From Lachnospiraceae bacterium (GTDB taxonomy: Bacteria > Bacillota > Clostridia > Lachnospirales > Lachnospiraceae): a DNA stretch of 64,000 bases. The stretch lies in the NCBI GenBank assembly GCA_015057325.1, contig SVEQ01000007.1, positions 1 to 64,000 of the forward strand. Reading direction: 5' to 3'. The translations under genes were made by a program, and so were the position numbers. The notes beneath the pieces are model-generated. The model was not told the origin of the DNA. It ran no database searches and saw only the letters and a program-made list of their open reading frames with translations. Positions 1 through 64,000 of this stretch are shown piece after piece (position 1 is the stretch's first letter; each line of letters begins with the position of its first letter).

Positions 1-88
1 ACAGATAATCTCACGCTGTTTCGTTATGTACGAAAGTGCATCAAATCAGCCAACACGTAACGTTCGCGATGATGCGAACCGCTTGCGG
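1..88. other. palindrome-rich non-coding stretch before repeat copy 1
   Basis: No gene is recognised here. The stretch holds three short perfect inverted repeats: TTTCGT/ACGAAA near 19-35, GTTCGC/GCGAAC at 62-67 and 74-79, and CCGC-TT-GCGG at 79-88. The last ends exactly where the 322-bp repeat shared with position 40674 begins. The sequence is not shared with the region in front of the second copy, so it may be flanking DNA or part of a variable element. The left end is cut by the window. Confidence 0.4.
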
Positions 89-410
89 CGAGTCGCGTGC
101 GTCAGCTGTTTGGGTACATTTTGAACCAACAGACAGCATACTTGGTTTTAATGTATTATGATTCATGTTTGACATTTGGTAGGATATTAGAGTTACTTGG
201 TATTACGATGAATATACAGCGGTTGCCGAACATGGATGTTCGGCATGTTCCATTGAGACAGGATGTCGAATTGGAACAGTGCCGCGTAATATAAGAAAAC
301 TTTTCCGTAATACCTAGAAACTCTTATATCCGGACAATCAGGCATACATGAACATGATACATTTAAAAATAAGTATGCGTCCGTTCTCAAAATGTAACTA
401 AACAGCAATT
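89..410 (+). repeat. 322-bp dispersed repeat, copy 1
   Basis: By direct comparison this stretch matches 40674-40995 in the same orientation, with only two mismatches seen, both close to the right end (396 and 398). It contains a perfect hairpin (GCCGAACAT-GG-ATGTTCGGC, 225-244), a TGTTCCA/TGGAACA inverted pair just after it, and an ATAAGA/TCTTAT pair further on. A GTG-initiated frame of 65 codons (97-294) is open in both copies, but the palindromes and lack of a ribosome-binding site in this copy make a structured or mobile element as likely as a gene. Family unknown. Confidence 0.85.
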
Positions 411-565
411 GTGACAAATGTCACTGCGGTGAGGAATACGGTTGTGACATCTGACATCTGACATCATAAAGAAACCTCTGATATACTCCAAGTATAGCAG
501 ATGAGAGTTAGGCAAAAGAAGCTGATAATAAACAATCTGTAGAGTATAAGAAAGAGGTGTTGATT
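411..565 (+). promoter_or_regulatory. upstream region with hairpins and a triplicated 7-mer
   Basis: Right of the repeat there is a perfect hairpin GTGACA-AA-TGTCAC (411-424), three exact tandem copies of TGACATC (445-465), and a longer imperfect hairpin centred on TATACT/AGTATA with outer CTC/GAG pairs (about 475-506). They lie in the presumed leader or promoter region of the membrane protein gene that follows. No convincing sigma-A promoter was found. The tandem heptamers could be operator half-sites; that is inference. Confidence 0.45.
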
Positions 566-2104
566 ATGGAAGGAAAGAATAAGAATCAGATTTCAACAGT
601 ATTACTTATTGTAGGTGCCATATTCATAATGATTGCAGGAAGCATTTTTGTGACAACGGCATGGCAGCATTTACCGGAGATGGCAAAGAGGTTGGTTTTA
701 GCAGGAATAGTAGCTGCACTCTATATCGTTTCATGGAGACTTAGAGAGCAGAATATTCTTACAAAGACAGAACATGCACTTTATTATTTGGCAGCAGCAG
801 GAACAGGTTTCCTTACGGTATCGTTCTTGGGTGGCTGGACAACAATTAACGGTTATCTTAACAATTACATGTTGGACACATTAAATAACGCTGACAAAGC
901 AATGTGGGGATTGTTTGCAACATCCTTAGCAGTAGCATATAGATTTTTTAAGGAAAGAAAGCCTTGGGATTTTGCAATACTTGCATTTATCTTTATTAAC
1001 ATGTTCTTCCTTGTTTTTGCAGCAAACGTAGAAGATATCGCAGGAATTATCCCACTTACGGGACTTGTCCTTCTTGCAACATATCAGTACAAAGAGTCAG
1101 GTCATACATTTTACAGAATTGCCCAGAGTATTGGCATTGTAGTTATTAATCACTTCCTTAATATTGAGATCTACCAAATGATAACAGATAAGATTGAGAT
1201 GGAGAACACAATTGCTTTTGATAAATGGTGGTTCTTCGCAGGACTTGCAATAGACATTGTTTTAATGATAATGCTTGAGCGCAAAGAGCTTATATGTCTT
1301 GCACTTACAGCAAACTGGTTCCTTACAGTAGTACAGATTTGTGACGGATTTTCATCATGGAATGCTAAGACTATTCATTCATACGATATAATTCCATTTG
1401 CACTCACAACAGCAGTAGGATTCCTTGTTATGTGGTATAGAGGAAAGGATGATGAGTACAAGAAACTTTCAGTTCTTCATGGAATAATGGCAGGTTTTGA
1501 ACTTGTAATGTATTTAGTAGTGAAGACAGAATGGTATGATGATCTTGGTTGGGATGCGATTGCGTTTGGAATCATGGTAGTGTTCGTAATGCTTGCGTTT
1601 GTAACAGAAATAATCGATTGCATGCTTAACAACAAAATGGCAAAATGTATCATTAAGACATTAACACTTGCATTTATTGAACTTGCAGCAATATTCCTTG
1701 TAATTACTGTAGATTTTGATGACTTCTCGGTAGAAGTAATGAGCATCTTCGTTGGTGCCGGAATATATGCACTTGGATTGATTTGGAGTGAGAAAGAAAA
1801 AGGTATTAAAGTTGCACAGTTTGTACTTACTTGCTTAACTCTTGCAACACTTCTTCTTCACAACATTGAAGTACAGGAACTTTCCTGCCTCATGTTCCTT
1901 GGAATCGTAGGAATTGTAATGCTTATCGTAGCAGCAATGATGAACCATAAGGAATATGTTATAGCATCATCGGTAACACTTTCACTTCTTGCACTCTACC
2001 TTACAAGAGAGTTCTGGCTTTCAATTGCATGGTGGGTATATCTCTTCGCAGCAGGTGTAGTACTTGTAGGTATCGCAATTAAAAAAGAGAAGGAGGCAAA
2101 ATAG
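566..2104 (+). CDS. polytopic membrane protein, unknown function
   Basis: A 512-residue protein made almost entirely of hydrophobic segments, about a dozen to fourteen predicted membrane helices separated by short charged loops. The first helix begins around residue 10. The N-terminal part resembles the DUF2157-like multi-helix proteins common in Lachnospiraceae, but I do not recognise a substrate or catalytic motif. An in-frame GTG lies nine bases earlier, but AAGAGG at 552-557 is spaced eight bases from the ATG chosen here. The gene sits alone, followed after 60 bp by a two-component system; no functional link can be shown. Confidence 0.75.
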   Translation: MEGKNKNQISTVLLIVGAIFIMIAGSIFVTTAWQHLPEMAKRLVLAGIVAALYIVSWRLREQNILTKTEHALYYLAAAGTGFLTVSFLGGWTTINGYLNNYMLDTLNNADKAMWGLFATSLAVAYRFFKERKPWDFAILAFIFINMFFLVFAANVEDIAGIIPLTGLVLLATYQYKESGHTFYRIAQSIGIVVINHFLNIEIYQMITDKIEMENTIAFDKWWFFAGLAIDIVLMIMLERKELICLALTANWFLTVVQICDGFSSWNAKTIHSYDIIPFALTTAVGFLVMWYRGKDDEYKKLSVLHGIMAGFELVMYLVVKTEWYDDLGWDAIAFGIMVVFVMLAFVTEIIDCMLNNKMAKCIIKTLTLAFIELAAIFLVITVDFDDFSVEVMSIFVGAGIYALGLIWSEKEKGIKVAQFVLTCLTLATLLLHNIEVQELSCLMFLGIVGIVMLIVAAMMNHKEYVIASSVTLSLLALYLTREFWLSIAWWVYLFAAGVVLVGIAIKKEKEAK

Positions 2105-2164
2105 AAAAAGTGTGTTATAATAAATACACTTACAAAAGCCTAAAAACCTAAACGGAGAAATAAT

Positions 2165-3472
2165 ATGGAATATTTATTAGGAGTATTTTATATGGTGGTT
2201 ACAGGTGCAGTGCTCGTCAGTATGGCGGCACTGTACCTGTTGGGCCCCGATAAACGATATAAGAAAATGTATCTGGGATTTCAGGCTACTGTTGCAGTCT
2301 GGTGTGCGTCCCAGATTTTTGTGCTTATTGCTTCGTCGATTAATGAGGTCGTGGTATCATATGCAATCGGTAATTTCGGTATATGTATGATTGGTGCGGC
2401 GTGGTTTTATTTTGCGTGTGAATATACCGGGAAGAAGCGTTCTATGTTTCATTTTCTGCCGTTATGCGCGGCTGTATTTCATTATCTAATGGTGATCAGC
2501 AATCCGCTTCATCATATGTATTACAGAATCTTTGATCTAAACCATGTCGAACATGGAATATTCTTTTACACCAACGTTGCCACGACGTATCTTTTTGTTA
2601 TTAATGGCGCGGTTATATTGTTTTTAAATGTTGAGGGTGCATCTGTAGATAAGGAGAAGTCAACTGACGAGAATAAGAATGTGACAAGAGGACAACTTCT
2701 TATAATTGCATCGGTGCTTATACCACTATTTCTCAATGCCGTATATTTGTCGGGTCTTGTAAATGCAGCCTTTGACATAACGCCGCTTGGCTTTGGGATA
2801 TCGGTAATACTTGTTATGTTTGCAACGATGAAGTATCATTTTATGGACTTTGAGAAGGAACTTGCGATAACCAATGAGAAACTTCTTCTTGAGAAGGAGA
2901 GGAATCGTATTGCACAGCAGGTACATGATACGGCAGGCCATACACTTACGATGATACAGTCTTATATGAAACTTGCGCAGGTTTCCAACGACAAAGGAGA
3001 CAACAAGGAGACAGGAACTTATCTTGAGGAAGCGCGAACGCTTACAAGTCAGGGAATAAAAGAGCTTCGTGAGGCAATCAATGAAATGAAGCAGGAGGCA
3101 ACCTATGAACTTGTGACACAGGGTATTATGCAACTAGCAGGACAGGTAAAGGAGATCCCTGTAGAAGTGACAGTTCAGGGCGAAGATGGCAAGCGATACT
3201 CTCATTTATCGAAAGTCTTATATGACAGTACGAGAGAATCCATAACCAATACCTTAAAATATGCCAATGCAACCAAGATGGATATTGTTGTCCGTTTCAA
3301 AACTGATGCTATAGATCTAACGATAAGCGACGATGGTTGTGGATGTGAAAATATTAAGGATAATAACGGACTTGCGGGAATTAGAAAACGTGTCAGTGAT
3401 GCAGGCGGAACGGTTCGTTTTATAAGCGGAAAAGATGAAGGGTTTCTTACAAGAATACATCTTAAGGTGTAA
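2165..3472 (+). CDS. NarL-type sensor histidine kinase with 7-helix N-terminal sensor
   Basis: The first ~230 residues form about seven hydrophobic helices, as in the 7TM histidine-kinase N-terminal module. A short linker leads to a HisKA_3 dimerisation/phosphoacceptor helix with H254 in QQVHDTAGHTL, then a HATPase_c domain (N-box with SITNTLKYAN, G1 DDGCGC, G2 GLAGIRKRV). It should autophosphorylate at H254 and pass the phosphate to the LuxR-type regulator encoded 73 bp downstream. The signal is not evident. A weak hairpin (AAGTGT/ACACTT) around a TATAAT-like sequence sits at 2106-2130 upstream and may mark its promoter. Confidence 0.88.
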   Translation: MEYLLGVFYMVVTGAVLVSMAALYLLGPDKRYKKMYLGFQATVAVWCASQIFVLIASSINEVVVSYAIGNFGICMIGAAWFYFACEYTGKKRSMFHFLPLCAAVFHYLMVISNPLHHMYYRIFDLNHVEHGIFFYTNVATTYLFVINGAVILFLNVEGASVDKEKSTDENKNVTRGQLLIIASVLIPLFLNAVYLSGLVNAAFDITPLGFGISVILVMFATMKYHFMDFEKELAITNEKLLLEKERNRIAQQVHDTAGHTLTMIQSYMKLAQVSNDKGDNKETGTYLEEARTLTSQGIKELREAINEMKQEATYELVTQGIMQLAGQVKEIPVEVTVQGEDGKRYSHLSKVLYDSTRESITNTLKYANATKMDIVVRFKTDAIDLTISDDGCGCENIKDNNGLAGIRKRVSDAGGTVRFISGKDEGFLTRIHLKV

Positions 3473-3545
3473 ACAATATTTAAGGAGTATATACGAGTAG
3501 CATTGAGTGTAAGGAGCAAGATGCCATAAATAAGGGAGTAACGAT

Positions 3546-4190
3546 ATGATTAAGGTTTTGATAGCAGACGATATTATGATATTACGTCAGGGATTGAAAG
3601 CAGTTCTTGAACAAGATGGAGAGATTGAGGTAGTTGCACTTGCTGAAAATGGTAAGGAAGCATTTGAAAAATCAAAAGTATATAAACCGGATGTGGTACT
3701 TATGGATATGAGAATGCCTGACTACGACGGAGCCTTTGGAATACAAGCAATTAAGGAAGAACTTCCGGAGGTTAAGGTGCTTGTTCTTACAACCTTTGAT
3801 GATGACGAAACTGTTCATAAAGCGGTATTAAGTGGTGCTGACGGATACATTCTAAAGGAAATGGAAGATGAGAAGGTCATTACTTCCGTTAAGAGTGTGT
3901 ATGGTGGAATAAGCGTATTCGGAGATGGCGTGTATAAGTCAATTCTCGGAAGAGTGAGCAAGGATGAAAATAAAGAGGATGATGTTACTTCGGAATATTC
4001 ATTTACTGAAAGGGAACGAGATGTATTAAGACTTGTTGCAGAGGGCTATGACAACAAGGAAATTGCTGCAGAACTTTTTCTTGCGGAGGGCACGGTGAGG
4101 AATCAAGTGTCGAAACTTCTTGATAAACTCTCGTTGAAGGACCGTACTCAACTTGCGGTATATGCGGTTAAGCATGGACTAGATATGTAG
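3546..4190 (+). CDS. NarL/LuxR-family response regulator
   Basis: The 214-residue protein has a receiver domain (acidic pair D8/D9, phosphoacceptor D54 in VLMDMRMP, conserved T82/T83 and K104) joined to a C-terminal LuxR-type helix-turn-helix (FTERERDVLRLVAEGYDNKE). It is the partner of the kinase just upstream and probably cotranscribed with it. A strong intrinsic terminator follows directly. Target genes are not identifiable from the sequence. Confidence 0.92.
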   Translation: MIKVLIADDIMILRQGLKAVLEQDGEIEVVALAENGKEAFEKSKVYKPDVVLMDMRMPDYDGAFGIQAIKEELPEVKVLVLTTFDDDETVHKAVLSGADGYILKEMEDEKVITSVKSVYGGISVFGDGVYKSILGRVSKDENKEDDVTSEYSFTERERDVLRLVAEGYDNKEIAAELFLAEGTVRNQVSKLLDKLSLKDRTQLAVYAVKHGLDM

Positions 4191-4200
4191 AAATGAAAGA

Positions 4201-4240
4201 GACGCACTTTATGCATGAATGTATAAGGTGCGTTTTTTTA
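4201..4240 (+). terminator. rho-independent terminator after the two-component operon
   Basis: ACGCACTTTAT pairs with ATAAGGTGCGT (one G-U type irregularity) and is followed by seven Ts. It ends the kinase/regulator operon. Confidence 0.9.
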
Positions 4241-4303
4241 CGTAATTCGAGTGAGTATTGTTATATTAGAATACGGTAATGCTTTTTATGCAAAAAAAAG
4301 TTG

Positions 4304-4343
4304 TTGACAAAAAAACATTTGATAAAATATAATATAGTCAAAT
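4304..4343 (+). promoter_or_regulatory. strong sigma-A promoter with inverted repeat over the -10 (putative OhrR operator)
   Basis: TTGACA (4304-4309), an 18-bp spacer and a perfect TATAAT (4328-4333). ATTTGA (4317-4322) and TCAAAT (4338-4343) form an inverted repeat bracketing the -10 box, a typical place for a repressor to bind. The adjacent gene is an OhrR-type repressor, so auto-repression through this site is a reasonable inference. The promoter now reads into a glutathione peroxidase remnant and then ohrR. No other gene occupies the interval between the terminator at 4240 and ohrR. Confidence 0.75.
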
Positions 4344-4348
4344 ATAAA

Positions 4349-4474
4349 AACAATCCTGATATCAAATGGAACTTCACAAAATTTGTTGTAGATAGAAAAG
4401 GTAACGTCGTAGCAAGATTTGAGCCTACTGCAAAGATATCAGAGGTTGATAAATGCGTGGAAGAACTTTTGTGA
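4349..4474 (+). pseudogene. glutathione peroxidase C-terminal remnant
   Basis: The frame encodes about 40 codons ending in TGA, with DIKWNFTKFVVDRKGNVVAR and a closing ISEVDKCVEELL segment that I recognise as the C-terminus of the GPx/BtuE family. There is no start codon or ribosome-binding site and the whole catalytic N-terminal part (active-site Cys or Sec, about 110 residues) is missing. The promoter lies only a few bases in front, as if a deletion had joined promoter and 3' end. A peroxidase beside a peroxide sensor makes an ancestral OhrR-controlled operon likely. Confidence 0.8.
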
Positions 4475-4528
4475 TTTTTGCGTGAGTGTGATAATATGTA
4501 ATTAAAAATGAGGACAGAGGGTGACGTT

Positions 4529-4960
4529 TTGGCAAAGAAATATGAACAGCTTTTATTGAAGAATCAATTGTGTTTTCCGTTATATGCGTGTTCGCGTAAG
4601 ATAGTGAGCAGTTATACTCCGTACCTAAAACCACTTGGTTTAACTTATACACAGTATGTTGTGTTTATGGTGTTATGGGAGCAGGAAAGTGTTAATGTCG
4701 GACAACTTGGAAGTATCCTTCATCTTGATGCAGGTACACTTACACCACTTCTTAAGAAGCTTGAAAAAGAAGGATACGTTACAAGAGAACGTTCCAAAGA
4801 AGATGAGCGTATAACTATAGTAAGCATTACAGAAAAGGGAATGGATCTTAAAGAAAAATGCAAAGATATTCCGCTTAAACTTGCACAAAGCAGCACCTCT
4901 TTGTCGGATGAAGAGTCAAAGCAACTTTATCATTTATTATATAAGTTTCTTGAAAATTAA
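4529..4960 (+). CDS. ohrR: OhrR-type MarR-family organic peroxide sensor/repressor
   Basis: A 143-residue winged-helix MarR protein. With the TTG start chosen here the sequence opens MAKKYEQLLLKNQLCFPLYA, placing a cysteine at position 15, the same position and context as the redox-sensing Cys15 of Bacillus subtilis OhrR. The DNA-binding part (LDAGTLTPLLKKLEKEGYVTRERSKEDER) is also OhrR-like. An ATG 21 bases earlier is possible, but AGAGGGTGA at 4516-4524 favours the TTG. In the family, peroxide oxidises the Cys and releases the repressor. Its usual target (ohr or a peroxidase) is reduced here to a remnant upstream. Confidence 0.85.
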   Translation: MAKKYEQLLLKNQLCFPLYACSRKIVSSYTPYLKPLGLTYTQYVVFMVLWEQESVNVGQLGSILHLDAGTLTPLLKKLEKEGYVTRERSKEDERITIVSITEKGMDLKEKCKDIPLKLAQSSTSLSDEESKQLYHLLYKFLEN

Positions 4961-4987
4961 GGTCTGAATAACAGGAGCGATTGCATT

Positions 4988-5845
4988 ATGATTATTGAAA
5001 ACAAAACATACGATATGGAAAGAGCTCTTTATAATATTAAGGAAACTTGCGTGAAGGGATGCACATTTGCAGGACCTGCAGACGGAGAATCTGTTTTAAA
5101 AGAAACAAGAGATATAGTTGTAGACAACTGTTCTTTTTCCTTAAGATACCCGATATGGCATGCGAAGAAATACAAATTAATTAATTCGTTTATGGATGAG
5201 AAAACACGTGCTGCGTTATGGTATTGTGATGACGGTTATATTGAAAATACAAAGATAACCGGTGTGAAAGCGTTGCGTGAATGTATTAACACGGACATAG
5301 TTAATTGTGATATAGATTCGCCGGAGTTTGGATGGAAGACTAATCACACACATATTAGAGATAGTAGAATTACGTCGGAATACATTTTCCTGGACGCAAA
5401 GAATATACAACTTGAACATGTGGATTTTCAAGGAAAGTACTCTTTTCAATATGTTGATAATCTTGTGATTAACGATTCGGTGCTTGATACTAAGGACGCA
5501 TTTTGGCATTCGAAAAATGTTACTGTTCGTGACTGTGTAGTCAAGGGCGAGTATCTGGGATGGTTTTCTGAAGATTTAACTTTGATTAACTGCAAGATAA
5601 TCGGAACGCAACCATTATGTTATTGCAAGAATCTCAAACTTGTTAACTGTGAGATGGAGGATTGTGATTTATCCTTTGAATATTCTGATGTTGAAGCAGA
5701 TGTGAAAGGACATATAGATTCGGTGAAAAATCCTGTGTCCGGTGTCATTAAGGCGGACAGTATTGGAGAAATCATAAACGAGGATTCTGTCATGGACTGT
5801 AATGCTGCGATAGTCACGAGAGAAGAAACATATAATGAAAATTGA
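4988..5845 (+). CDS. DUF3737 family right-handed beta-helix protein
   Basis: The 285-residue protein is built of short repeats of the pattern D/N-C-x-hydrophobic, such as CTFAGPADGES, KALREC, SPEFGWKT and DTKDAFWHSKNVTV, which I recognise as the DUF3737 family. The repeats suggest a right-handed parallel beta-helix. No signal peptide or membrane helix is visible, so it should be cytoplasmic. The biochemical role of the family is not known to me. It lies 27 bp after ohrR and shortly before an MFS transporter, so these may be cotranscribed. Confidence 0.85.
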   Translation: MIIENKTYDMERALYNIKETCVKGCTFAGPADGESVLKETRDIVVDNCSFSLRYPIWHAKKYKLINSFMDEKTRAALWYCDDGYIENTKITGVKALRECINTDIVNCDIDSPEFGWKTNHTHIRDSRITSEYIFLDAKNIQLEHVDFQGKYSFQYVDNLVINDSVLDTKDAFWHSKNVTVRDCVVKGEYLGWFSEDLTLINCKIIGTQPLCYCKNLKLVNCEMEDCDLSFEYSDVEADVKGHIDSVKNPVSGVIKADSIGEIINEDSVMDCNAAIVTREETYNEN

Positions 5846-5912
5846 TAAGTTTTATAATTAATTTAAAACGTAATATGATGTGATAAGTTTTACAAAAGTT
5901 ATGGGGGTTAAT

Positions 5913-7091
5913 ATGGGTTCGTTATTATTGGCGGTTATATATTTAATATTTATAAGCCTTGGATTACCGGATTCACTTTTGGGATCAGCATGGCCTAAGA
6001 TGCAAGTGGCATTTGATGTGCCTTCATCATATGCAGGATATGTTTCAATGACTATATCATTTATGACAATAATATCAGCTCTTTTAAGTCCGCGTATGAT
6101 AAGACGTTTTCATACAAAGTGGATAGTTGTATTCTCGATAATGTTGACTATTTTTGGTCTTATTGGTTTTTCGGTTTCGGGTACATACGCACTTCTTTTT
6201 CTTTTTGCAGTCCCATACGGGCTTGGTGCCGGTTCAATAGATGCATCTGTTAATCATTATGTAGCTAATCATTACTCTTCATCGGTAATGAATTTCCTGC
6301 ATTGCTTTTACGGAGTTGGTGCTGTTATTAGTCCTTATATTATGGCGCTTGCATTAAAAAGAGCGAGATGGAATGAGGGCTATCGATGGACGGCATATGT
6401 TCAGGCGTTGATTTTACTCGTTTGCATTATCTCAATGCCGCTTTGGAAGAAAAATGAAGAAGGTTCAGATGAGGAGCAGATTAAGGACAGTGCAGGTATA
6501 AGAGAGACTCTTAAGGTTCCCGGAGTAATACTAACGCTTGTTGGATTCTATGCATATTGTGCAGGCGAGGCGACAGGTTTTTTGTGGACACCAAGTTATT
6601 TTGCCGGAACAATGAAAGGACTTAGTGATGAACTTATTGCGTCATTTGGTTCGCTTGTGTTTTTCGGTCTCATGCTTGGACGCCTTATATCGGGTTTTAT
6701 TTCCAACCGATTGGGTGACAGACTTTTGATACGTTTAGGTATAACACTTGAGGCATTTGGAATAATATTGATTTTGTTATCGACACATAATTATGTCATA
6801 TCTGCAATAGGATTTGTAATAGTTGGAACGGGAATGGGCCCGGTGTATCCGGCTATTCAACACATGGCACCAACTAATTTTGGCAAGAGATATTCCGCAG
6901 CGGTTATAGGACTTCAGATGGCTTCTGCATACGTTGGAAGCACATTTATGCCAATGTTATTTGGAATAATGCAGCAGTATATAGGTATCAGGATAATGCC
7001 GTTTTACTTGATGTTTTTTGCAATACTTAATATAGGAATGCTTGAGATTGCCTATCGTGTGGTGGATAAGAAAGTGAGTGAAGATTTATGA
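5913..7091 (+). CDS. MFS transporter, FucP-like
   Basis: A 392-residue protein with twelve predicted membrane helices in two halves separated by a charged loop near residues 182-200. The start IFISLGLPDSLLGSAWP and the second-half motif MLGRLISGFISNRLGD fit the sugar/fucose-permease-like branch of the major facilitator superfamily. A longer frame from a GTG 33 bases earlier exists, but GGGGG directly upstream of this ATG is the better ribosome-binding site. The stop overlaps the ATG of a broken VOC gene. Substrate unknown. Confidence 0.85.
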   Translation: MGSLLLAVIYLIFISLGLPDSLLGSAWPKMQVAFDVPSSYAGYVSMTISFMTIISALLSPRMIRRFHTKWIVVFSIMLTIFGLIGFSVSGTYALLFLFAVPYGLGAGSIDASVNHYVANHYSSSVMNFLHCFYGVGAVISPYIMALALKRARWNEGYRWTAYVQALILLVCIISMPLWKKNEEGSDEEQIKDSAGIRETLKVPGVILTLVGFYAYCAGEATGFLWTPSYFAGTMKGLSDELIASFGSLVFFGLMLGRLISGFISNRLGDRLLIRLGITLEAFGIILILLSTHNYVISAIGFVIVGTGMGPVYPAIQHMAPTNFGKRYSAAVIGLQMASAYVGSTFMPMLFGIMQQYIGIRIMPFYLMFFAILNIGMLEIAYRVVDKKVSEDL

Positions 7092-7231
7092 GAATCGAAC
7101 ATGTAGCTATGTATGTAAATGAGCTTGAAGCCGCAAGAGATTTCTTCGTGAAGTAGTTGGGTGGCGTCTCTAAAAATATAATCGGTAAAAAGGTTTTGTT
7201 AAGTAAATACATTGCATCATATATAATATGA
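7088..7231 (+). pseudogene. truncated VOC/glyoxalase-family gene
   Basis: The frame starts in an ATGA overlap with the MFS stop and reads MRIEHVAMYVNELEAARDFF, the N-terminal metal-binding beta strand of VOC (glyoxalase/dioxygenase-like) proteins. After 22 codons there is an in-frame TAG where the family usually has an aromatic residue before GGVS; the frame continues LGGVSKN and then degenerates into unrelated AT-rich sequence. It is a remnant of a gene once translationally coupled to the transporter. Confidence 0.8.
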
Positions 7232-7268
7232 TAAAATATAAAATGAATCATATAAGGAGGAAACAAAT

Positions 7269-7676
7269 ATGAAATATGCAGTACGTTATTACACGAAGAC
7301 AGGAAATACTATGAGACTTGCAGAGGCAATTGCAAAGGAACTTGGTGTAGAACCGTTGCCGATAAGCGTGCCTGTAACAGAGCAGGTTGATATACTTTTT
7401 CTTGGTAATTCATATTATGCATTCAATATTGATCCGGAGGTTAAGGCTTTTGTAGGTTCGCTTGATAGGAGTAAAGTTGGAAAGATTGTTAATTTCGGTT
7501 CGGCCGCGATGCTTAATTCTACTTACAAGAAAGTTAAGGTAGAAGCTGACAAAGTCGGTATTCCTATGGATGATAAGGAGTTCCATTGTAAAGGTGAGTT
7601 TAAAGGAATTCACAGAGGAAGACCGAATGCAGATGATATTAAGGCGGCAGTTGAATTTGTTAAGCAATACAAGTAG
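7269..7676 (+). CDS. flavodoxin family protein
   Basis: A 135-residue flavodoxin-like protein. The N-terminal YYTKTGNTMRLAEAI is the FMN phosphate-binding loop, and LFLGNSYYAFNIDPEV matches the region around the second flavin-contacting loop. Flavodoxins carry electrons between redox enzymes in the cytoplasm. An AAGGAGG-type ribosome-binding site lies six bases upstream. The nitroreductase gene 14 bp downstream is probably in the same operon, so a small flavin-dependent redox unit is likely. Confidence 0.85.
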   Translation: MKYAVRYYTKTGNTMRLAEAIAKELGVEPLPISVPVTEQVDILFLGNSYYAFNIDPEVKAFVGSLDRSKVGKIVNFGSAAMLNSTYKKVKVEADKVGIPMDDKEFHCKGEFKGIHRGRPNADDIKAAVEFVKQYK

Positions 7677-7690
7677 AAAGCAGGTGCATT

Positions 7691-8500
7691 ATGAGCAATT
7701 TTAGCGACATAATTATGGGGAGAAAAAGTGTACGCACATATGATGGAAAGGGATTAAGTAAAGAGCATATCAATAAGATTGAGGAGTATATCAAAACAAT
7801 TGATAATCCTTTTAATATTCCGGTAGATTTTCGCGTGTTGGATGCTAAAGAATACGGATTGTCCAGCCCTGTATTGACAGGCGAAGATATGTATGTTGCT
7901 GCCAAGGTTAAGACATGTCCCAATGCAGAAGTTGCTTATGGATATTCATTTGAGAAACTCGTATTGTATGCGTGGTCGCTTGGAATAGGTACGGTGTGGA
8001 TTGGCGGTACTATGAAGCGTGAAGTTTTTGAATCTGCTGTAGAGTTAAATGATGGTGAACTTATGCCGTGTGTAAGTCCGATTGGCTACCCGGCAGAAAA
8101 GAAATCGATAAAAGAAGTTATGATGCGTAAGGGTGTTGGAGCCGACTCACGTATTGCTTCAAAAAAACTATTCTTTGATGAAGAGTGGTCTAATCCATAC
8201 ACTCCGGATGAAGATGTAGCCGAAGTACTGGAAATGGTACGATGGGCACCGTCAGCGGTTAATAAACAACCATGGAGAATTATACACAAAAAAGGTGTGT
8301 ATCATTTCTATGAGAAGAAGGATCCGGGATTCGTTAGAGAAGGTACAGGTGACCTTCAGAAGATAGATGTTGGAATTGCTTTGTGTCATTTTATTACAGG
8401 ATTAGAGGAAAAGGGTAAGCAGGTTGATGTTATGGTTGAAGATCCTAAAATAAATGTTCCTGAAAATGTTGAGTATATAGTAAGTGTTACAATAAAGTAA
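7691..8500 (+). CDS. nitroreductase family protein (two-domain, TM1586-like)
   Basis: The 269-residue protein starts with MGRKSVRTYDGK, the typical nitroreductase N-terminus, followed by a long middle region containing EKLVLYAWSLGIGTVWIGG and a second half with VRWAPSAVNKQPWRI. This layout resembles the TM1586-like nitroreductases in which a single chain forms the FMN fold. It should be a flavin-dependent NAD(P)H oxidoreductase; the physiological substrate is unknown. It directly follows the flavodoxin gene. Confidence 0.85.
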   Translation: MSNFSDIIMGRKSVRTYDGKGLSKEHINKIEEYIKTIDNPFNIPVDFRVLDAKEYGLSSPVLTGEDMYVAAKVKTCPNAEVAYGYSFEKLVLYAWSLGIGTVWIGGTMKREVFESAVELNDGELMPCVSPIGYPAEKKSIKEVMMRKGVGADSRIASKKLFFDEEWSNPYTPDEDVAEVLEMVRWAPSAVNKQPWRIIHKKGVYHFYEKKDPGFVREGTGDLQKIDVGIALCHFITGLEEKGKQVDVMVEDPKINVPENVEYIVSVTIK

Positions 8501-8555
8501 TTATACAGGAAATCGATAGCATGAATCATATCCCAAAACAGAATTATCAATGAAC

Positions 8556-8585
8556 TTGACAAGAGTGATAGAATAATATTATCTT
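8556..8585 (+). promoter_or_regulatory. candidate promoter for mntP
   Basis: TTGACA at 8556-8561 is followed after 18 bp by TATCTT. The leader is only about 40 nt, too short to hold the yybP-ykoY manganese riboswitch often found in front of mntP genes. Confidence 0.4.
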
Positions 8586-8627
8586 TGGTAAAACCATAGA
8601 TTACTAACTTTTACAAAGGATATGAAC

Positions 8628-9215
8628 ATGGGAATAATAACATTATTGTTACTTGCCGTTGGTTTGTCTGCGGATGCGTTTGCGGTGTCTGTGTGTAAAG
8701 GACTTGCAATGAGCAACGCAGATATTAAGAAGTGTATTACTGTAGGTTTGTGGTTTGGTGGATTTCAGGGGTTGATGCCCTTTATCGGATACATATTGGG
8801 AATTCAGTTTGAGACTTATGTCCAGACGTTTGCACCATGGATTGCTTTTGCTCTGCTTGCATATATAGGTGGGGATATGATCAAAGAATCCCTTTCTGAT
8901 GAGGAGATGGAAGAGACCGATACATTGCATGTTAAAGAGATGTTCATACTTGCGGTGGCGACAAGTATTGATGCTCTTGCTGTAGGTATTACATTTGCAC
9001 TTGTACCTGTAAAAATAGCTACAGGTATTTCCGCTATCGGAAACACAGCAGCAGCTTGTTTGATGATTGCGTGTACAACATTTATATTATCATATATCGG
9101 TGTAAAGATTGGCGCGGTATTCGGAACGAAATATAAGAGCAAGGCAGAGCTTGCCGGAGGTATAATACTTGTACTGTTAGGAATCAAAATCATAGTAGAA
9201 CATTTTATCAAATAA
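8628..9215 (+). CDS. mntP: manganese efflux pump MntP
   Basis: A 195-residue membrane protein with six predicted helices in two homologous halves. The diagnostic sequences AVGLSADAFAVSVCKG in helix 1 and AVATSIDALAVGITFA in helix 4 carry the paired acidic residues that bind Mn2+ in MntP. It exports manganese from the cytoplasm. The first possible ATG (8622) is only one base from AAAGGA, so the ATG six bases later is chosen. Convergent with the following minus-strand gene. Confidence 0.92.
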   Translation: MGIITLLLLAVGLSADAFAVSVCKGLAMSNADIKKCITVGLWFGGFQGLMPFIGYILGIQFETYVQTFAPWIAFALLAYIGGDMIKESLSDEEMEETDTLHVKEMFILAVATSIDALAVGITFALVPVKIATGISAIGNTAAACLMIACTTFILSYIGVKIGAVFGTKYKSKAELAGGIILVLLGIKIIVEHFIK

Positions 9216-9217
9216 AA

Positions 9218-9243
9218 AGCTTCCCGAAATTACTCGGGAAGCT
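9218..9243 (-). terminator. terminator of the C39-like gene
   Basis: AGCTTCCCGA and TCGGGAAGCT form a ten-pair stem with a short loop; on the minus strand it is followed by a T run. The TAA stop of the minus-strand gene lies in the loop, so stop and terminator overlap. On the + strand the tail is not T-rich, so it serves mntP poorly. Confidence 0.75.
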
Positions 9244-10807
9244 GATTGCTTGTGCCGGAGGTATCTCCGGCATTATTATTATCTGTAGAAGTGCTGTCAC
9301 CGGTTGTTTCGGTTGATGTACCATCGCCGGTGCCTTCGCCCTCTTCGCCTGTGTCTGTACCATCACCTGCGGCTTCGGTTGTTGTTGCTACACCGCTTCC
9401 TTTTTTAAGAGCCCAGATGCCTGATATTTGAGAACTTAATCTCTTGTAATCCCAGCCAACCTGGCTTCTTGCCTGACTACTAGGATCTACGATATAGAAT
9501 AAACCGTTTCTAAATCCTTTGATTATAATGTAACTCTTTTCCCTTGTGAAATCACCCGGGTTAACAGCACATATTACAACGCTGCCATCTTCAATCGCAC
9601 TTATAATGTTTTCTTTGCTCATTTGAAGTTCTGTTGACTCAAGTCCTAATTCGGTTGCACCTTCGGTCATAAGCTTAGGATCTGTAATGCCGTTCTCATC
9701 AAGATAATTCTTGCTCATTGCATAGTCGCCGACAATTATCGGATTCTTGCTCATGTCATGATTTAAATATATACATGCTATTGAAAGACATGTAGGTGCG
9801 GCACCGTTAAGACCAAGGACTGTCTGTCCGTAATCTGCGTATCCCCACTGTGCATCATATTGAAGCAATGTAGGAATCTCTGAAGTTGTTGTCTCAACAT
9901 TGAAATCACCGTCAAATGCAATGTTAATCTGTGCCGGATAATGAAGCACGAAATCAATAAGTTCTGTGTTAACCGCAAGATGCTTAAGAACGATGTCCGG
10001 ATAAACGGCCTCATTTTCAACGATATTCTTAATGTCAAAGTCAGATTCAGCCTGTGCCTTTAAGATTTCAAGAGCAGCCTCTCTTGAAGCAGGAAGATCC
10101 TTTGCAACAATTGCTTCGTCTATATTGGCAATCGGTTCTTCTGTTGTAGGAACTTCTGTTGTAATTGCTTCTGTTGTTTTCTTTTTCTTAGCGTTCTTTT
10201 CGATAAGTCCGCCGATACCGGCAAATAACTTAACCAAAAGGAAGATAACGAGAATGACTGCTGCGGCAAGAATACTACATCTTATAATTGCCTGGCGTCT
10301 GCGCTCGCGGCGTCTCTTCTCGCGGAGTGCACGCTTTCTTTTCTTGGCAGCACGTTCACGCTTCATATCTTCAAGCTCTGCTGCGGTAGGTTCACCCTTA
10401 ATAGTGTTAAGCGATTCGTCGCTACTTTCCTCAAAGTTGTCAGGAACATCATTCCTTGGCATATTGGAAATAATATTGATTGAATCTGAATAGTTCTCAT
10501 AGCCTGTAGCATAGCTTTGACTGTCGTAACCATAATTATCATTGGCATAACTCTGACCGTCGTAGCCGTAACCGGTGTCGTAACCGGAAGCTTCGTTGCC
10601 GTATCCCTGACTGTAACCTGCGTTATAGTCGGAACCTTGATATACTTCCTCAAAGCCCTCGCTGCTGTAGCCTTCGTAACTTCCTTCATAGTTATTATCT
10701 GTATAGCCCACGCCCTCGTAGCCTTGTCCATAACCATCATTATCGTATGGTACATTGTTAGATGGTGCTACATAAGGCTGTCCTGTAATGTCATCATATC
10801 CGTCCAT
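9230..10807 (-). CDS. membrane-anchored C39-like peptidase homologue, probably inactive
   Basis: A 525-residue protein in four parts: a Tyr/Gly/Ser/Asp-rich low-complexity N-terminus (1-125), a very basic stretch (148-172), one membrane helix (about 174-200), and an outer part with a C39-like papain fold (about 310-468) and a Thr/Gly-rich tail. C39_2 proteins have GCGPT with the catalytic Cys; here it reads GAAPT (Ala336), and the histidine expected in the following strand appears to be Ser425 (REKSYIIIKG). The Asp in IVDPSS is kept. The missing residues suggest a binding pseudo-enzyme. C340 in APTCLS is a common family feature and not the nucleophile. Confidence 0.75.
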   Translation of the reverse strand: MDGYDDITGQPYVAPSNNVPYDNDGYGQGYEGVGYTDNNYEGSYEGYSSEGFEEVYQGSDYNAGYSQGYGNEASGYDTGYGYDGQSYANDNYGYDSQSYATGYENYSDSINIISNMPRNDVPDNFEESSDESLNTIKGEPTAAELEDMKRERAAKKRKRALREKRRRERRRQAIIRCSILAAAVILVIFLLVKLFAGIGGLIEKNAKKKKTTEAITTEVPTTEEPIANIDEAIVAKDLPASREAALEILKAQAESDFDIKNIVENEAVYPDIVLKHLAVNTELIDFVLHYPAQINIAFDGDFNVETTTSEIPTLLQYDAQWGYADYGQTVLGLNGAAPTCLSIACIYLNHDMSKNPIIVGDYAMSKNYLDENGITDPKLMTEGATELGLESTELQMSKENIISAIEDGSVVICAVNPGDFTREKSYIIIKGFRNGLFYIVDPSSQARSQVGWDYKRLSSQISGIWALKKGSGVATTTEAAGDGTDTGEEGEGTGDGTSTETTGDSTSTDNNNAGDTSGTSNQLPE

Positions 10808-10944
10808 TATTATCCCACCTATTCGTTAGTATAGTTTTTAACAGTGTTTAGTATATCACGGCTATAGCAAAAAAAACATAGTAAAAATAATAGAAAAATG
10901 TTAAGATTATATGAAGTATTTTGTGTATTTTAGGAGTGAATGGC

Positions 10945-12150
10945 ATGGGTTTAAATGATACACCGTCGGCAAACAGAGTTCATATTGGCTTTTTCGGGCG
11001 TACAAATGCAGGCAAATCAAGTCTTGTTAATGCCATAACAGGACAGAATATGGCTATTGTTTCCGAGAAAAAAGGAACAACTACAGACCCTGTGAGTAAA
11101 AGCATGGAGATTCTTCCACTTGGACCGGTTGTGATTATCGATACCGCAGGACTTGATGATGATGGAGAACTTGGAACACTTAGGATAGAGAAAACGGTGC
11201 AGGTGCTTAATAAAACTGATATTGCGGTTGTCGTAGTAGATGCGAAGGAAGGTATCTGTTCCTATGAGAAGGATTTGATAAAGCGTATAAATGATATGGA
11301 GATACCGTATGTTGTTGCTTACAACAAATGTGATGTTGCATCAGATGTAGATCCTAAAGAAATGAAGACCGGCACCGGGATTTATGAGATATCAGTAAAC
11401 ACAAGTACTGTAACCGGATATGGTATAGATGATTTAAAGAATATAATAGCAGACATTTACAAGGAAAAAGAAGCAGATAAACCGATAGTGGCGGATATTA
11501 TTAATCCGCTCGATATTGTTGTGCTTGTTGTACCTATAGATGAATCCGCACCAAAGAACAGACTTATTTTACCGCAACAGCAAGTGATACGGGACGTTTT
11601 GGATGCGGGTGCAATCTCGGTTGTTGTCAAGGATACGGAGCTTAAGGAAACTCTTGAAAAACTTGGTCATAATCCTGCTCTTGTAATTACGGATAGTCAG
11701 GTGTTTGGCAAAGTGGCTGCTATTGTTCCGGACGATGTTAGACTGACATCTTTTTCCATATTAATGGCAAGATGGAAAGGATTTCTTGATATGGCAGTAA
11801 GCGGTGCAACGGTTTTAGATGAAATCAAAGACGGTGACAAGATACTTATTTCTGAAGGTTGTACTCATCATAGACAATGCGGTGATATAGGAACGGTCAA
11901 ACTTCCTAACCTTATAAGGAAGTACACCGGCAAGGATCCTTGCTTTGAGTTTACTTCAGGCAACGACTTTCCGGAGAATGTTACGGATTATCGTCTTGTA
12001 ATACACTGTGGCGGATGTATGCTTAATGAGCGCACTATGCGCTACCGCATGAGAACAACACTTGGCGGCGGGGTGGCATTTACCAATTACGGTATTGCGA
12101 TTGCAAAGATGAATGGGATACTTGACAGAAGCATTGAGCCATTATATTAA
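10945..12150 (+). CDS. hydF: [FeFe] hydrogenase H-cluster maturation GTPase HydF
   Basis: A 401-residue protein with a TrmE-like GTPase domain (P-loop GRTNAGKS near residue 18, DTAGLDD, NKCD) followed by a dimerisation domain and a C-terminal [4Fe-4S] domain. The cluster ligands are visible as CTHH near residue 304 and CGGC near 354-357, the CxH...CxxC pattern of HydF. It is the scaffold on which the di-iron subcluster made by HydE and HydG is assembled for transfer to HydA. hydE, hydG and hydA are not in the window. AGGAGTG lies six bases before this ATG; an upstream TTG start is unlikely. Confidence 0.95.
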   Translation: MGLNDTPSANRVHIGFFGRTNAGKSSLVNAITGQNMAIVSEKKGTTTDPVSKSMEILPLGPVVIIDTAGLDDDGELGTLRIEKTVQVLNKTDIAVVVVDAKEGICSYEKDLIKRINDMEIPYVVAYNKCDVASDVDPKEMKTGTGIYEISVNTSTVTGYGIDDLKNIIADIYKEKEADKPIVADIINPLDIVVLVVPIDESAPKNRLILPQQQVIRDVLDAGAISVVVKDTELKETLEKLGHNPALVITDSQVFGKVAAIVPDDVRLTSFSILMARWKGFLDMAVSGATVLDEIKDGDKILISEGCTHHRQCGDIGTVKLPNLIRKYTGKDPCFEFTSGNDFPENVTDYRLVIHCGGCMLNERTMRYRMRTTLGGGVAFTNYGIAIAKMNGILDRSIEPLY

Positions 12151-12170
12151 CGCAAAAAATATGGGGTGGA

Positions 12171-12200
12171 TTGATAAAAAAAGTTGTGATAACTTATAAT
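12171..12200 (+). promoter_or_regulatory. sigma-A promoter of the diguanylate cyclase gene
   Basis: TTGATA (12171-12176), 18-bp spacer, perfect TATAAT (12195-12200). It lies about 40 bp before the start codon. Confidence 0.75.
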
Positions 12201-12243
12201 GGAGTTATGTTTTTAAATATATAATGAGAAAAGGGGAGTTCTT

Positions 12244-13617
12244 ATGAGAAAGAAGTTAAAAACATTAAAAGTAAAATTTTCAGTAATTAGTTTTTTTACT
12301 TACTTGACGCTTGTAGTTGTTATTCTGATAGCATGTTATATTAGATTTTACAGAAATATGATATACAACTACGAGGTGATTGGAGAAGAAATCTTAAATC
12401 TGGCAAGTTCGGAAATCATACCGGATCATATTCCTGACTATCTTTCGGGGGAATATGATGTCGAAGAGTATAATGCGACTTACGAAAAACTGAATAAGTA
12501 TATTAAGAATTGCAAAGAAATATATTATCTGTATGCGTATAAAATTAATGAAGATTCGGATGTTGCAACCGTTATTTTTGACGCCGAGACGGAAGAAGGA
12601 CATGATTATTTAGGCGATGATTACGAGTTGGAACCTGATATCTTAGCAAACAAAGATAAATTGTTAAAAGGTGAAGAAATAGAGCCACTTGTTGACAATA
12701 CAAAATGGGGATTTTTGATGACCTGTTCAAAACCGTTAATTGATTCTGATGGTGTGTGTCAGGGATATTTGTTTGTGGATTTTGATTTGACACAGGTGAA
12801 GAAGAATAACATTGAGTTTATTGTAAGACTGTTTGGAATAGTATTTGTGATTATGCTTATGATCTTATACGGAGGTATGAAGACTGTAGCGGTAAGAATC
12901 ACAGGACCTATTGAAAAGATATATCTTTGCTTGAAACAATTCAAATTTGAAACAGAAGAAGATAGATACAAGAATATTGCTTCATTAAAGGAGCTTAATA
13001 TACATACAAATCCGGAGATACAGGCTCTTTATGAAACTTTGATATCTATAACAGAATCAAGTAACCGTTTTCAGCACGACTTCGAGGTTACTTCCGAGAA
13101 GTTGGGTGATATGAAGGACAAGGTCTATGTTGACGTGCTTACGGGACTTGGTAATAAGTATGCATATGTGGAGAAAATCAAATATTTTCAAGCTAGGCTT
13201 GATATTGGAGAAAATATAAAGCTTGCGGTAGCTGTGGCTGATGTCAACAATCTTAAGTATGTAAATGATACATATGGTCATGAAAAGGGTGATGCTTATA
13301 TCAGAGGCTGTTGCGATATCCTTAGCGATGTATTTGGAAAGGATTTGATATACAGAACCGGTGGTGATGAGTTTGTCATTTTTATTGTAGGTGATGATTA
13401 CACTTCGCGATTTATGAAATTGTCTGAGGCAAACAATAAATTTGAAGAATGTTTGAAAGATTCGTCACTCAACGATTATGAGAAATATAGTGCATCTCTT
13501 GGGATGGTAAGTTGTCAGCCCGAAACAGAGGACATTCTTACTCTAATCAAAGAGGCTGATGCGGAAATGTATAAAAACAAACAGGAACACAAAAAAATCT
13601 ACGGAAGCTATCGCTAA
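12244..13617 (+). CDS. membrane-bound diguanylate cyclase (GGDEF)
   Basis: A 457-residue protein with an N-terminal membrane helix (about 13-36), an extracellular sensory region (about 40-190, Cache-like in size), a second helix (about 195-212), a HAMP-like linker and a C-terminal GGDEF domain. The active-site loop is intact (YRTGGDEF near 370-376), so it should make cyclic di-GMP from two GTP. The inhibitory I-site RxxD is altered to FGKD, so product feedback through that site is probably absent. Ligand unknown. Confidence 0.9.
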   Translation: MRKKLKTLKVKFSVISFFTYLTLVVVILIACYIRFYRNMIYNYEVIGEEILNLASSEIIPDHIPDYLSGEYDVEEYNATYEKLNKYIKNCKEIYYLYAYKINEDSDVATVIFDAETEEGHDYLGDDYELEPDILANKDKLLKGEEIEPLVDNTKWGFLMTCSKPLIDSDGVCQGYLFVDFDLTQVKKNNIEFIVRLFGIVFVIMLMILYGGMKTVAVRITGPIEKIYLCLKQFKFETEEDRYKNIASLKELNIHTNPEIQALYETLISITESSNRFQHDFEVTSEKLGDMKDKVYVDVLTGLGNKYAYVEKIKYFQARLDIGENIKLAVAVADVNNLKYVNDTYGHEKGDAYIRGCCDILSDVFGKDLIYRTGGDEFVIFIVGDDYTSRFMKLSEANNKFEECLKDSSLNDYEKYSASLGMVSCQPETEDILTLIKEADAEMYKNKQEHKKIYGSYR

Positions 13618-13624
13618 AAAAGGT

Positions 13625-13653
13625 TTGATTGTTTAACAGAAGTCTGATAAAAT
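13625..13653 (+). promoter_or_regulatory. promoter and hairpin leader of the coiled-coil gene
   Basis: TTGATT, 17-bp spacer, TAAAAT. The transcript would contain a small hairpin GGCACA-TTT-TGTGCC (about 13692-13706) just before the ribosome-binding site. Confidence 0.6.
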
Positions 13654-13730
13654 GTAAGAACGCGCCCTTATGAGATTTTTCTCGGCGGTCGGGCACATTT
13701 TGTGCCACACAAATGAGGGAGGATATACAG

Positions 13731-15086
13731 ATGGAGACGATTGCGGAAAAGAGCAGAACAAAAGAAATAATAGACAGATTACAGGGGATAATGGATGCGG
13801 CATCCCCGGTACCTCTTGCGTCGGGCAAGGTAATGATTTATAAGGATGAGGTTCAATCGCTTTTGACTGAACTTACGACCCAGATTAATATGGAAATTAA
13901 GACTTATCATGAAGTAAATGATAAGAGAGGCAAGATTTTAAATGAAGCTAAGCGTGAGGCTGAAAAGATTATTTATCAGGCAGAGCATTCCGCAAGCCGT
14001 ATGCGTGTGAATCGTCGTACAACCAATGTTGATCCTGTTAATTTTGAGATGATGGAGCAGGAAGAACTTGATGCATTGGATAGTGCTAACGAGATATATG
14101 GTGCATCTTTGATATACACTGATGAGATGCTTACTGAAGTTTCTAACCTTATAAAAGATACAGTTGATAATTTGAAGAACGATTATGATATTATTCTTCA
14201 GGTTATGGAGGAGAAACTTAATACACTTGCTGCTAACCGTCAGGAGCTTATGGCAGGCCTTTCAGAGATGGACGGTAAGGACAGAAGCCAGCAGATTATG
14301 GAGATAGGTCAGCTTCTTTCGGCTGAACTTTACAACGCAAGAATGAACAAGCGTAGTAATTCTGAGGTTTATGATGATGGTAGCGTGCAGTTATCATTTG
14401 ACTTAAAGACAGAACATGAAATGAGGGCACTTGAGGCAGAAGAGGTTGCAAGACATGCAGAGGCAGAACTTGAAAGAATGACCGCTCAAAGAGATGCTCT
14501 TATGGAGGAACTTGCAAAGCTTCAGCAGGAAAAGATTGAAGAAGCGGCTACTCAAAAAACAGAAGCCGAGGAAGAAATCAAACAGGAAAACTTAAGGAAA
14601 CTTGAGGCTGACAGAGAGGCAGAGGCTCAAAGAAGAAAGAAGTTAAGCAAATACGTTTCTGATAAAGAAACAGAGGTTTTCGATGAGGCTGCTGCTACAG
14701 AAGATGAAGAAGAATATGAAGTAGTATATGTTGACGAAGATGAACTTGAAGAAGGCGAAGAATACGAAGTAGAGTATGTTGACGATGATGAGTACGAGGA
14801 AGCGGAAGCTGATGATGCTGTTGAGTATGTTGAGAAGAACAGCATCAAGGACGAGGAACTTGGAAGTGTTCCGATGATACCTCATTTCACCAAGTCAGAG
14901 AAGATTGCTACCGTTCCTTCTGAAAAAGTCGTTAAAATGGCTAACAAGATTACTACAGACAAGAAGTATAGCGGACTTATAAGTCGTGCTGTCAAAGACA
15001 ATGACGAGCCTGCAGTTAAGGCAAAGGACACGAAGAAGGAAGAGAAAACAGTAGAGTTTGAAGAATTTGACATAACGGAGTTCTGA
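13731..15086 (+). CDS. coiled-coil protein of unknown function
   Basis: A 451-residue soluble protein, mostly Glu/Lys/Ala-rich coiled coil, with a strongly acidic segment (about residues 325-372, runs of E, D, Y and V) and a lysine-rich end. The N-terminal 100 residues (KEIIDRLQGIMDAAS, then ILNEAKREAEKIIYQAE) recall subunit-H/DivIVA-like proteins seen in Lachnospiraceae, but I cannot name a function. GAGGGAGGA before the ATG chosen here supports it over an ATG 18 bases earlier. The stop is one base from the start of the thioesterase gene, so the two are coupled. Confidence 0.75.
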   Translation: METIAEKSRTKEIIDRLQGIMDAASPVPLASGKVMIYKDEVQSLLTELTTQINMEIKTYHEVNDKRGKILNEAKREAEKIIYQAEHSASRMRVNRRTTNVDPVNFEMMEQEELDALDSANEIYGASLIYTDEMLTEVSNLIKDTVDNLKNDYDIILQVMEEKLNTLAANRQELMAGLSEMDGKDRSQQIMEIGQLLSAELYNARMNKRSNSEVYDDGSVQLSFDLKTEHEMRALEAEEVARHAEAELERMTAQRDALMEELAKLQQEKIEEAATQKTEAEEEIKQENLRKLEADREAEAQRRKKLSKYVSDKETEVFDEAAATEDEEEYEVVYVDEDELEEGEEYEVEYVDDDEYEEAEADDAVEYVEKNSIKDEELGSVPMIPHFTKSEKIATVPSEKVVKMANKITTDKKYSGLISRAVKDNDEPAVKAKDTKKEEKTVEFEEFDITEF

Positions 15087-15087
15087 A

Positions 15088-15525
15088 ATGGAATATAAAG
15101 CATTCAAGAGACGAATTAACTATTATGAGACAGACAAAATGCAGGTGGTTCACCATTCTAACTATATAAGATTTTTGGAGGAATGTCGTATGGATTTCCT
15201 TGATCAGCTTGGAATATCCTATGATATGCTTGAGAAATCGGGACTTATGATACCGGTACTTTCTGTAAGTTGCAATTACAAAATGGCGGTACGATACGGT
15301 GATACAATATGCATTGTACCTAAGGTTACAAGGTTTCATGGAGTCAAATTTGAAATGAGTTACAAGATATATTCTGAGGATTTTACGGTTCTTCACAATG
15401 AGGCAACCAGTTCACATTGTTTTGTGGGCATGGACTTTAAGCCTGTAAGGATTAAGAAGGAGTTTCCGGACCTTTGTGAAAAGTTCGAAAATGTTGTCGG
15501 AAAGGACCTTTTGGATATTGAATAA
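15088..15525 (+). CDS. acyl-CoA thioesterase, 4HBT/YbgC-like hotdog fold
   Basis: A 145-residue single-hotdog protein. The motif YYETDKMQVVHHSNYIRFLE is the conserved active-site segment of the 4-hydroxybenzoyl-CoA thioesterase/YbgC family, with the Asp after ET as the catalytic acid. It should hydrolyse acyl-CoA thioesters in the cytoplasm; the chain length preferred is not predictable. It starts one base after the coiled-coil gene stop and is followed by an intrinsic terminator. Confidence 0.88.
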   Translation: MEYKAFKRRINYYETDKMQVVHHSNYIRFLEECRMDFLDQLGISYDMLEKSGLMIPVLSVSCNYKMAVRYGDTICIVPKVTRFHGVKFEMSYKIYSEDFTVLHNEATSSHCFVGMDFKPVRIKKEFPDLCEKFENVVGKDLLDIE

Positions 15526-15534
15526 GATATGATT

Positions 15535-15573
15535 AGAGAGTGTGCTTACATGAAAGCATGCTCTCTTTTTTTG
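15535..15573 (+). terminator. rho-independent terminator after the thioesterase gene
   Basis: AGAGAG...GCTT pairs with AAGC...CTCTCT around a short loop, followed by seven Ts. Confidence 0.9.
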
Positions 15574-15706
15574 TCGAATATATACAAAAAGTTGCGAAAA
15601 AAACATTAAAATAAGCTAAAAAAAGAGCGTTATATGAGAAAAATACCCAAAGATTCATATTTTTAAGTAAAATTGCATAAAAAATCTTTTATTATTTCGA
15701 TTTTAA

Positions 15707-15715
15707 TGGTATAAT
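15707..15715 (+). promoter_or_regulatory. extended -10 promoter of glgC
   Basis: TGGTATAAT is an extended -10 element with perfect TATAAT; the -35 (TTTTAT at about 15687) is poor. The AT-rich gap from 15574 to here holds no other feature. The start codon is 33 bp downstream with AAAGGGGTG as ribosome-binding site. Confidence 0.65.
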
Positions 15716-15748
15716 GTACAGTATATTCTTGCATAAAGGGGTGACAGT

Positions 15749-17023
15749 ATGATTAAGAAGGAAATGATTGCCATGCTTTTGGCAGGTGGACAAGGTAGTC
15801 GATTGGGAGTTCTTACTTCAAAGCTTGCAAAACCGGCAGTGGCATTTGGTGGAAAGTATAAGATTATTGACTTCCCGCTTTCTAACTGTATTAACTCGGG
15901 GATAGATACAGTTGGAGTACTTACACAGTACAGACCGCTTCGACTCAATCAGCACATAGGAATAGGTATTCCTTGGGATTTGGATCGTAGCATTGGTGGT
16001 GTTACGGTGCTTCCGCCTTACGAGAAGAGCGAGAACAGTCAATGGTACACAGGAACAGCAAATGCGATTTACCAGAACATCGAGTACATTAACTATTATA
16101 ATCCTGAATATGTTCTTATCCTTTCCGGAGACCATATATACAAGATGGATTACGAGGTAATGCTTGATCATCATAAGGCAATGAATGCAGATATTACTCT
16201 TGCTACATATGAAGTGCCTATGGAAGAAGCAAGCCGTTTCGGTGTTGTTATTACAGATGATGAGGGAGTTATTCAAGAGTTTGAGGAGAAACCGGAGAAG
16301 CCTAGAAGTAACAAAGCTTCAATGGGTATCTATATATTTAAGTGGAGCGTACTTAAGAAAGCCCTTGAGGATCTTAAGGATGTACCTTCGTGCGATTTCG
16401 GAAAGCATATAATTCCTCATTGCCATGAACATGGCTCTAAGGTTGTATCGTATGATTTCAAGGGATACTGGAAGGACGTTGGAACACTTGGATCTTATTG
16501 GGAAGCTAATATGGAACTTGTTGATATTATTCCGGAGTTCAATCTTTATGAGGAGTTCTGGAGAATATATACAAAGAGTGACATACTTCCACCTCAGTAT
16601 ATCGACGAGGCCGGAGAGGTTACGGAGAGTATTGTTGGTGAAGGAACAGAAGTTTATGGTAAGGTTAGCCATTGTGTAATCGGTTCAGGTGTAACAATTG
16701 GCAAGGGTGCTGTTGTTAAGGATTCCATTATCATGAACGGAACGGTTATCGGTGAAGGTTGTGTTGTTGATAAGGCAATCATAGCTGAGAATGTATCTGT
16801 TGGAGATAATTGTGAACTTGGCATTGGCGATGATGTTCCTAATGAGAAGAAACCTAATATTTATTCTTTCGGACTTGTTACAATCGGTGAGAATTCAACA
16901 ATTCCTGAAGGGGTTAAGATTGGTAAGAATACAGCTATATTCGGACCTACCGATAAGTCAGAATATCCTGACGGCTTGTTAAAGAGTGGATCTAGTTTGA
17001 TAAAGGTAGGTGATGAGGCATGA
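15749..17023 (+). CDS. glgC: glucose-1-phosphate adenylyltransferase GlgC
   Basis: A 424-residue ADP-glucose pyrophosphorylase. The nucleotide-binding start [20 protein letters not shown], the KPAVAFGG segment and [13 protein letters not shown] are family signatures, followed by a left-handed beta-helix C-terminus with repeats such as [15 protein letters not shown]. It makes ADP-glucose from glucose-1-phosphate and ATP, the first committed step of glycogen synthesis. The ATG of glgD overlaps its stop codon, so both are translated together. Confidence 0.96.
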
Positions 17024-18144
17024 GAGCAATAGGAATCATTTTAGCAGGTGGTAACAGCAGTAGAATGGGTGAGCTTTCCGCTAAGCGTGCGGTTGCAGCA
17101 ATGCCTGTTACGGGAAGTTATCGTGCGATAGACTTCTCACTTAGTAATATGACTAATTCTCACATTCAGAAGGTGGCTGTATTTACACAGTACAATTCAC
17201 GTTCTTTAAATGAACATTTGAACTCTTCAAAATGGTGGGATTTTGGTAGAAAACAAGGTGGTCTTTATGTATTCACACCGACCATTACAACAACAAACAG
17301 TTATTGGTATCAGGGTACAGCAGATGCGCTTTACCAGAATATTAATTTCCTTAAGGAAAGCCATGAGCCGTATGTTGTAATTGCAAGTGGTGACGGTGTA
17401 TATAAGCTTGATTACAGCAAAGTGTTAGAGCAACATATCGAGAAGGGCGCAGATATCACAATAGTTACTAAGGATATCAATCCTGAGGAGGATGATGTAA
17501 GCCGTTTCGGTGTTGTTAAGTGCAATGATGATATGCAGGTTATCGATTTCGAGGAAAAACCTCTTGTTGCACAGACACAAACTGCATCAATTGGAGTTTA
17601 TGTAATAAGAAGAAGACAGCTTATCGAACTTCTTGAAGCGTGTGCTAAGGAAGGAAGAACAGACTTCGTTAAAGACATTCTTATTCGTTATAAGAGTGTT
17701 AAGAAGATATATGCTTATAAGATGGATTCTTATTGGAGAAATATCGGAACAATAGATTCTTACTTCAAGACCAACATGGATTTCCTGAAGAAGGATATAA
17801 GAGATTATTTCTTCCGTCAGTATCCGGATGTTTATTCCAAGGTAGATGATCTTCCACCGGCTAAGTATAATGGGGATGCTGTTGTTAATAACAGTTTGAT
17901 AGCAAGTGGATGTATTGTTAACGGTACTGTCGAGAATTCAGTTCTGTTTAAGAAAGTATATGTAGGTAACAATTGTGTAATTCGTAATTCGATAATTCTT
18001 AATGATGTACATATTGGGGACAATTCAGTTATTGAGAATTGTATCGTTGAGAGTCGTGATACATTACGAGCTAACACAATTCACACAGCAGATCCGGGAC
18101 AAATCAAAGTCGTAGTAGAAAAGAACTTCAGATACGGACTGTAA
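17020..18144 (+). CDS. glgD: GlgD subunit of ADP-glucose pyrophosphorylase
   Basis: A 374-residue GlgC paralogue. The loop [20 protein letters not shown] departs from the canonical GGxGxRL sequence of GlgC, as in GlgD proteins of Firmicutes, which pair with GlgC and boost or regulate its activity and have little activity alone. A beta-helix tail is present ([18 protein letters not shown], then further hexapeptides). It overlaps glgC by four bases (ATGA). No glycogen synthase or branching enzyme lies nearby. Confidence 0.94.
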
Positions 18145-18196
18145 ACCTTTTTTGGAGAAAAGACTATAATGAAAAGTGCACAGGGGGGCAACATTT

Positions 18197-18469
18197 ATGG
18201 ATATTACAGATATCAGACTTAAAAAAGTAAACAAAGAGGGAAAAATGAAGGCGGTTGTTTCAATTACATTGGATAATGAATTTGTAGTTCATGATATCAA
18301 AGTAATTGAGGGCGAGAAGGGATTATTCATTGCAATGCCAAGTCGCAAGGCGACAGACGGAGATTACAGAGACATTGCACATCCGATTAATCAGGAAGCC
18401 AGAACAAGAATACAGTCGCTGATTCTTGCAGAGTACGAAAAAGCATTGCAGGAAGAAGAAACAGTATAA
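18197..18469 (+). CDS. spoVG: septation/sporulation regulator SpoVG
   Basis: A 90-residue protein matching SpoVG throughout: [11 protein letters not shown] at the N-terminus, [20 protein letters not shown] in the middle and the [11 protein letters not shown] segment in the C-terminal helix. SpoVG is a nucleic-acid-binding regulator linked to septation and early sporulation. The ATG is nine bases after AGGGGGG; a GTG 21 bases earlier has no such site. A TATAAT-like element at about 18163 could be its own promoter. Terminated by a strong hairpin. Confidence 0.95.
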
Positions 18470-18479
18470 TGTATGGGGG

Positions 18480-18512
18480 AGCCGGAGGTTATATAATCTC
18501 CGGCTTGTTTTA
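18480..18512 (+). terminator. rho-independent terminator after spoVG
   Basis: AGCCGGAG and CTCCGGCT form an eight-pair stem with a ten-base AT-rich loop and a T-rich tail. Confidence 0.9.
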
Positions 18513-18574
18513 TATGAAGTCTTGTGATATAGTGTTATGCGTTTTACGAACGAATATAAAAGGAGAGTGTATTT

Positions 18575-19309
18575 ATGGCAAAGATTAAAGCGGTAATATT
18601 AGCGGCAGGTAAAGGAACAAGAATGAAGTCGGAACTTCCAAAGGTGTTGCATGAAGCTTGTGGAAAGCCTATGGTTGAATATTCTATTGAAGCAGCTCGC
18701 GGTGCAGGCGCTGATGATATTTGTCTTGTTGTTGGACATAAAGCAGATCTTGTCAAGGAGACAGTTGGAGATAAGGTTTCTTACGTTCTTCAGGAAGAAC
18801 AGTTAGGAACTGGTCACGCCGTAAAATGTGCAAGTGATTTTATTGGTACGGACGGTATTACAATGGTGCTCTGCGGTGATACACCTCTTATTACAGGTGA
18901 TACACTTAAGAAGCTTGTCGATACACATATCTCTGAACAGAATACAATTACAGTTCTTACAGCTGTTGTAGATGACCCAACAGGTTACGGAAGAATAATC
19001 AAGGATAACTGGGGTAAGTTTGTTAAGATTGTTGAACAGAAGGATGCAACATTAGAGGAGCAGCGCGTTGACGAGATTAATTCGGGTATGTATTTATTTG
19101 ACTCGGCAGTTCTTAACAAAACTCTTAAACTTTTAAGCAACGATAATGCACAGGGCGAGTACTATCTTACCGACACAATTGAGATTGTTAAGTCTAATAA
19201 CATGGGCGTTGTTGCGACAATGACTGTTGATGATGTTAATGAGATTAAAGGTGTTAATTCAAAAGAACAGCTTGCAGAGGCTGAAGAGTTATTGAAGGCA
19301 AGAAAGTAA
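18575..19309 (+). CDS. UTP:GlcNAc-1-phosphate uridylyltransferase, GlmU N-domain only
   Basis: A 244-residue protein equal to the pyrophosphorylase half of GlmU: LAAGKGTRMKSELPKVLH binds the nucleotide, followed by QLGTGHAV, GDTPLI and GRIIKDNWG. It should make UDP-GlcNAc from UTP and GlcNAc-1-phosphate. The C-terminal left-handed beta-helix acetyltransferase half, present in most GlmU proteins (about 455 residues), is absent, and no remnant follows: the stop codon overlaps the next frame leading into pth. Acetylation must be done by another protein, or this is a specialised paralogue. Confidence 0.88.
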   Translation: MAKIKAVILAAGKGTRMKSELPKVLHEACGKPMVEYSIEAARGAGADDICLVVGHKADLVKETVGDKVSYVLQEEQLGTGHAVKCASDFIGTDGITMVLCGDTPLITGDTLKKLVDTHISEQNTITVLTAVVDDPTGYGRIIKDNWGKFVKIVEQKDATLEEQRVDEINSGMYLFDSAVLNKTLKLLSNDNAQGEYYLTDTIEIVKSNNMGVVATMTVDDVNEIKGVNSKEQLAEAEELLKARK

Positions 19310-19344
19310 TGTTGTGGTTTAAGCGAAAGAATGGTGACAGAATA

Positions 19345-19908
19345 ATGAAACTTATTGTAGGTCTTGGTAATCCGGAGGCTCGCTATGACGGGACAAGACA
19401 TAATGTAGGATTTGATGTAATTGACCTTATGGCAGACAAGTTTAAAATAGGGCTTGATACAGTCAAACATAAGGGCATATATGGCAAAGGTAAGATAGAA
19501 GGACAGACGGTTATTCTACTTAAGCCGATGACTTATATGAACTTAAGCGGTGAGAGTGTATCGCAGGTCGCAGCTTATTACAAGATTGCACCGGAAGATA
19601 TAATAGTGGTATACGACGATATCAATCTGGATGTAGGAAGACTTCGCGTACGTGGTAAAGGAAGTGCCGGAGGCCATAACGGTATTAAGAATATCATTGC
19701 TCATTTACATACGGAGGACTTTCCGAGAGTTCGTGTGGGAATAGGTAAGAAACATCCGAAAATGGACCTTGCAGATTATGTGCTTTCACATTTTAGTGAT
19801 GAGGAAGTAAAGAGCATGCAGGAAGGCTATGAGCGAGCATCAGAGGCGGTTGCGCTTATGGTTAATGATGAACTTGAGCGTGCAATGAACGATTATAACG
19901 GCAAATGA
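19345..19908 (+). CDS. pth: peptidyl-tRNA hydrolase
   Basis: A 187-residue protein with the Pth signatures: MKLIVGLGNPEARYDGTRHN (catalytic His19), MTYMNLSGESV, and DDINLDVGRLRVRGKGSAGG leading to HNG. It releases tRNA from peptidyl-tRNAs that drop off the ribosome. The frame is open to an ATG at 19309 that overlaps the glmU stop, which would add twelve residues; the family N-terminus and a GGTGA site favour the later ATG, but coupled initiation at 19309 cannot be excluded. Confidence 0.94.
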   Translation: MKLIVGLGNPEARYDGTRHNVGFDVIDLMADKFKIGLDTVKHKGIYGKGKIEGQTVILLKPMTYMNLSGESVSQVAAYYKIAPEDIIVVYDDINLDVGRLRVRGKGSAGGHNGIKNIIAHLHTEDFPRVRVGIGKKHPKMDLADYVLSHFSDEEVKSMQEGYERASEAVALMVNDELERAMNDYNGK

Positions 19909-19921
19909 TATCACAGATAAA

Positions 19922-19951
19922 GGGCAGGTTTTTATACCTGCCCTTCTTGTT
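19922..19951. terminator. bidirectional terminator between pth and the beta-propeller gene
   Basis: GGGCAGGT pairs with ACCTGCCC around a T-rich loop. The + side has a T-rich tail; the minus side is followed by CCCTTTATC, so it is mainly the pth terminator but lies between convergent genes. Confidence 0.8.
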
Positions 19952-22295
19952 AGTCTAAGAATATATTGTCGATTTGTTTCTCGCTTCCTAATTGGAAACT
20001 TTGTATATTGTCAGGTGTTACAAGATAGAACACGTTGCCAATATAGATACCACGTACATCATTAATATCATACATGTAGTCGTAGAGTATTTTGTATCTG
20101 GCTGTCTCAATGAATCCTTTGTCTTTGTCGAAGGTGTATGTTGAGTAATAGTAGTTGTAGCTATAGTCATCATATCCGTCGTATTCGTTACATTCGTAGC
20201 AGAAACCAAATACATTTTTGGCAGGATCAATCATAATTGATTTGTAGTTATATTGTGCACTGCTGTAGTATGAGTTTTTAATAACAAACTTATCACTTTC
20301 CGTAACGTTTGATGGATCGCTTATGTCAAACATTGAAAGTTTGATTCCTTCAAAGTTTTGAGTATACGGATCTATTTCTTCTCCGATGCCAAGTAAAGTA
20401 TCATTTCCATAGAAATGCAGGTAGTTTGAAAATCCCGGAATCTTAAGTGCTCCGATAATCTTCGGATTCTTTGGGTCTGAAAAATCTACGGAGAATAATG
20501 GGTCTGTATTTCTGTAGGTTACAAAGTAACCGATATCTCCAAAGAATCTTGCGGAATATATCTGTTCACCCGGTGCGATTCCTGTAATGCGGCCGGTAAG
20601 TTTCATGTCATTGTCAAGAACATATACTGCATTAATGTTTTCATTTAAACGATAACTAAAGCTGTCGGTTGATGTTTCTTTCCAAACATTTTGGTCATAC
20701 CATGAGAAGTTGTTGGCAGGTATGGTTGACACGATTCGAAGATAACCGTTGTACTCTGAAAGAGCAAATGATCCGTACAAATATCCTGCAACCATTGCTT
20801 TGCCGCCGACACTTAATTTGCCTTTATTGTAACCGATTTTGAGTATTTCTGTTTTTTCAATATTCTCATAGATTGTTCCGTAAAGGTATATTGCATTCTC
20901 ACCAACGTACACTTCACCGCCGGTGCTGGATACTGCTTTAGAATCAGAAAATCCTAAAGGTTTGTTAAGGTCAACACTTGTTATAACATAGGTTTCTACT
21001 GAATCTAATAATCTGCTGTAATATATGTCATTATAATCAATCGCTTCATCGTTAATGTATGGAACGTAATCGGAGTATACGCTCTTTCCTATTGAGTCGT
21101 ATATGAAAGCTCTGCTTTGCGGTGTGAAACGGCTTATTGTATATAAATATCCGTTGCTTATACGTGAACTTTCGTAGCTTCCGCTCTGGTAAAGAGTCTT
21201 TATTTTCTTGGGTTTTGATTTGTTGGAAATATCGTATATTTCAATTAAGCTCTGGTTGATATAACAGTTAAGATTTATATCGTTATTGTAGGCAACATCA
21301 TCATATTTATATTCGTTATTATACCGTGAAGTTGACTTATCTAACATTACAACAAGATAGTTCTTGTATAAATAAAACTCTTGTAGTGTGTAGTTAACTT
21401 CTTCTGCGGTCTTTGGTACTTCCAATTCTATCGTTGACATATTTTCAAGTTTTCCGTTGTCGGTTCTTGTTATTGATATTGTTGGTACCTGACTGTTGTA
21501 GGTGTAATAGTAGTAACCGTGTCTGTTGGCAGTGTATATATATTTGCCGTCGGTTTTAACAATATCACCCTCATCAACTTCTTTTTCCTGTGTGTTTGTA
21601 GTGGAGAAGTTCTTGCTGTCTGATTTATCTTCCGAAGAGGTTTTTGAGTCACCTGTTGTTAAGGCAGACTTGTCGGAAGAACCTGCGGATGCATCAAATG
21701 ATGCCTCTTTTGAACTTTCCATAGCACTTTCAGATGCGGCGTTTGTTTCTTCTTCGTAATCATAATCAGCAGCTTCTTCATAAACGACATCATCATCAAT
21801 ATCAACGCTGCGATAATTATTGATAATAGCTTTAGAAATAGTATTGTAGTAGTCTTCGTAACTTGTGGGAACTTTAAGGTCGCCGGAAGCAACAAGTTCT
21901 TTTTGGATTGTTAAGTCCTCATCTTCGTTTACCAAAGTATCTGATTTTTTTGCTTGGTCTGCGTCTTCGTATGTAACTTCATCTGACTCAGCTTCATAAC
22001 TTTCTGCGGCAGCATTATCTGCCATCTTATCGCCATTTGAAGTGCTGCTTTTATATAAACTTAAGTTTCCGAATAATCCTGTTGCATACATAGTTCCGCC
22101 GATTATAACAACGGCAAAACCTGCGGCAATAGCCATGCCCCTGTAGCGTTTCTTTGGTGTGGCATACGAAGTGTCTTTTGATTTATCTTTATGTTCCTTA
22201 AGCATTTTTTCCATGTTTTCGGGAGAAAGACTTTCAGGAACAGGAATGTTTTCGCTTTCTTCTTTTATCTTCTTCATGATCTCATCTTCATTCAT
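19950..22295 (-). CDS. membrane-anchored beta-propeller protein, probable anti-sigma partner
   Basis: A 781-residue protein with an N-terminal cytoplasmic segment (about 50 residues), one membrane helix (about 52-73, starting GMAIAAGFAVVII), a Ser/Asp/Glu-rich linker (about 80-235) and a large extracytoplasmic domain that I recognise as the C-terminal beta-propeller family (PF09826 type). It begins 31 bp after an ECF sigma factor gene with its own AAAGGAG site. Gene order and topology suggest the cytoplasmic segment holds the sigma factor while the propeller senses something outside; this role is inferred. Confidence 0.82.
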   Translation of the reverse strand: MNEDEIMKKIKEESENIPVPESLSPENMEKMLKEHKDKSKDTSYATPKKRYRGMAIAAGFAVVIIGGTMYATGLFGNLSLYKSSTSNGDKMADNAAAESYEAESDEVTYEDADQAKKSDTLVNEDEDLTIQKELVASGDLKVPTSYEDYYNTISKAIINNYRSVDIDDDVVYEEAADYDYEEETNAASESAMESSKEASFDASAGSSDKSALTTGDSKTSSEDKSDSKNFSTTNTQEKEVDEGDIVKTDGKYIYTANRHGYYYYTYNSQVPTISITRTDNGKLENMSTIELEVPKTAEEVNYTLQEFYLYKNYLVVMLDKSTSRYNNEYKYDDVAYNNDINLNCYINQSLIEIYDISNKSKPKKIKTLYQSGSYESSRISNGYLYTISRFTPQSRAFIYDSIGKSVYSDYVPYINDEAIDYNDIYYSRLLDSVETYVITSVDLNKPLGFSDSKAVSSTGGEVYVGENAIYLYGTIYENIEKTEILKIGYNKGKLSVGGKAMVAGYLYGSFALSEYNGYLRIVSTIPANNFSWYDQNVWKETSTDSFSYRLNENINAVYVLDNDMKLTGRITGIAPGEQIYSARFFGDIGYFVTYRNTDPLFSVDFSDPKNPKIIGALKIPGFSNYLHFYGNDTLLGIGEEIDPYTQNFEGIKLSMFDISDPSNVTESDKFVIKNSYYSSAQYNYKSIMIDPAKNVFGFCYECNEYDGYDDYSYNYYYSTYTFDKDKGFIETARYKILYDYMYDINDVRGIYIGNVFYLVTPDNIQSFQLGSEKQIDNIFLD

Positions 22296-22326
22296 GATAA
22301 ATGTCTCCTTTCTTCAAAATTATTTA

Positions 22327-22854
22327 TCAGTATTCGGCAAGGTATTGCGACATTTTGTCAAATGCACGACTCTTGATTGAACGTATCGTGCCTTCCCTGC
22401 TCTTTAACAGTTTTGCAACCTCGCGGCTGTTGTAGCCACCAAATACCATTAGAGATATAACATTTCGCTCTAACTCGCTTAACTTTGACATTGCACGTTG
22501 CAAATCTACGCGGATATCGTAAGGAGTGTCCTCCTGACGTAGTATTTCGCTTGCACTTTCGTCTTCTAAATTGGTTCTGTTAGATACATAGACAGCAATC
22601 TGACGTTTGCATTTGGTCTGGAGAATCTTAAATATCCAGGCTTTAAACTTTTCAGGATGCTTTAAGTTCTTTATTCCGGTAAATGCGTCAAGAACGGTTT
22701 CGCTAATGATGTCTTCGATATCTTCACTTCCGTTTAGCATGTAATATGCGTAGTGGTACATGTCTTTGTAATACAGTTCATAAAGCTTGCAAAATGCTGC
22801 CTCGTCGCCGTTTCTTGCCAGCAGCACGTATGCAGTAATTTCATCACTGTTCAC
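22327..22854 (-). CDS. ECF RNA polymerase sigma factor
   Basis: A 175-residue sigma-70 family protein with region 2 (LYELYYKDMYHYAYYMLNGS, then DIEDIISETVLDAF) and region 4 (LSELERNVISLMVFGGYNSR followed by a helix-turn-helix). It lacks regions 1 and 3, as ECF factors do. The first GTG overlaps the AGGAGG site, so the GTG nine bases later is chosen. The beta-propeller gene downstream is likely its membrane regulator. A candidate self-promoter lies about 35-60 bp upstream. Confidence 0.92.
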   Translation of the reverse strand: MNSDEITAYVLLARNGDEAAFCKLYELYYKDMYHYAYYMLNGSEDIEDIISETVLDAFTGIKNLKHPEKFKAWIFKILQTKCKRQIAVYVSNRTNLEDESASEILRQEDTPYDIRVDLQRAMSKLSELERNVISLMVFGGYNSREVAKLLKSREGTIRSIKSRAFDKMSQYLAEY

Positions 22855-22887
22855 GATTCTCACCTCCTATGTGTGTTGTTATATTAG

Positions 22888-22916
22888 TAGTGTGTAAAAT
22901 ATTCAAAAGTGTTGCA
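22888..22916 (-). promoter_or_regulatory. putative ECF-type autoregulatory promoter
   Basis: On the minus strand TGCAAC (22916-22911) and ACACTA (22893-22888) are separated by 17 bp. This does not look like a sigma-A promoter but fits the TGCAAC-type -35 of several ECF-dependent promoters. It lies just in front of the sigma factor gene, suggesting positive feedback. Confidence 0.5.
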
Positions 22917-22943
22917 AAAAAATAACCGTCTTTTTAAGACGGT
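22916..22943 (-). terminator. terminator of the unknown minus-strand gene
   Basis: ACCGTCTT and AAGACGGT with a three-base loop, followed on the minus strand by a run of seven Ts. It separates the upstream minus-strand gene from the ECF promoter that abuts it. Confidence 0.88.
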
Positions 22944-22949
22944 CATTTT

Positions 22950-23582
22950 TTAAGAATCAGCTTCTATAACAGAGTTGAGTTTATCAAGTATCATTTTGCC
23001 GCTGATCGTATCTTTACATGGAATCTTTTCGTATAATCCGTCAAATGCTTCCCTGTTACCGTTTGCCATATAATGCTTGCCCAAATACTCATAGGTAGCT
23101 GAAATGTCAGTACCTTCATTTATCATATATTCCATTATTGTAACGGCCTCATTGGGATACTCGTCGTAAATGGTGGCTGCAAAGTTTTGCAGGTTGCTAA
23201 GCATTCTTGAGTAGTTGCCGTCATAGGCGGATAACTTGTCAAGGTTTGCGACACCGTATTGTTCCTTTAATTCGGTGTTGGATAAACCTATAAGATTAAG
23301 CATTTGTTTTTCTGATAAATATGTGATTTGTTTGTGATAATTTTCAATCTTTGATTGCTTTTTTTCGTCTTTTAATGTAATATCTAGTGGTAGATGTTCC
23401 AGTGGAACATGAATATAGGGAAGGTTTGATATATCTTTACGTCTTACCAGGTTTGCTTTGTCTTCCCTTTTTAAAAATGACTCTATGGTTTTCTTTTCAT
23501 TTTTCTTGTTGGATCTTCTTATGTTATGATTGAGGACCCATACAAGTATTGTGATGGCGGCCGGGAGTATTAAATATTGCAT
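22950..23582 (-). CDS. single-pass membrane protein, unknown function
   Basis: A 210-residue protein with one N-terminal membrane helix (about residues 3-18) followed by a basic stretch and a soluble, helix-rich domain in which the later part (YPNEAVTIMEYMINEGTDIS, then GNREAFDGL) resembles TPR-like helical hairpins. I do not recognise a family. AAAGGA lies six bases before the ATG. It has its own terminator and diverges from the small membrane peptide gene at 23615. Confidence 0.7.
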   Translation of the reverse strand: MQYLILPAAITILVWVLNHNIRRSNKKNEKKTIESFLKREDKANLVRRKDISNLPYIHVPLEHLPLDITLKDEKKQSKIENYHKQITYLSEKQMLNLIGLSNTELKEQYGVANLDKLSAYDGNYSRMLSNLQNFAATIYDEYPNEAVTIMEYMINEGTDISATYEYLGKHYMANGNREAFDGLYEKIPCKDTISGKMILDKLNSVIEADS

Positions 23583-23614
23583 TTTGTTATCCTTTCAGAA
23601 AAGAGGTGTTTATT

Positions 23615-23725
23615 GTGTTCAACTTCAGTAATAAGAAAAAACAGCGTGTTATATCCGCGGTTATAGCAGTTGTATTGGTACTTGCTATGGTTATAAGCTT
23701 GGTTGTCACAACTGTTGGATTCTAG
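23615..23725 (+). CDS. 36-residue single-helix membrane peptide
   Basis: A short GTG-initiated frame preceded by AAGAGGTG at good spacing. It encodes MFNFSNKKKQR followed by one hydrophobic helix of about 20 residues (VISAVIAVVLVLAMVISLVV) and ends VTTVGF. The basic N-terminus and single helix resemble the tiny Prli42-type membrane peptides of Firmicutes in layout, but I see no firm sequence match. It is too short for standard gene calling and diverges from the gene on its left by 32 bp. Confidence 0.65.
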   Translation: MFNFSNKKKQRVISAVIAVVLVLAMVISLVVTTVGF

Positions 23726-23800
23726 AATACGTATTGTTATATTACTATTAGAATGATACATAATGACATGCGTCTTGTCAAATAAGAAGGAATTGATATT

Positions 23801-25309
23801 ATGAAGAAGTATATTGCACTGTTAACGGCTGCACTTTTGGTAGTTGGTACGGTTAGTGCCGCGCTTTATAATGTGCAGGCTAAGGAGAAAAAAGAAGACG
23901 ATAATGGAATAATATATTCAGGTGTATATCTGGATGATGTGTATGTGGGTGGTCTTACTAAAGCGCAGGCTATAGAAGAGTATGAGGCATACATCAAAGG
24001 TGTAGAGAACCTTAAGCTTACATTTACAACAAGTGTTGCTTCATTTTCTACAACATTTGGCGATATCGGAATATCCATATCAGCGGAGAATGCCGTAGAT
24101 GAAGCGTATAACTATGGAAGAAGAGGCAATATCTTATGCAGATATAAGGAGATTAAATCTCTCGAGAAGGATAATGCCATTCTTATTCCGGAGAAAACTA
24201 TTGATGAGAAGAAACTTGCGGAACTTATTGAGGAGAAGTCAGCGGATATTGTTACAGAACCTAAGAACGCAAGTATAAGTCGTGAGAATGGCGAGTTTAT
24301 AGTTGTTGACGGAGTTGTCGGAACAACCGTTAAGACTGACGAGACTGTTAAGGCAGTTAATGATTTGCTTAAGGAAGTATGGAAGCAGCGTGATGTCAGA
24401 ATTGCCGCGGTAGTTGAGCAGACAGAGCCTCAGTATACTGCAGAGGATTTTGAGAAGATAGACTCAATTCTCGGTACAAAGCAGACAGAATACAATTCAA
24501 GCTATTCCAGCAGAGCGCAGAACCTTGCAACAGGCGCAAGTAAGATAAGCGGAACGGTTCTTATGCCGGGTGAGCAGTTCTCTGTGTTTAATACTGTTTC
24601 ACCATTTACCGAGGAGAATGGATATGCTAATGCCGGACAGTACGTTAATGATGAACTTGTAGACGGACTTGGTGGAGGAATCTGTCAGGTTAGTACTACA
24701 CTTTTTGGTGCGGTATTGCAGGCGGAATTGCAGGTAGATGAAAGATATCCTCACTCACTTACGGTATCTTATGTACCGCTTGGTCAGGATGCGGCCATCG
24801 CCGGCGATTACATGGATTTTAAGTTTACGAACAATACAGAATATCCTATATACATAGACGGATACGCGGGTGGCGGATATATATCATTTTCTATATATGG
24901 TCACGAGACAAGACCGTCAAACAGAACTATATCATTTGAATCAAAGACTGTAGAAACATACGAACCGGATGAGCCAGAAAAGATCGATGATGATACATTA
25001 GAGGAAGGCAAGGAAGTTACAGAAACCCCTGCACATACAGGTTATTACGTTGAGTTATATAAGCATGTATATGTTGACGGTAAGGAGACAGAATGTACAT
25101 TAGTTTCCCACGGACGTAGCAAATACAATGCAGCAAGAGCCACAATCAAAGTCGGAACAAAGAAGGTTAAGAAAGACAAAGATGACGACGAAGATGACGG
25201 CGATGATAAGAAAAAGAAGAATGAAGACGAGAATTCTTCTGAGGAAACTCCTGCAGAGCCGCAAACAGAAGCACCTGCTGATGACTCCGCGGGTGGCGAG
25301 CAACAGTAA
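23801..25309 (+). CDS. VanW family exported protein
   Basis: A 502-residue protein with an N-terminal membrane anchor or signal (residues 4-25), a first domain (about 40-205) of the kind found N-terminal to VanW and thought to bind peptidoglycan, and a VanW domain (about 232-365) with VLMPGEQFSVFNTVSPFTEE, GLGGGICQVSTTLF and YPHSLTVSYVPLGQD. A charged Lys/Asp/Glu tail and an Ala/Glu/Pro-rich end follow. VanW proteins act at the cell surface; their precise function is unsettled. It is 43 bp from the next gene without a terminator. Confidence 0.9.
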   Translation: MKKYIALLTAALLVVGTVSAALYNVQAKEKKEDDNGIIYSGVYLDDVYVGGLTKAQAIEEYEAYIKGVENLKLTFTTSVASFSTTFGDIGISISAENAVDEAYNYGRRGNILCRYKEIKSLEKDNAILIPEKTIDEKKLAELIEEKSADIVTEPKNASISRENGEFIVVDGVVGTTVKTDETVKAVNDLLKEVWKQRDVRIAAVVEQTEPQYTAEDFEKIDSILGTKQTEYNSSYSSRAQNLATGASKISGTVLMPGEQFSVFNTVSPFTEENGYANAGQYVNDELVDGLGGGICQVSTTLFGAVLQAELQVDERYPHSLTVSYVPLGQDAAIAGDYMDFKFTNNTEYPIYIDGYAGGGYISFSIYGHETRPSNRTISFESKTVETYEPDEPEKIDDDTLEEGKEVTETPAHTGYYVELYKHVYVDGKETECTLVSHGRSKYNAARATIKVGTKKVKKDKDDDEDDGDDKKKKNEDENSSEETPAEPQTEAPADDSAGGEQQ

Positions 25310-25352
25310 TTTATAAGTCTTTGAAACAAGGTTAATATGGAGGAGACAATGT

Positions 25353-26354
25353 ATGAGAACAGGCAGATTGCCGGAGCATACATTTAAGCGTTCCGTAATC
25401 AATACGATCCGATACAGGAATAAGAATACTGCCTATCGGACAGCGGTTGGACATGATGGGGCAGTGTTTGGCGATATGGTAACAGCTATGGCCACCACTG
25501 CCTTTTATTATGAAGGAAATGAGATGTATGCCGTAGATAATGCGGTTAATAATGTAATAGCCTCGGGTGGTGAACCGTATGGCCTTTCGGTAACGGTGCT
25601 TTTGCCGGAACACTCAGAGGAGGCTGTGCTTAGAAAAATCATGGGCTCTGTGTCGGGAGTGGCAAGTCGTTATGAACTTGATCTTTTTGCAGGGCATACC
25701 GAACTTGTGCCGACGGTTAATGAGCCGACAATTGTCGTGACAGCGTATGGCAAAGTATTGTTTGCAAATCGACACAAAGAAATTTCTGCCGGTATGGACA
25801 TAGTTATGACAAAATGGGCAGGACTTTACGGTGGAGCAATTCTTGCGAATCTGAAAAAAGAAGAACTTACAACCAGATACCCCAAAAGTTATATAGAAGT
25901 TGCGGCGGGATATTTGGACAATACATCTTTGATGCCGGAACTGTCCGTATTAAAGAGAATCAGTAAGCAAGAGGATATATCAATTTATGCCGCGCATGAT
26001 GTTTCAAACGGCGGAGTGTTTGGCGCACTCTGGCAGATATTGTCGGCAAGTAATAAGGGTGGACAGGTAGAGGTTTCATCAATTCCTATCAAACAGGAAA
26101 TAATAGAAGTCAGTGAGTTTTTTGAGATTAATCCATACATGTTAAACGGTCAGGGAAGTTTGCTGATAATTACCGATAACGGAGATGCGCTTGTGGAAGC
26201 ATTTAATGAGGAGAATATAAATGCTGCTGTAATCGGCAGAACCTGTGAAGGCAATAACAGAGTTGTTAAGGTTGGTGAAGAGGAACGTTTCTTAGTCGCA
26301 CCAAAGGGTGACATGTTAGGTGAAGTGATATACGGACAGAAGGTTCCGGTTTAA
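25353..26354 (+). CDS. AIR synthase-related protein (HypE/PurM-like fold)
   Basis: A 333-residue protein with the two-domain AIR-synthase layout: an N-terminal half containing AVGHDGAVFGDMVTAM and MYAVDNAVNNVIASGGEP, and a C-terminal half containing IYAAHDVSNGGVFGALWQIL. This superfamily (PurM, PurL, ThiL, SelD, HypE) binds ATP and phosphorylates varied substrates. It is neither clear PurM nor HypE, so its substrate is open. It leads a closely spaced run with an Lrp regulator, an aminotransferase and mutS2. Confidence 0.82.
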   Translation: MRTGRLPEHTFKRSVINTIRYRNKNTAYRTAVGHDGAVFGDMVTAMATTAFYYEGNEMYAVDNAVNNVIASGGEPYGLSVTVLLPEHSEEAVLRKIMGSVSGVASRYELDLFAGHTELVPTVNEPTIVVTAYGKVLFANRHKEISAGMDIVMTKWAGLYGGAILANLKKEELTTRYPKSYIEVAAGYLDNTSLMPELSVLKRISKQEDISIYAAHDVSNGGVFGALWQILSASNKGGQVEVSSIPIKQEIIEVSEFFEINPYMLNGQGSLLIITDNGDALVEAFNEENINAAVIGRTCEGNNRVVKVGEEERFLVAPKGDMLGEVIYGQKVPV

Positions 26355-26372
26355 TTAAGGAGGAGTGACATT

Positions 26373-26864
26373 ATGCAGAGCAAGAAAACAGAAATACTTA
26401 GAATGATTAGAAACAATGCAAAACTTACTGTTAAGGATATCGCGGTAATGCTTGGAAACGATGAGGAAGAGGTTAGCAAGCTTATTAAAGAAATGGAAGA
26501 GGAACAGATTATTTGCGGCTACAATACCGTAATTAACTGGGACAAAACCGACGATGAAAGAGTTACCGCTCTTATTGAGGTTAAGGTTCAGCCTCAGCGA
26601 GGTGAGGGCTTTGACAGGATTGCAGAACGTATATATAACTACGAGGAGGTGACCTCTCTTTACCTTATGTCAGGCGGTTTTGATATGACAGTGTTCATTG
26701 AGGGAAAGACAATGAAAGAGGTTGCACAGTTTGTTGCAAGAAAATTGTCACCGATGGATGGCGTATTATCCACCTCAACGCACTTTGTTCTTAAGAAATA
26801 CAAGGAAGCCGGAACCAAAGTTGAGCAGCGCAAGAAGGATGAAAGACAGGTGGTTATGGCATGA
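26373..26864 (+). CDS. Lrp/AsnC family transcriptional regulator
   Basis: A 163-residue protein with an N-terminal helix-turn-helix (about 18-55, AKLTVKDIAVMLGNDEEEVS) and a C-terminal RAM/AsnC ligand-binding domain (VTALIEVKVQPQRGEGFD, VTSLYLMSGGFDMTVFIEG). Such proteins bind DNA in response to amino acids. Its stop overlaps the ATG of the aminotransferase gene, suggesting it controls that operon. GGAGGAG precedes the start. Confidence 0.92.
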   Translation: MQSKKTEILRMIRNNAKLTVKDIAVMLGNDEEEVSKLIKEMEEEQIICGYNTVINWDKTDDERVTALIEVKVQPQRGEGFDRIAERIYNYEEVTSLYLMSGGFDMTVFIEGKTMKEVAQFVARKLSPMDGVLSTSTHFVLKKYKEAGTKVEQRKKDERQVVMA

Positions 26865-28015
26865 GGAATCCATTATCAGATACAGTAATCAAAATGAAGC
26901 CGTCCGGTATAAGGAAATTCTTTGACGTTGTAAGCGAGATGCCGGATGCTATATCGTTAGGTGTAGGTGAACCGGATTTTGATACACCATGGAGTGTACG
27001 TGAGGAAGGCATTTACTCTCTTGAAAGAGGACGTACTTTCTATACTTCCAATGCGGGACTTATGGACTTGCGTACTGAAATATGCAATTATACGCAGAGG
27101 CGTTTTGGCATGACTTACGACCCTAAGACAGAAACTCTTGTAACCGTTGGTGGTAGCGAGGGAATTGACATGGCATTAAGAGCCATGATTAATCCGGGTG
27201 ACGAGGTAATTATCCCTGAGCCTTGTTATGTTTCTTACGTACCATGCGTAGAACTTGCAGGAGGAGTGCCGGTTACAATCTCCCTTAAAAATGAGAATGA
27301 GTTCCGCCTAACAGCACAGGAATTGGAAGATGCAATTACAGATAAGACAAAGATTCTTTGCTTGTCATTTCCGAATAATCCAACAGGTGCAATAATGGAG
27401 AAAGAGGATCTTGAAGCGATTGCAGAGGTCATATTAAAGCATGATTTGATTGTTATTTCCGATGAGATTTATGCGGAACTTACGTATAGCGGAAATCATG
27501 TAAGTATAGCATCACTTCCTAATATGCGGGAGAGAACAATTGTAATTAACGGTTTTTCCAAGGCGTTTGCAATGACCGGTTGGAGACTTGGATACGCTTT
27601 AGGACCTGCCATGATAATAGAACAAATGACAAAGATTCATCAGTTCGCAATTATGTGTGCACCGACAACAAGCCAGTATGCTGCCGTTGTAGCACTTAGG
27701 GATTGCGATAAAGATGTTGAACAGATGAGACAGTCTTATGACCAGAGAAGAAGATATTTGCTTAATGAGTTCAAAGAGATGGATATGCCGTGCTTTGAAC
27801 CAAAGGGTGCATTTTACATGTTCCCATGTATCAAAAAGTTTGGAATGAGCTCAGAGGAGTTTGCAACAAAACTTCTAAAGAGCAAGAAGCTTGCCGTTGT
27901 TCCGGGTGATGCGTTCGGACAATGCGGAGAGGGCTTCCTTCGAATTTCCTATGCATACAGTCTTGATGAACTTAAGGAAGCAATTGGTAGAATTAAGGAG
28001 TTTATTAAGGAATGA
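26861..28015 (+). CDS. PLP-dependent class I/II aminotransferase
   Basis: A 384-residue fold-type I aminotransferase. The start SLGVGEPDFDTPW, the segment LSFPNNPTGAIM and the cofactor lysine K234 in INGFSKAFAMTGWRLGYALG are all present, and Arg in the C-terminal FLRISYA binds the substrate carboxylate. It resembles the PatA/aspartate-aminotransferase group; donor and acceptor cannot be assigned. It overlaps the Lrp gene and mutS2 by four bases each. Confidence 0.92.
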   Translation: MRNPLSDTVIKMKPSGIRKFFDVVSEMPDAISLGVGEPDFDTPWSVREEGIYSLERGRTFYTSNAGLMDLRTEICNYTQRRFGMTYDPKTETLVTVGGSEGIDMALRAMINPGDEVIIPEPCYVSYVPCVELAGGVPVTISLKNENEFRLTAQELEDAITDKTKILCLSFPNNPTGAIMEKEDLEAIAEVILKHDLIVISDEIYAELTYSGNHVSIASLPNMRERTIVINGFSKAFAMTGWRLGYALGPAMIIEQMTKIHQFAIMCAPTTSQYAAVVALRDCDKDVEQMRQSYDQRRRYLLNEFKEMDMPCFEPKGAFYMFPCIKKFGMSSEEFATKLLKSKKLAVVPGDAFGQCGEGFLRISYAYSLDELKEAIGRIKEFIKE

Positions 28016-30414
28016 ATAAAAGAACCCTAAGGGTACTTGAGTATTACAAAATAATAGAACAGTTGACTTCGTTTGCAACTACGCCGTCGGGCAAGAGAAT
28101 GTGCGAAAAGTTAAAGCCATCTACCGACATAATAGAGATAACGAAGCAACAGGAGGAAACAACAGATGCACTTACCAGAGTATATCAGCAGGGAGGTGTG
28201 TCTTTTTCCGGTGTTTATCCGATAAATGAAGCCATGAAAAGAGCGGAGGTTGGCGCACAACTCTCCGTTAGAGAACTTTTGGATGTTGCCAAACTGCTTA
28301 AGGTTTGTGAGCATGCCAAACAATATGGTGAAAAGGCACAGAACAAAGATGAAGAGGGTGTCGTAACAAGAAATGATTCCCTTACCGGGTATTTTGACAG
28401 CCTTATTCCTCTTGAGCATCTTGCAAAAGAGATTAACAGATGTATTATTTCGGAAGACGAGATAGCCGATGATGCATCTCCTAGTCTTAAGTCTATAAGA
28501 AGAGAAATGAAGCAGGTTAACGGCAAGGTACATGATATTTTAAGTAAGATTGTTGCAACTCAGGATAACCAGACAATGCTTCAGGATGCCATAGTTACAA
28601 TGCGAAACGGTCGGTACTGTATCCCTGTTAAGTCGGAGTACAAAGGACATTTTCCGGGAATGGTTCACGATCAATCGGGAAGCGGTTCTACATTTTTCAT
28701 AGAGCCAATGGCAGTAGTTAATCTTAATAATGAGTTAAAAGAACTTGAGATAAATGAAGCCATAGAGATAGAAAGAATTCTTTCGGCACTTAGTGAGCAG
28801 GTTGCCCTTTGCAGGGATACGTTGATTTCTGATTTTGAGATTTTGACTAAGTTGGATTTCATTTTTGCGAAGGCGTCATATGCAAAGTCTTATGACGGAA
28901 CAATGCCTGAGTTTAATGATGATAAGAGAATAGAAATTAAAAAAGGAAGACATCCGCTTTTGGATAAGGATAAAGTTGTTCCGGTTGATATCAGGTTAGG
29001 GGAAGACTTTACAATGCTTATTATTACCGGCCCTAACACCGGTGGAAAGACGGTGTCTTTGAAGACACTTGGATTATTTACTCTTATGGGACAGTCCGGA
29101 CTGCACATACCTGCATTTCAAGGGTCAGTGCTGTCTGTGTTTGATGATGTATTTGCAGATATTGGTGATGAGCAGAGCATTGAGCAGAGTTTGAGTACCT
29201 TCTCATCTCATATGACTAATATCGTGTATATTATGAAACATGCAACAAGCGATACACTTGTGCTTTTTGATGAACTTGGCGGCGGGACGGATCCTGTGGA
29301 GGGTTCCGCACTTGCAATTTCAATATTAAATAATCTTCATAACAGAGATGTAAGATGTATGGCAACTACACACTACAGTGAACTTAAAACCTTTGCCATG
29401 ACAACGGAGGGTATTGAGAATGCCAGCTGTGAGTTTGATGTGGAGACATTGTCACCGACGTATCATTTACTTATAGGAATACCGGGTAAGTCCAATGCGT
29501 TTGCGATTGCAAAGAAGCTTGGAATGGATGATAGCGTAATTGACGCAGCAAGAAATCAGATTGACAGTTCAACGGTTGACATGGAGACTTTACTTGCAGA
29601 CATCCACAAGGCAAAGCAGACTATAATAAGCGAGCAGGAAGAGATTACTGCTTACAAGGCGGAGATTGAACAGTTAAAGAGTCGCCTCGCCTCAAAGAAT
29701 GAGCATATAGAACAGAGAAAACAGGACGTACTTCGTAATGCTCGCATGCAGGCGGAGGAGATAATACAAGAGGCGAAAACATTTGCAGATGAGTCCATAA
29801 GGAAGTATAATAATTGGGATAAGTCCGGTAAGGCTTCTAACAAGGAAATGGAGCAGGAAAGAGACGCTATCAGAAAGAAGCTTAATTCTGTACGCGGGTC
29901 TCTTGAAGAAAAGAAGCCGAATAGAAAGTCAAATGCCAAAGCATCGGATTTTCATTTGGGAGATTCGGTTCATGTTATCAGCATGAATGCAGACGGTATA
30001 GTTCGCTCGCTTCCCAATCATAAGGGAGAACTTACCGTACAGATGGGCATTTTGCAAAGTACAGTTAAGATTAGCGACGTTGAGATTATCAAAGAGACAC
30101 CGTCTAATAATAAGAATGATTCTAAGAAATACAAAGTTAATACTTATGGTGGAGCAACGGGCAAATCAAGAAACATCAAACCGGAGATTAATCTTTTGGG
30201 ACTTACGGTTGATGATGCAATAATGGAACTTGATAAATACCTTGATGATGCGTGCCTGGCACATCTTGATAAAGTGAGAGTTGTTCACGGCAAGGGTACA
30301 GGTGCACTCAGAAAAGGTATTCATGATTATTTAAAGAAACAATCTTACGTCAAATCCTATCGCTTGGGAGAGTTTGGCGAGGGTGATGCAGGTGTAACAA
30401 TAGTAGAGTTATAG
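28012..30414 (+). CDS. mutS2: MutS2 endonuclease/ATPase
   Basis: An 800-residue MutS2 protein: helical core domains, an ABC-type ATPase with Walker A GPNTGGKT near residue 339 and Walker B VLFDELGGGTDP, a coiled coil (about 520-640), and a C-terminal Smr nuclease domain (about 725-800) with LLGLTVDDAI and VRVVHGKGTGALR. There is no mismatch-recognition N-domain. MutS2 limits recombination and in Bacillus acts on collided ribosomes. Overlaps the aminotransferase stop by four bases. Confidence 0.95.
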   Translation: MNKRTLRVLEYYKIIEQLTSFATTPSGKRMCEKLKPSTDIIEITKQQEETTDALTRVYQQGGVSFSGVYPINEAMKRAEVGAQLSVRELLDVAKLLKVCEHAKQYGEKAQNKDEEGVVTRNDSLTGYFDSLIPLEHLAKEINRCIISEDEIADDASPSLKSIRREMKQVNGKVHDILSKIVATQDNQTMLQDAIVTMRNGRYCIPVKSEYKGHFPGMVHDQSGSGSTFFIEPMAVVNLNNELKELEINEAIEIERILSALSEQVALCRDTLISDFEILTKLDFIFAKASYAKSYDGTMPEFNDDKRIEIKKGRHPLLDKDKVVPVDIRLGEDFTMLIITGPNTGGKTVSLKTLGLFTLMGQSGLHIPAFQGSVLSVFDDVFADIGDEQSIEQSLSTFSSHMTNIVYIMKHATSDTLVLFDELGGGTDPVEGSALAISILNNLHNRDVRCMATTHYSELKTFAMTTEGIENASCEFDVETLSPTYHLLIGIPGKSNAFAIAKKLGMDDSVIDAARNQIDSSTVDMETLLADIHKAKQTIISEQEEITAYKAEIEQLKSRLASKNEHIEQRKQDVLRNARMQAEEIIQEAKTFADESIRKYNNWDKSGKASNKEMEQERDAIRKKLNSVRGSLEEKKPNRKSNAKASDFHLGDSVHVISMNADGIVRSLPNHKGELTVQMGILQSTVKISDVEIIKETPSNNKNDSKKYKVNTYGGATGKSRNIKPEINLLGLTVDDAIMELDKYLDDACLAHLDKVRVVHGKGTGALRKGIHDYLKKQSYVKSYRLGEFGEGDAGVTIVEL

Positions 30415-30427
30415 TAAGGAGGCAGGC

Positions 30428-31129
30428 ATGGATAAGAAGAAGGTGCTCATTGTTGATGATGATGAGAATATTGCAGAGTTGATTTCATTATATTTAATAA
30501 AGGAGTGCTTTGATACGGAGATTGCACACAACGGGGAAAAAGCAATAGAGATGTTTAAGACTTATCATCCGGATATTATTCTTCTTGACATCATGCTTCC
30601 GGGCATAGACGGTTATGATGTGTGCAGAGAAATTCGTAAGATAAGTAATGTGCCAATTATTATGCTTTCCGCAAAAGGTGAAGTTTTTGATAAGGTGTTA
30701 GGCTTAAAGATTGGTGCAGACGATTACATTATTAAGCCGTTTGATTCTAATGAACTTGTTGCCAGAGTTCAGGCAATACTTCGACGTGTCGGAGAAAAAG
30801 AGGATGTTAATGATTCAGCCTCAGAAGGCGAAGAGGTTGTAGAGTACGAAGGCTTGTCTGTTAATATTACAAGTTATTCGGTTGTATATAATGGTAATCA
30901 GGTTGAAATGCCACCGAAGGAATTAGAACTTCTTCATTTTATGGCAAGCAGACCGAATCAGGTATTTACGAGAGAGCAGTTGCTTGACAAAATATGGGGC
31001 TATGACTACATTGGCGATACAAGAACGGTAGATGTTCATGTTAAGCGTATAAGGGAAAAGATTAAGGACGAGAATAATTGGTCCATTGCAACTGTTTGGG
31101 GAATAGGTTACAAGTTTGAGGTGAAGTAG
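30428..31129 (+). CDS. OmpR/PhoB-family response regulator
   Basis: A 233-residue protein with a receiver domain (D10-D12 acidic cluster, phosphoacceptor D54 in ILLDIMLPG) and a winged-helix effector domain (PPKELELLHFMASRPNQVFT, RTVDVHVKRIREK). It is encoded 13 bp after mutS2 with AAGGAGG before the ATG, and one base before the kinase gene. Targets unknown. Confidence 0.94.
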   Translation: MDKKKVLIVDDDENIAELISLYLIKECFDTEIAHNGEKAIEMFKTYHPDIILLDIMLPGIDGYDVCREIRKISNVPIIMLSAKGEVFDKVLGLKIGADDYIIKPFDSNELVARVQAILRRVGEKEDVNDSASEGEEVVEYEGLSVNITSYSVVYNGNQVEMPPKELELLHFMASRPNQVFTREQLLDKIWGYDYIGDTRTVDVHVKRIREKIKDENNWSIATVWGIGYKFEVK

Positions 31130-31130
31130 A

Positions 31131-32558
31131 ATGAAACGTACCTTTTTTGATAGGGTAATTGTTATCATAGTAATTGTATTGATTATCGTCTTTGTTTCAT
31201 TGGCGGGTTATACAACATATGAAACACAACAGGCATTGGTAAGAGAAAAACAGCTTACACTTGGCAATGAGGCATTACTTCTTTCGGAACAGTCGATAGC
31301 ACCGTACATTGCAAAAGTGACAACAAAAGATGATTTGCAGGTCAGTCTTAATGAGTTTGAAGATGCCCTCAAATGTAACGTGTGGTATTATGATCGCGAC
31401 GGCAAACTTATAGCAGCCTCCTACAAAGACAAGAATGAAAAAATTCCAGAAAACATCAGAGATTTGGATATGATGCTTACCGTTGATCAGGGCTTTACAA
31501 TGACGGGTAAGTTCTATGGTATTTTTGACAGTACAATGATTAGTGTAGGTGTTCCGATTAAGGTATATGGAAAACTGCAAGGATTTTTGTTGCTACATAC
31601 TTCAATATCTGAAATGGATGATATAAGAAAAGAAATGCTCGGGATTATGTACATGCCATTCGTAGTTATTTTGCTCTTCATAGGACTTGTGTTGTTCTAT
31701 CTTTCGGGAAGCGTGCTTCGACCTATTAAGATGCTTAATAATGTAGCACGAGAATATGCAAAAGGAAATTTTGACGCAAAGACCGGAGTTTCAAGAGATG
31801 ATGAGATTGGAGAACTTGCGGAGTCTTTGGAGTATATGGCTGACGAGCTTAGTAAGTTGGATGAGTACAGAAAGAACTTCATCGCAAACATTTCACATGA
31901 TTTCCGTTCTCCGCTTACATCAATTAAGGGTTATATTCAGGCGATGATAGACGGTACGATTCCGCCGGAGAAATACGGAAGATATCTGCTTGTTGTATTA
32001 AATGAATCAAAGCGTCTTACCAAACTTACAGAGGGACTGCTTGAACTTAACAACTTTGATACATACGGACCTGTACTTTCGTGCTCGAACTTTGATGTGG
32101 TTGATGTTATACGTCTTACACGAAGTACGGTAGAGGTTCAATGTGAGAAGAAAAATATTGATTTCAGAATTGACTGTCCTGCGGAATATACAGAAGTATA
32201 TGCAGACAGAATGAAAATCGGTCAGGTAATATTTAACCTCGTTGATAATGCGATTAAGTTTAGTCCTGAAAATGGCAAACTGCTCGCAACCATTACAAAC
32301 AAGAATGACAAGGTTATTGTTTCTATTAAGGATCAGGGACCGGGTATCGAAAAAGAAAACCAGAATAAGATTTGGGATCGTTTTTACAAAACCGATGCTT
32401 CAAGAGGTAAGGACAAGCAGGGTACAGGTTTGGGTCTTGCCATAACGAAAGAAATAATCAAGGCACATGGTGAATATATTGATCTTATAAGCTCAGAAGG
32501 AAAAGGCTGTGAGTTCATATTCTCATTGCCGTTTGCAAAAGAAGTAACTAATGAGTAA
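31131..32558 (+). CDS. sensor histidine kinase (HAMP, HisKA, HATPase)
   Basis: A 475-residue membrane kinase: helix 1 (about 9-28), extracytoplasmic sensor (about 30-165), helix 2 (about 168-190), HAMP linker (KMLNNVAREYAKGNFDAK), HisKA with H256 in ISHDFRSPLTS, and HATPase_c (N-box NLVDNAIKFS, DQGPGIE, GTGLGLAI). It partners the regulator just upstream. The signal it detects is not evident. Confidence 0.94.
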   Translation: MKRTFFDRVIVIIVIVLIIVFVSLAGYTTYETQQALVREKQLTLGNEALLLSEQSIAPYIAKVTTKDDLQVSLNEFEDALKCNVWYYDRDGKLIAASYKDKNEKIPENIRDLDMMLTVDQGFTMTGKFYGIFDSTMISVGVPIKVYGKLQGFLLLHTSISEMDDIRKEMLGIMYMPFVVILLFIGLVLFYLSGSVLRPIKMLNNVAREYAKGNFDAKTGVSRDDEIGELAESLEYMADELSKLDEYRKNFIANISHDFRSPLTSIKGYIQAMIDGTIPPEKYGRYLLVVLNESKRLTKLTEGLLELNNFDTYGPVLSCSNFDVVDVIRLTRSTVEVQCEKKNIDFRIDCPAEYTEVYADRMKIGQVIFNLVDNAIKFSPENGKLLATITNKNDKVIVSIKDQGPGIEKENQNKIWDRFYKTDASRGKDKQGTGLGLAITKEIIKAHGEYIDLISSEGKGCEFIFSLPFAKEVTNE

Positions 32559-32589
32559 CAGATTGTAATTGAAGGAAGGAGTATTTATA

Positions 32590-33537
32590 ATGCGTTTTAT
32601 TGCAGACATCAAAGAGGGAGATATGATATCTTCGATTTATCTGTGTAAGAATAAAAGAAATCTTCAGACCAAGGCGGGAAAGACTTACTATTCCATGTCA
32701 TTAAATGATAAGACCGGTTCGGTGGATGCTAAGATATGGGATATCAATAATGGTATTGAACATTTTGACTCAATGGATTACATACAGGTTGATGCACAGG
32801 TAATAAGTTATCAGGGAGCATTGCAACTTAATGTAAGAAGAGTCAGAAAAGCATCTGAAGGAGAGTACGATCCTGCAGACTATATGCCTTATACAACCAA
32901 GAATATAGACGAAATGTACAAAGAGCTTGTAGGCCTTATTAATTCAGTTAAGGATGTACATTTGAATAAACTTCTTAATTCTTTGTTTGTTGAAGATGCG
33001 GATTTTGCAAAACGATTTCGCATGCATTCCGCTGCTAAGACAATGCACCACAATTTTGTCGGTGGTCTTTTAGAGCATAGTCTCTCGGTAGCAAAAATGT
33101 GTGATTACTACACAACGCAATATCCTATTTTAAAAAGAGATTTATTAATTACCGCTGCTATATGTCATGATATCGGTAAGATTGATGAGATATCGCAGTT
33201 TCCGGAAAATGATTATACCGACGAAGGTCAACTTATCGGTCACATTGTAAAGGGTGTAATCATTATAGAGGAAAGAATTAAGCAGATAGAGGGCTTCCCG
33301 GAAGTAACCGCCAATGAACTCAAGCATTGTATATTAGCGCACCATGGCGAGTTGGAATACGGTTCACCTAAAAAACCTGCATTGGTCGAGGCGGTGGCAC
33401 TTGCGTTTGCAGATAATACAGATGCAAAATTAGAAGGTTTTGCCGAGCTTCTTAATAATAACGGCAACAAGTCGGGGGAGTGGATTGGATATAACAAGAT
33501 GTTTGATTCCAATATCAGAGGCACTTCCGGAATGTGA
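32590..33537 (+). CDS. yhaM: 3'-5' exoribonuclease YhaM-like, OB-fold plus HD domain
   Basis: A 315-residue protein with an N-terminal OB-fold nucleic-acid-binding domain (about 1-95, YYSMSLNDKTGSVDAKIWD) and an HD phosphohydrolase domain (GLLEHSLSVAK, ICHDIGKI, LAHHGELEYGSPKKP). This matches the YhaM exoribonuclease family. The ATG chosen follows AAGGAAGGAG at normal spacing; a TTG 21 bases earlier overlaps that site. The stop is 11 bp from the mfd start. Confidence 0.9.
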   Translation: MRFIADIKEGDMISSIYLCKNKRNLQTKAGKTYYSMSLNDKTGSVDAKIWDINNGIEHFDSMDYIQVDAQVISYQGALQLNVRRVRKASEGEYDPADYMPYTTKNIDEMYKELVGLINSVKDVHLNKLLNSLFVEDADFAKRFRMHSAAKTMHHNFVGGLLEHSLSVAKMCDYYTTQYPILKRDLLITAAICHDIGKIDEISQFPENDYTDEGQLIGHIVKGVIIIEERIKQIEGFPEVTANELKHCILAHHGELEYGSPKKPALVEAVALAFADNTDAKLEGFAELLNNNGNKSGEWIGYNKMFDSNIRGTSGM

Positions 33538-33548
33538 AGGGAGTATAT

Positions 33549-36500
33549 ATGAACAGTTTGGTCGCTCCGTTTAGGGACTCGGAGATTGGGGATATATACA
33601 CCAAAGCGAAAAAGAATAAAAAGCTTCCGCTTGAGATATCAGGTACGGACGGCTATGGCAGATATTATGCTATGGATTGTCTTACCGGTAATCAACTAAA
33701 ACTTATTGTAACCTACAGTGAGGACAAGGCGAAAGAAATAAGTGAGGCTTATCGATTCTTTGACAGAAACATTTTATATTATCCGTCAAAAGACGTATTG
33801 TTTTACAGTGCGGACATTCACGGACACACAATCCTTATGCAGCGAATGGAGGTTATTCGTGCGATAATTGATAAAACCGCATCTACGATAGTTTTATCAA
33901 TAGATGCTTTGCTAAATAAGGTTGTCCCGGTTTCCGAAATTGAGAAATATGTAATGCAACTTAATAAGGGTGACGAGATTAATCTTGAAGAGTTGAAAAA
34001 CCGTCTTATTTCAGAAGGTTATGAGCGAAACTATGAGGTTGATGGCGTTGGTCAGTTTTCTATAAGGGGAGGTATCTTAGATATCTTCCCTATGTGTAGT
34101 GATTGCCCATATCGTATAGAACTTTGGGGCGATGAGATAGACAGTATAAGAAGTTTTGATGTAGAGAGCCAGAGAAGTATAGAGACGGTTGATTCATTAA
34201 GAATATTTCCAGCTTCAGAAATGGTGCTTGATGATGACAGAATCAAAACCGGACTTAAGAAAATAGATAAAGAGCATAAAGCATATGCGAAGAAGCTAAA
34301 GGAATCATTTAAGACTGAGGAATATGCAAGAATCAATAGGGAGATAGCAGCGTTAAAAGAGGAACTGGAAAACTTTAACAGTGCTATGGGTATCGATGGA
34401 TATATCGGCATGTTTTATGATAATCCGGTAAGTTTTCTTTCTTATTTACCGGAAGATACAATTATATTGTTGGACGATCCGTCAAAGATATGCGCGCGCG
34501 GCGAGGTTTGCCGCATGGAGTTTACAGAGAGTATGCGTGACAGACTTGAGGGCGGATATATGCTTCCGACTCAGGCGGAGGTAGTCTTTGACTATACAAA
34601 AATTGGGCATGAACTTATGAAAATGGACATGGTAATGTTCAGCCTTTTAGGAGAACATTGTGATGTCTTTGTGCCTAAACAAAAGAAAGAAATTGAAACG
34701 CGCTCGATTCCTGCATACCATCACAGTATGGATATGCTTATCAAAGATATACGTAATTGGAAAAAGGACGGATATAAAATTATTCTCTTCTCGCCGTCTG
34801 CAACAAGAGGAAAAAGACTTGCAGACGAACTAAATGACAGAGAGGTTACGTGTTTCTTTACGGACAATAAAGACAGGGAATTGTCACCCGGGGAAATGAT
34901 GATTACCGACGGAAGACTCAAAAACGGATTTACGGTTTCGCCAATCAAGCTTGTTGTACTTACCGAAGGAGATATATTCGGTCAACGCAAGCAACGACTT
35001 AAGTTAAAGAGGAGACAGTTATATTCAGGAGAGAAAATCAAGAGTTTTGATGATCTTAATATCGGTGATTATATTGTTCATGAAAGACATGGTCTTGGTA
35101 TATATCGCGGAATAGAAAAGATAGAAGTTGATAAGGTTGCCAAAGACTATATCTGTATAGAGTATAGCGGTGGCTCGAAATTATATATACTTGTCTCCCA
35201 GCTTGATATGATCCAGAAGTATTCCTCGAAAGAAGGAAGACGCCCAAGACTTAATAAGCTTGGTGGCTCTGAATGGGAAAAGACCAAATCAAGAGTTAGA
35301 GAAAGAGTCTCAACAGTTGCAAAGGAGCTTGTTGAACTTTATGCCGTAAGACAGGCAACAGAAGGTTTCGCATTTTCTGATGATACTGTATGGCAGCGGG
35401 AGTTTGAGGAAATGTTCCCTTATGAGGAAACAGAAGATCAGATTAAGGCGATAGAAGAAACAAAGCATGATATGGAAAGTACCAAGATCATGGATCGTTT
35501 GATTTGTGGTGACGTCGGATACGGCAAGACGGAAATTGCAATAAGGGCAGCATTTAAAGCTGTGCAGGACGGAAAGCAGGTTGCCTACCTTGTGCCGACT
35601 ACCATTCTTGCTCAACAGCATTACAATACGTTTTGTGAACGTATGGAGAATTATCCGATTAAGATTGCGATGATGTCGCGATTCTTATCACCCAAAGAGC
35701 AACGTACGATTATTCAGAATATGAAAAAGGGACAGGTGGATATTGTTATTGGAACGCACAAACTTCTGTCCAAAGAAATTGATTATAGAAATCTTGGTCT
35801 TCTCATAATAGATGAGGAGCAGCGTTTTGGTGTTTCTCATAAAGAGAAGATTAAGCAGATGAAGAAGAACGTTGATGTACTGACATTGACGGCAACGCCA
35901 ATTCCAAGAACTCTTCATATGAGTCTTATCGGAATAAGAGATATGAGTCTTCTTGAGGAACCACCGGTGGATAGAAAAGCAATTCAGACTTATGTTCTTG
36001 AGTATAATCCGGAAATGGTTAAGGAAGCGATTAAAAGAGAACTTGCAAGAGGTGGGCAGGTGTACTATGTGTATAACCGTGTCAACACAATTGCAGATAT
36101 TGCTTCTGAACTTTCAAGGATGATGCCGGATGTCAGGGTTGCTTATGCTCACGGACAGATGAAGGAGAGAGAGCTGGAAGATGTAATGTATGCATTTATC
36201 AATAAGGAGATAGATGTGTTGGTTACGACAACGATTATCGAAACCGGACTTGATATATCCAATGTCAATACGATGATAATTCATGATGCCGATAATTTCG
36301 GTCTGGCTCAGCTTTATCAGTTACGAGGTCGCGTGGGTCGTTCGGACAGAACAGCGTATGCATTTTTGATGTATAAGCGTGACAAAATGTTAAGAGAAAC
36401 TGCTGAGAAGCGACTTAAGGCAATAAGAGAGTTTACGGATTTGGGCTCGGGATATAAGATATCAATGCGAGACTTAGAGATTCGTGGTGCCGGTAATCTG

Positions 36501-37085
36501 CTTGGTATGGATCAGTCGGGTCATATGGAAGCGGTTGGTTATGACTTATACTGCAAGATGTTAAATGATGCCATACTTGAACAAAAGGGTGAGACCAAAA
36601 TAAAGGATTTCGAGACATCTATCGAACTTCCTATTGATGCATTTATTCCTGCTTCATATGTTAAGAATGAAATGATGAAGTTGGAACTTTATAAGCGGAT
36701 ATCCGGTATATGCAGTAATGAAGATTATGAGGATATGCAGGAAGAATTGGTTGACCGATTCGGAAAACTGCCTGTATCGGTGACAAACCTGTTAATGGTT
36801 TCGTTGGTTAAGGCAAAGGCGCATGAAGCATGTATAACTTCGATATCATTTAAACAGGATGCTATAATTATTGAAATGGTTGATGGAGTTAACATTGATA
36901 TGGAAGCGCTTAATGTATTTCTTGAAAAGTATAAAGGTCAAATTAAGATTATTGCAGGAGAAAAGTCAGGTTTTAGGATAGATGTTGAAAAGAAATCTGT
37001 TAAGAGTTTTATTGAAAATCTTAACGAGATTGTTGAATCGATTTCTAATATTATTGAACATAAAAAGTTGCCCGATGCAGATTGA
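33549..37085 (+). CDS. mfd: transcription-repair coupling factor Mfd
   Basis: An 1178-residue protein with UvrB-like N-terminal domains, an RNA-polymerase-interacting CarD-like domain (about 490-570, IGDYIVHERHGLGIYRG), an SF2 translocase core (Walker A CGDVGYGKTE near residue 653, DEEQ box IIDEEQRFG, LTATPIPRTLHM, QLRGRVGRS) and the C-terminal TRCF domain. It removes stalled RNA polymerase and recruits UvrA. AAGGGAG lies six bases before this ATG. Confidence 0.97.
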   Translation: MNSLVAPFRDSEIGDIYTKAKKNKKLPLEISGTDGYGRYYAMDCLTGNQLKLIVTYSEDKAKEISEAYRFFDRNILYYPSKDVLFYSADIHGHTILMQRMEVIRAIIDKTASTIVLSIDALLNKVVPVSEIEKYVMQLNKGDEINLEELKNRLISEGYERNYEVDGVGQFSIRGGILDIFPMCSDCPYRIELWGDEIDSIRSFDVESQRSIETVDSLRIFPASEMVLDDDRIKTGLKKIDKEHKAYAKKLKESFKTEEYARINREIAALKEELENFNSAMGIDGYIGMFYDNPVSFLSYLPEDTIILLDDPSKICARGEVCRMEFTESMRDRLEGGYMLPTQAEVVFDYTKIGHELMKMDMVMFSLLGEHCDVFVPKQKKEIETRSIPAYHHSMDMLIKDIRNWKKDGYKIILFSPSATRGKRLADELNDREVTCFFTDNKDRELSPGEMMITDGRLKNGFTVSPIKLVVLTEGDIFGQRKQRLKLKRRQLYSGEKIKSFDDLNIGDYIVHERHGLGIYRGIEKIEVDKVAKDYICIEYSGGSKLYILVSQLDMIQKYSSKEGRRPRLNKLGGSEWEKTKSRVRERVSTVAKELVELYAVRQATEGFAFSDDTVWQREFEEMFPYEETEDQIKAIEETKHDMESTKIMDRLICGDVGYGKTEIAIRAAFKAVQDGKQVAYLVPTTILAQQHYNTFCERMENYPIKIAMMSRFLSPKEQRTIIQNMKKGQVDIVIGTHKLLSKEIDYRNLGLLIIDEEQRFGVSHKEKIKQMKKNVDVLTLTATPIPRTLHMSLIGIRDMSLLEEPPVDRKAIQTYVLEYNPEMVKEAIKRELARGGQVYYVYNRVNTIADIASELSRMMPDVRVAYAHGQMKERELEDVMYAFINKEIDVLVTTTIIETGLDISNVNTMIIHDADNFGLAQLYQLRGRVGRSDRTAYAFLMYKRDKMLRETAEKRLKAIREFTDLGSGYKISMRDLEIRGAGNLLGMDQSGHMEAVGYDLYCKMLNDAILEQKGETKIKDFETSIELPIDAFIPASYVKNEMMKLELYKRISGICSNEDYEDMQEELVDRFGKLPVSVTNLLMVSLVKAKAHEACITSISFKQDAIIIEMVDGVNIDMEALNVFLEKYKGQIKIIAGEKSGFRIDVEKKSVKSFIENLNEIVESISNIIEHKKLPDAD

Positions 37086-37096
37086 TAGGGTATAAT
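37068..37096 (+). promoter_or_regulatory. sigma-A promoter of the PrsA-like gene
   Basis: TTGCCC, 17-bp spacer, perfect TATAAT. It starts inside the last codons of mfd, so the lipoprotein gene can be expressed on its own. Confidence 0.8.
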
Positions 37097-37125
37097 ATTT
37101 AACATCGATAAAAGAGGTGCATTCT

Positions 37126-38148
37126 ATGAAGAGACATTATTTTGCATGCATGATAACGGTTTTCCTTTTTGCGGTTGCAACGGTTTTGACGGGTTGTAGT
37201 AAGAAGGACAATGAGGAAAACAGTTTGGTGGTATATAACTTTGGCGGTGACGATATCACTTATGCAGAGTACTATATATATGCTAAAACAATAGAAGAGG
37301 ATTATCGTAAGGTGTACGGTAACGGTGTGTGGGAATTGGAGTTAAATACTGACGAGGGTAGCAGTACGGTTAAGGATATTACTCTTAAAGATATTGTTGC
37401 TGACATCAATCGTGTTAAGGTGCTAAATGCTCATGCGGCTGAACTTAATATCACGCTTACGGATAGCGAAGTATCAGAAATAGATGAAATTGCGGACAAG
37501 TTTTATAAAGGGCTTACGGAGGAGGATGTCAAAGAATCCGGAATAAGTCCCCAACTTGTAAAAGCGGTTATCAAGGAAAATATGATGGCCAACAAAGTTT
37601 ATGAGCAAGTGTTGGAGGATTATGATTTTGAGATTTCCGATGAGGAAGCCAGAATGATTTCCTTCTATGACATGGTGTTTGAATGTTACAAACTTGAGAA
37701 AGACGGTTCAATTAAGGAATACAGTGAAGAAGAGAAAGAGGAGCAACTTAACAAAGCTAATGAGGCACTTAAATCTCTTGCGGAAGATGAAGGAACCACT
37801 TATGAGAAACTGGTTGACAAATACAATCTTCAGTATGCATCTTCTTATACAATGTCAAAGAGCCAGTTAACAGAAGAATACGGTGAAAGTGTTGCTTCAA
37901 AGATATTGGAACTTTCGGATGGAGAAGTAAGTGTAGTTGTTGAGACACAATATGGTTATCATATCTTTAAAATGATCAAGTCCAATGACGAGGAACTCAC
38001 AAAAGAAAACAAAGAAAATATTGTCAGGTCAAAGCAGAAGGAATACTTTAGTGGAATGTTTGATGATTGGGTACATGATTATGATTCCGGTTTTGATTTT
38101 GATAAACAGGTTAATAAGAAACTTGCAGAAAAAATATGGCAATCCTGA
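37126..38148 (+). CDS. PrsA-like peptidyl-prolyl isomerase lipoprotein
   Basis: A 340-residue exported protein. The signal peptide ends in a lipobox (VLTGC, Cys near residue 25), predicting a lipid anchor on the outer face of the membrane. A SurA-N-like helical region is followed by a parvulin-like segment (SQLTEEYGESVASKILELSD, then YGYHIFKM). PrsA proteins help fold secreted proteins. The parvulin core is short, so catalytic activity is uncertain. The stop codon lies inside the stem of the terminator. Confidence 0.85.
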   Translation: MKRHYFACMITVFLFAVATVLTGCSKKDNEENSLVVYNFGGDDITYAEYYIYAKTIEEDYRKVYGNGVWELELNTDEGSSTVKDITLKDIVADINRVKVLNAHAAELNITLTDSEVSEIDEIADKFYKGLTEEDVKESGISPQLVKAVIKENMMANKVYEQVLEDYDFEISDEEARMISFYDMVFECYKLEKDGSIKEYSEEEKEEQLNKANEALKSLAEDEGTTYEKLVDKYNLQYASSYTMSKSQLTEEYGESVASKILELSDGEVSVVVETQYGYHIFKMIKSNDEELTKENKENIVRSKQKEYFSGMFDDWVHDYDSGFDFDKQVNKKLAEKIWQS

Positions 38149-38172
38149 AATCAGGATTGCCATTGTTGTTTT
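38138..38172. terminator. bidirectional terminator overlapping the stop codon
   Basis: GGCAATCCTGA and TCAGGATTGCC form a perfect eleven-pair stem with a two-base loop (38138-38161). T-rich tails exist on both sides, so it can end the PrsA-like gene on + and the DUF4190 gene on minus. The TGA stop is in the left arm. Confidence 0.9.
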
Positions 38173-38174
38173 AA

Positions 38175-38741
38175 TTACTGAAGATTATTTAAAATATCCT
38201 GGTATGATGCAGCTCCGCCGAGGCAAAGTACATATACGATACTTCCTACAGAAATAAGTAATCCCAATATAGAAAGGATAAGACCAACTATTGCCATTGC
38301 AGGCTTATTGCCATCAGAATCTTTCTGTTGTACACAAGAAAAGATTATACCGAGTATACCAAATATAATTGATAAGAATGTACAACAGCATGTAAGAAGA
38401 CTAAGTATACCCATTACAAGAGAGGCTATTGCAAAGCCTTTTGAAAACTCTTCGGGTGTTCCGTAGTTGTTAGATGCATAAGTAGAAGTTGCACTTCCTT
38501 CAACTCTGCCACCGAATACTTCCTGGTTTGATGAAGATGATGTATCAACCGGATTTGAAACCGGTGCCTCAAATGCGGAAGGGGTGCTTGTTGCAGATGT
38601 TTCTGCTTTAACAGGTTCTGTTACAGTTTCTTCAACCTTTGTTTCTGTAACTTCAGGCTCTTTTGTCTCCTCGGGTTTGCTATATTCGCCCTCTTTTGGA
38701 GCATCGTAGCTTAAAGGACTATTATTGTTATTTTCATCCAT
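38175..38741 (-). CDS. DUF4190-like small membrane protein
   Basis: A 188-residue protein with a disordered N-terminal half rich in Pro, Glu, Thr and Ser (1-95) and a C-terminal half with two to three hydrophobic helices. The pattern GFAIASLVMGILSLLTCC...IFGILGIIFS with a following AMAIVGLILSILGLL helix is that of DUF4190 proteins, whose function is unknown. GAGGAG lies before the ATG. It is divergent from the DUF2752 gene, with about 90 bp of AT-rich intergenic DNA. Confidence 0.8.
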   Translation of the reverse strand: MDENNNNSPLSYDAPKEGEYSKPEETKEPEVTETKVEETVTEPVKAETSATSTPSAFEAPVSNPVDTSSSSNQEVFGGRVEGSATSTYASNNYGTPEEFSKGFAIASLVMGILSLLTCCCTFLSIIFGILGIIFSCVQQKDSDGNKPAMAIVGLILSILGLLISVGSIVYVLCLGGAASYQDILNNLQ

Positions 38742-38832
38742 AGGTATTGTTTCTCCTCCTAAGTTATTATATTATAGTAACATTATAATAACATTTATTA
38801 CACTAAAGTGTAAAGTTTTTTGTGGAGATATT

Positions 38833-39255
38833 ATGATAGACAGAAAGATATTGTTTAGAGATTTCCTTATTGTTAATATATCCGGAATGCTTGGTGCCGG
38901 TATTTTATTTGTCGGCATGCTACTTTCAAGGTTTGATGTTATTACCATTCCCGATTGTACATTTCACGCATTAACTCATATGTACTGTCCCGGGTGTGGT
39001 GGGACGAGAGCAACCTTTGCACTTCTTTCCGGCAAAATCATAGCCTCGATAAAGTACAATCCTGCAGTGGTATTTGGAGCACTTCTTATATTATATTATG
39101 AGATTGGTATTGTGGTAACGCTTATCAAAAATAACGGCAAACGCTATTATACAACAAAACTGTGGCCGATATATTTGTATCTGGTTATAGTGTTTTCCTT
39201 CTTTATTATAAGAAACCTGTTGCTTGTGTTTTGCGGCATTGACATGCTGGCATAA
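38833..39255 (+). CDS. DUF2752 membrane protein
   Basis: A 140-residue protein with about four membrane helices. The motif MYCPGCGGTRATFALLSGK after the first helix is diagnostic of DUF2752. The family function is not known. The frame is open far upstream, but GTGGAG five to six bases before this ATG and the family length support this start. Confidence 0.85.
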   Translation: MIDRKILFRDFLIVNISGMLGAGILFVGMLLSRFDVITIPDCTFHALTHMYCPGCGGTRATFALLSGKIIASIKYNPAVVFGALLILYYEIGIVVTLIKNNGKRYYTTKLWPIYLYLVIVFSFFIIRNLLLVFCGIDMLA

Positions 39256-39280
39256 TTATTGAAATTAGAAAGGTACTACA

Positions 39281-40489
39281 ATGTTAAGTTCAAACAATCA
39301 AAAGAAAATCAAAGACATCCTTAATGAGTGTCCGGATAAAATTGTTATAAGCAATCCTTCGTCAAAGGATAATGAATACAAAAAGGCCGTAATACGAAAA
39401 TATGAGAAAAGTGAAGGCGTAGCCTATCAGATAGAACGCTTTACAGATAAGCAGGCATTTCATGAGAATGTAAATGTTACCGGAATGTGCGAGGCTGTTC
39501 TTTTGATGTTTCCGGAATCATTTACTCAGCTCAATGTTTTTGGGAGCGAGCGTCAGTGGGACTTCAAGGTTACCAAAAAGGGAAAACTTTTATCCTCTGA
39601 CAGATTAATAAGAAAGACTAACAACAATTCAAAAGAAGGTCTTATAACTTCCGGTGCCGGATGTAAACCTTCCTATAATAATCACAATCGAAAGAAGAAT
39701 TATATCTTGGAGGAAGGAACGGTTATACCACCGCTTGTTGATCTGGGCATTTTTACAAAAGAGGGCAAGGTTGTTAATTCCATGTATGACAAGTACAAAC
39801 AGATTAACCGCTTTTTGGAATTGGTGGAGGATGTTGTCAAGAACCATGAGATAAAGGATAAATTCAATATAATAGACTTTGGATGTGGCAAATCATATCT
39901 TACATTTATTCTATATTATTATCTCGTAGAATTAAAAGGTATAAATGCCACAATAACCGGACTTGATTTGAAAGCGGATGTAATTAAGAAATGTAATGCG
40001 ACCGCCAAGAAGTATCATTATGATAATCTTCATTTCGAACTCGGTGATATAAATGGGTACAAAACGGATAAGCCTGTAGATATGGTTGTGACCCTTCATG
40101 CCTGTGACACTGCAACGGATTTTGCGCTGTATAATGCAATCACGTGGAAGGCGGGTATCATACTTTCCGTTCCATGCTGTCAGCATGAAGTAAATGCACA
40201 GCTTGCAAGCGATGACTTCTCGATACTTACACGATACGGAATCGTCAAGGAACGTGTGAGTGCTCTTATGACAGATGCAATCAGAGCTAACATGCTTGAG
40301 TACTGTGGATATCACACACAACTTCTCGAGTTCATAGATATCGCGCACTCACCTAAGAACATACTTATTCGTGCGGTACGCCATGACAATTCCTCGAAGG
40401 AACGCCGCAACAAAGCGTTGGAGGAAGCGAAGCGCCTTTGTGAGGAGTTCAATATAAAACAGACATTGATGCAACTTCTTAATAAATAG
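39281..40489 (+). CDS. class I SAM-dependent methyltransferase
   Basis: A 402-residue protein. The first ~175 residues are a lead domain of unknown role; the second half is a Rossmann methyltransferase with motif I IIDFGCGKSYLTFIL, the acidic ribose contact GLDLKADV, and VTLHACDTATDFAL, followed by SVPCCQHEV. The latter motifs fit the Methyltransf_32 type, related to RNA or protein methyltransferases of unclear substrate. It stands alone between DUF2752 and the second copy of the 322-bp repeat. Confidence 0.85.
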   Translation: MLSSNNQKKIKDILNECPDKIVISNPSSKDNEYKKAVIRKYEKSEGVAYQIERFTDKQAFHENVNVTGMCEAVLLMFPESFTQLNVFGSERQWDFKVTKKGKLLSSDRLIRKTNNNSKEGLITSGAGCKPSYNNHNRKKNYILEEGTVIPPLVDLGIFTKEGKVVNSMYDKYKQINRFLELVEDVVKNHEIKDKFNIIDFGCGKSYLTFILYYYLVELKGINATITGLDLKADVIKKCNATAKKYHYDNLHFELGDINGYKTDKPVDMVVTLHACDTATDFALYNAITWKAGIILSVPCCQHEVNAQLASDDFSILTRYGIVKERVSALMTDAIRANMLEYCGYHTQLLEFIDIAHSPKNILIRAVRHDNSSKERRNKALEEAKRLCEEFNIKQTLMQLLNK

Positions 40490-40673
40490 ATTGCTGTTTA
40501 ATGCACTTTTATATATGACGGACGCGTATAGATTATCAGATGTATGCATATCCTGTGTCAGAATGTCCGGTGCTAAGAGGTTGTAGGTATGCCGACAACA
40601 CTTTCATATAATACGCGACCGGCTATCAATTCGCCATCGTGGCTCAATGATGCCTTGCTCGCCATCCATGGCT
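40490..40673 (+). other. intergenic stretch with a possible short ORF start
   Basis: No established gene. An ATG at 40589, with AAGAGG ten bases before it, opens a 96-codon frame that runs into the repeat and ends where the copy-1 frame ends. The first 28 codons are unique to this copy. A perfect palindrome GCCAT-CC-ATGGC (40661-40672) abuts the repeat, just as a different palindrome abuts copy 1. Whether the frame is translated is unknown. Confidence 0.35.
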
Positions 40674-40995
40674 CGAGTCGCGTGCGTCAGCTGTTTGGGT
40701 ACATTTTGAACCAACAGACAGCATACTTGGTTTTAATGTATTATGATTCATGTTTGACATTTGGTAGGATATTAGAGTTACTTGGTATTACGATGAATAT
40801 ACAGCGGTTGCCGAACATGGATGTTCGGCATGTTCCATTGAGACAGGATGTCGAATTGGAACAGTGCCGCGTAATATAAGAAAACTTTTCCGTAATACCT
40901 AGAAACTCTTATATCCGGACAATCAGGCATACATGAACATGATACATTTAAAAATAAGTATGCGTCCGTTCTCAAAATGTCATTAAACAGCAATT
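40674..40995 (+). repeat. 322-bp dispersed repeat, copy 2
   Basis: Same sequence and orientation as 89-410, offset 40585, with two mismatches near the right edge. It carries the same perfect hairpin (40810-40829) and flanking inverted pairs. This copy ends 42 bp before the -35 box of the S10 ribosomal operon, so it borders the promoter of one of the most strongly expressed operons. No target-site duplication or terminal inverted repeat was recognised. Confidence 0.85.
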
Positions 40996-41037
40996 TGGGA
41001 TTGTACGTGAAAAAATACAATTTTATAAAAATACCGC

Positions 41038-41066
41038 TTGCAATGGCGTAAAATGTATGGTATAGT
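41038..41066 (+). promoter_or_regulatory. sigma-A promoter of the S10 operon
   Basis: TTGCAA, 17-bp spacer, TATAGT. The transcript start would be near 41073, giving a leader of about 235 nt before rpsJ. Confidence 0.8.
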
Positions 41067-41072
41067 GACTTT

Positions 41073-41307
41073 TGCTGTGACATTGATAGCGTAGAAGCGT
41101 GAGGTTGCTACTTAATAAAGTAGGTTTTCCGTGGAGCGAATGTCAAGTCTAGATACTGACGACAAGTCACTGTACAATATACCATCCGCAAGGCGGAGAT
41201 GACGTGTGATAAGTTTTGGAATGAATAATTTTAGGACACACACGGGAGAGTGTACAGTCACCACTTGTCGTACTACTAATAAGTGCGAAAAGGAGGCGGC
41301 TTTTTTT
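41073..41307 (+). promoter_or_regulatory. structured S10 operon leader RNA
   Basis: The leader can form two domains. Domain 1 is closed by TGACATT (41078-41084) with AATGTCA (41139-41145) and contains hairpin CTACTT-AATA-AAGTAG. Domain 2 is closed by CGACAAGT and ACTGTAC (41160-41175) pairing with GTACAGT and ACTTGTCG (41252-41270), and contains CCGC/GCGG and CGTGTG/CACACG stems. A seven-T run lies between the AGGAGG site and the ATG. In E. coli L4 represses this operon through its leader; a similar role here is inference. Confidence 0.65.
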
Positions 41308-41625
41308 ATGGCAAATCAGGTAATGAGAATTACACTCAAGGCTTATGATCACAAATTAATCGATCAGGCTGCAGCAAACATCATTGATACTGTTAAGAAG
41401 GCAGGAGCAAAGGTTTCAGGTCCTGTACCAATGCCTACTAAGGTTGAGAAAATCACAATTCTTAGAGCAGTTCATAAGTACAAGGATTCAAGAGAGCAGT
41501 TTGAGCAGAGAACTCACAAGAGATTGATCGACGTGATTCAGCCAAACCAGGCAACAATTGATGCTTTACAGAAGCTCGATATGTCAGCCGGTGTTTACAT
41601 CGATGTTAAGATGAAAGCAAAATAA
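41308..41625 (+). CDS. rpsJ: 30S ribosomal protein S10
   Basis: A 105-residue protein opening [20 protein letters not shown] and carrying the family segments [10 protein letters not shown] and [13 protein letters not shown]10 (NusE) is in the 30S head and also joins the NusB antitermination complex. The frame is open upstream, but the AGGAGG site and family length fix this ATG. First gene of the long ribosomal cluster. Confidence 0.97.
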
Positions 41626-41660
41626 TTTAAGGTAACATTTATTAATGTAAGAAAGCAGAC

Positions 41661-41703
41661 CTAATGGGTAATAACCCCATTTAGAATGATTGCCACGGCA
41701 ATC
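41661..41703 (+). promoter_or_regulatory. hairpins between rpsJ and rplC
   Basis: The 111-bp gap holds an imperfect hairpin CTAA-GGG/CCC-TTAG (41661-41684) and a perfect GATTGCC-AC-GGCAATC (41688-41703) ahead of the rplC ribosome-binding site. No T run follows, so these are not simple terminators; they may stabilise or process the mRNA. Confidence 0.5.
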
Positions 41704-41736
41704 CGCTGTAAATGAATTAGGAGGAAAGTTTCAAAA

Positions 41737-42423
41737 ATGAAGAAAGCAATTTTAGCAACAAAAGTCGGAATGACTCAAATCTTCAATGAAGACGGTGTTT
41801 TGACACCAGTTACTGTATTACAGGCAGGACCTTGTGTAGTAACACAGGTTAAAACTGTAGATAACGATGGATATGATGCTATTCAGGTTGGTTTTGGTGA
41901 AAAGAAGGAAAAGATCACAACTAAGGATGTATCAGGAAAGAAAGTAACAAGAAATCCTCATGGTGCTGGTAAGGCAGCCGTAGGACATTTCAAGAAGGCA
42001 GGCACAACACCTAAGCAGTTCGTAAGAGAGTTCAGAGTTGAGAATGCTTCTGAGTACGTTGCAGGTGAAAGCGTAATTAAGGCTGACATCTTTTCAGAAG
42101 GCGATAAGATTGATGTAACTGCTAAGTCAAAGGGTAAAGGATATGCAGGTGCTATTAAGCGTCATGGTCTTCACACAGGTCCTAAGACTCACGGTTCTAA
42201 GTACCATCGTCATCAGGGTTCAAACGGTTGTGCAACTGATCCCGGTAAGGTATTCAAGGGTAAGAAGATGGCAGGTCACATGGGTGCTGTCAGAGTAACC
42301 GTTCAGAACTTAGAGGTTGTTAAGATAGATACTGACAATGATGTAATCTTGGTTAAGGGTTCAGTACCTGGACCTAAGAAGTCATTAGTCATGATTAAAG
42401 AAACAGTTAAATGTGGAAAGTAA
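41737..42423 (+). CDS. rplC: 50S ribosomal protein L3
   Basis: A 228-residue L3: [20 protein letters not shown] at the start, and the internal loop with [11 protein letters not shown] and HRHQGSNGC that reaches toward the peptidyl-transferase centre. Slightly longer than the 205-210 residues common in Bacillus. AGGAGGAAAG lies upstream; 23 bp from rplD. Confidence 0.97.
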
Positions 42424-42446
42424 TTTGTAGGAAGGAGGAATAGACA

Positions 42447-43067
42447 ATGGCAACAGTAGCTGTATACAACACTGAAGGTAAAGAAGTTGAAAAGTTAGAG
42501 CTTAATGATGCAGTGTTTGGTGTAGAAGTTAATGATCACTTAGTTCATAAGGCAGTTGTGGCTCATCTTGCTGCTAAGCGTCAGGGAACACAGAGTGCAA
42601 AGACACGTTCTGAGGTTCGTGGCGGTGGTAGAAAGCCATGGAGACAAAAAGGAACAGGTCATGCAAGACAGGGTTCTATCAGAGCTCCTCAGTGGACTGG
42701 TGGTGGAGTAGTATTCGCACCGAAGCCAAGAGATTATTCCGTTAAAATGAATAAAAAAGAGAAGGCAAGTGCAATTTGTTCAGCACTTACCTCAAGAGTA
42801 AACGAGGAGAAGTTCATCGTATTGGACAACTTCAAGTTAGATGAAGTTAAGACAAAGAAGTTTGTAGAGGTTCTTGGAAACCTTGAGGTATCTAAGGCAT
42901 TAGTAGTAACTAAGGATAATGATGAGAATCTTGTATTATCTGCAAGAAACGTTCCTGATGTTAAGACTGCACTTACAAACACAATCAACGTATATGACAT
43001 CCTTAAGTATGACACTTTGGTAATTACCAAGGATGCAGTTGCAGCAATTGAGGAGGTGTACGCATAA
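42447..43067 (+). CDS. rplD: 50S ribosomal protein L4
   Basis: A 206-residue L4 with the loop that lines the exit tunnel ([20 protein letters not shown]) near residues 53-72. In other bacteria L4 is the repressor of the S10 operon, which is relevant to the structured leader upstream. Its stop overlaps the rplW start by one base. Confidence 0.97.
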
Positions 43068-43366
43068 TGGCAGATATCAAGTATTATGACGTTATAAAGA
43101 GACCTATCATTACTGAGAAGTCAATGGATGCTATGGGAGAGAAAAAGTACACATTTGAGGTACATCCTGAAGCAAACAAGACAATGATTAAAGAAGCAGT
43201 TGAGAAAATGTTCGAGGGAACAAAGGTTGCTAAGGTAAACACAATGAACTTAGACGGTAAGACTAAGAGACGTGGAATGGTTTACGGAAAGACAGCTAAG
43301 TCTAAGAAAGCAATTGTTCAGCTTACAGCTGACAGCAAGGACATCGAGATTTTCGAGGGACTTTAA
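43067..43366 (+). CDS. rplW: 50S ribosomal protein L23
   Basis: A 99-residue L23 ([26 protein letters not shown]). It sits at the tunnel exit and is a docking site for trigger factor and SRP. The start overlaps the last base of rplD, so translation is coupled. Confidence 0.97.
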
Positions 43367-43429
43367 TCAGTAGAATAAATCATACGCAAGCAAGCGTGAT
43401 AATAAATGCATTTTGAAAGGAGAAAGAAA

Positions 43430-44272
43430 ATGGGAATTAAAACATATAACCCATATACACCTTCCAGACGTAATATGACCGGTTTGGACTTCGATGTTAT
43501 TACAAAGGATACTCCTGAGAAGTCACTTACAGTTTCTCTTAAGAAAACAGCCGGACGTAACAATCAGGGAAAGATTACAGTAAGACACCACGGTGGTGGT
43601 TCTAGAAGAAAATACAGAATTATCGATTTCAAGAGAAGAAAAGATGATGTACCTGCAATAGTAGCATCAATCGAGTACGATCCTAACAGAACAGCTAATA
43701 TCGCTCTTATCAATTATGCAGATGGTGAGAAGGCATACATTTTAGCTCCTGTAGGACTTAAGGTTGGCGATAAGCTTATGAATGGTGCTAACGCAGATAT
43801 CAAGATTGGTAACTGCTTACCACTTGAGAACATTCCTGTTGGTACAGAGATTCATAACATTGAGTTGTATCCTGGTAAGGGTGGACAGCTTGTTCGTTCA
43901 GCAGGTAACTCAGCACAGCTTATGGCTAAGGAAGGAAAGTATGCAACCCTTCGTCTTCCTTCAGGCGAGATGAGAATGGTTCCTATTACAGGACGTGCAA
44001 CAATCGGCCAGGTTGGTAATATCGAGCACGGTCTTGTTAACATAGGTAAGGCAGGACGTAAGCGTCATATGGGTATCAGACCTACAGTTCGTGGTTCCGT
44101 TATGAACCCTAACGACCATCCACACGGTGGTGGTGAGGGTAGAACAAGTATCGGTAGACCAGGTCCATGTACACCATGGGGTAAGCCGGCACTTGGACTT
44201 AAGACTCGTAAGAAGAATAAGCACTCTAACAAGATGATTGTTAGAACAAGAGACGGAAAGAACGTTAAATAA
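43430..44272 (+). CDS. rplB: 50S ribosomal protein L2
   Basis: A 280-residue L2: [20 protein letters not shown] at the N-terminus, [13 protein letters not shown], and the C-terminal HPHGGGEGR with the conserved His near the peptidyl-transferase centre. An upstream ATG at 43406 lacks the AAAGGAG site that precedes this one. Confidence 0.97.
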
Positions 44273-44289
44273 TTAAGGAGGTTTGAAAT

Positions 44290-44571
44290 ATGGCACGTTC
44301 ATTGAAAAAAGGACCATTTGCAGATGAGCATTTGTTAAAGAAAGTCGATGCTATGAATGCGGCTAACGACAAGCAGGTTATTAAGACTTGGTCACGTCGT
44401 TCAACCATTTTTCCTAGCTTCGTAGGACATACAATTGCAGTTTACGACGGAAGAAAACACGTTCCTGTATATGTTACTGAGGATATGGTTGGTCACAAGC
44501 TCGGTGAGTTTGTAGCAACAAGAACCTACAGAGGACATGGTAAGGACGAGAAGAAGTCAAAGGTTAGATAA
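44290..44571 (+). CDS. rpsS: 30S ribosomal protein S19
   Basis: A 93-residue S19 ([35 protein letters not shown]). It binds 16S rRNA in the 30S head next to S13. AAGGAGG lies nine bases upstream. Confidence 0.97.
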
Positions 44572-44600
44572 TAGACAAGATTTGAAAGGAGGGTTCATCC

Positions 44601-44987
44601 ATGGCAAAAGGACATAGATCCCAGATAAAAAGAGAAAGAAATGCGAATAAGGATACAAGACCTTCAGCTAAGGTTTCTTACGCTAGAGTTTCTGTAACCA
44701 AAGCATGCTTCGTTTTAGATGCCATCAGAGGTAAGGATGTACAGACCGCACTTGGTATATTAGCATACAATCCAAGATATGCTTCAAGTGTTATAGAGAA
44801 GTTATTAAAGTCAGCCATTGCTAATGCAGAGAACAACAATGGAATGAAGGCAGAGGACCTTTACATTGCAGAGTGTTATGCTAACAAGGGACCGACAATG
44901 AAGAGAATTCAACCAAGAGCACAGGGTAGAGCTTATAGAATCGAGAAGAGAACAAGCCATATCACTATCGTGCTTGATGAAAGATAA
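44601..44987 (+). CDS. rplV: 50S ribosomal protein L22
   Basis: A 128-residue L22; the conserved beta-hairpin that enters the exit tunnel is [18 protein letters not shown]. The N-terminal extension ([20 protein letters not shown]) is about ten to fifteen residues longer than in Bacillus. Eleven bp from rpsC. Confidence 0.96.
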
Positions 44988-44998
44988 GGAGGCAGAAA

Positions 44999-45664
44999 AT
45001 GGGACAGAAAGTTAATCCTCATGGTTTGAGAGTTGGTATCATCAAAGATTGGGATTCCAGATGGTATGCTGATACAAAAGATGGCGAATTCGCAAACAAC
45101 TTAGTAGAAGACAATGACATTCGTAAGTTCTTGAAGAAGAGACTTAAAAGCGCTCAGGTTTCCAAGGTTGAGATTGAAAGAGCATCAGACAGATTAAAAG
45201 TTATCGTATATACAGCTAAGCCTGGTGTAGTAATCGGTAAGGGTGGAGCTGAGATCGAGAATCTTAAGAAGGATCTTGCAAAGCTTACAGATAAGAAGTT
45301 AATGGTAGATGTTAAAGAGGTTAAGAAGCCGGATGCAGACGCACAGCTCGTTGCTGAGAATATCGCTGCACAGTTAGAGAACCGTGTTTCTTTCAGACGT
45401 GCAATGAAGTCTTGCATGGGTAGAACTATGAAGACAGGAGCACTTGGTATCAAGACAGCTGTTTCAGGACGTTTAGGTGGTGCTGATATGGCACGTACAG
45501 AGTTCTACAGCGATGGTACTATTCCTCTTCAGACACTTCGTGCAGATATTGATTATGGTTTTGCTGAGGCAAACACAACTTACGGTAAAGTTGGTGTTAA
45601 GACCTGGATTTATCACGGCGAAGTACTTCCAACTAAGAACAACAAGGAAGGGAGCGATAAATAA
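44999..45664 (+). CDS. rpsC: 30S ribosomal protein S3
   Basis: A 221-residue S3 with [20 protein letters not shown], the KH domain motif [12 protein letters not shown] and the mRNA-entry segment [12 protein letters not shown]. Helps unwind mRNA at the entry site. The last base is shared with the rplP ATG. Confidence 0.97.
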
Positions 45665-46101
45665 TGTTAATGCCTAAAAGAACAAAACATAGAAAGCAAT
45701 TCAGAGGTTCAATGGCTGGTAAGGCTACAAGAGGTAACAAGATCAGCAATGGTGAATTCGGTATCGTTGCTATGGAACCTGCTTGGATTAAGTCAAATCA
45801 GATTGAGGCAGCCCGTGTTGCTATGACTCGTTACGTAAAGCGTACCGGTAAAGTTTGGATCAAGATTTTCCCGGATAAGCCTTACACATCTAAGCCTATC
45901 GGTGTTCGTATGGGTAAAGGTAAAGGTAACGTTGAAGGCTGGGTAGCAGTAGTTAAGCCGGGACGTGTTATGTTTGAAATCGCAGGTGTGCCTGAAGATG
46001 TTGCTAAGGAAGCATTAAGACTTGCAACACATAAGCTCCCTGTTAAGTGTAAAATTGTTTCTAAAGCTGATTTAGAAGGAGGTGCAGGCAGTGAAAACTA
46101 A
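45664..46101 (+). CDS. rplP: 50S ribosomal protein L16
   Basis: A 145-residue L16 with [15 protein letters not shown], the usual family start, and [19 protein letters not shown] with the PGRV contact near the A-site. Overlaps rpsC by one base and its end overlaps the rpmC start by eleven bases. Confidence 0.96.
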
Positions 46102-46294
46102 GGAATATCGTGATGACTTAAGGTCAAAGAATGTTGATGAGTTAAACGCAGAGTTAGTAGCTGCTAAGAAGGAATTATTCAACTTAAGATTCCAGAATGC
46201 AACTAACCAGTTAGAGAACACAAGCCGTATTAAAGAGGTTAGAAAGAATATAGCAAGAATTCAGTCAATCATGACTGAGAAGGCTAATGCTTAA
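46091..46294 (+). CDS. rpmC: 50S ribosomal protein L29
   Basis: A 67-residue helical-hairpin L29 ([20 protein letters not shown]). The GTG eight bases after AGAAGGAGG is chosen; a GTG nine bases earlier overlaps that site. The gene starts inside the end of rplP. L29 lies at the tunnel exit with L23. Confidence 0.93.
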
Positions 46295-46315
46295 TATTGG
46301 AAGGAGGAAAAGCAA

Positions 46316-46570
46316 GTGGAAAGAAATCTGAGAAAAACACGTGTAGGACTTGTAACAAGTGATAAGATGGATAAGACAATTGTTGTTTCTATCGTTGATA
46401 ATGTTAAGCATCCTCTTTATGGAAAGATTGTGAAGAGAACTTATAAGTTAAAAGCTCATGATGAGAACAACGAGTGTCATAAGGGCGATCGTGTAAGAGT
46501 TATGGAGACAAGACCATTATCTAAGGATAAGAGATGGAGACTTGTTGAGATTATAGAAAAGGCTAAGTAA
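46316..46570 (+). CDS. rpsQ: 30S ribosomal protein S17
   Basis: An 84-residue S17 with GTG start after [31 protein letters not shown] and [19 protein letters not shown] are family features. Assembly protein of the 30S body. Confidence 0.96.
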
Positions 46571-46587
46571 TTAAGGAGGCAAAGACA

Positions 46588-46956
46588 ATGGTTCAACAGG
46601 AAACAAGACTTAAAGTTGCCGACAATACCGGAGCAAAGGAACTTCTTTGCATCAGAGTATTAGGCGGTTCAACAAGAAGATATGCAAATATCGGTGATGT
46701 TATCGTTGCCTCTGTTAAAGATGCAACACCAGGCGGTGTTGTAAAGAAGGGTGACGTAGTTAAGGCAGTTGTAGTCCGCACAAAGAAGGGTGCACGTCGT
46801 AAGGATGGTTCTTATATCAAGTTTGATGAGAACGCTGCTGTAATCATCAAAGATGATCAGAATCCAAGAGGAACACGTATCTTTGGACCTGTAGCTAGAG
46901 AGCTCAGAGATAAGAAGTTCATGAAGATCGTCTCTTTAGCACCGGAAGTTTTATAA
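46588..46956 (+). CDS. rplN: 50S ribosomal protein L14
   Basis: A 122-residue L14 ([40 protein letters not shown]), full family length. It forms part of an intersubunit bridge. AAGGAGG upstream; thirteen bp from rplX. Confidence 0.97.
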
Positions 46957-46969
46957 GGAGGGTGTCAGG

Positions 46970-47287
46970 ATGGCAACAAGTAAGATTAAGAAGGATGACC
47001 TTGTACAGGTTATCACCGGAAAAGATAAAGGCAAAAACGGTAAGGTGTTATCAGTTGATGTCAAGAACCACAAAGTTTTGGTTGAGGGTGTTAACATGGT
47101 TTCAAAGCACACAAAGCCTTCTATGGCAAACCAGCAGGGTGGTATCATTGAGAAAGAAGCACCTATTGATATTTCTAACGTAATGTATGTTCACAAGGGT
47201 AAGCCGGTTCGTATCGGTTTCGAAGGCGAGAAGAAGGACAAAGTTCGTGTAGCTAAAGTGAATGGTAAGTTAGAGAAGATCGACTAA
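46970..47287 (+). CDS. rplX: 50S ribosomal protein L24
   Basis: A 105-residue L24 with KOW motif [17 protein letters not shown] and the following [10 protein letters not shown] segment. Initiates 50S assembly. GGAGGGTGT precedes the ATG. Confidence 0.97.
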
Positions 47288-47310
47288 TTAAGAAAGGAGG
47301 CTACGTAAAG

Positions 47311-47850
47311 TTGAGTAGATTAAAAGAACAGTACAATAGCGAAATCAAAGACGCTATGACAAAGAAATTCGGTTACAAAAACGTTATGGAGATTCCTAAG
47401 CTTGAGAAGATCGTTATCAACATGGGTGTTGGTGAGGCAAAGGAGAACCATAAGCTTTTAGATACAGCAGTTCAGGATTTGGAGATCATCACAGGACAGA
47501 AAGCCGTTGTTACTAAGGCTAAGAAGTCAGTAGCAAACTTCAAGCTTCGTGAGGGTATGCCTATCGGATGTAAGGTTACTCTTCGTGGCGAGAGAATGTA
47601 TGAGTTTGCAGATCGTTTAATCAATCTTGCACTGCCTCGAGTAAGAGACTTCCGTGGAATCAATCCGGATGCTTTCGATGGCAGAGGTAATTATGCATTA
47701 GGTATCAAGGAACAGTTAATTTTCCCTGAGATCGAGTATGATAAGGTAGATAAGGTAAGAGGTATGGACATCATCTTCGTTACTACAGCTAAGACAGACG
47801 AGGAAGCTCGTGAGTTACTTACTTTATTCGGAATGCCATTCAAGAAATAA
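47311..47850 (+). CDS. rplE: 50S ribosomal protein L5
   Basis: A 179-residue L5 ([52 protein letters not shown]). Binds 5S rRNA. It uses a TTG start ten bases after AAAGGAGG. Confidence 0.96.
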
Positions 47851-47864
47851 TAGGAGGAAGATTC

Positions 47865-48050
47865 ATGGCTAAGAAATCTATGGTTGTTAAACAACAGCGT
47901 AAACAGAAGTTCTCTACAAGAGAATATACTCGTTGTAAAGTTTGTGGACGCCCACATTCAGTTTTGAAGAAGTACGGAATTTGCAGAATCTGCTTCCGTG
48001 AGTTAGCATATAAGGGTGAAATCCCTGGTGTTAAGAAGTCAAGTTGGTAA
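47865..48050 (+). CDS. rpsN: 30S ribosomal protein S14, zinc type
   Basis: A 61-residue S14 of the short zinc-binding form, with CKVCG and CRICF as the four cysteine ligands. The longer zinc-free paralogue is not in the window. AGGAGGAAGA upstream. Confidence 0.97.
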
Positions 48051-48074
48051 GATTTTTGAAGGAGGTAAAAAACT

Positions 48075-48470
48075 ATGACAGATCCAATCGCAGATATGCT
48101 TACAAGAATTCGTAATGCGAATACTGCAAAGCATGATACAGTTGATGTTCCTGCTTCAAAGATGAAGGAAGCAATTGCCAATATTCTTTTAGAAGAGGGA
48201 TACATTAAAGCAGTTGATATGGTTGAGGAAGGAAAGTTCAAGACAATCCGTATCACACTTAAGTATGGTAAAGATAAAAACGAGAAGGTTATTACCGGAA
48301 TTAAGAGAATCTCTAAGCCGGGTCTTCGCGTATACGCAGGCAAGGACGAACTTCCTAAGGTATTAGGTGGTTTAGGAGTTGCTATCATTTCTACAAACAA
48401 GGGTGTACTCACTGACAAGCAGGCTCGTGAAGCTCAGGTTGGTGGCGAAGTATTAGCTTTTGTATGGTAA
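48075..48470 (+). CDS. rpsH: 30S ribosomal protein S8
   Basis: A 131-residue S8 ([39 protein letters not shown]). S8 is the repressor of the spc operon in E. coli through a site in the L5 region; no such site was sought here. Confidence 0.97.
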
Positions 48471-48511
48471 ACTATTAATTATTGTTTATATATTATTAAG
48501 GAGGTAACGGC

Positions 48512-49051
48512 ATGTCACGTATCGGAAGAATGCCTATCGCGGTACCAGCAGGCGTAACTGTTGATATTGCAGAAAATAATCAAGTGACTGTAAAAGGACC
48601 AAAGGGTACACTGGTAAGAGTATTACCTGCGGAAATGGACATTAAGCTTGAAGGTGCAGAAGTTGTTGTAACAAGACCTAACGATCTTAAGAAAATGAAG
48701 TCATTACACGGTCTTACAAGAACTTTGATTAACAATATGGTAATCGGTGTAACTGAAGGTTATTCGAAAGTTTTAGAGGTTAATGGTGTTGGTTACAGAG
48801 CTGCTAAGCAGGGTAAGAAGTTAGTTCTTAACTTAGGATATTCTCATCCGGTTGAGATGGAGGATCCTGAAGGCTTAGAGTCTAAGGTAGATGGTAACAC
48901 CATTACAATAACAGGTATCGATAAAGAAAAAGTTGGCCAATATGCTGCAGAGATCAGAGATACAAGAAGACCTGAGCCATACAAGGGTAAAGGTATTAAG
49001 TATGCTGATGAAGTTATCCGCCGCAAGGTTGGTAAGACTGGTAAGAAATAA
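48512..49051 (+). CDS. rplF: 50S ribosomal protein L6
   Basis: A 179-residue L6 ([19 protein letters not shown] and the C-terminal [16 protein letters not shown]). Located near the factor-binding site of the 50S. Confidence 0.97.
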
Positions 49052-49068
49052 TTAAAGGAGTGAGATAG

Positions 49069-49437
49069 ATGATTAAGAAAGAAGCAAGAAGCAAAGTTCG
49101 TGCAAAGAAGCATTTACGTATTCGTAACCGCTTTAGTGGAACTGCAGAAAGACCTCGTTTGGCTGTGTTCAGAAGTAATAATCATATGTACGCTCAAATT
49201 ATTGATGATACAGTCGGAAAAACACTTGTAGCAGCTTCAACAAATGACAAGGCTGCTAAGTCTGAACTTAAGAAGACTAACGATGTAGAAGCAGCCGCTT
49301 ATGTTGGTACAGCTATTGCTAAAAAGGCATTAGATCAGGGTATCAAAACAGTTGTCTTTGATCGTGGCGGTTTTATATATCAGGGTAAAGTTAAAGCGTT
49401 AGCAGATGCAGCTAGAGAAGCTGGTCTGGAATTCTAA
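49069..49437 (+). CDS. rplR: 50S ribosomal protein L18
   Basis: A 122-residue L18 with a basic N-terminus ([20 protein letters not shown]) and [20 protein letters not shown]. Binds 5S rRNA together with L5. Twenty bp from rpsE. Confidence 0.97.
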
Positions 49438-49456
49438 TAAGGAGGATAACAACAAT

Positions 49457-49966
49457 ATGAAGCATACTATAATTGATGCCAATCAGTTGGAATTAGAAGA
49501 ACAGGTTGTTAATATTAAGCGTGTCACCAAGGTTGTTAAGGGTGGACGTAACATGAGATTTGCTGCGCTTGTAGTTGTAGGTGACAAGAATGGTCATGTA
49601 GGTGCAGGTCTTGGAAAGGCAGCCGAGATTCCTGAGGCAATTCGTAAAGGAATGGAGGACGCAAAGAAGAGTCTTGTAGAAGTACCTATTAATGATAACG
49701 GAAGTATTCCTCATGATTTAACAGGAAAGTTTGGAAGTGCATCAGTACTTCTTAAGACATCTCCTGAAGGTACAGGTATCATCGCCGGAGGTCCTGCACG
49801 TAAGGTGCTTGAACTTGCAGGTTACAAGAATATCCGTACAAAATCTTTGGGTTCTAACAACAAGCAGAACGTTGTTCTTGCTACAATCGAGGGTCTTAAG
49901 AACTTAAAGACACCTGAAGAAGTAGCAAAACTTCGTGGCAAATCTGTAGATGAGATATTAGGATAA
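49457..49966 (+). CDS. rpsE: 30S ribosomal protein S5
   Basis: A 169-residue S5 ([39 protein letters not shown]). Involved in decoding accuracy and mRNA entry. The frame is open into rplR, but AAGGAGG sits before this ATG. Confidence 0.96.
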
Positions 49967-49980
49967 GGAGGATTTTACAA

Positions 49981-50163
49981 ATGGCAGATAAGGTAAAAGT
50001 TACTTTAGTAAAGTCTCCTATCGGAGCTATTCCAAAGCATAAAAGAACATTGGAAGCATTAGGTCTTCGTAAGGTTAACAAGACAGTTGAGCTTCCTAAC
50101 AATGATGCAACAAAGGGAATGGTTACTCAGGTTAGACATTTAGTTAAGGTAGAAGAGATATAA
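49981..50163 (+). CDS. rpmD: 50S ribosomal protein L30
   Basis: A 60-residue L30 (KVKVTLVKSPIGAIPKHKRT, LGLRKVNKTVELPNN), normal bacterial length. AAGGAGG upstream. Confidence 0.96.
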   Translation: MADKVKVTLVKSPIGAIPKHKRTLEALGLRKVNKTVELPNNDATKGMVTQVRHLVKVEEI

Positions 50164-50190
50164 TAATAACAGATAAGGAGGTGCGAATTA

Positions 50191-50631
50191 ATGAATTTAT
50201 CTACATTAAAACCAGCAGAGGGTTCAACGCACAGCGATAATTTCAGACGTGGTCGTGGACATGGTTCAGGAAATGGCAAGACTGCAGGTAAGGGACATAA
50301 AGGACAGAAGGCTCGTTCAGGCCCTACAAGACCAGGTTTCGAAGGTGGTCAGATGCCATTATACAGACGAGTTCCTAAGAGAGGTTTCAAATGTCGTAAC
50401 TCTAAGGAGATCGTTGCAATTAACATATCTGCGCTCAACGCATTTGATGATAATACAGAGGTTTCTGTTGCAAGCTTAATCGGAGCAGGAATCGTAAGCA
50501 ATCCTAAGGATGGCGTTAAGATATTAGGCAACGGTGAACTTACTAAGAAGCTTACTGTAAAGGCAAATGCATTCTCTGCATCTGCTAAGGAAAAGATTGA
50601 AGCACTTGGTGGAAAAGCAGAGGTGATGTAA
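50191..50631 (+). CDS. rplO: 50S ribosomal protein L15
   Basis: A 146-residue L15 with the long Gly/Arg-rich N-terminal extension ([20 protein letters not shown]) that penetrates 23S rRNA. One base separates its stop from the secY start. Confidence 0.97.
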
Positions 50632-50632
50632 T

Positions 50633-51946
50633 ATGTTCAAAACCTTAATAAATGCATTCAAAGTAGAACAGTTAAGGAAAAGAATATTTTACACATTTTG
50701 GATCGTAGTAATTGTACGTCTGGGCTGTCAGATTCCCATTCCGGGAATCGACGTTGCCCAGGTGAAGGCGTATCTTGAAAGTGTCGTAGGAAGTTCTTAC
50801 AGCTTTATAGATTCATTTACCGGTGGTTCATTCCTTTCAATGTCAGTGTTTGCTCTTTCGGTAACACCGTACATTACGGCTTCCATTATTATGCAGCTTT
50901 TAACTATTGCAATTCCAGCACTTGAGGAGATGCAAAGAGATGGCGAAGATGGAAGAAAGAAAATGACCCAGATAACCCGTTATGTTTCAATTGGACTTGC
51001 AATTATTGAGAGTTCAGGTCTTGCAATCGGATTTTCAAGACAGGGCGCACTTGGCGATGTTAATGCACTTACAATTGCTAACATAATATTTACTCTTACT
51101 GCAGGAAGCTGTATTATTATGTGGCTCGGTGAGAGAATCTCAGACAAGGGTATTGGTAACGGTATTTCAATAATCCTTTTGATTAATATCGTTTCGCGTA
51201 TGCCAAATGATTTCTCAAACCTTTACACAATGTTTGTAAAGAGTAAGGATCTTGTTCAGGCAATTATTGCAGTTGTAATTATTGTTGCTGTTGTGATTGG
51301 AACAACAATTTTGGTTATTATACTTCAGGATGCAGAACGTCGTATTCCGGTTCAGTATTCGAAGAAAATGCAGGGGCGTAAGATGGCAGGAGGACAGTCA
51401 AGCTATATTCCTCTTAAGGTTAATACAGCAGGAGTTATTCCTATTATCTTCGCTGCTTCACTTTTGTCAGTTCCGTCAATTGTTATCAACCTTTTTAATC
51501 TTGGAGTTGGTACAACGGGACAGAAGATATTACAGGTATTCAATCAGAACTATTGGTTCAATCCTGAATATCCTAAGGCATCAGTTGGACTTATTGTATA
51601 TATTGCTTTGAATATTATATTCGCATATTTCTATACTTCTATCACATTTAATCCGATGGAAGTAGCTAACAATATGAAGAAGAGTGGTGGCTTCATTCCT
51701 GGTATTCGTCCGGGTAAGCCAACTCAGGATTATCTTAACAAGATATTGAACTATATCGTATTAATTGGTGTTATCGGTCTTTTGATCGTAGCTCTCATTC
51801 CAATTTTCTTCAACGGTATGTTCAATGCGGATGTTTCTTTCGGTGGTACTTCGCTCATCATCATTGTTGGAGTTATCCTTGAGACTATGAAGCAGTTAGA
51901 GTCACAGATGCTCGTAAGAAACTATTCAGGTTTCTTGAATAACTAA
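50633..51946 (+). CDS. secY: protein translocase subunit SecY
   Basis: A 437-residue protein with ten membrane helices, the channel of the Sec translocon. Recognisable are RLGCQIPIPGID in helix 1, a plug region after GGSFLSMSVFALSVTPYITA, and GIRPGKPTQDYL in the cytoplasmic loop between helices 8 and 9. Coupled to rplO. Confidence 0.97.
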   Translation: MFKTLINAFKVEQLRKRIFYTFWIVVIVRLGCQIPIPGIDVAQVKAYLESVVGSSYSFIDSFTGGSFLSMSVFALSVTPYITASIIMQLLTIAIPALEEMQRDGEDGRKKMTQITRYVSIGLAIIESSGLAIGFSRQGALGDVNALTIANIIFTLTAGSCIIMWLGERISDKGIGNGISIILLINIVSRMPNDFSNLYTMFVKSKDLVQAIIAVVIIVAVVIGTTILVIILQDAERRIPVQYSKKMQGRKMAGGQSSYIPLKVNTAGVIPIIFAASLLSVPSIVINLFNLGVGTTGQKILQVFNQNYWFNPEYPKASVGLIVYIALNIIFAYFYTSITFNPMEVANNMKKSGGFIPGIRPGKPTQDYLNKILNYIVLIGVIGLLIVALIPIFFNGMFNADVSFGGTSLIIIVGVILETMKQLESQMLVRNYSGFLNN

Positions 51947-51964
51947 ATTATTTTTAGAATAGAC

Positions 51965-52002
51965 GCTACATGTATGAACTGTAATGGTTCATACATTGTA
52001 GC
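51965..52002 (+). promoter_or_regulatory. strong hairpin between secY and adk
   Basis: GCTACA-GTATGAAC pairs with GTTCATAC-TGTAGC, fourteen pairs with a small internal asymmetry and a seven-base loop. The tail TGTTTGTGG is only weakly T-rich, so this is a partial terminator or an mRNA-stabilising element that may reduce readthrough into adk-map-infA. Confidence 0.6.
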
Positions 52003-52037
52003 TGTTTGTGGTTATAATGAAAGGAAAAAGGAGGTAA

Positions 52038-52688
<651 letters not shown>

Positions 52689-52689
52689 A

Positions 52690-53457
52690 ATGGCGGTTTC
52701 AATTAAGTCGAAAACAGAAATTGAACTCATGCGTGAGGCGGGAAGAATTCTCGCCATTACGCATGAAGAATTAAGAAAACAGGTAAAACCGGGAATGTCA
52801 ACTTTAGAAGTTGATAGAATCGGTGAGGAAATAATTCGCAGCTTTGGCTGTATTCCATCCTTTTTGAACTACAATGGATATCCGGCTTCTATATGTGTAT
52901 CAATTAATGAAGAAGTTGTGCACGGTATACCGAACAAGGATCGTATAATTCAGGAAGACGATATAGTAAGTCTGGATGCAGGCGTTATTTATAAGGGATA
53001 TCATTCCGATGCGGCAAGAACCCTTATAATGCCGGGAGTATCCGAAGAAGTCAAGAAACTCGTTCAGATTACAAAAGAGAGTTTCTTCAAAGGTATAGAG
53101 CAGGCAGTACCGGGCAATCACATTGTAGATATCGGAAGAGCGATTCAGGAGTATGTTGAGGGGTATGGGTATTCTGTTGTAAGAGATCTTATTGGTCACG
53201 GTGTCGGAGCAAAGCTTCATGAGGAGCCGGAAGTTCCTAACTTCGCAAGTAAGAGACGCGGTGTTAAATTATGCGCCGGAATGACTATAGCGGTTGAACC
53301 CATGATTAACTTGGGAGAGTATGATGTGTACTGGGAAGATGATGATTGGACCGTAGTAACAGAGGACGGACTTCCATCAGCCCACTATGAGAATACCATA
53401 TTAATAACAGATAACGGACCGGAGATTCTCTCTACGGCCCCGGGAATCGAATTATAA
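52690..53457 (+). CDS. map: methionine aminopeptidase type I
   Basis: A 255-residue Map with metal ligands in SLDAGVIYKGYHSDAART (two Asp), GHGVGAKLHEEP (His), and the Glu residues in AVEPMIN and EDGLPSAHYENT. Removes initiator Met. The chosen ATG is one base past the adk stop with AGGTGAG upstream; a GTG at 52681 inside adk is possible. Confidence 0.96.
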   Translation: MAVSIKSKTEIELMREAGRILAITHEELRKQVKPGMSTLEVDRIGEEIIRSFGCIPSFLNYNGYPASICVSINEEVVHGIPNKDRIIQEDDIVSLDAGVIYKGYHSDAARTLIMPGVSEEVKKLVQITKESFFKGIEQAVPGNHIVDIGRAIQEYVEGYGYSVVRDLIGHGVGAKLHEEPEVPNFASKRRGVKLCAGMTIAVEPMINLGEYDVYWEDDDWTVVTEDGLPSAHYENTILITDNGPEILSTAPGIEL

Positions 53458-53471
53458 AAGGAGGATTTTAA

Positions 53472-53690
53472 ATGTCAAAGGCAGACGTAATAGAAATCGA
53501 AGGAACTGTAGTTGAAAAATTACCAAATGCCATGTTCAAGGTTGAACTTGAAAATGGTCATGAAGTGCTTGCGCATATAAGCGGAAAGCTTAGAATGAAT
53601 TATATTAAAATATTACCCGGTGACAAGGTAACATTGGAATTATCTCCTTATGATCTTACTAAGGGAAGAATTAAATGGAGAGAAAAATAG
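53472..53690 (+). CDS. infA: translation initiation factor IF-1
   Basis: A 72-residue S1-fold protein ([43 protein letters not shown]). It blocks the A site during initiation. Fourteen bp from map. The small KOW/L14e-like gene often found between map and infA in Clostridia is absent. Confidence 0.97.
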
Positions 53691-53709
53691 TAAAAATACC
53701 ATTTTTTGC

Positions 53710-53738
53710 TTGCATTACTCAAACAACAATGGTACAAT
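53710..53738 (+). promoter_or_regulatory. internal sigma-A promoter before rpmJ
   Basis: TTGCAT, 17-bp spacer ending TGG, TACAAT (extended -10). It lies between infA and rpmJ and could drive rpmJ and the alpha operon separately from the S10-spc promoter. Confidence 0.7.
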
Positions 53739-53779
53739 ACCTATTTGCAACGGACTTTTTTCGAAAGGAGAGTATTTTA

Positions 53780-53893
53780 ATGAAGGTTAGAGCATCAGTT
53801 AAACCAATTTGCGATAAGTGCAAAGTCATTAAAAGAAAAGGCAGTATTCGGGTAATCTGTGAGAATCCGAAGCACAAGCAGAGACAGGGATAG
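53780..53893 (+). CDS. rpmJ: 50S ribosomal protein L36
   Basis: A 37-residue L36 of the zinc-binding type, with CDKC, a third Cys and a His as ligands (residues about 11, 14, 27 and 33). AAAGGAG lies nine bases upstream. It is separated from rpsM by a 336-bp structured gap. Confidence 0.96.
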
Positions 53894-54229
53894 ATGATAG
53901 CCCATCGATAGTACTTGTCGTAGCTTGTTGACCAAAGTAGCATCGTATTCCCGGTGTGAAGTTCCTTCTATAATAACAGATCTTTATTATGGAAGAAGAA
54001 ATTGAAAGCGGCTGTATATATGGGTGTCATGAACCCATATAAACATATCAATAAAAGAACCTAATAATTAGCAGGTTCGACTCCGGAGAGTGCCGGTATG
54101 CATTTCACTCTGTGATACCCCACAGAGATACGCAGGTTTTTCGGAGAATACGTATAAGAGTTATTCTTATATAAGGAAATCTTAGGGTAGAAGATTTTTA
54201 TATATTACAAAACGGAGGTAGCAGTCAGT
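53894..54229 (+). promoter_or_regulatory. structured leader of the alpha (rpsM) operon
   Basis: This 336-bp gap has no gene but several matched arms: ATATGGGT/ACCCATAT (54018-54040), GAACCT/AGGTTC (54057-54078), and a CTCCG/CGGAG closed domain (54081-54146) containing CTCTGTG-ATACCC-CACAGAG. A TATAAT at 53969 lacks a good -35. The operon encodes S4, the known repressor of alpha-operon mRNA in E. coli, so an S4-binding leader is a fair guess; the fold is read from the sequence only. Confidence 0.6.
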
Positions 54230-54598
54230 ATGGCTCGTATTTCAGGTGTAGATTTACCAAGAGAAAAACGTGTTGAGATAGGTCTTACTTATATCTATGG
54301 TATTGGACTTCCTTCATCTCAGCGTATTTTGAAAGAAGCAAATGTTAACCCTGATACTCGTGTTCGTGATCTTACAGATGACGAGGTTAAGAGAATCAGT
54401 GAGATTATTAATGATAGCCAGTTGGTAGAGGGTGATCTTCGTAGAGAGATCGCACTTAACATCAAGCGTCTTCAGGAAATCGGATGTTATCGTGGAATCC
54501 GTCATAGAAAGGGATTACCGGTACGTGGACAGAAGACTAAGACTAACGCTAGAACTCGTAAGGGTCCTAAGAGAACAGTAGCAAACAAGAAGAAATAA
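54230..54598 (+). CDS. rpsM: 30S ribosomal protein S13
   Basis: A 122-residue S13 ([40 protein letters not shown]). Contacts tRNA and S19 in the 30S head. First gene of the alpha operon; CGGAGGT upstream. Confidence 0.97.
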
Positions 54599-54640
54599 GT
54601 ATAGCAATATACATTTACATTTTTCAGGAGGTTTAGTTTA

Positions 54641-55033
54641 ATGGCTAAAGTTACAAAGAAAGTGACTAAGAAGCGTGTTAAGAAGAACGTAGAACACGGA
54701 CAGGCACATATTCAGTCATCTTTTAATAATACAATTGTTACATTAACCGACAATGAAGGTAATGCGCTTTCATGGGCAAGTGCCGGTGAGTTAGGTTTCA
54801 AGGGTTCTAAGAAGTCTACTCCATATGCAGCACAGATGGCAGCTGAGACTGCAACTAAGGCAGCATTGGTACATGGTCTTAAGAAGGTAGACGTTATGGT
54901 TAAGGGTCCGGGCTCAGGTCGTGAGGCAGCTATTCGTGCGCTTCAGGCTGCAGGTCTTGAGGTATTAAGTATTCGTGACGTAACACCGGTTCCTCATAAC
55001 GGATGTCGTCCACCAAAGCGTAGAAGAGTGTAA
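54641..55033 (+). CDS. rpsK: 30S ribosomal protein S11
   Basis: A 130-residue S11 ([37 protein letters not shown] at the C-terminus). Lies in the platform of the 30S at the E site. Confidence 0.97.
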
Positions 55034-55049
55034 TAGGAGGTATATTCAG

Positions 55050-55643
55050 ATGGCAGTAGATAGAACACCGGTTCTCAAAAGATGTAGATCTTTGGGTATG
55101 GAACCACAGGTTCTCGGAGTAGATAAGAAGTCAAACAGACAGTTAATCCGCTCAAGCAGAAAGATGAGCGAATATGGTTTACAGCTTCGTGAGAAGCAGA
55201 AAGCAAAGTTCATTTACGGAGTATTGGAGAAGCCTTTCCGTAATCTCTATGCAACAGCAGAGAGAATGAAAGGTCTTACAGGTCCTAACCTTATGATTCT
55301 TTTGGAGTCAAGACTTGACAATGTTATATTCCGTATGGGATTTGCAAGAACACGTAGAGAGGCAAGACAGATCGTAGGTCACAAGCACGTGTTAGTTAAC
55401 GGTAAGAGTGTGAACATCCCTTCATACAGAATCAAAGCTGGAGATAAGATTGAGATTCGCGAGAAGAGCAAATCTTTACAGAGATACAAAGATATTTTAG
55501 AAGTAACAGGCGGAAGATTAGTTCCAGCATGGTTAGATGTTGACCAGGAGAACTTAACAGGAACAGTTACAGAGCTTCCTTTAAGAGAGCAGATTGATGT
55601 ACCTGTTAACGAGACACTTATCGTCGAGTTGTATTCTAAGTAA
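55050..55643 (+). CDS. rpsD: 30S ribosomal protein S4
   Basis: A 197-residue S4 with an S4 RNA-binding domain ([32 protein letters not shown]). It lacks the N-terminal zinc cysteines. Primary 16S rRNA binder and, in E. coli, repressor of its operon. In Bacillus rpsD is elsewhere; here it is in the alpha operon. Confidence 0.97.
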
Positions 55644-55678
55644 TCAGTAACTCAAAAACCAAAAGGGAGGTTCGTAAC

Positions 55679-56635
55679 GTGTTTGAATTTGAAAAACCAA
55701 GAATTGAGATTGCAGAGATCTCAGAGGATAACAGATACGGTAGATTTGTAGTGGAACCTTTGGAGAAAGGCTATGGTACAACACTTGGTAATTCTTTAAG
55801 AAGAATTATGTTATCATCTTTACCGGGCTCAGCAGTTAGCTACATTAAGATCAAAGGTGTTTTACATGAGTTCAGTTCTATTCCCGGAGTAAAAGAGGAT
55901 GTTACTGAAATCGTTATGAACATCAAAGAATTGGCTATCAAGAATAACAGTTCATCTAATGAGCCAAAGCAGGCATACATTGAGTTTATAGGTGAAGGTG
56001 TTGTTACAGCAGCAGATATTCATGTTGATAGTGACATTGAGATTCTTAACCCAGATTTGGTTATTGCAACACTTTCAGGTCCGGATGCGAGACTTGATAT
56101 GGAGCTTACAATAACAAAGGGTAGAGGTTATGTTGGAGCAGACAAGAACAAGAAAGAAGATTCTTCAATCGACGTTATTGCTGTAGATTCAATATATACA
56201 CCTGTAGAGAGAGTTAATCTCACTGTTGCTAATACACGTGTAGGTCAGGTTACTGATAACGATAAGCTGACTTTAGATGTATATACAAATGGTACACTTG
56301 CTCCTGATGAGGCTGTAAGTCTTGCAGCTAAGGTACTTTCAGAGCATTTGAATCTCTTCATTGACCTTTCTGAGAATGCTAAGTCAGCAGAGGTTATGGT
56401 AGAGAAGGAAGACAATGAGAAAGAGAAAGTTCTTGAGATGAACATTGATGAATTAGAACTTTCAGTTAGATCATTTAATTGTCTTAAGCGTGCCGGCATT
56501 AATACTGTTGAGGAACTTACAAGCAAGACAACTGAGGATATGATGAAAGTTCGTAACCTTGGTAGAAAGTCTCTTGACGAGGTTCTTAACAAATTGAAAG
56601 AACTTGGATTATCTCTCAATAACGGAGAGGACTAA
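55679..56635 (+). CDS. rpoA: RNA polymerase subunit alpha
   Basis: A 318-residue alpha subunit: N-terminal assembly domain ([20 protein letters not shown]) and C-terminal DNA/activator-binding domain ([32 protein letters not shown]). GTG start with AGGGAGG upstream. Confidence 0.97.
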
Positions 56636-56694
56636 TAATATTAATACCACTTAAGCCGAATAAGAGTAAGCAAAGTGAAGGAGGACATTACATT

Positions 56695-57231
56695 ATGGCA
56701 ATGTATAGAAAGCTTGGAAAGAAACAGGCACAGAGAAAAGCGTTACTTCGTAATCAGGTAACACAGTTATTATACAATGGTAAGATTAAGACTACCGAGG
56801 CAAGAGCTAAGGAAATCCGTAAGATTGCTGAGAGTCTTATAACAATGGCTGTTAAAGAGAAAGATAACTTCGATGAGGTTACTGTAACAGCTAAGGTTGC
56901 TAAGAAAGACAAAGATGGCAAGAGAATCAAAGAAGTTGTAGACGGTAAGAAAGTTACTGTATATGACGAAGTTGAGAAGACAGTTAAGAAAGACCAGCCA
57001 TCTAAGCTTCATGCAAGAAGACAGATGCTCAAGGTTCTTTATCCTGTAGTTGAGGTTCCTACTGAGGCAGCAGGTAAGAAGAGAATGACTAAGAAGGTTG
57101 ATCTTACAGAGAAGTTATTCAATGAGTATGGTCCTAAGTATGCAGGACGTAACGGTGGTTATACAAGAATCGTTAAAATCGGACCTCGTAAGGGCGATGC
57201 AGCGATGGAAGTAATCATTGAGTTAATCTAA
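56695..57231 (+). CDS. rplQ: 50S ribosomal protein L17 with internal insertion
   Basis: A 178-residue L17. The start (YRKLGKKQAQRKALLRNQ), the LHARRQ segment and the end (GGYTRIVKIGPRKGDAAMEV) match the family, but bacterial L17 is usually 112-130 residues. About 45 charged residues (roughly 57-103, many Lys/Glu/Val) lie between the two conserved blocks. The frame is clean, so this is a real expansion, probably exposed near the tunnel exit. Confidence 0.95.
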   Translation: MAMYRKLGKKQAQRKALLRNQVTQLLYNGKIKTTEARAKEIRKIAESLITMAVKEKDNFDEVTVTAKVAKKDKDGKRIKEVVDGKKVTVYDEVEKTVKKDQPSKLHARRQMLKVLYPVVEVPTEAAGKKRMTKKVDLTEKLFNEYGPKYAGRNGGYTRIVKIGPRKGDAAMEVIIELI

Positions 57232-57252
57232 TCAAGATAACGAATTATGACA

Positions 57253-57288
57253 GGCGGAGACTTCCAAGTCCCCGCCTTTGTATTTATA
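57253..57288 (+). terminator. terminator after rplQ
   Basis: GGCGG-GACTT and AAGTC-CCGCC form a ten-pair stem with single bulges and a two-base loop, followed by TTTGTATTT. It ends ten bases before the ecfA start, so expression of the ecf genes depends on readthrough or an unseen promoter. Confidence 0.8.
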
Positions 57289-57297
57289 GGAAAAGAT

Positions 57298-59061
57298 ATG
57301 AGCTTAATTGATATTAAAAATCTTGTATTTGAATATTTTAGACGTGATGATGAAGGAAATGTTGACGAAATAGTCAGCGCCATTTCTGATGTTTCTTTAG
57401 ACGTTGAGCAGGGCGATTTTATTGCTATTGTCGGTGAAAATGGTTCCGGTAAGTCAACTCTTGCAAAGCATATTAATGCGTTGCTTACTCCAAGCCAGGG
57501 CGAAGTCGTTGTTGATGGAATGGATACAAAGGAAGAAGAACTCAAATTATCCATTCGCAAAACTGCCGGAATGGTTTTCCAAAATCCTGACAATCAAATT
57601 GTTGGAACTATCGTGGAAGAGGATGTAGCTTTTGGTCCGGAAAACCTTGGTATGAAGACAAGCAAAATCTGGAATAACGTTGATGATGCTTTGCAAATGA
57701 CAGGAATGAGTAAGCATAGAAATGATTCCCCAAGTAGTTTATCCGGTGGCCAGAAACAAAAAGTTGCAATAGCCGGCGTTCTTGCAATGGAGACAAAGTG
57801 CATCATATTTGACGAGGCTACAGCTATGCTTGACCCCAAAAGTCGTAGGCAGATACTTGATATTGCAAAAAAGCTAAATCGTGAAAAAGGAATAACTATT
57901 GTTTGGATTACTCATCATATGGATGAGGTAATGACAGCGGATAAGGTTTATGTCATGAAGCAGGGAAGCATTGCAATGCAGGGAACCCCCATGGATATTT
58001 TCTCAAAACCTGAGATTATAAAGGAGTGCGGAGTAGTTCTTCCTAAACTTATTCAGTATATTAATTTCATGGCAGGGCAGGGATTGCTTTCGAAAGAAGA
58101 AGTTTCTGAAATTAATGATGAAGAAGATCTTATCTTGCTATTATGTAACAAATTTGGAAATGAAAATAAAGGCGATAAGCCGTATATATATAATAAAAAT
58201 GATGAAGAAAATGATGATTTGTCGCAAGGGCTTTTGCTCAATGACGTATCTTTTACATATAACAAAGGTTATGCAAGTGAGAGTGTGGGATTAAATGAAG
58301 TGAATCTTCACATCAAAAAAGGTGAGTTTATTGCTGTTATTGGTGACACAGGTTCAGGAAAGTCAACGCTTATGCAGCATTTAAACGGCTTACTTATTCC
58401 ACAAAACGGAAATGTTTTTTATAACGGAACAGATATAACCGATAAGGATTTTTCGGTTAAAGAGTTACGTCAAAAGGTTGGATTGGTTTTCCAATATCCT
58501 GAATACCAGCTTTTTGAGGAAACGGTAGAGAAAGAGGTTTGCTTTGGACCGCTCAATATGGATATCTCGCCGGTAGAGGCTCAAAAGCGTGCATATAAAG
58601 CAATTGAAGCGGTTGGACTGCCGGATACAATATACGACGCTTCACCGTTTAGAATGTCAGGTGGTCAGAGAAGACGAGTTGCACTTGCATCTGTTCTTGC
58701 AATGGAGCCTGAGTATTTAATTCTTGATGAGCCGACTGCAGGACTTGATCCTGTTAGTGCATACAAGCTTTTGGACATGCTAAGAACGCTTAATGAGGAA
58801 TACAATATTGCAATTGTTATGGTGTCGCATAATATGGACGAGGTTGCAGAGTATGCAGACAGAATAATATATATGGATAAAGGTTCTGTACGTATGGATG
58901 GGCAGGTTGCCGAAGTGTTTGCGAAAAATATTGATAATGACAACGTGGAAGTGCCGTTTGGTATACGACTTCTTAATGCGTTAAAAAATGCAGGGGCAGA
59001 CGTTGATGTTTCCTGTCACGAACAACTGGACATTTTTGGAGAATTGTGTAAATTGATTTAA
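57298..59061 (+). CDS. fused ECF transporter ATPases EcfA1-EcfA2
   Basis: A 587-residue protein holding two complete ABC ATPase domains in one frame. Domain 1 (about 1-280): Walker A GENGSGKST, signature LSGGQKQKV, Walker B CIIFDEATAMLDP. Domain 2 (about 310-587): Walker A GDTGSGKST, MSGGQRRRV, YLILDEPTAGLDP. An acidic linker joins them. In most Firmicutes these are separate genes in the same place after rplQ. They power vitamin uptake with EcfT and exchangeable S subunits. The frame extends upstream through the terminator, so this ATG is preferred. Confidence 0.92.
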   Translation: MSLIDIKNLVFEYFRRDDEGNVDEIVSAISDVSLDVEQGDFIAIVGENGSGKSTLAKHINALLTPSQGEVVVDGMDTKEEELKLSIRKTAGMVFQNPDNQIVGTIVEEDVAFGPENLGMKTSKIWNNVDDALQMTGMSKHRNDSPSSLSGGQKQKVAIAGVLAMETKCIIFDEATAMLDPKSRRQILDIAKKLNREKGITIVWITHHMDEVMTADKVYVMKQGSIAMQGTPMDIFSKPEIIKECGVVLPKLIQYINFMAGQGLLSKEEVSEINDEEDLILLLCNKFGNENKGDKPYIYNKNDEENDDLSQGLLLNDVSFTYNKGYASESVGLNEVNLHIKKGEFIAVIGDTGSGKSTLMQHLNGLLIPQNGNVFYNGTDITDKDFSVKELRQKVGLVFQYPEYQLFEETVEKEVCFGPLNMDISPVEAQKRAYKAIEAVGLPDTIYDASPFRMSGGQRRRVALASVLAMEPEYLILDEPTAGLDPVSAYKLLDMLRTLNEEYNIAIVMVSHNMDEVAEYADRIIYMDKGSVRMDGQVAEVFAKNIDNDNVEVPFGIRLLNALKNAGADVDVSCHEQLDIFGELCKLI

Positions 59062-59072
59062 GGGATAAAGCG

Positions 59073-59921
59073 ATGAGAAATATGACAATAGGACAATTCT
59101 ATAATGTTGACTCAATGATACATAGATTAGATCCGCGTGTGAAAATAGTTGCGGTTTTTATGTATGTGATAAGCTTGTTTTTCATTAACAGTGCATACCT
59201 GTTTGGGGTAGCATTTATAATGCTTGTAACGTGCATAGCACTCTCTAAGGTGCCACTTTCGTACATAGTAAGAGGAACTAAGGGGATAATGGGAATTATT
59301 ATCATTACGGTGCTTATACAGTTGCTTACCGTAAATGGTGCAAATGTGCTTGTGAAATGGCATTTTATCAAGATTACAACAAGTGGTGTAAGAGCGGCTG
59401 TATTTCTTTTTGTGCGTCTTGTTCTAATGATTGTGGGTTCATCAATGATGACATATACTACAACACCTAATTCGCTAACTGATGGGCTGGAGAAGTTGCT
59501 TTCGTGGCTTAAGGTATTTCATGTGCCGGTGCATGAACTTGCTATGATTATGTCGATAGCCTTGAGGTTTATTCCTGTGTTGGTAGATGAGCTTGATAGG
59601 ATCATGAAGGCTCAAATGGCAAGAGGCGTAGATTTTAATGAGGGCAATTTGATTGTCAGGGTTAAGCGACTGATGGCGATTATTGTTCCGCTTTTTGTCT
59701 CTGTTATAAGACGAAGTGATGAGTTGGCACTTGCGATGGATTCAAGGTGCTATCACGGTGAAGCGGGAAGAACCAAAATGAAACCACTAAGCTATAAAAG
59801 AGCGGATTATATAGCGTATGTGCTTGTGATTCTTTATATTGTTGCTTTGATTGTTTTGAAGAAAACACTGCATATAAGTGCTTTTAATGTAGTACCTAAT
59901 GTGTTAATGGGAGATAAGTAA
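59073..59921 (+). CDS. ecfT: ECF transporter transmembrane subunit EcfT
   Basis: A 282-residue protein with about six membrane helices and the two coupling motifs of EcfT, ARG in AQMARGVDFNEG and AMDSRCYHG. It links the fused ATPase to substrate-binding S subunits. Twelve bp after the ATPase gene; its stop overlaps the truA start by one base. Confidence 0.94.
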   Translation: MRNMTIGQFYNVDSMIHRLDPRVKIVAVFMYVISLFFINSAYLFGVAFIMLVTCIALSKVPLSYIVRGTKGIMGIIIITVLIQLLTVNGANVLVKWHFIKITTSGVRAAVFLFVRLVLMIVGSSMMTYTTTPNSLTDGLEKLLSWLKVFHVPVHELAMIMSIALRFIPVLVDELDRIMKAQMARGVDFNEGNLIVRVKRLMAIIVPLFVSVIRRSDELALAMDSRCYHGEAGRTKMKPLSYKRADYIAYVLVILYIVALIVLKKTLHISAFNVVPNVLMGDK

Positions 59922-60655
59922 TGAGAATAAAACTAACGGTTGCTTACGATGGTACGAATTATTGTGGCTGGCAAATCCAAAAGAACGGCATAACAGTAGA
60001 AGAGGTGCTTAATAAGACACTTTCTAAATTTTTCAAAGAAGAAATAACGGTTATTGGTGCGAGCAGAACGGATTCGGGAGTTCATGCCATGGGAAATGTT
60101 GCGGTTTTTGATGCCGATGTTACCATGCCACCTGATAAAATCTCTTATGCCATTAACAATCTTTTGCCGGATGATATAAGAATACAGAAATCGGAAAAGG
60201 TATCGGATGATTTTCACCCTCGTTACTGCGATACAAGAAAGACTTATGAGTACAAACTGTATAATGCACAGTTCCCTGATCCGATACAGCGACTTTATTC
60301 GCATTTTGTATATTTTCATCTTGATGAGAAGAAAATGCATGAGGCGGCGCAGTATCTTGTAGGTGAACATGATTTTAAGAGTTACTGCACGCCCAAAGAC
60401 GATGTTGAGAATACGATAAGAACCATTTATTACATAAATGTTGAACGTGAGGGCAATCTTGTCAAAATCAGAATTAACGGAAACGGATTCTTATATAACA
60501 TGGTAAGAATAATAGTTGGTTCACTTCTAAAGGTCGGAATGGGGATGATTCCACCTGAGGAGATTAAGAATATTTTAGAGGCGAAAGACAGGACAAAAGC
60601 AGGGCATAAAGCACCTGCATGTGGACTTACACTTGTTGAGATAGAGTATCTCTAA
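59921..60655 (+). CDS. truA: tRNA pseudouridine synthase A
   Basis: A 244-residue TruA with catalytic Asp51 in GASRTDSGVHAMGNV and the late motif GNGFLYNMVRIIVG. Makes pseudouridine at positions 38-40 of tRNA. Coupled to ecfT by a one-base overlap. Confidence 0.96.
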   Translation: MRIKLTVAYDGTNYCGWQIQKNGITVEEVLNKTLSKFFKEEITVIGASRTDSGVHAMGNVAVFDADVTMPPDKISYAINNLLPDDIRIQKSEKVSDDFHPRYCDTRKTYEYKLYNAQFPDPIQRLYSHFVYFHLDEKKMHEAAQYLVGEHDFKSYCTPKDDVENTIRTIYYINVEREGNLVKIRINGNGFLYNMVRIIVGSLLKVGMGMIPPEEIKNILEAKDRTKAGHKAPACGLTLVEIEYL

Positions 60656-60727
60656 ACGACATGTTGTACATGAAAAATAACAATAAATACATAATGTTGA
60701 AATAAGCAAAAAAACAGAAAAAAATCG
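60656..60727. other. AT-rich spacer after truA
   Basis: This stretch holds only a very small inverted pair (ACATG/CATGA region) and no convincing terminator. It leads into the L13/S9 promoter. Confidence 0.4.
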
Positions 60728-60756
60728 TTGACACAGATTTTTATTTATAATATAAT
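60728..60756 (+). promoter_or_regulatory. consensus sigma-A promoter of rplM-rpsI
   Basis: TTGACA, 17-bp spacer, TATAAT: both boxes perfect. The transcript would start near 60763, leaving a leader of about 235 nt. Confidence 0.92.
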
Positions 60757-60762
60757 ATCTTA

Positions 60763-60998
60763 CTGTGACGATAGGGAAAGACTGCTCTAATGCCTTTAGC
60801 CCAGGTGTTTTGGTGGTTTTGAGTCATCATTTATCTGTCGCTTTCCAACATCATATATATGGATAATATGGTGAGACAGAAGAAGATGATAATAGATATT
60901 GTCAATATACGACGACGGAGAATTGTTTCGGACATTGCAAGGAGCCGTCATATGTATGAGAGACAGAAACATTTGAATATTATTTAAGGAGGAATACC
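60763..60998 (+). promoter_or_regulatory. structured rplM-rpsI leader RNA with alternative pairings
   Basis: Arms seen: GGAAAG (60775-60780) with CTTTCC (60841-60846); TCTGTC (60834-60839) with GACAGA (60875-60880) enclosing CATCATAT/ATATGGTG; GACGG (60914-60918) with CCGTC (60945-60949). A second GACAGA (60962-60967) just before the ribosome-binding site could compete for TCTGTC. L13 leaders are known in Bacillus; this one is longer and I cannot assign it to that family by eye. Confidence 0.65.
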
Positions 60999-61433
60999 AT
61001 GAAGAGTTATATGGCAAGCCCATCAACAATTAACAGAGAGTGGTATGTAGTTGATGCTACAGGACATACATTAGGACGTTTAGCGTCTGAGATAGCTAGT
61101 GTATTAAGAGGTAAGAATAAGCCTACTTATACACCACATATGGATACAGGTGATTACATCGTTGTAATCAACGCAGATAAGATTAAAGTAACAGGTAAGA
61201 AGTTAGATCAGAAGATCTATTACAACTATTCAGGTTATGTTGGCGGAATGAAAGAGACAACTCTTAAAGAGATGTTAGCTAAGAAGCCTGAGGAAGTTCT
61301 CCGCAAAGCGGTTAAGGGTATGTTGCCTAAGGGACCTTTGGGACGTCAGATGATTACAAAGCTTCATGTGTACGCAGGTCCAGAGCACAAGCAGCAGGCA
61401 CAGCAGCCGAAAGAGTTAGAGATTAAATATTAA
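60999..61433 (+). CDS. rplM: 50S ribosomal protein L13
   Basis: A 144-residue L13 ([58 protein letters not shown]). Early 50S assembly protein. AAGGAGGAAT precedes the ATG; 17 bp from rpsI. Confidence 0.97.
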
Positions 61434-61450
61434 TAAAGGAGGACAAATCA

Positions 61451-61846
61451 GTGGCAAAATCAGCAAGATTTTATGGAACAGGTAGAAGAAAAAGCAGTGT
61501 TGCAAGAGTATACTTAACTCCTGGAACAGGTAAGATTACTATAAATAAGAAAGATATGGAAGAGTACTTCGGTCTTGATACATTGAAGTTGATCGTTAAC
61601 CAGCCATTCGTTGTTACTAACACAGCTGGTAAGTTCGATGTACTTGTTAACGTACGTGGTGGTGGATACACAGGACAGGCCGGTGCAATCCGTCATGGTA
61701 TTTCAAGAGCTTTGTTAGAGGCAGATGCTGAGAATCGTCCTTCACTTAAGAAGGCAGGATACCTTACTCGTGACTCTCGTATGAAAGAGAGAAAGAAACC
61801 GGGTCTCAAGGCAGCACGTCGTGCACCACAGTTCTCAAAGAGATAA
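61451..61846 (+). CDS. rpsI: 30S ribosomal protein S9
   Basis: A 131-residue S9 with GTG start ([20 protein letters not shown]) and the C-terminal tail [15 protein letters not shown] that reaches the P-site tRNA. Followed by a strong terminator. Confidence 0.97.
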
Positions 61847-61871
61847 TCATTATACTTACAAAGATTACAGA

Positions 61872-61902
61872 AACCGAGTTGCAATTGCAACTCGGTTTTT
61901 AA
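61872..61902 (+). terminator. rho-independent terminator after rpsI
   Basis: A perfect 26-bp palindrome (AACCGAGTTGCAA and its complement) followed by Ts. Confidence 0.93.
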
Positions 61903-61909
61903 ATATCAG

Positions 61910-61938
61910 TTGCAAATATCCATTTATAATGGTATCAT
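61910..61938 (+). promoter_or_regulatory. promoter of nadA
   Basis: TTGCAA, 17-bp spacer, TATCAT, directly after the rpsI terminator and about 30 bp before the nadA start. No NiaR/YrxA box was recognised. Confidence 0.6.
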
Positions 61939-61970
61939 TGTTACTTAAGATTATGGTAGGAGATGTACTC

Positions 61971-62882
61971 ATGAAAGAAGAAATAATCAATAAGATTAAG
62001 AAACTTAAAGAAGAAAAAGATGTTGTTATTCTTGCTCATTATTATGTTGATGGTGATGTCCAGGAATTAGCTGATTATGTGGGGGATTCTTTCTACCTTG
62101 CGAAAGTTGCAACCAAGGTAAAAGAGGCGAATATCCTCTTTTGCGGAGTATCATTTATGGGAGAGAGTGCGAAGCTTCTCAATCCTGAAAAGAGAGTTGT
62201 CATGGCAGATGATTGTGCGGATTGTCCTATGGCGCACATGGTTACGAAGGAAAGAATTGCAGAGGTTAGAGAACAGTATGATGACGTGGCGGTAGTTTGC
62301 TATGTTAATTCTACAGCAGAGATCAAATCAGTATCTGATGTTTGTGTTACCTCCTCTAATGCTCTTAAGGTTGTTAACAATATTCCGGAGAAGAACATTT
62401 TCTTTGTGCCGGATAATAACCTTGGAAGATATATTGCAACAAAGCTTCCTGAGAAGAACTTTATTTTCAACGACGGTTTCTGCCATGTGCATAAGAGCAT
62501 TACGGTAGAAGAGGTTAAGAATGCAAAAGAGGCATGCCCGCAGGCAGAGGTGCTTACTCACCCGGAATGTACAATGGACGTGCTTGAGATTTCTGATTTC
62601 ATCGGAAGCACATCGGAGATTATAGATTATGCGACTTCATGTAATAAGAAGGAGTTTATCATATGTACTGAAATGGGAGTTTTCTTCGAACTTATGCAGA
62701 AGAATCCCGACAAGAAGTTCTACTCTGTAGGACATAGACAGTTCTGTCCGAACATGAAGCTTGTAACTCTTGATAAGGTGCTTAATGCACTTGAGAAAAT
62801 GGGACCTGAAGTAACACTTCCTGCTGATATCATGGAAACCGCAAAACGACCGCTTGAGCGAATGCTCGAACTTGCTAAGTAA
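61971..62882 (+). CDS. nadA: quinolinate synthase NadA
   Basis: A 303-residue NadA with the three [4Fe-4S] ligands at C85 (ADCPMAHM), C171 (GFCHVHKS) and C259 (QFCPNM), spaced as in known enzymes, and the substrate motif AHYYVDGDVQELADYVGDS. It condenses iminoaspartate with dihydroxyacetone phosphate. The usual partners nadB and nadC are not adjacent. TAGGAGAT supports this ATG over upstream frame. Its end overlaps the convergent gene by eight bases. Confidence 0.95.
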   Translation: MKEEIINKIKKLKEEKDVVILAHYYVDGDVQELADYVGDSFYLAKVATKVKEANILFCGVSFMGESAKLLNPEKRVVMADDCADCPMAHMVTKERIAEVREQYDDVAVVCYVNSTAEIKSVSDVCVTSSNALKVVNNIPEKNIFFVPDNNLGRYIATKLPEKNFIFNDGFCHVHKSITVEEVKNAKEACPQAEVLTHPECTMDVLEISDFIGSTSEIIDYATSCNKKEFIICTEMGVFFELMQKNPDKKFYSVGHRQFCPNMKLVTLDKVLNALEKMGPEVTLPADIMETAKRPLERMLELAK

Positions 62883-63189
62883 TAAGGTGTCTTTTCCTTA
62901 AGGCGTCATTTCGATAGGCAATCGCCGTTTCCATTAACTTATTATATTGTAATACAGCACTTTCGATTTGAGATTCTCGAATCGCGAGTGCTTTTTTTGT
63001 GCTGTTTAACTGAACGTTCATTTCTTGTATCAAGCCTTTGCTTGCATTAAGTTGTAAGTTAAGTTCTTTTATGGTGTGCCTGCTTATTTCAAGCTCATCA
63101 TTTAATGATGTAATCATATTTCTTAAAGCTTCGTTTGTTTTGCGTTCGTTTTCCAATGCGACTATCAGCGCAGGAAGGGCAAAATCCAT
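62875..63189 (-). CDS. coiled-coil protein of unknown function
   Basis: A 104-residue soluble protein that is a near-continuous coiled coil (residues 15-90, heptads of L, I, M and N) after a short hydrophobic start (MDFALPALIVALENERKTNE). No family recognised. It converges on nadA with an eight-base overlap and diverges from a Cys-rich gene across 83 bp. No strong ribosome-binding site: AAAGGAATTG lies just before the ATG on the minus strand. Confidence 0.6.
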   Translation of the reverse strand: MDFALPALIVALENERKTNEALRNMITSLNDELEISRHTIKELNLQLNASKGLIQEMNVQLNSTKKALAIRESQIESAVLQYNKLMETAIAYRNDALRKRHLIT

Positions 63190-63272
63190 GACAATTCCTT
63201 TTTATCTAGTATACGGTAACATTTTACATTTTAGAACATAATATGTAGTAAACAAGTATAAGGAAATGCATT

Positions 63273-64000
63273 ATGGCAAAGTGTAAATGTAGTAAGAATC
63301 CGAGAATTGTCAGTAATGCGGTGCGTGGAATTGCTAATTGCGCAAACGGCTGCGTAGATGTGTGCACAAATCCAATGTGTGGTGAGCCAAACAGGCTTAG
63401 TTTAATGGCACCGTTAATCTATGATGAGATAGGAATTAATTTATGTACGACTTTTGAACTTCCTGTTGATATTGCTACAACATATCCGACGGTTACATGT
63501 GCCAAAGCTAAGGTCCTTAATGCAACCTATGTGTATGGCACCGGAGGTGTTACGGTAGAGTCGCTTACAGGACGCCCAAATTGTTATGGGGTTACGCTAT
63601 CTAATATAACAGTTGATTTTGCACTTGATTTGTATGATGCTGCGGGAAGATTAATTGATACAATTAATCCTACGGCAGTTTATCTTCCGTCTGATACAAC
63701 TGCAGCAACTTATGATGCAGAGACTAATCCGTCCGCTGTTGCGCTTGAGATTTTTGCACCGTATGGCTATGCTGTTGAAGAAGGTGCGACAGGCAACACG
63801 CCGTCAATTAATTTTGTCGGTATGACTACGACCAACAACACTCCTGCTCAGGGACTTAATCTTTATGCAATTGCAAAGCTTTTGGATTTTGATGTAGATG
63901 AAAGCGAAGCAACAGTCGGACTTACGATTATTCTTCAGAGTATGTACTATGCAGGCTACAAGGTTAACAGTGCAGGCAGAATAGAGACACCTAAGGGAAG
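63273..64000 (+). CDS. Cys-rich N-terminal protein, unknown function (runs off the window)
   Basis: The frame opens MAKCKCSKNPRIVSNAVRGI and stays open to the window end (242 codons). AAGGAA lies eight bases upstream. The first 60 residues contain eight or so cysteines (KCKC, NCANGC, DVCTNPMC, NLC); the rest is rich in Thr, Ala, Val and Asn with strand-like alternation, like a surface or fibre-type beta protein. No signal peptide is visible. I do not recognise a family. The divergent coiled-coil gene next to it may be its partner. Confidence 0.7.
   Translation, partial: MAKCKCSKNPRIVSNAVRGIANCANGCVDVCTNPMCGEPNRLSLMAPLIYDEIGINLCTTFELPVDIATTYPTVTCAKAKVLNATYVYGTGGVTVESLTGRPNCYGVTLSNITVDFALDLYDAAGRLIDTINPTAVYLPSDTTAATYDAETNPSAVALEIFAPYGYAVEEGATGNTPSINFVGMTTTNNTPAQGLNLYAIAKLLDFDVDESEATVGLTIILQSMYYAGYKVNSAGRIETPKG

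Follow-up and report, generated by a model that had tools for sequence, protein, structure and literature searches.

In a Lachnospiraceae genome (G000, 3.05 Mb in 24 contigs), the initial 64 kb of contig 23, referred to here as the window, carry two stretches of 322 bp each, at positions 89-410 and 40674-40995, which lie in the same orientation and differ only at 396/40981 (A/C) and 398/40983 (C/T). This near-identity, with its two differences near one edge, had been described in an earlier note and is borne out by a recount from the sequence; it raises the question of what these stretches are and how they came to be so alike. They do not form the mere pair that the note implied. The genome instead contains 48 full and partial BLAST matches to the 322 bp and 25 matches to the Rfam RNA family TwoAYGGAY (RF01731, clan CL00106), and comparison of the flanks of 19 matches shows that the 322-bp copies are a fragment of a larger composite repeat.

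A typical element is composed of two long hairpin units that are arranged back to back with a linker hairpin between them. Its boundaries are TTGCTGTTTA...TAAACAGCAA, so that both outer ends are TTGCTGTTTA when read inward. The earlier note's remark that clear terminal repeats are lacking was therefore wrong, as such repeats delimit the larger element. Unit A bears the TwoAYGGAY RNA, a long rod tipped by a pair of small hairpins whose loops read A(N)GGA, and the linker hairpin that leads to the second unit lies near GCGATGATGCGAGCCGCTTGCGGCGAGTCGCG. The second unit is either B, a diverged TwoAYGGAY, or C, which lacks an Rfam match, and in some elements an A core is nested inside a B outer stem. 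Paired RF01731 matches within one element are divergent in all five cases in G000 and all seven in other genomes of the genus, according to a table read by eye. At two loci outside the genus (L148 and L169) two TwoAYGGAY matches are arranged in tandem on one strand, unlike these divergent pairs. L011 and L020 each include a TwoAYGGAY unit with more than 100 extra bases that form a further hairpin region inside the core. Unit C, found in L004, L008, L010, L014, L016 and L018, is a structured stretch of about 290 bp whose outer end is the same; a search of its region in L008 against Rfam at E values up to 1 matched only the adjacent TwoAYGGAY unit.

In the window, element 1 (1-408, plus strand) lacks its left part since window base 1 is also contig base 1, and its right end, TAAACAGCAA, closes at 408. 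It comprises the end of a unit B (1-60, minus strand), identical in sequence to that of the L003 element, a linker hairpin region between its two units (61-100, no strand assigned, limits set by eye) and a TwoAYGGAY RNA at 175-338 on the plus strand, whose GGA hairpin loops are found at 230-239 (ACATGGATGT) and 258-266 (ACAGGATGT), both on the plus strand. Element 2 (40491-40993, plus strand, 503 bp) runs from TTGCTGTTTA at 40491 to a TAAACAGCAA closing at 40993. Its TwoAYGGAY RNA (40760-40923, plus) and plus-strand loops (40815-40824 and 40843-40851) have the same loop bases as copy 1, and both RNAs score 101.9 bits against a gathering cut-off of 43. Compared with L003, the unit B of element 2 (40491-40673, minus strand) is missing the inner half as well as some of the linker, owing to either a deletion or an assembly collapse; what is left of this second unit still matches model R1 at 40595-40681 on the minus strand with 56.2 bits. 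The earlier note had also reported a different perfect palindrome before each copy. Both palindromes exist but belong to the element itself, the first being its linker hairpin and the second the hairpin of the truncated TwoAYGGAY unit on the opposite strand. At the two positions where the window copies differ, an A-type end, TAACTAAACAGC, is changed into CATTAAACAGC, as is found in B-type ends, and this hybrid A/B end recurs on contig 3. Judged from the sequence, such a switch is what a conversion tract would give.

The check proposed in the earlier note, namely BLASTN against the genome, definition of the exact ends and a search for empty sites in relatives, revealed many copies, defined ends and empty sites, all in support of the mobile-type repeat that it had considered. 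Element end 1 has 46 matches at up to two mismatches and element end 2 has 31 at up to three, compared to none for either reversed control. Among the loci examined 17 elements could be delimited intact, at lengths of 385-829 bp; all 17 carry the terminal inverted repeats, four of them with a single alteration at the left end, although they were chosen by a pattern for those very ends. A search with the end pattern across genome contigs yielded 12 stretches, of which 10 originate from the Lachnospiraceae MAG RUI386, while single stretches in a Bdellovibrionaceae MAG and a Saprospiraceae MAG were taken as chance. L240, a predicted end in G010, gave no match and is not an element. In agreement with the note there is no transposase gene inside, as no frame of 100 aa is closed within 1-408 and element 2 is overlapped by one mechanical frame on the minus strand (40778-41083). 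Target duplications were likewise absent: duplications of 2-4 bp are not consistent across the 17 elements, with a short match in a few such as L008, and none was seen on comparison of filled with empty sites, most clearly for L012 against G009. Because of this absence strict membership of the MITEs is not claimed. The element is almost certainly a dispersed repeat of mobile type. A hand tally places no fewer than 28 of the 48 contig ends of G000 inside the repeat or no more than about 270 bp from it. The repeat limits the G000 assembly and accounts for short-read assemblies breaking at it.

The elements are mostly placed beside stop codons. With genes taken as mechanical frames of at least 70 codons, a stop codon lies 0-4 bp from the element in 10 of the 17 intact elements. 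In three more the gene frame enters the element by 11 bp and ends at a TAG, and the remaining four show neither arrangement. Only 3.7% of the 6426 intergenic bases of the window are that near a stop, which corresponds to a binomial probability of 7e-11 for 10 of 17, a value that overstates targeting because the sites available are already restricted by the close packing of operons and by selection against damage. Element 2 itself follows a gene with a methyltransferase domain (Methyltransf_32; 39281-40489, plus strand) whose TAG stop lies 1 bp before it, and in the G010 copy of the methyltransferase gene the TAA passes straight into an element. On its other side element 2 is followed by an S10-Clostridia ribosomal protein leader (41084-41165, plus strand) located before rpsJ; a sequence similar to this leader is present in most of the genus genomes compared. 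The Rfam type of RF01731 is Cis-reg, and a frame start lies 19-28 bp from an element end in 8 of the 17 elements, both of which would suit a leader that regulates the downstream gene in cis. Against this, some elements, L003 and L056 among them, are located between convergent genes, a promoter-like sequence recognised by eye follows the element at the S10 site, and a 2010 table rates TwoAYGGAY as probably not cis-regulatory (PMC2864571). A cis-regulatory leader is thus a very improbable explanation.

The placement also fits a selfish, MITE-like composite repeat that settles in the least harmful sites and whose fold would be incidental to a DNA hairpin used for movement, with no role for CsrA. 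The terminal inverted repeats, the lack of a gene and the free swapping of outer stems and units all favour such an element, and part of the evidence that weighs against it comes from the structure. Apart from the score, the membership of the window copies in TwoAYGGAY is reflected in loops close to AYGGAY, ATGGAT in loop 1 and ACAGGAT, off the exact consensus, in loop 2, as well as in a covarying stem in which 30 of 39 pairs are changed on both sides among 10 sequences, the structure having been predicted from the same 10. This set was used for the model because in alignment A1, which covered 21 diverse units, the 3' half was poorly aligned. Across 33 units of the genus the cells of the model pairs comprise 1191 Watson-Crick pairs, 28 G-U, 8 A-C and 59 others, and the surplus of G-U over A-C speaks against a DNA by-product. 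So does strand stability, which favours the GGA strand in 32 of the 33 genus units and 21 of the 26 wider ones; the same test picks out the RNA strand in 17 of 17 S10 leaders, which served as control RNA. At least two GGA hairpin loops are present in 50 of these 59 units, against 5.3 expected from dinucleotide shuffles and 1 of 59 on the antisense strand, although the GGA, strand and pair counts are all biased upward, since most units were found by covariance models containing GGA loops and the covarying structure was derived from the sequences it was scored on. Copies that share a genome are also not independent of each other. GGA is confined to a single loop in unit B of L003, L007 and L011. 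In the 21 class-wide units, all eight invariant columns fall within the two GGA hairpins, which again argues against the selfish alternative.

The 33 genus units derive from 38 sense-strand matches above 100 bits, from which four were left out as presumed identical, having a score equal to that of a retained row (window 40760, L005 1929, L009 1928 and L008 1571), and one because of a large insert (L011 1320). For the wider set of 26 units, 24 sense-strand matches below 100 bits were taken together with L147 and L155; partial or odd matches (window 40595, L232, L159, L162, L167 and L148 1290) were left out. The structure is RNA-like on one strand, the GGA strand, and very probably the repeat has been selected as RNA.

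Comparison with relatives bears on the age of the insertions. The S10 site was compared in 26 genomes of the genus and a usable empty site was found only in G016, and sixteen other sites were compared in eight relatives. Alignments across the junction revealed empty sites for L012 (in G009, G006 and G001), L016 (in G019, G001, G023 and G024) and L009 (in G006), while five further two-piece alignments have gaps of just 64-134 bases, too short for an element. In the sister genome G010, which is the MAG RUI386 of the same genus, about 15 of the 16 sites are occupied at or near the same place on one reading of the alignments; occupancy is exact to the base at no fewer than eight, L009 is off by some 75-80 bp, and several matches are approximate. 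The left flanks of L007 and L011 touch each other in G006, lie close together in G019 and G009 and are apart in G000, whereas in G010 a single 441-bp element stands between them. This reflects either rearrangement at the repeat or a misassembly. The earlier note had expected deletion or duplication between the direct repeats, and rearrangement at copies is to that extent indicated at one site.

The units that fill the shared sites differ between the two genomes. Within G000, 18 elements have a match of 93-99% elsewhere in their own genome, but the best piece in 22 same-site comparisons with G010 is 72-96% identical in 16 and there is no alignment of 90 bp in the other six, even though the G010 flanks at the compared sites match at 76-100%. 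Some of these sites are filled by different units in G010. The window copies, 99.4% alike, have best G010 fragments, among those examined, of only 79.8% and 85.3%, and many G010 fragments end at contig ends. At the same or another site in G010, 7 of the 18 elements (L006, L012, L014, L016, L018, L020 and L045) have a match of 95-99%, with L014 and the G010 locus L241 sharing 98.6%. The G000 and G010 assemblies are drafts with breaks at the repeat, and units may therefore be misplaced. The earlier note had offered recent spread as one reason for the near-identity. A recent burst of transposition would explain copies that are up to 99.4% alike in G000 and 100% alike in G010 fragments, yet it fits poorly with sites that are nearly all filled in the sister genome, at least eight of them to the base, with other unit sequences, and is considered improbable. 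Conversion or recombination between copies, which the note had also raised in part, fits better. On the best reading of these comparisons, the insertions would mostly be old, with units converted, homogenised or shuffled between sites, and the window subtype would have taken over several sites in G000.

TwoAYGGAY was predicted to bind CsrA by Gardner and Eldai in 2014, with validation still to come (PMC4333381). Among 391 genomes of the class, searched for RF01731 with stricter filters and counted for both features over the same genomes, RF01731 occurs in 36 (27 above the cut-off and 9 below the gathering score), csrA in 125 and both in 31. Hence csrA is present in 31 of 36 genomes with RF01731 and 94 of 355 others (Fisher 2.2e-12, which treats related genomes as independent), and by family, with 86 families defined as the highest label printed per genome, in 12 of 12 with RF01731 and 25 of 74 others (p 1.2e-5). 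Five of the 36 RF01731 genomes are without csrA, two of these being 95% and 98% complete. No such link between csrA and RF01731 is seen at genus level, where 7 of the 11 genomes carrying RF01731 have csrA, as do 13 of the 15 lacking it, one of the 13 (G020) being below the cut-off. The four genus genomes that contain RF01731 and lack csrA are 91, 90, 80 and 70% complete, and in the 91% complete G003, which has seven copies, csrA was not found. G000 itself has the genes for FliW, CsrA and FlaG in a row. The missing link within the genus is what a selfish repeat without a CsrA role would produce, but the association across families and the structural evidence make that explanation unlikely.

The preferred and reasonably likely reading is a MITE-like composite repeat whose RNA units are candidate docking sites for CsrA on transcripts produced by read-through. 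A CsrA dimer bridges two loops, and the two TwoAYGGAY loops presumably resemble the SELEX consensus. That the units bind CsrA is predicted and probably correct. The RNA would arise when transcription of the gene ending at the element reads through into it, and as two TwoAYGGAY units in one element point outward, the unit nearer the exit of a two-unit element would lie in the GGA sense. The two loops could be held by one CsrA dimer, and therefore the copies may jointly act as a dispersed CsrA decoy and also place CsrA sites on the mRNAs that carry them. A net effect of the copies on CsrA regulation is only tentatively proposed. Somewhat more speculatively still, a transposable-type repeat might spread and then homogenise the binding site of a global regulator, with two-unit copies sending the CsrA-binding module out both ways from between genes, tens of transcripts forming a distributed CsrA sponge and insertion at stop codons rewiring the CsrA network.

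ERIC, RUP and NEMIS are MITEs, and the present repeat shares with MITEs its terminal inverted repeats, strong folds and lack of a transposase (as defined in PMC3049150), but differs from them in having no consistent target duplication and a back-to-back construction of two units. The BOX elements of Streptococcus pneumoniae are likewise composite and modular, occur in many copies, fold if transcribed and have spread in the past and do so slowly now, as appears to be the case here. Their ends and modules are different, and the passages on BOX mention neither GGA hairpins nor a placement at stop codons (PMC3049150). CsrB, RsmY and RsmZ, which sequester CsrA, similarly present GGA in hairpin loops that are generally paired (PMC4333381, PMC4383904), but these are free-standing sRNAs, whereas the repeat occurs in many copies in or beside the putative transcripts of other genes. 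TwoAYGGAY itself, with its two GGA loops on a long rod, is known as an RNA motif (PMC2864571) and predicted CsrA-binding RNA, whereas the present elements carry it as one building block of a dispersed repeat that is paired and has defined ends. In the literature on CsrA with mobile elements, repeats and Clostridia or Lachnospiraceae, no description of TwoAYGGAY as a dispersed repeat was found, and a search for CsrA-binding together with Lachnospiraceae returned nothing. A 2024 review of MITEs makes no mention of CsrA, and in the one paper found to contain both CsrA and miniature inverted-repeat the two terms stand in separate passages. What is new here is that a candidate CsrA-binding RNA forms the core of a dispersed composite repeat, mostly located beside stop codons.

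At the time the TwoAYGGAY prediction appeared, CsrA-sequestering RNAs were, according to that account, known solely from Gammaproteobacteria (PMC4333381). If the repeats do bind CsrA, some Clostridia would accomplish the task of an sRNA gene with dispersed repeats, and insertions of mobile type would decide which transcripts meet CsrA. An Rfam family of so far unassigned role also gains an anatomy of paired outward units, exact ends and stop-codon sites.
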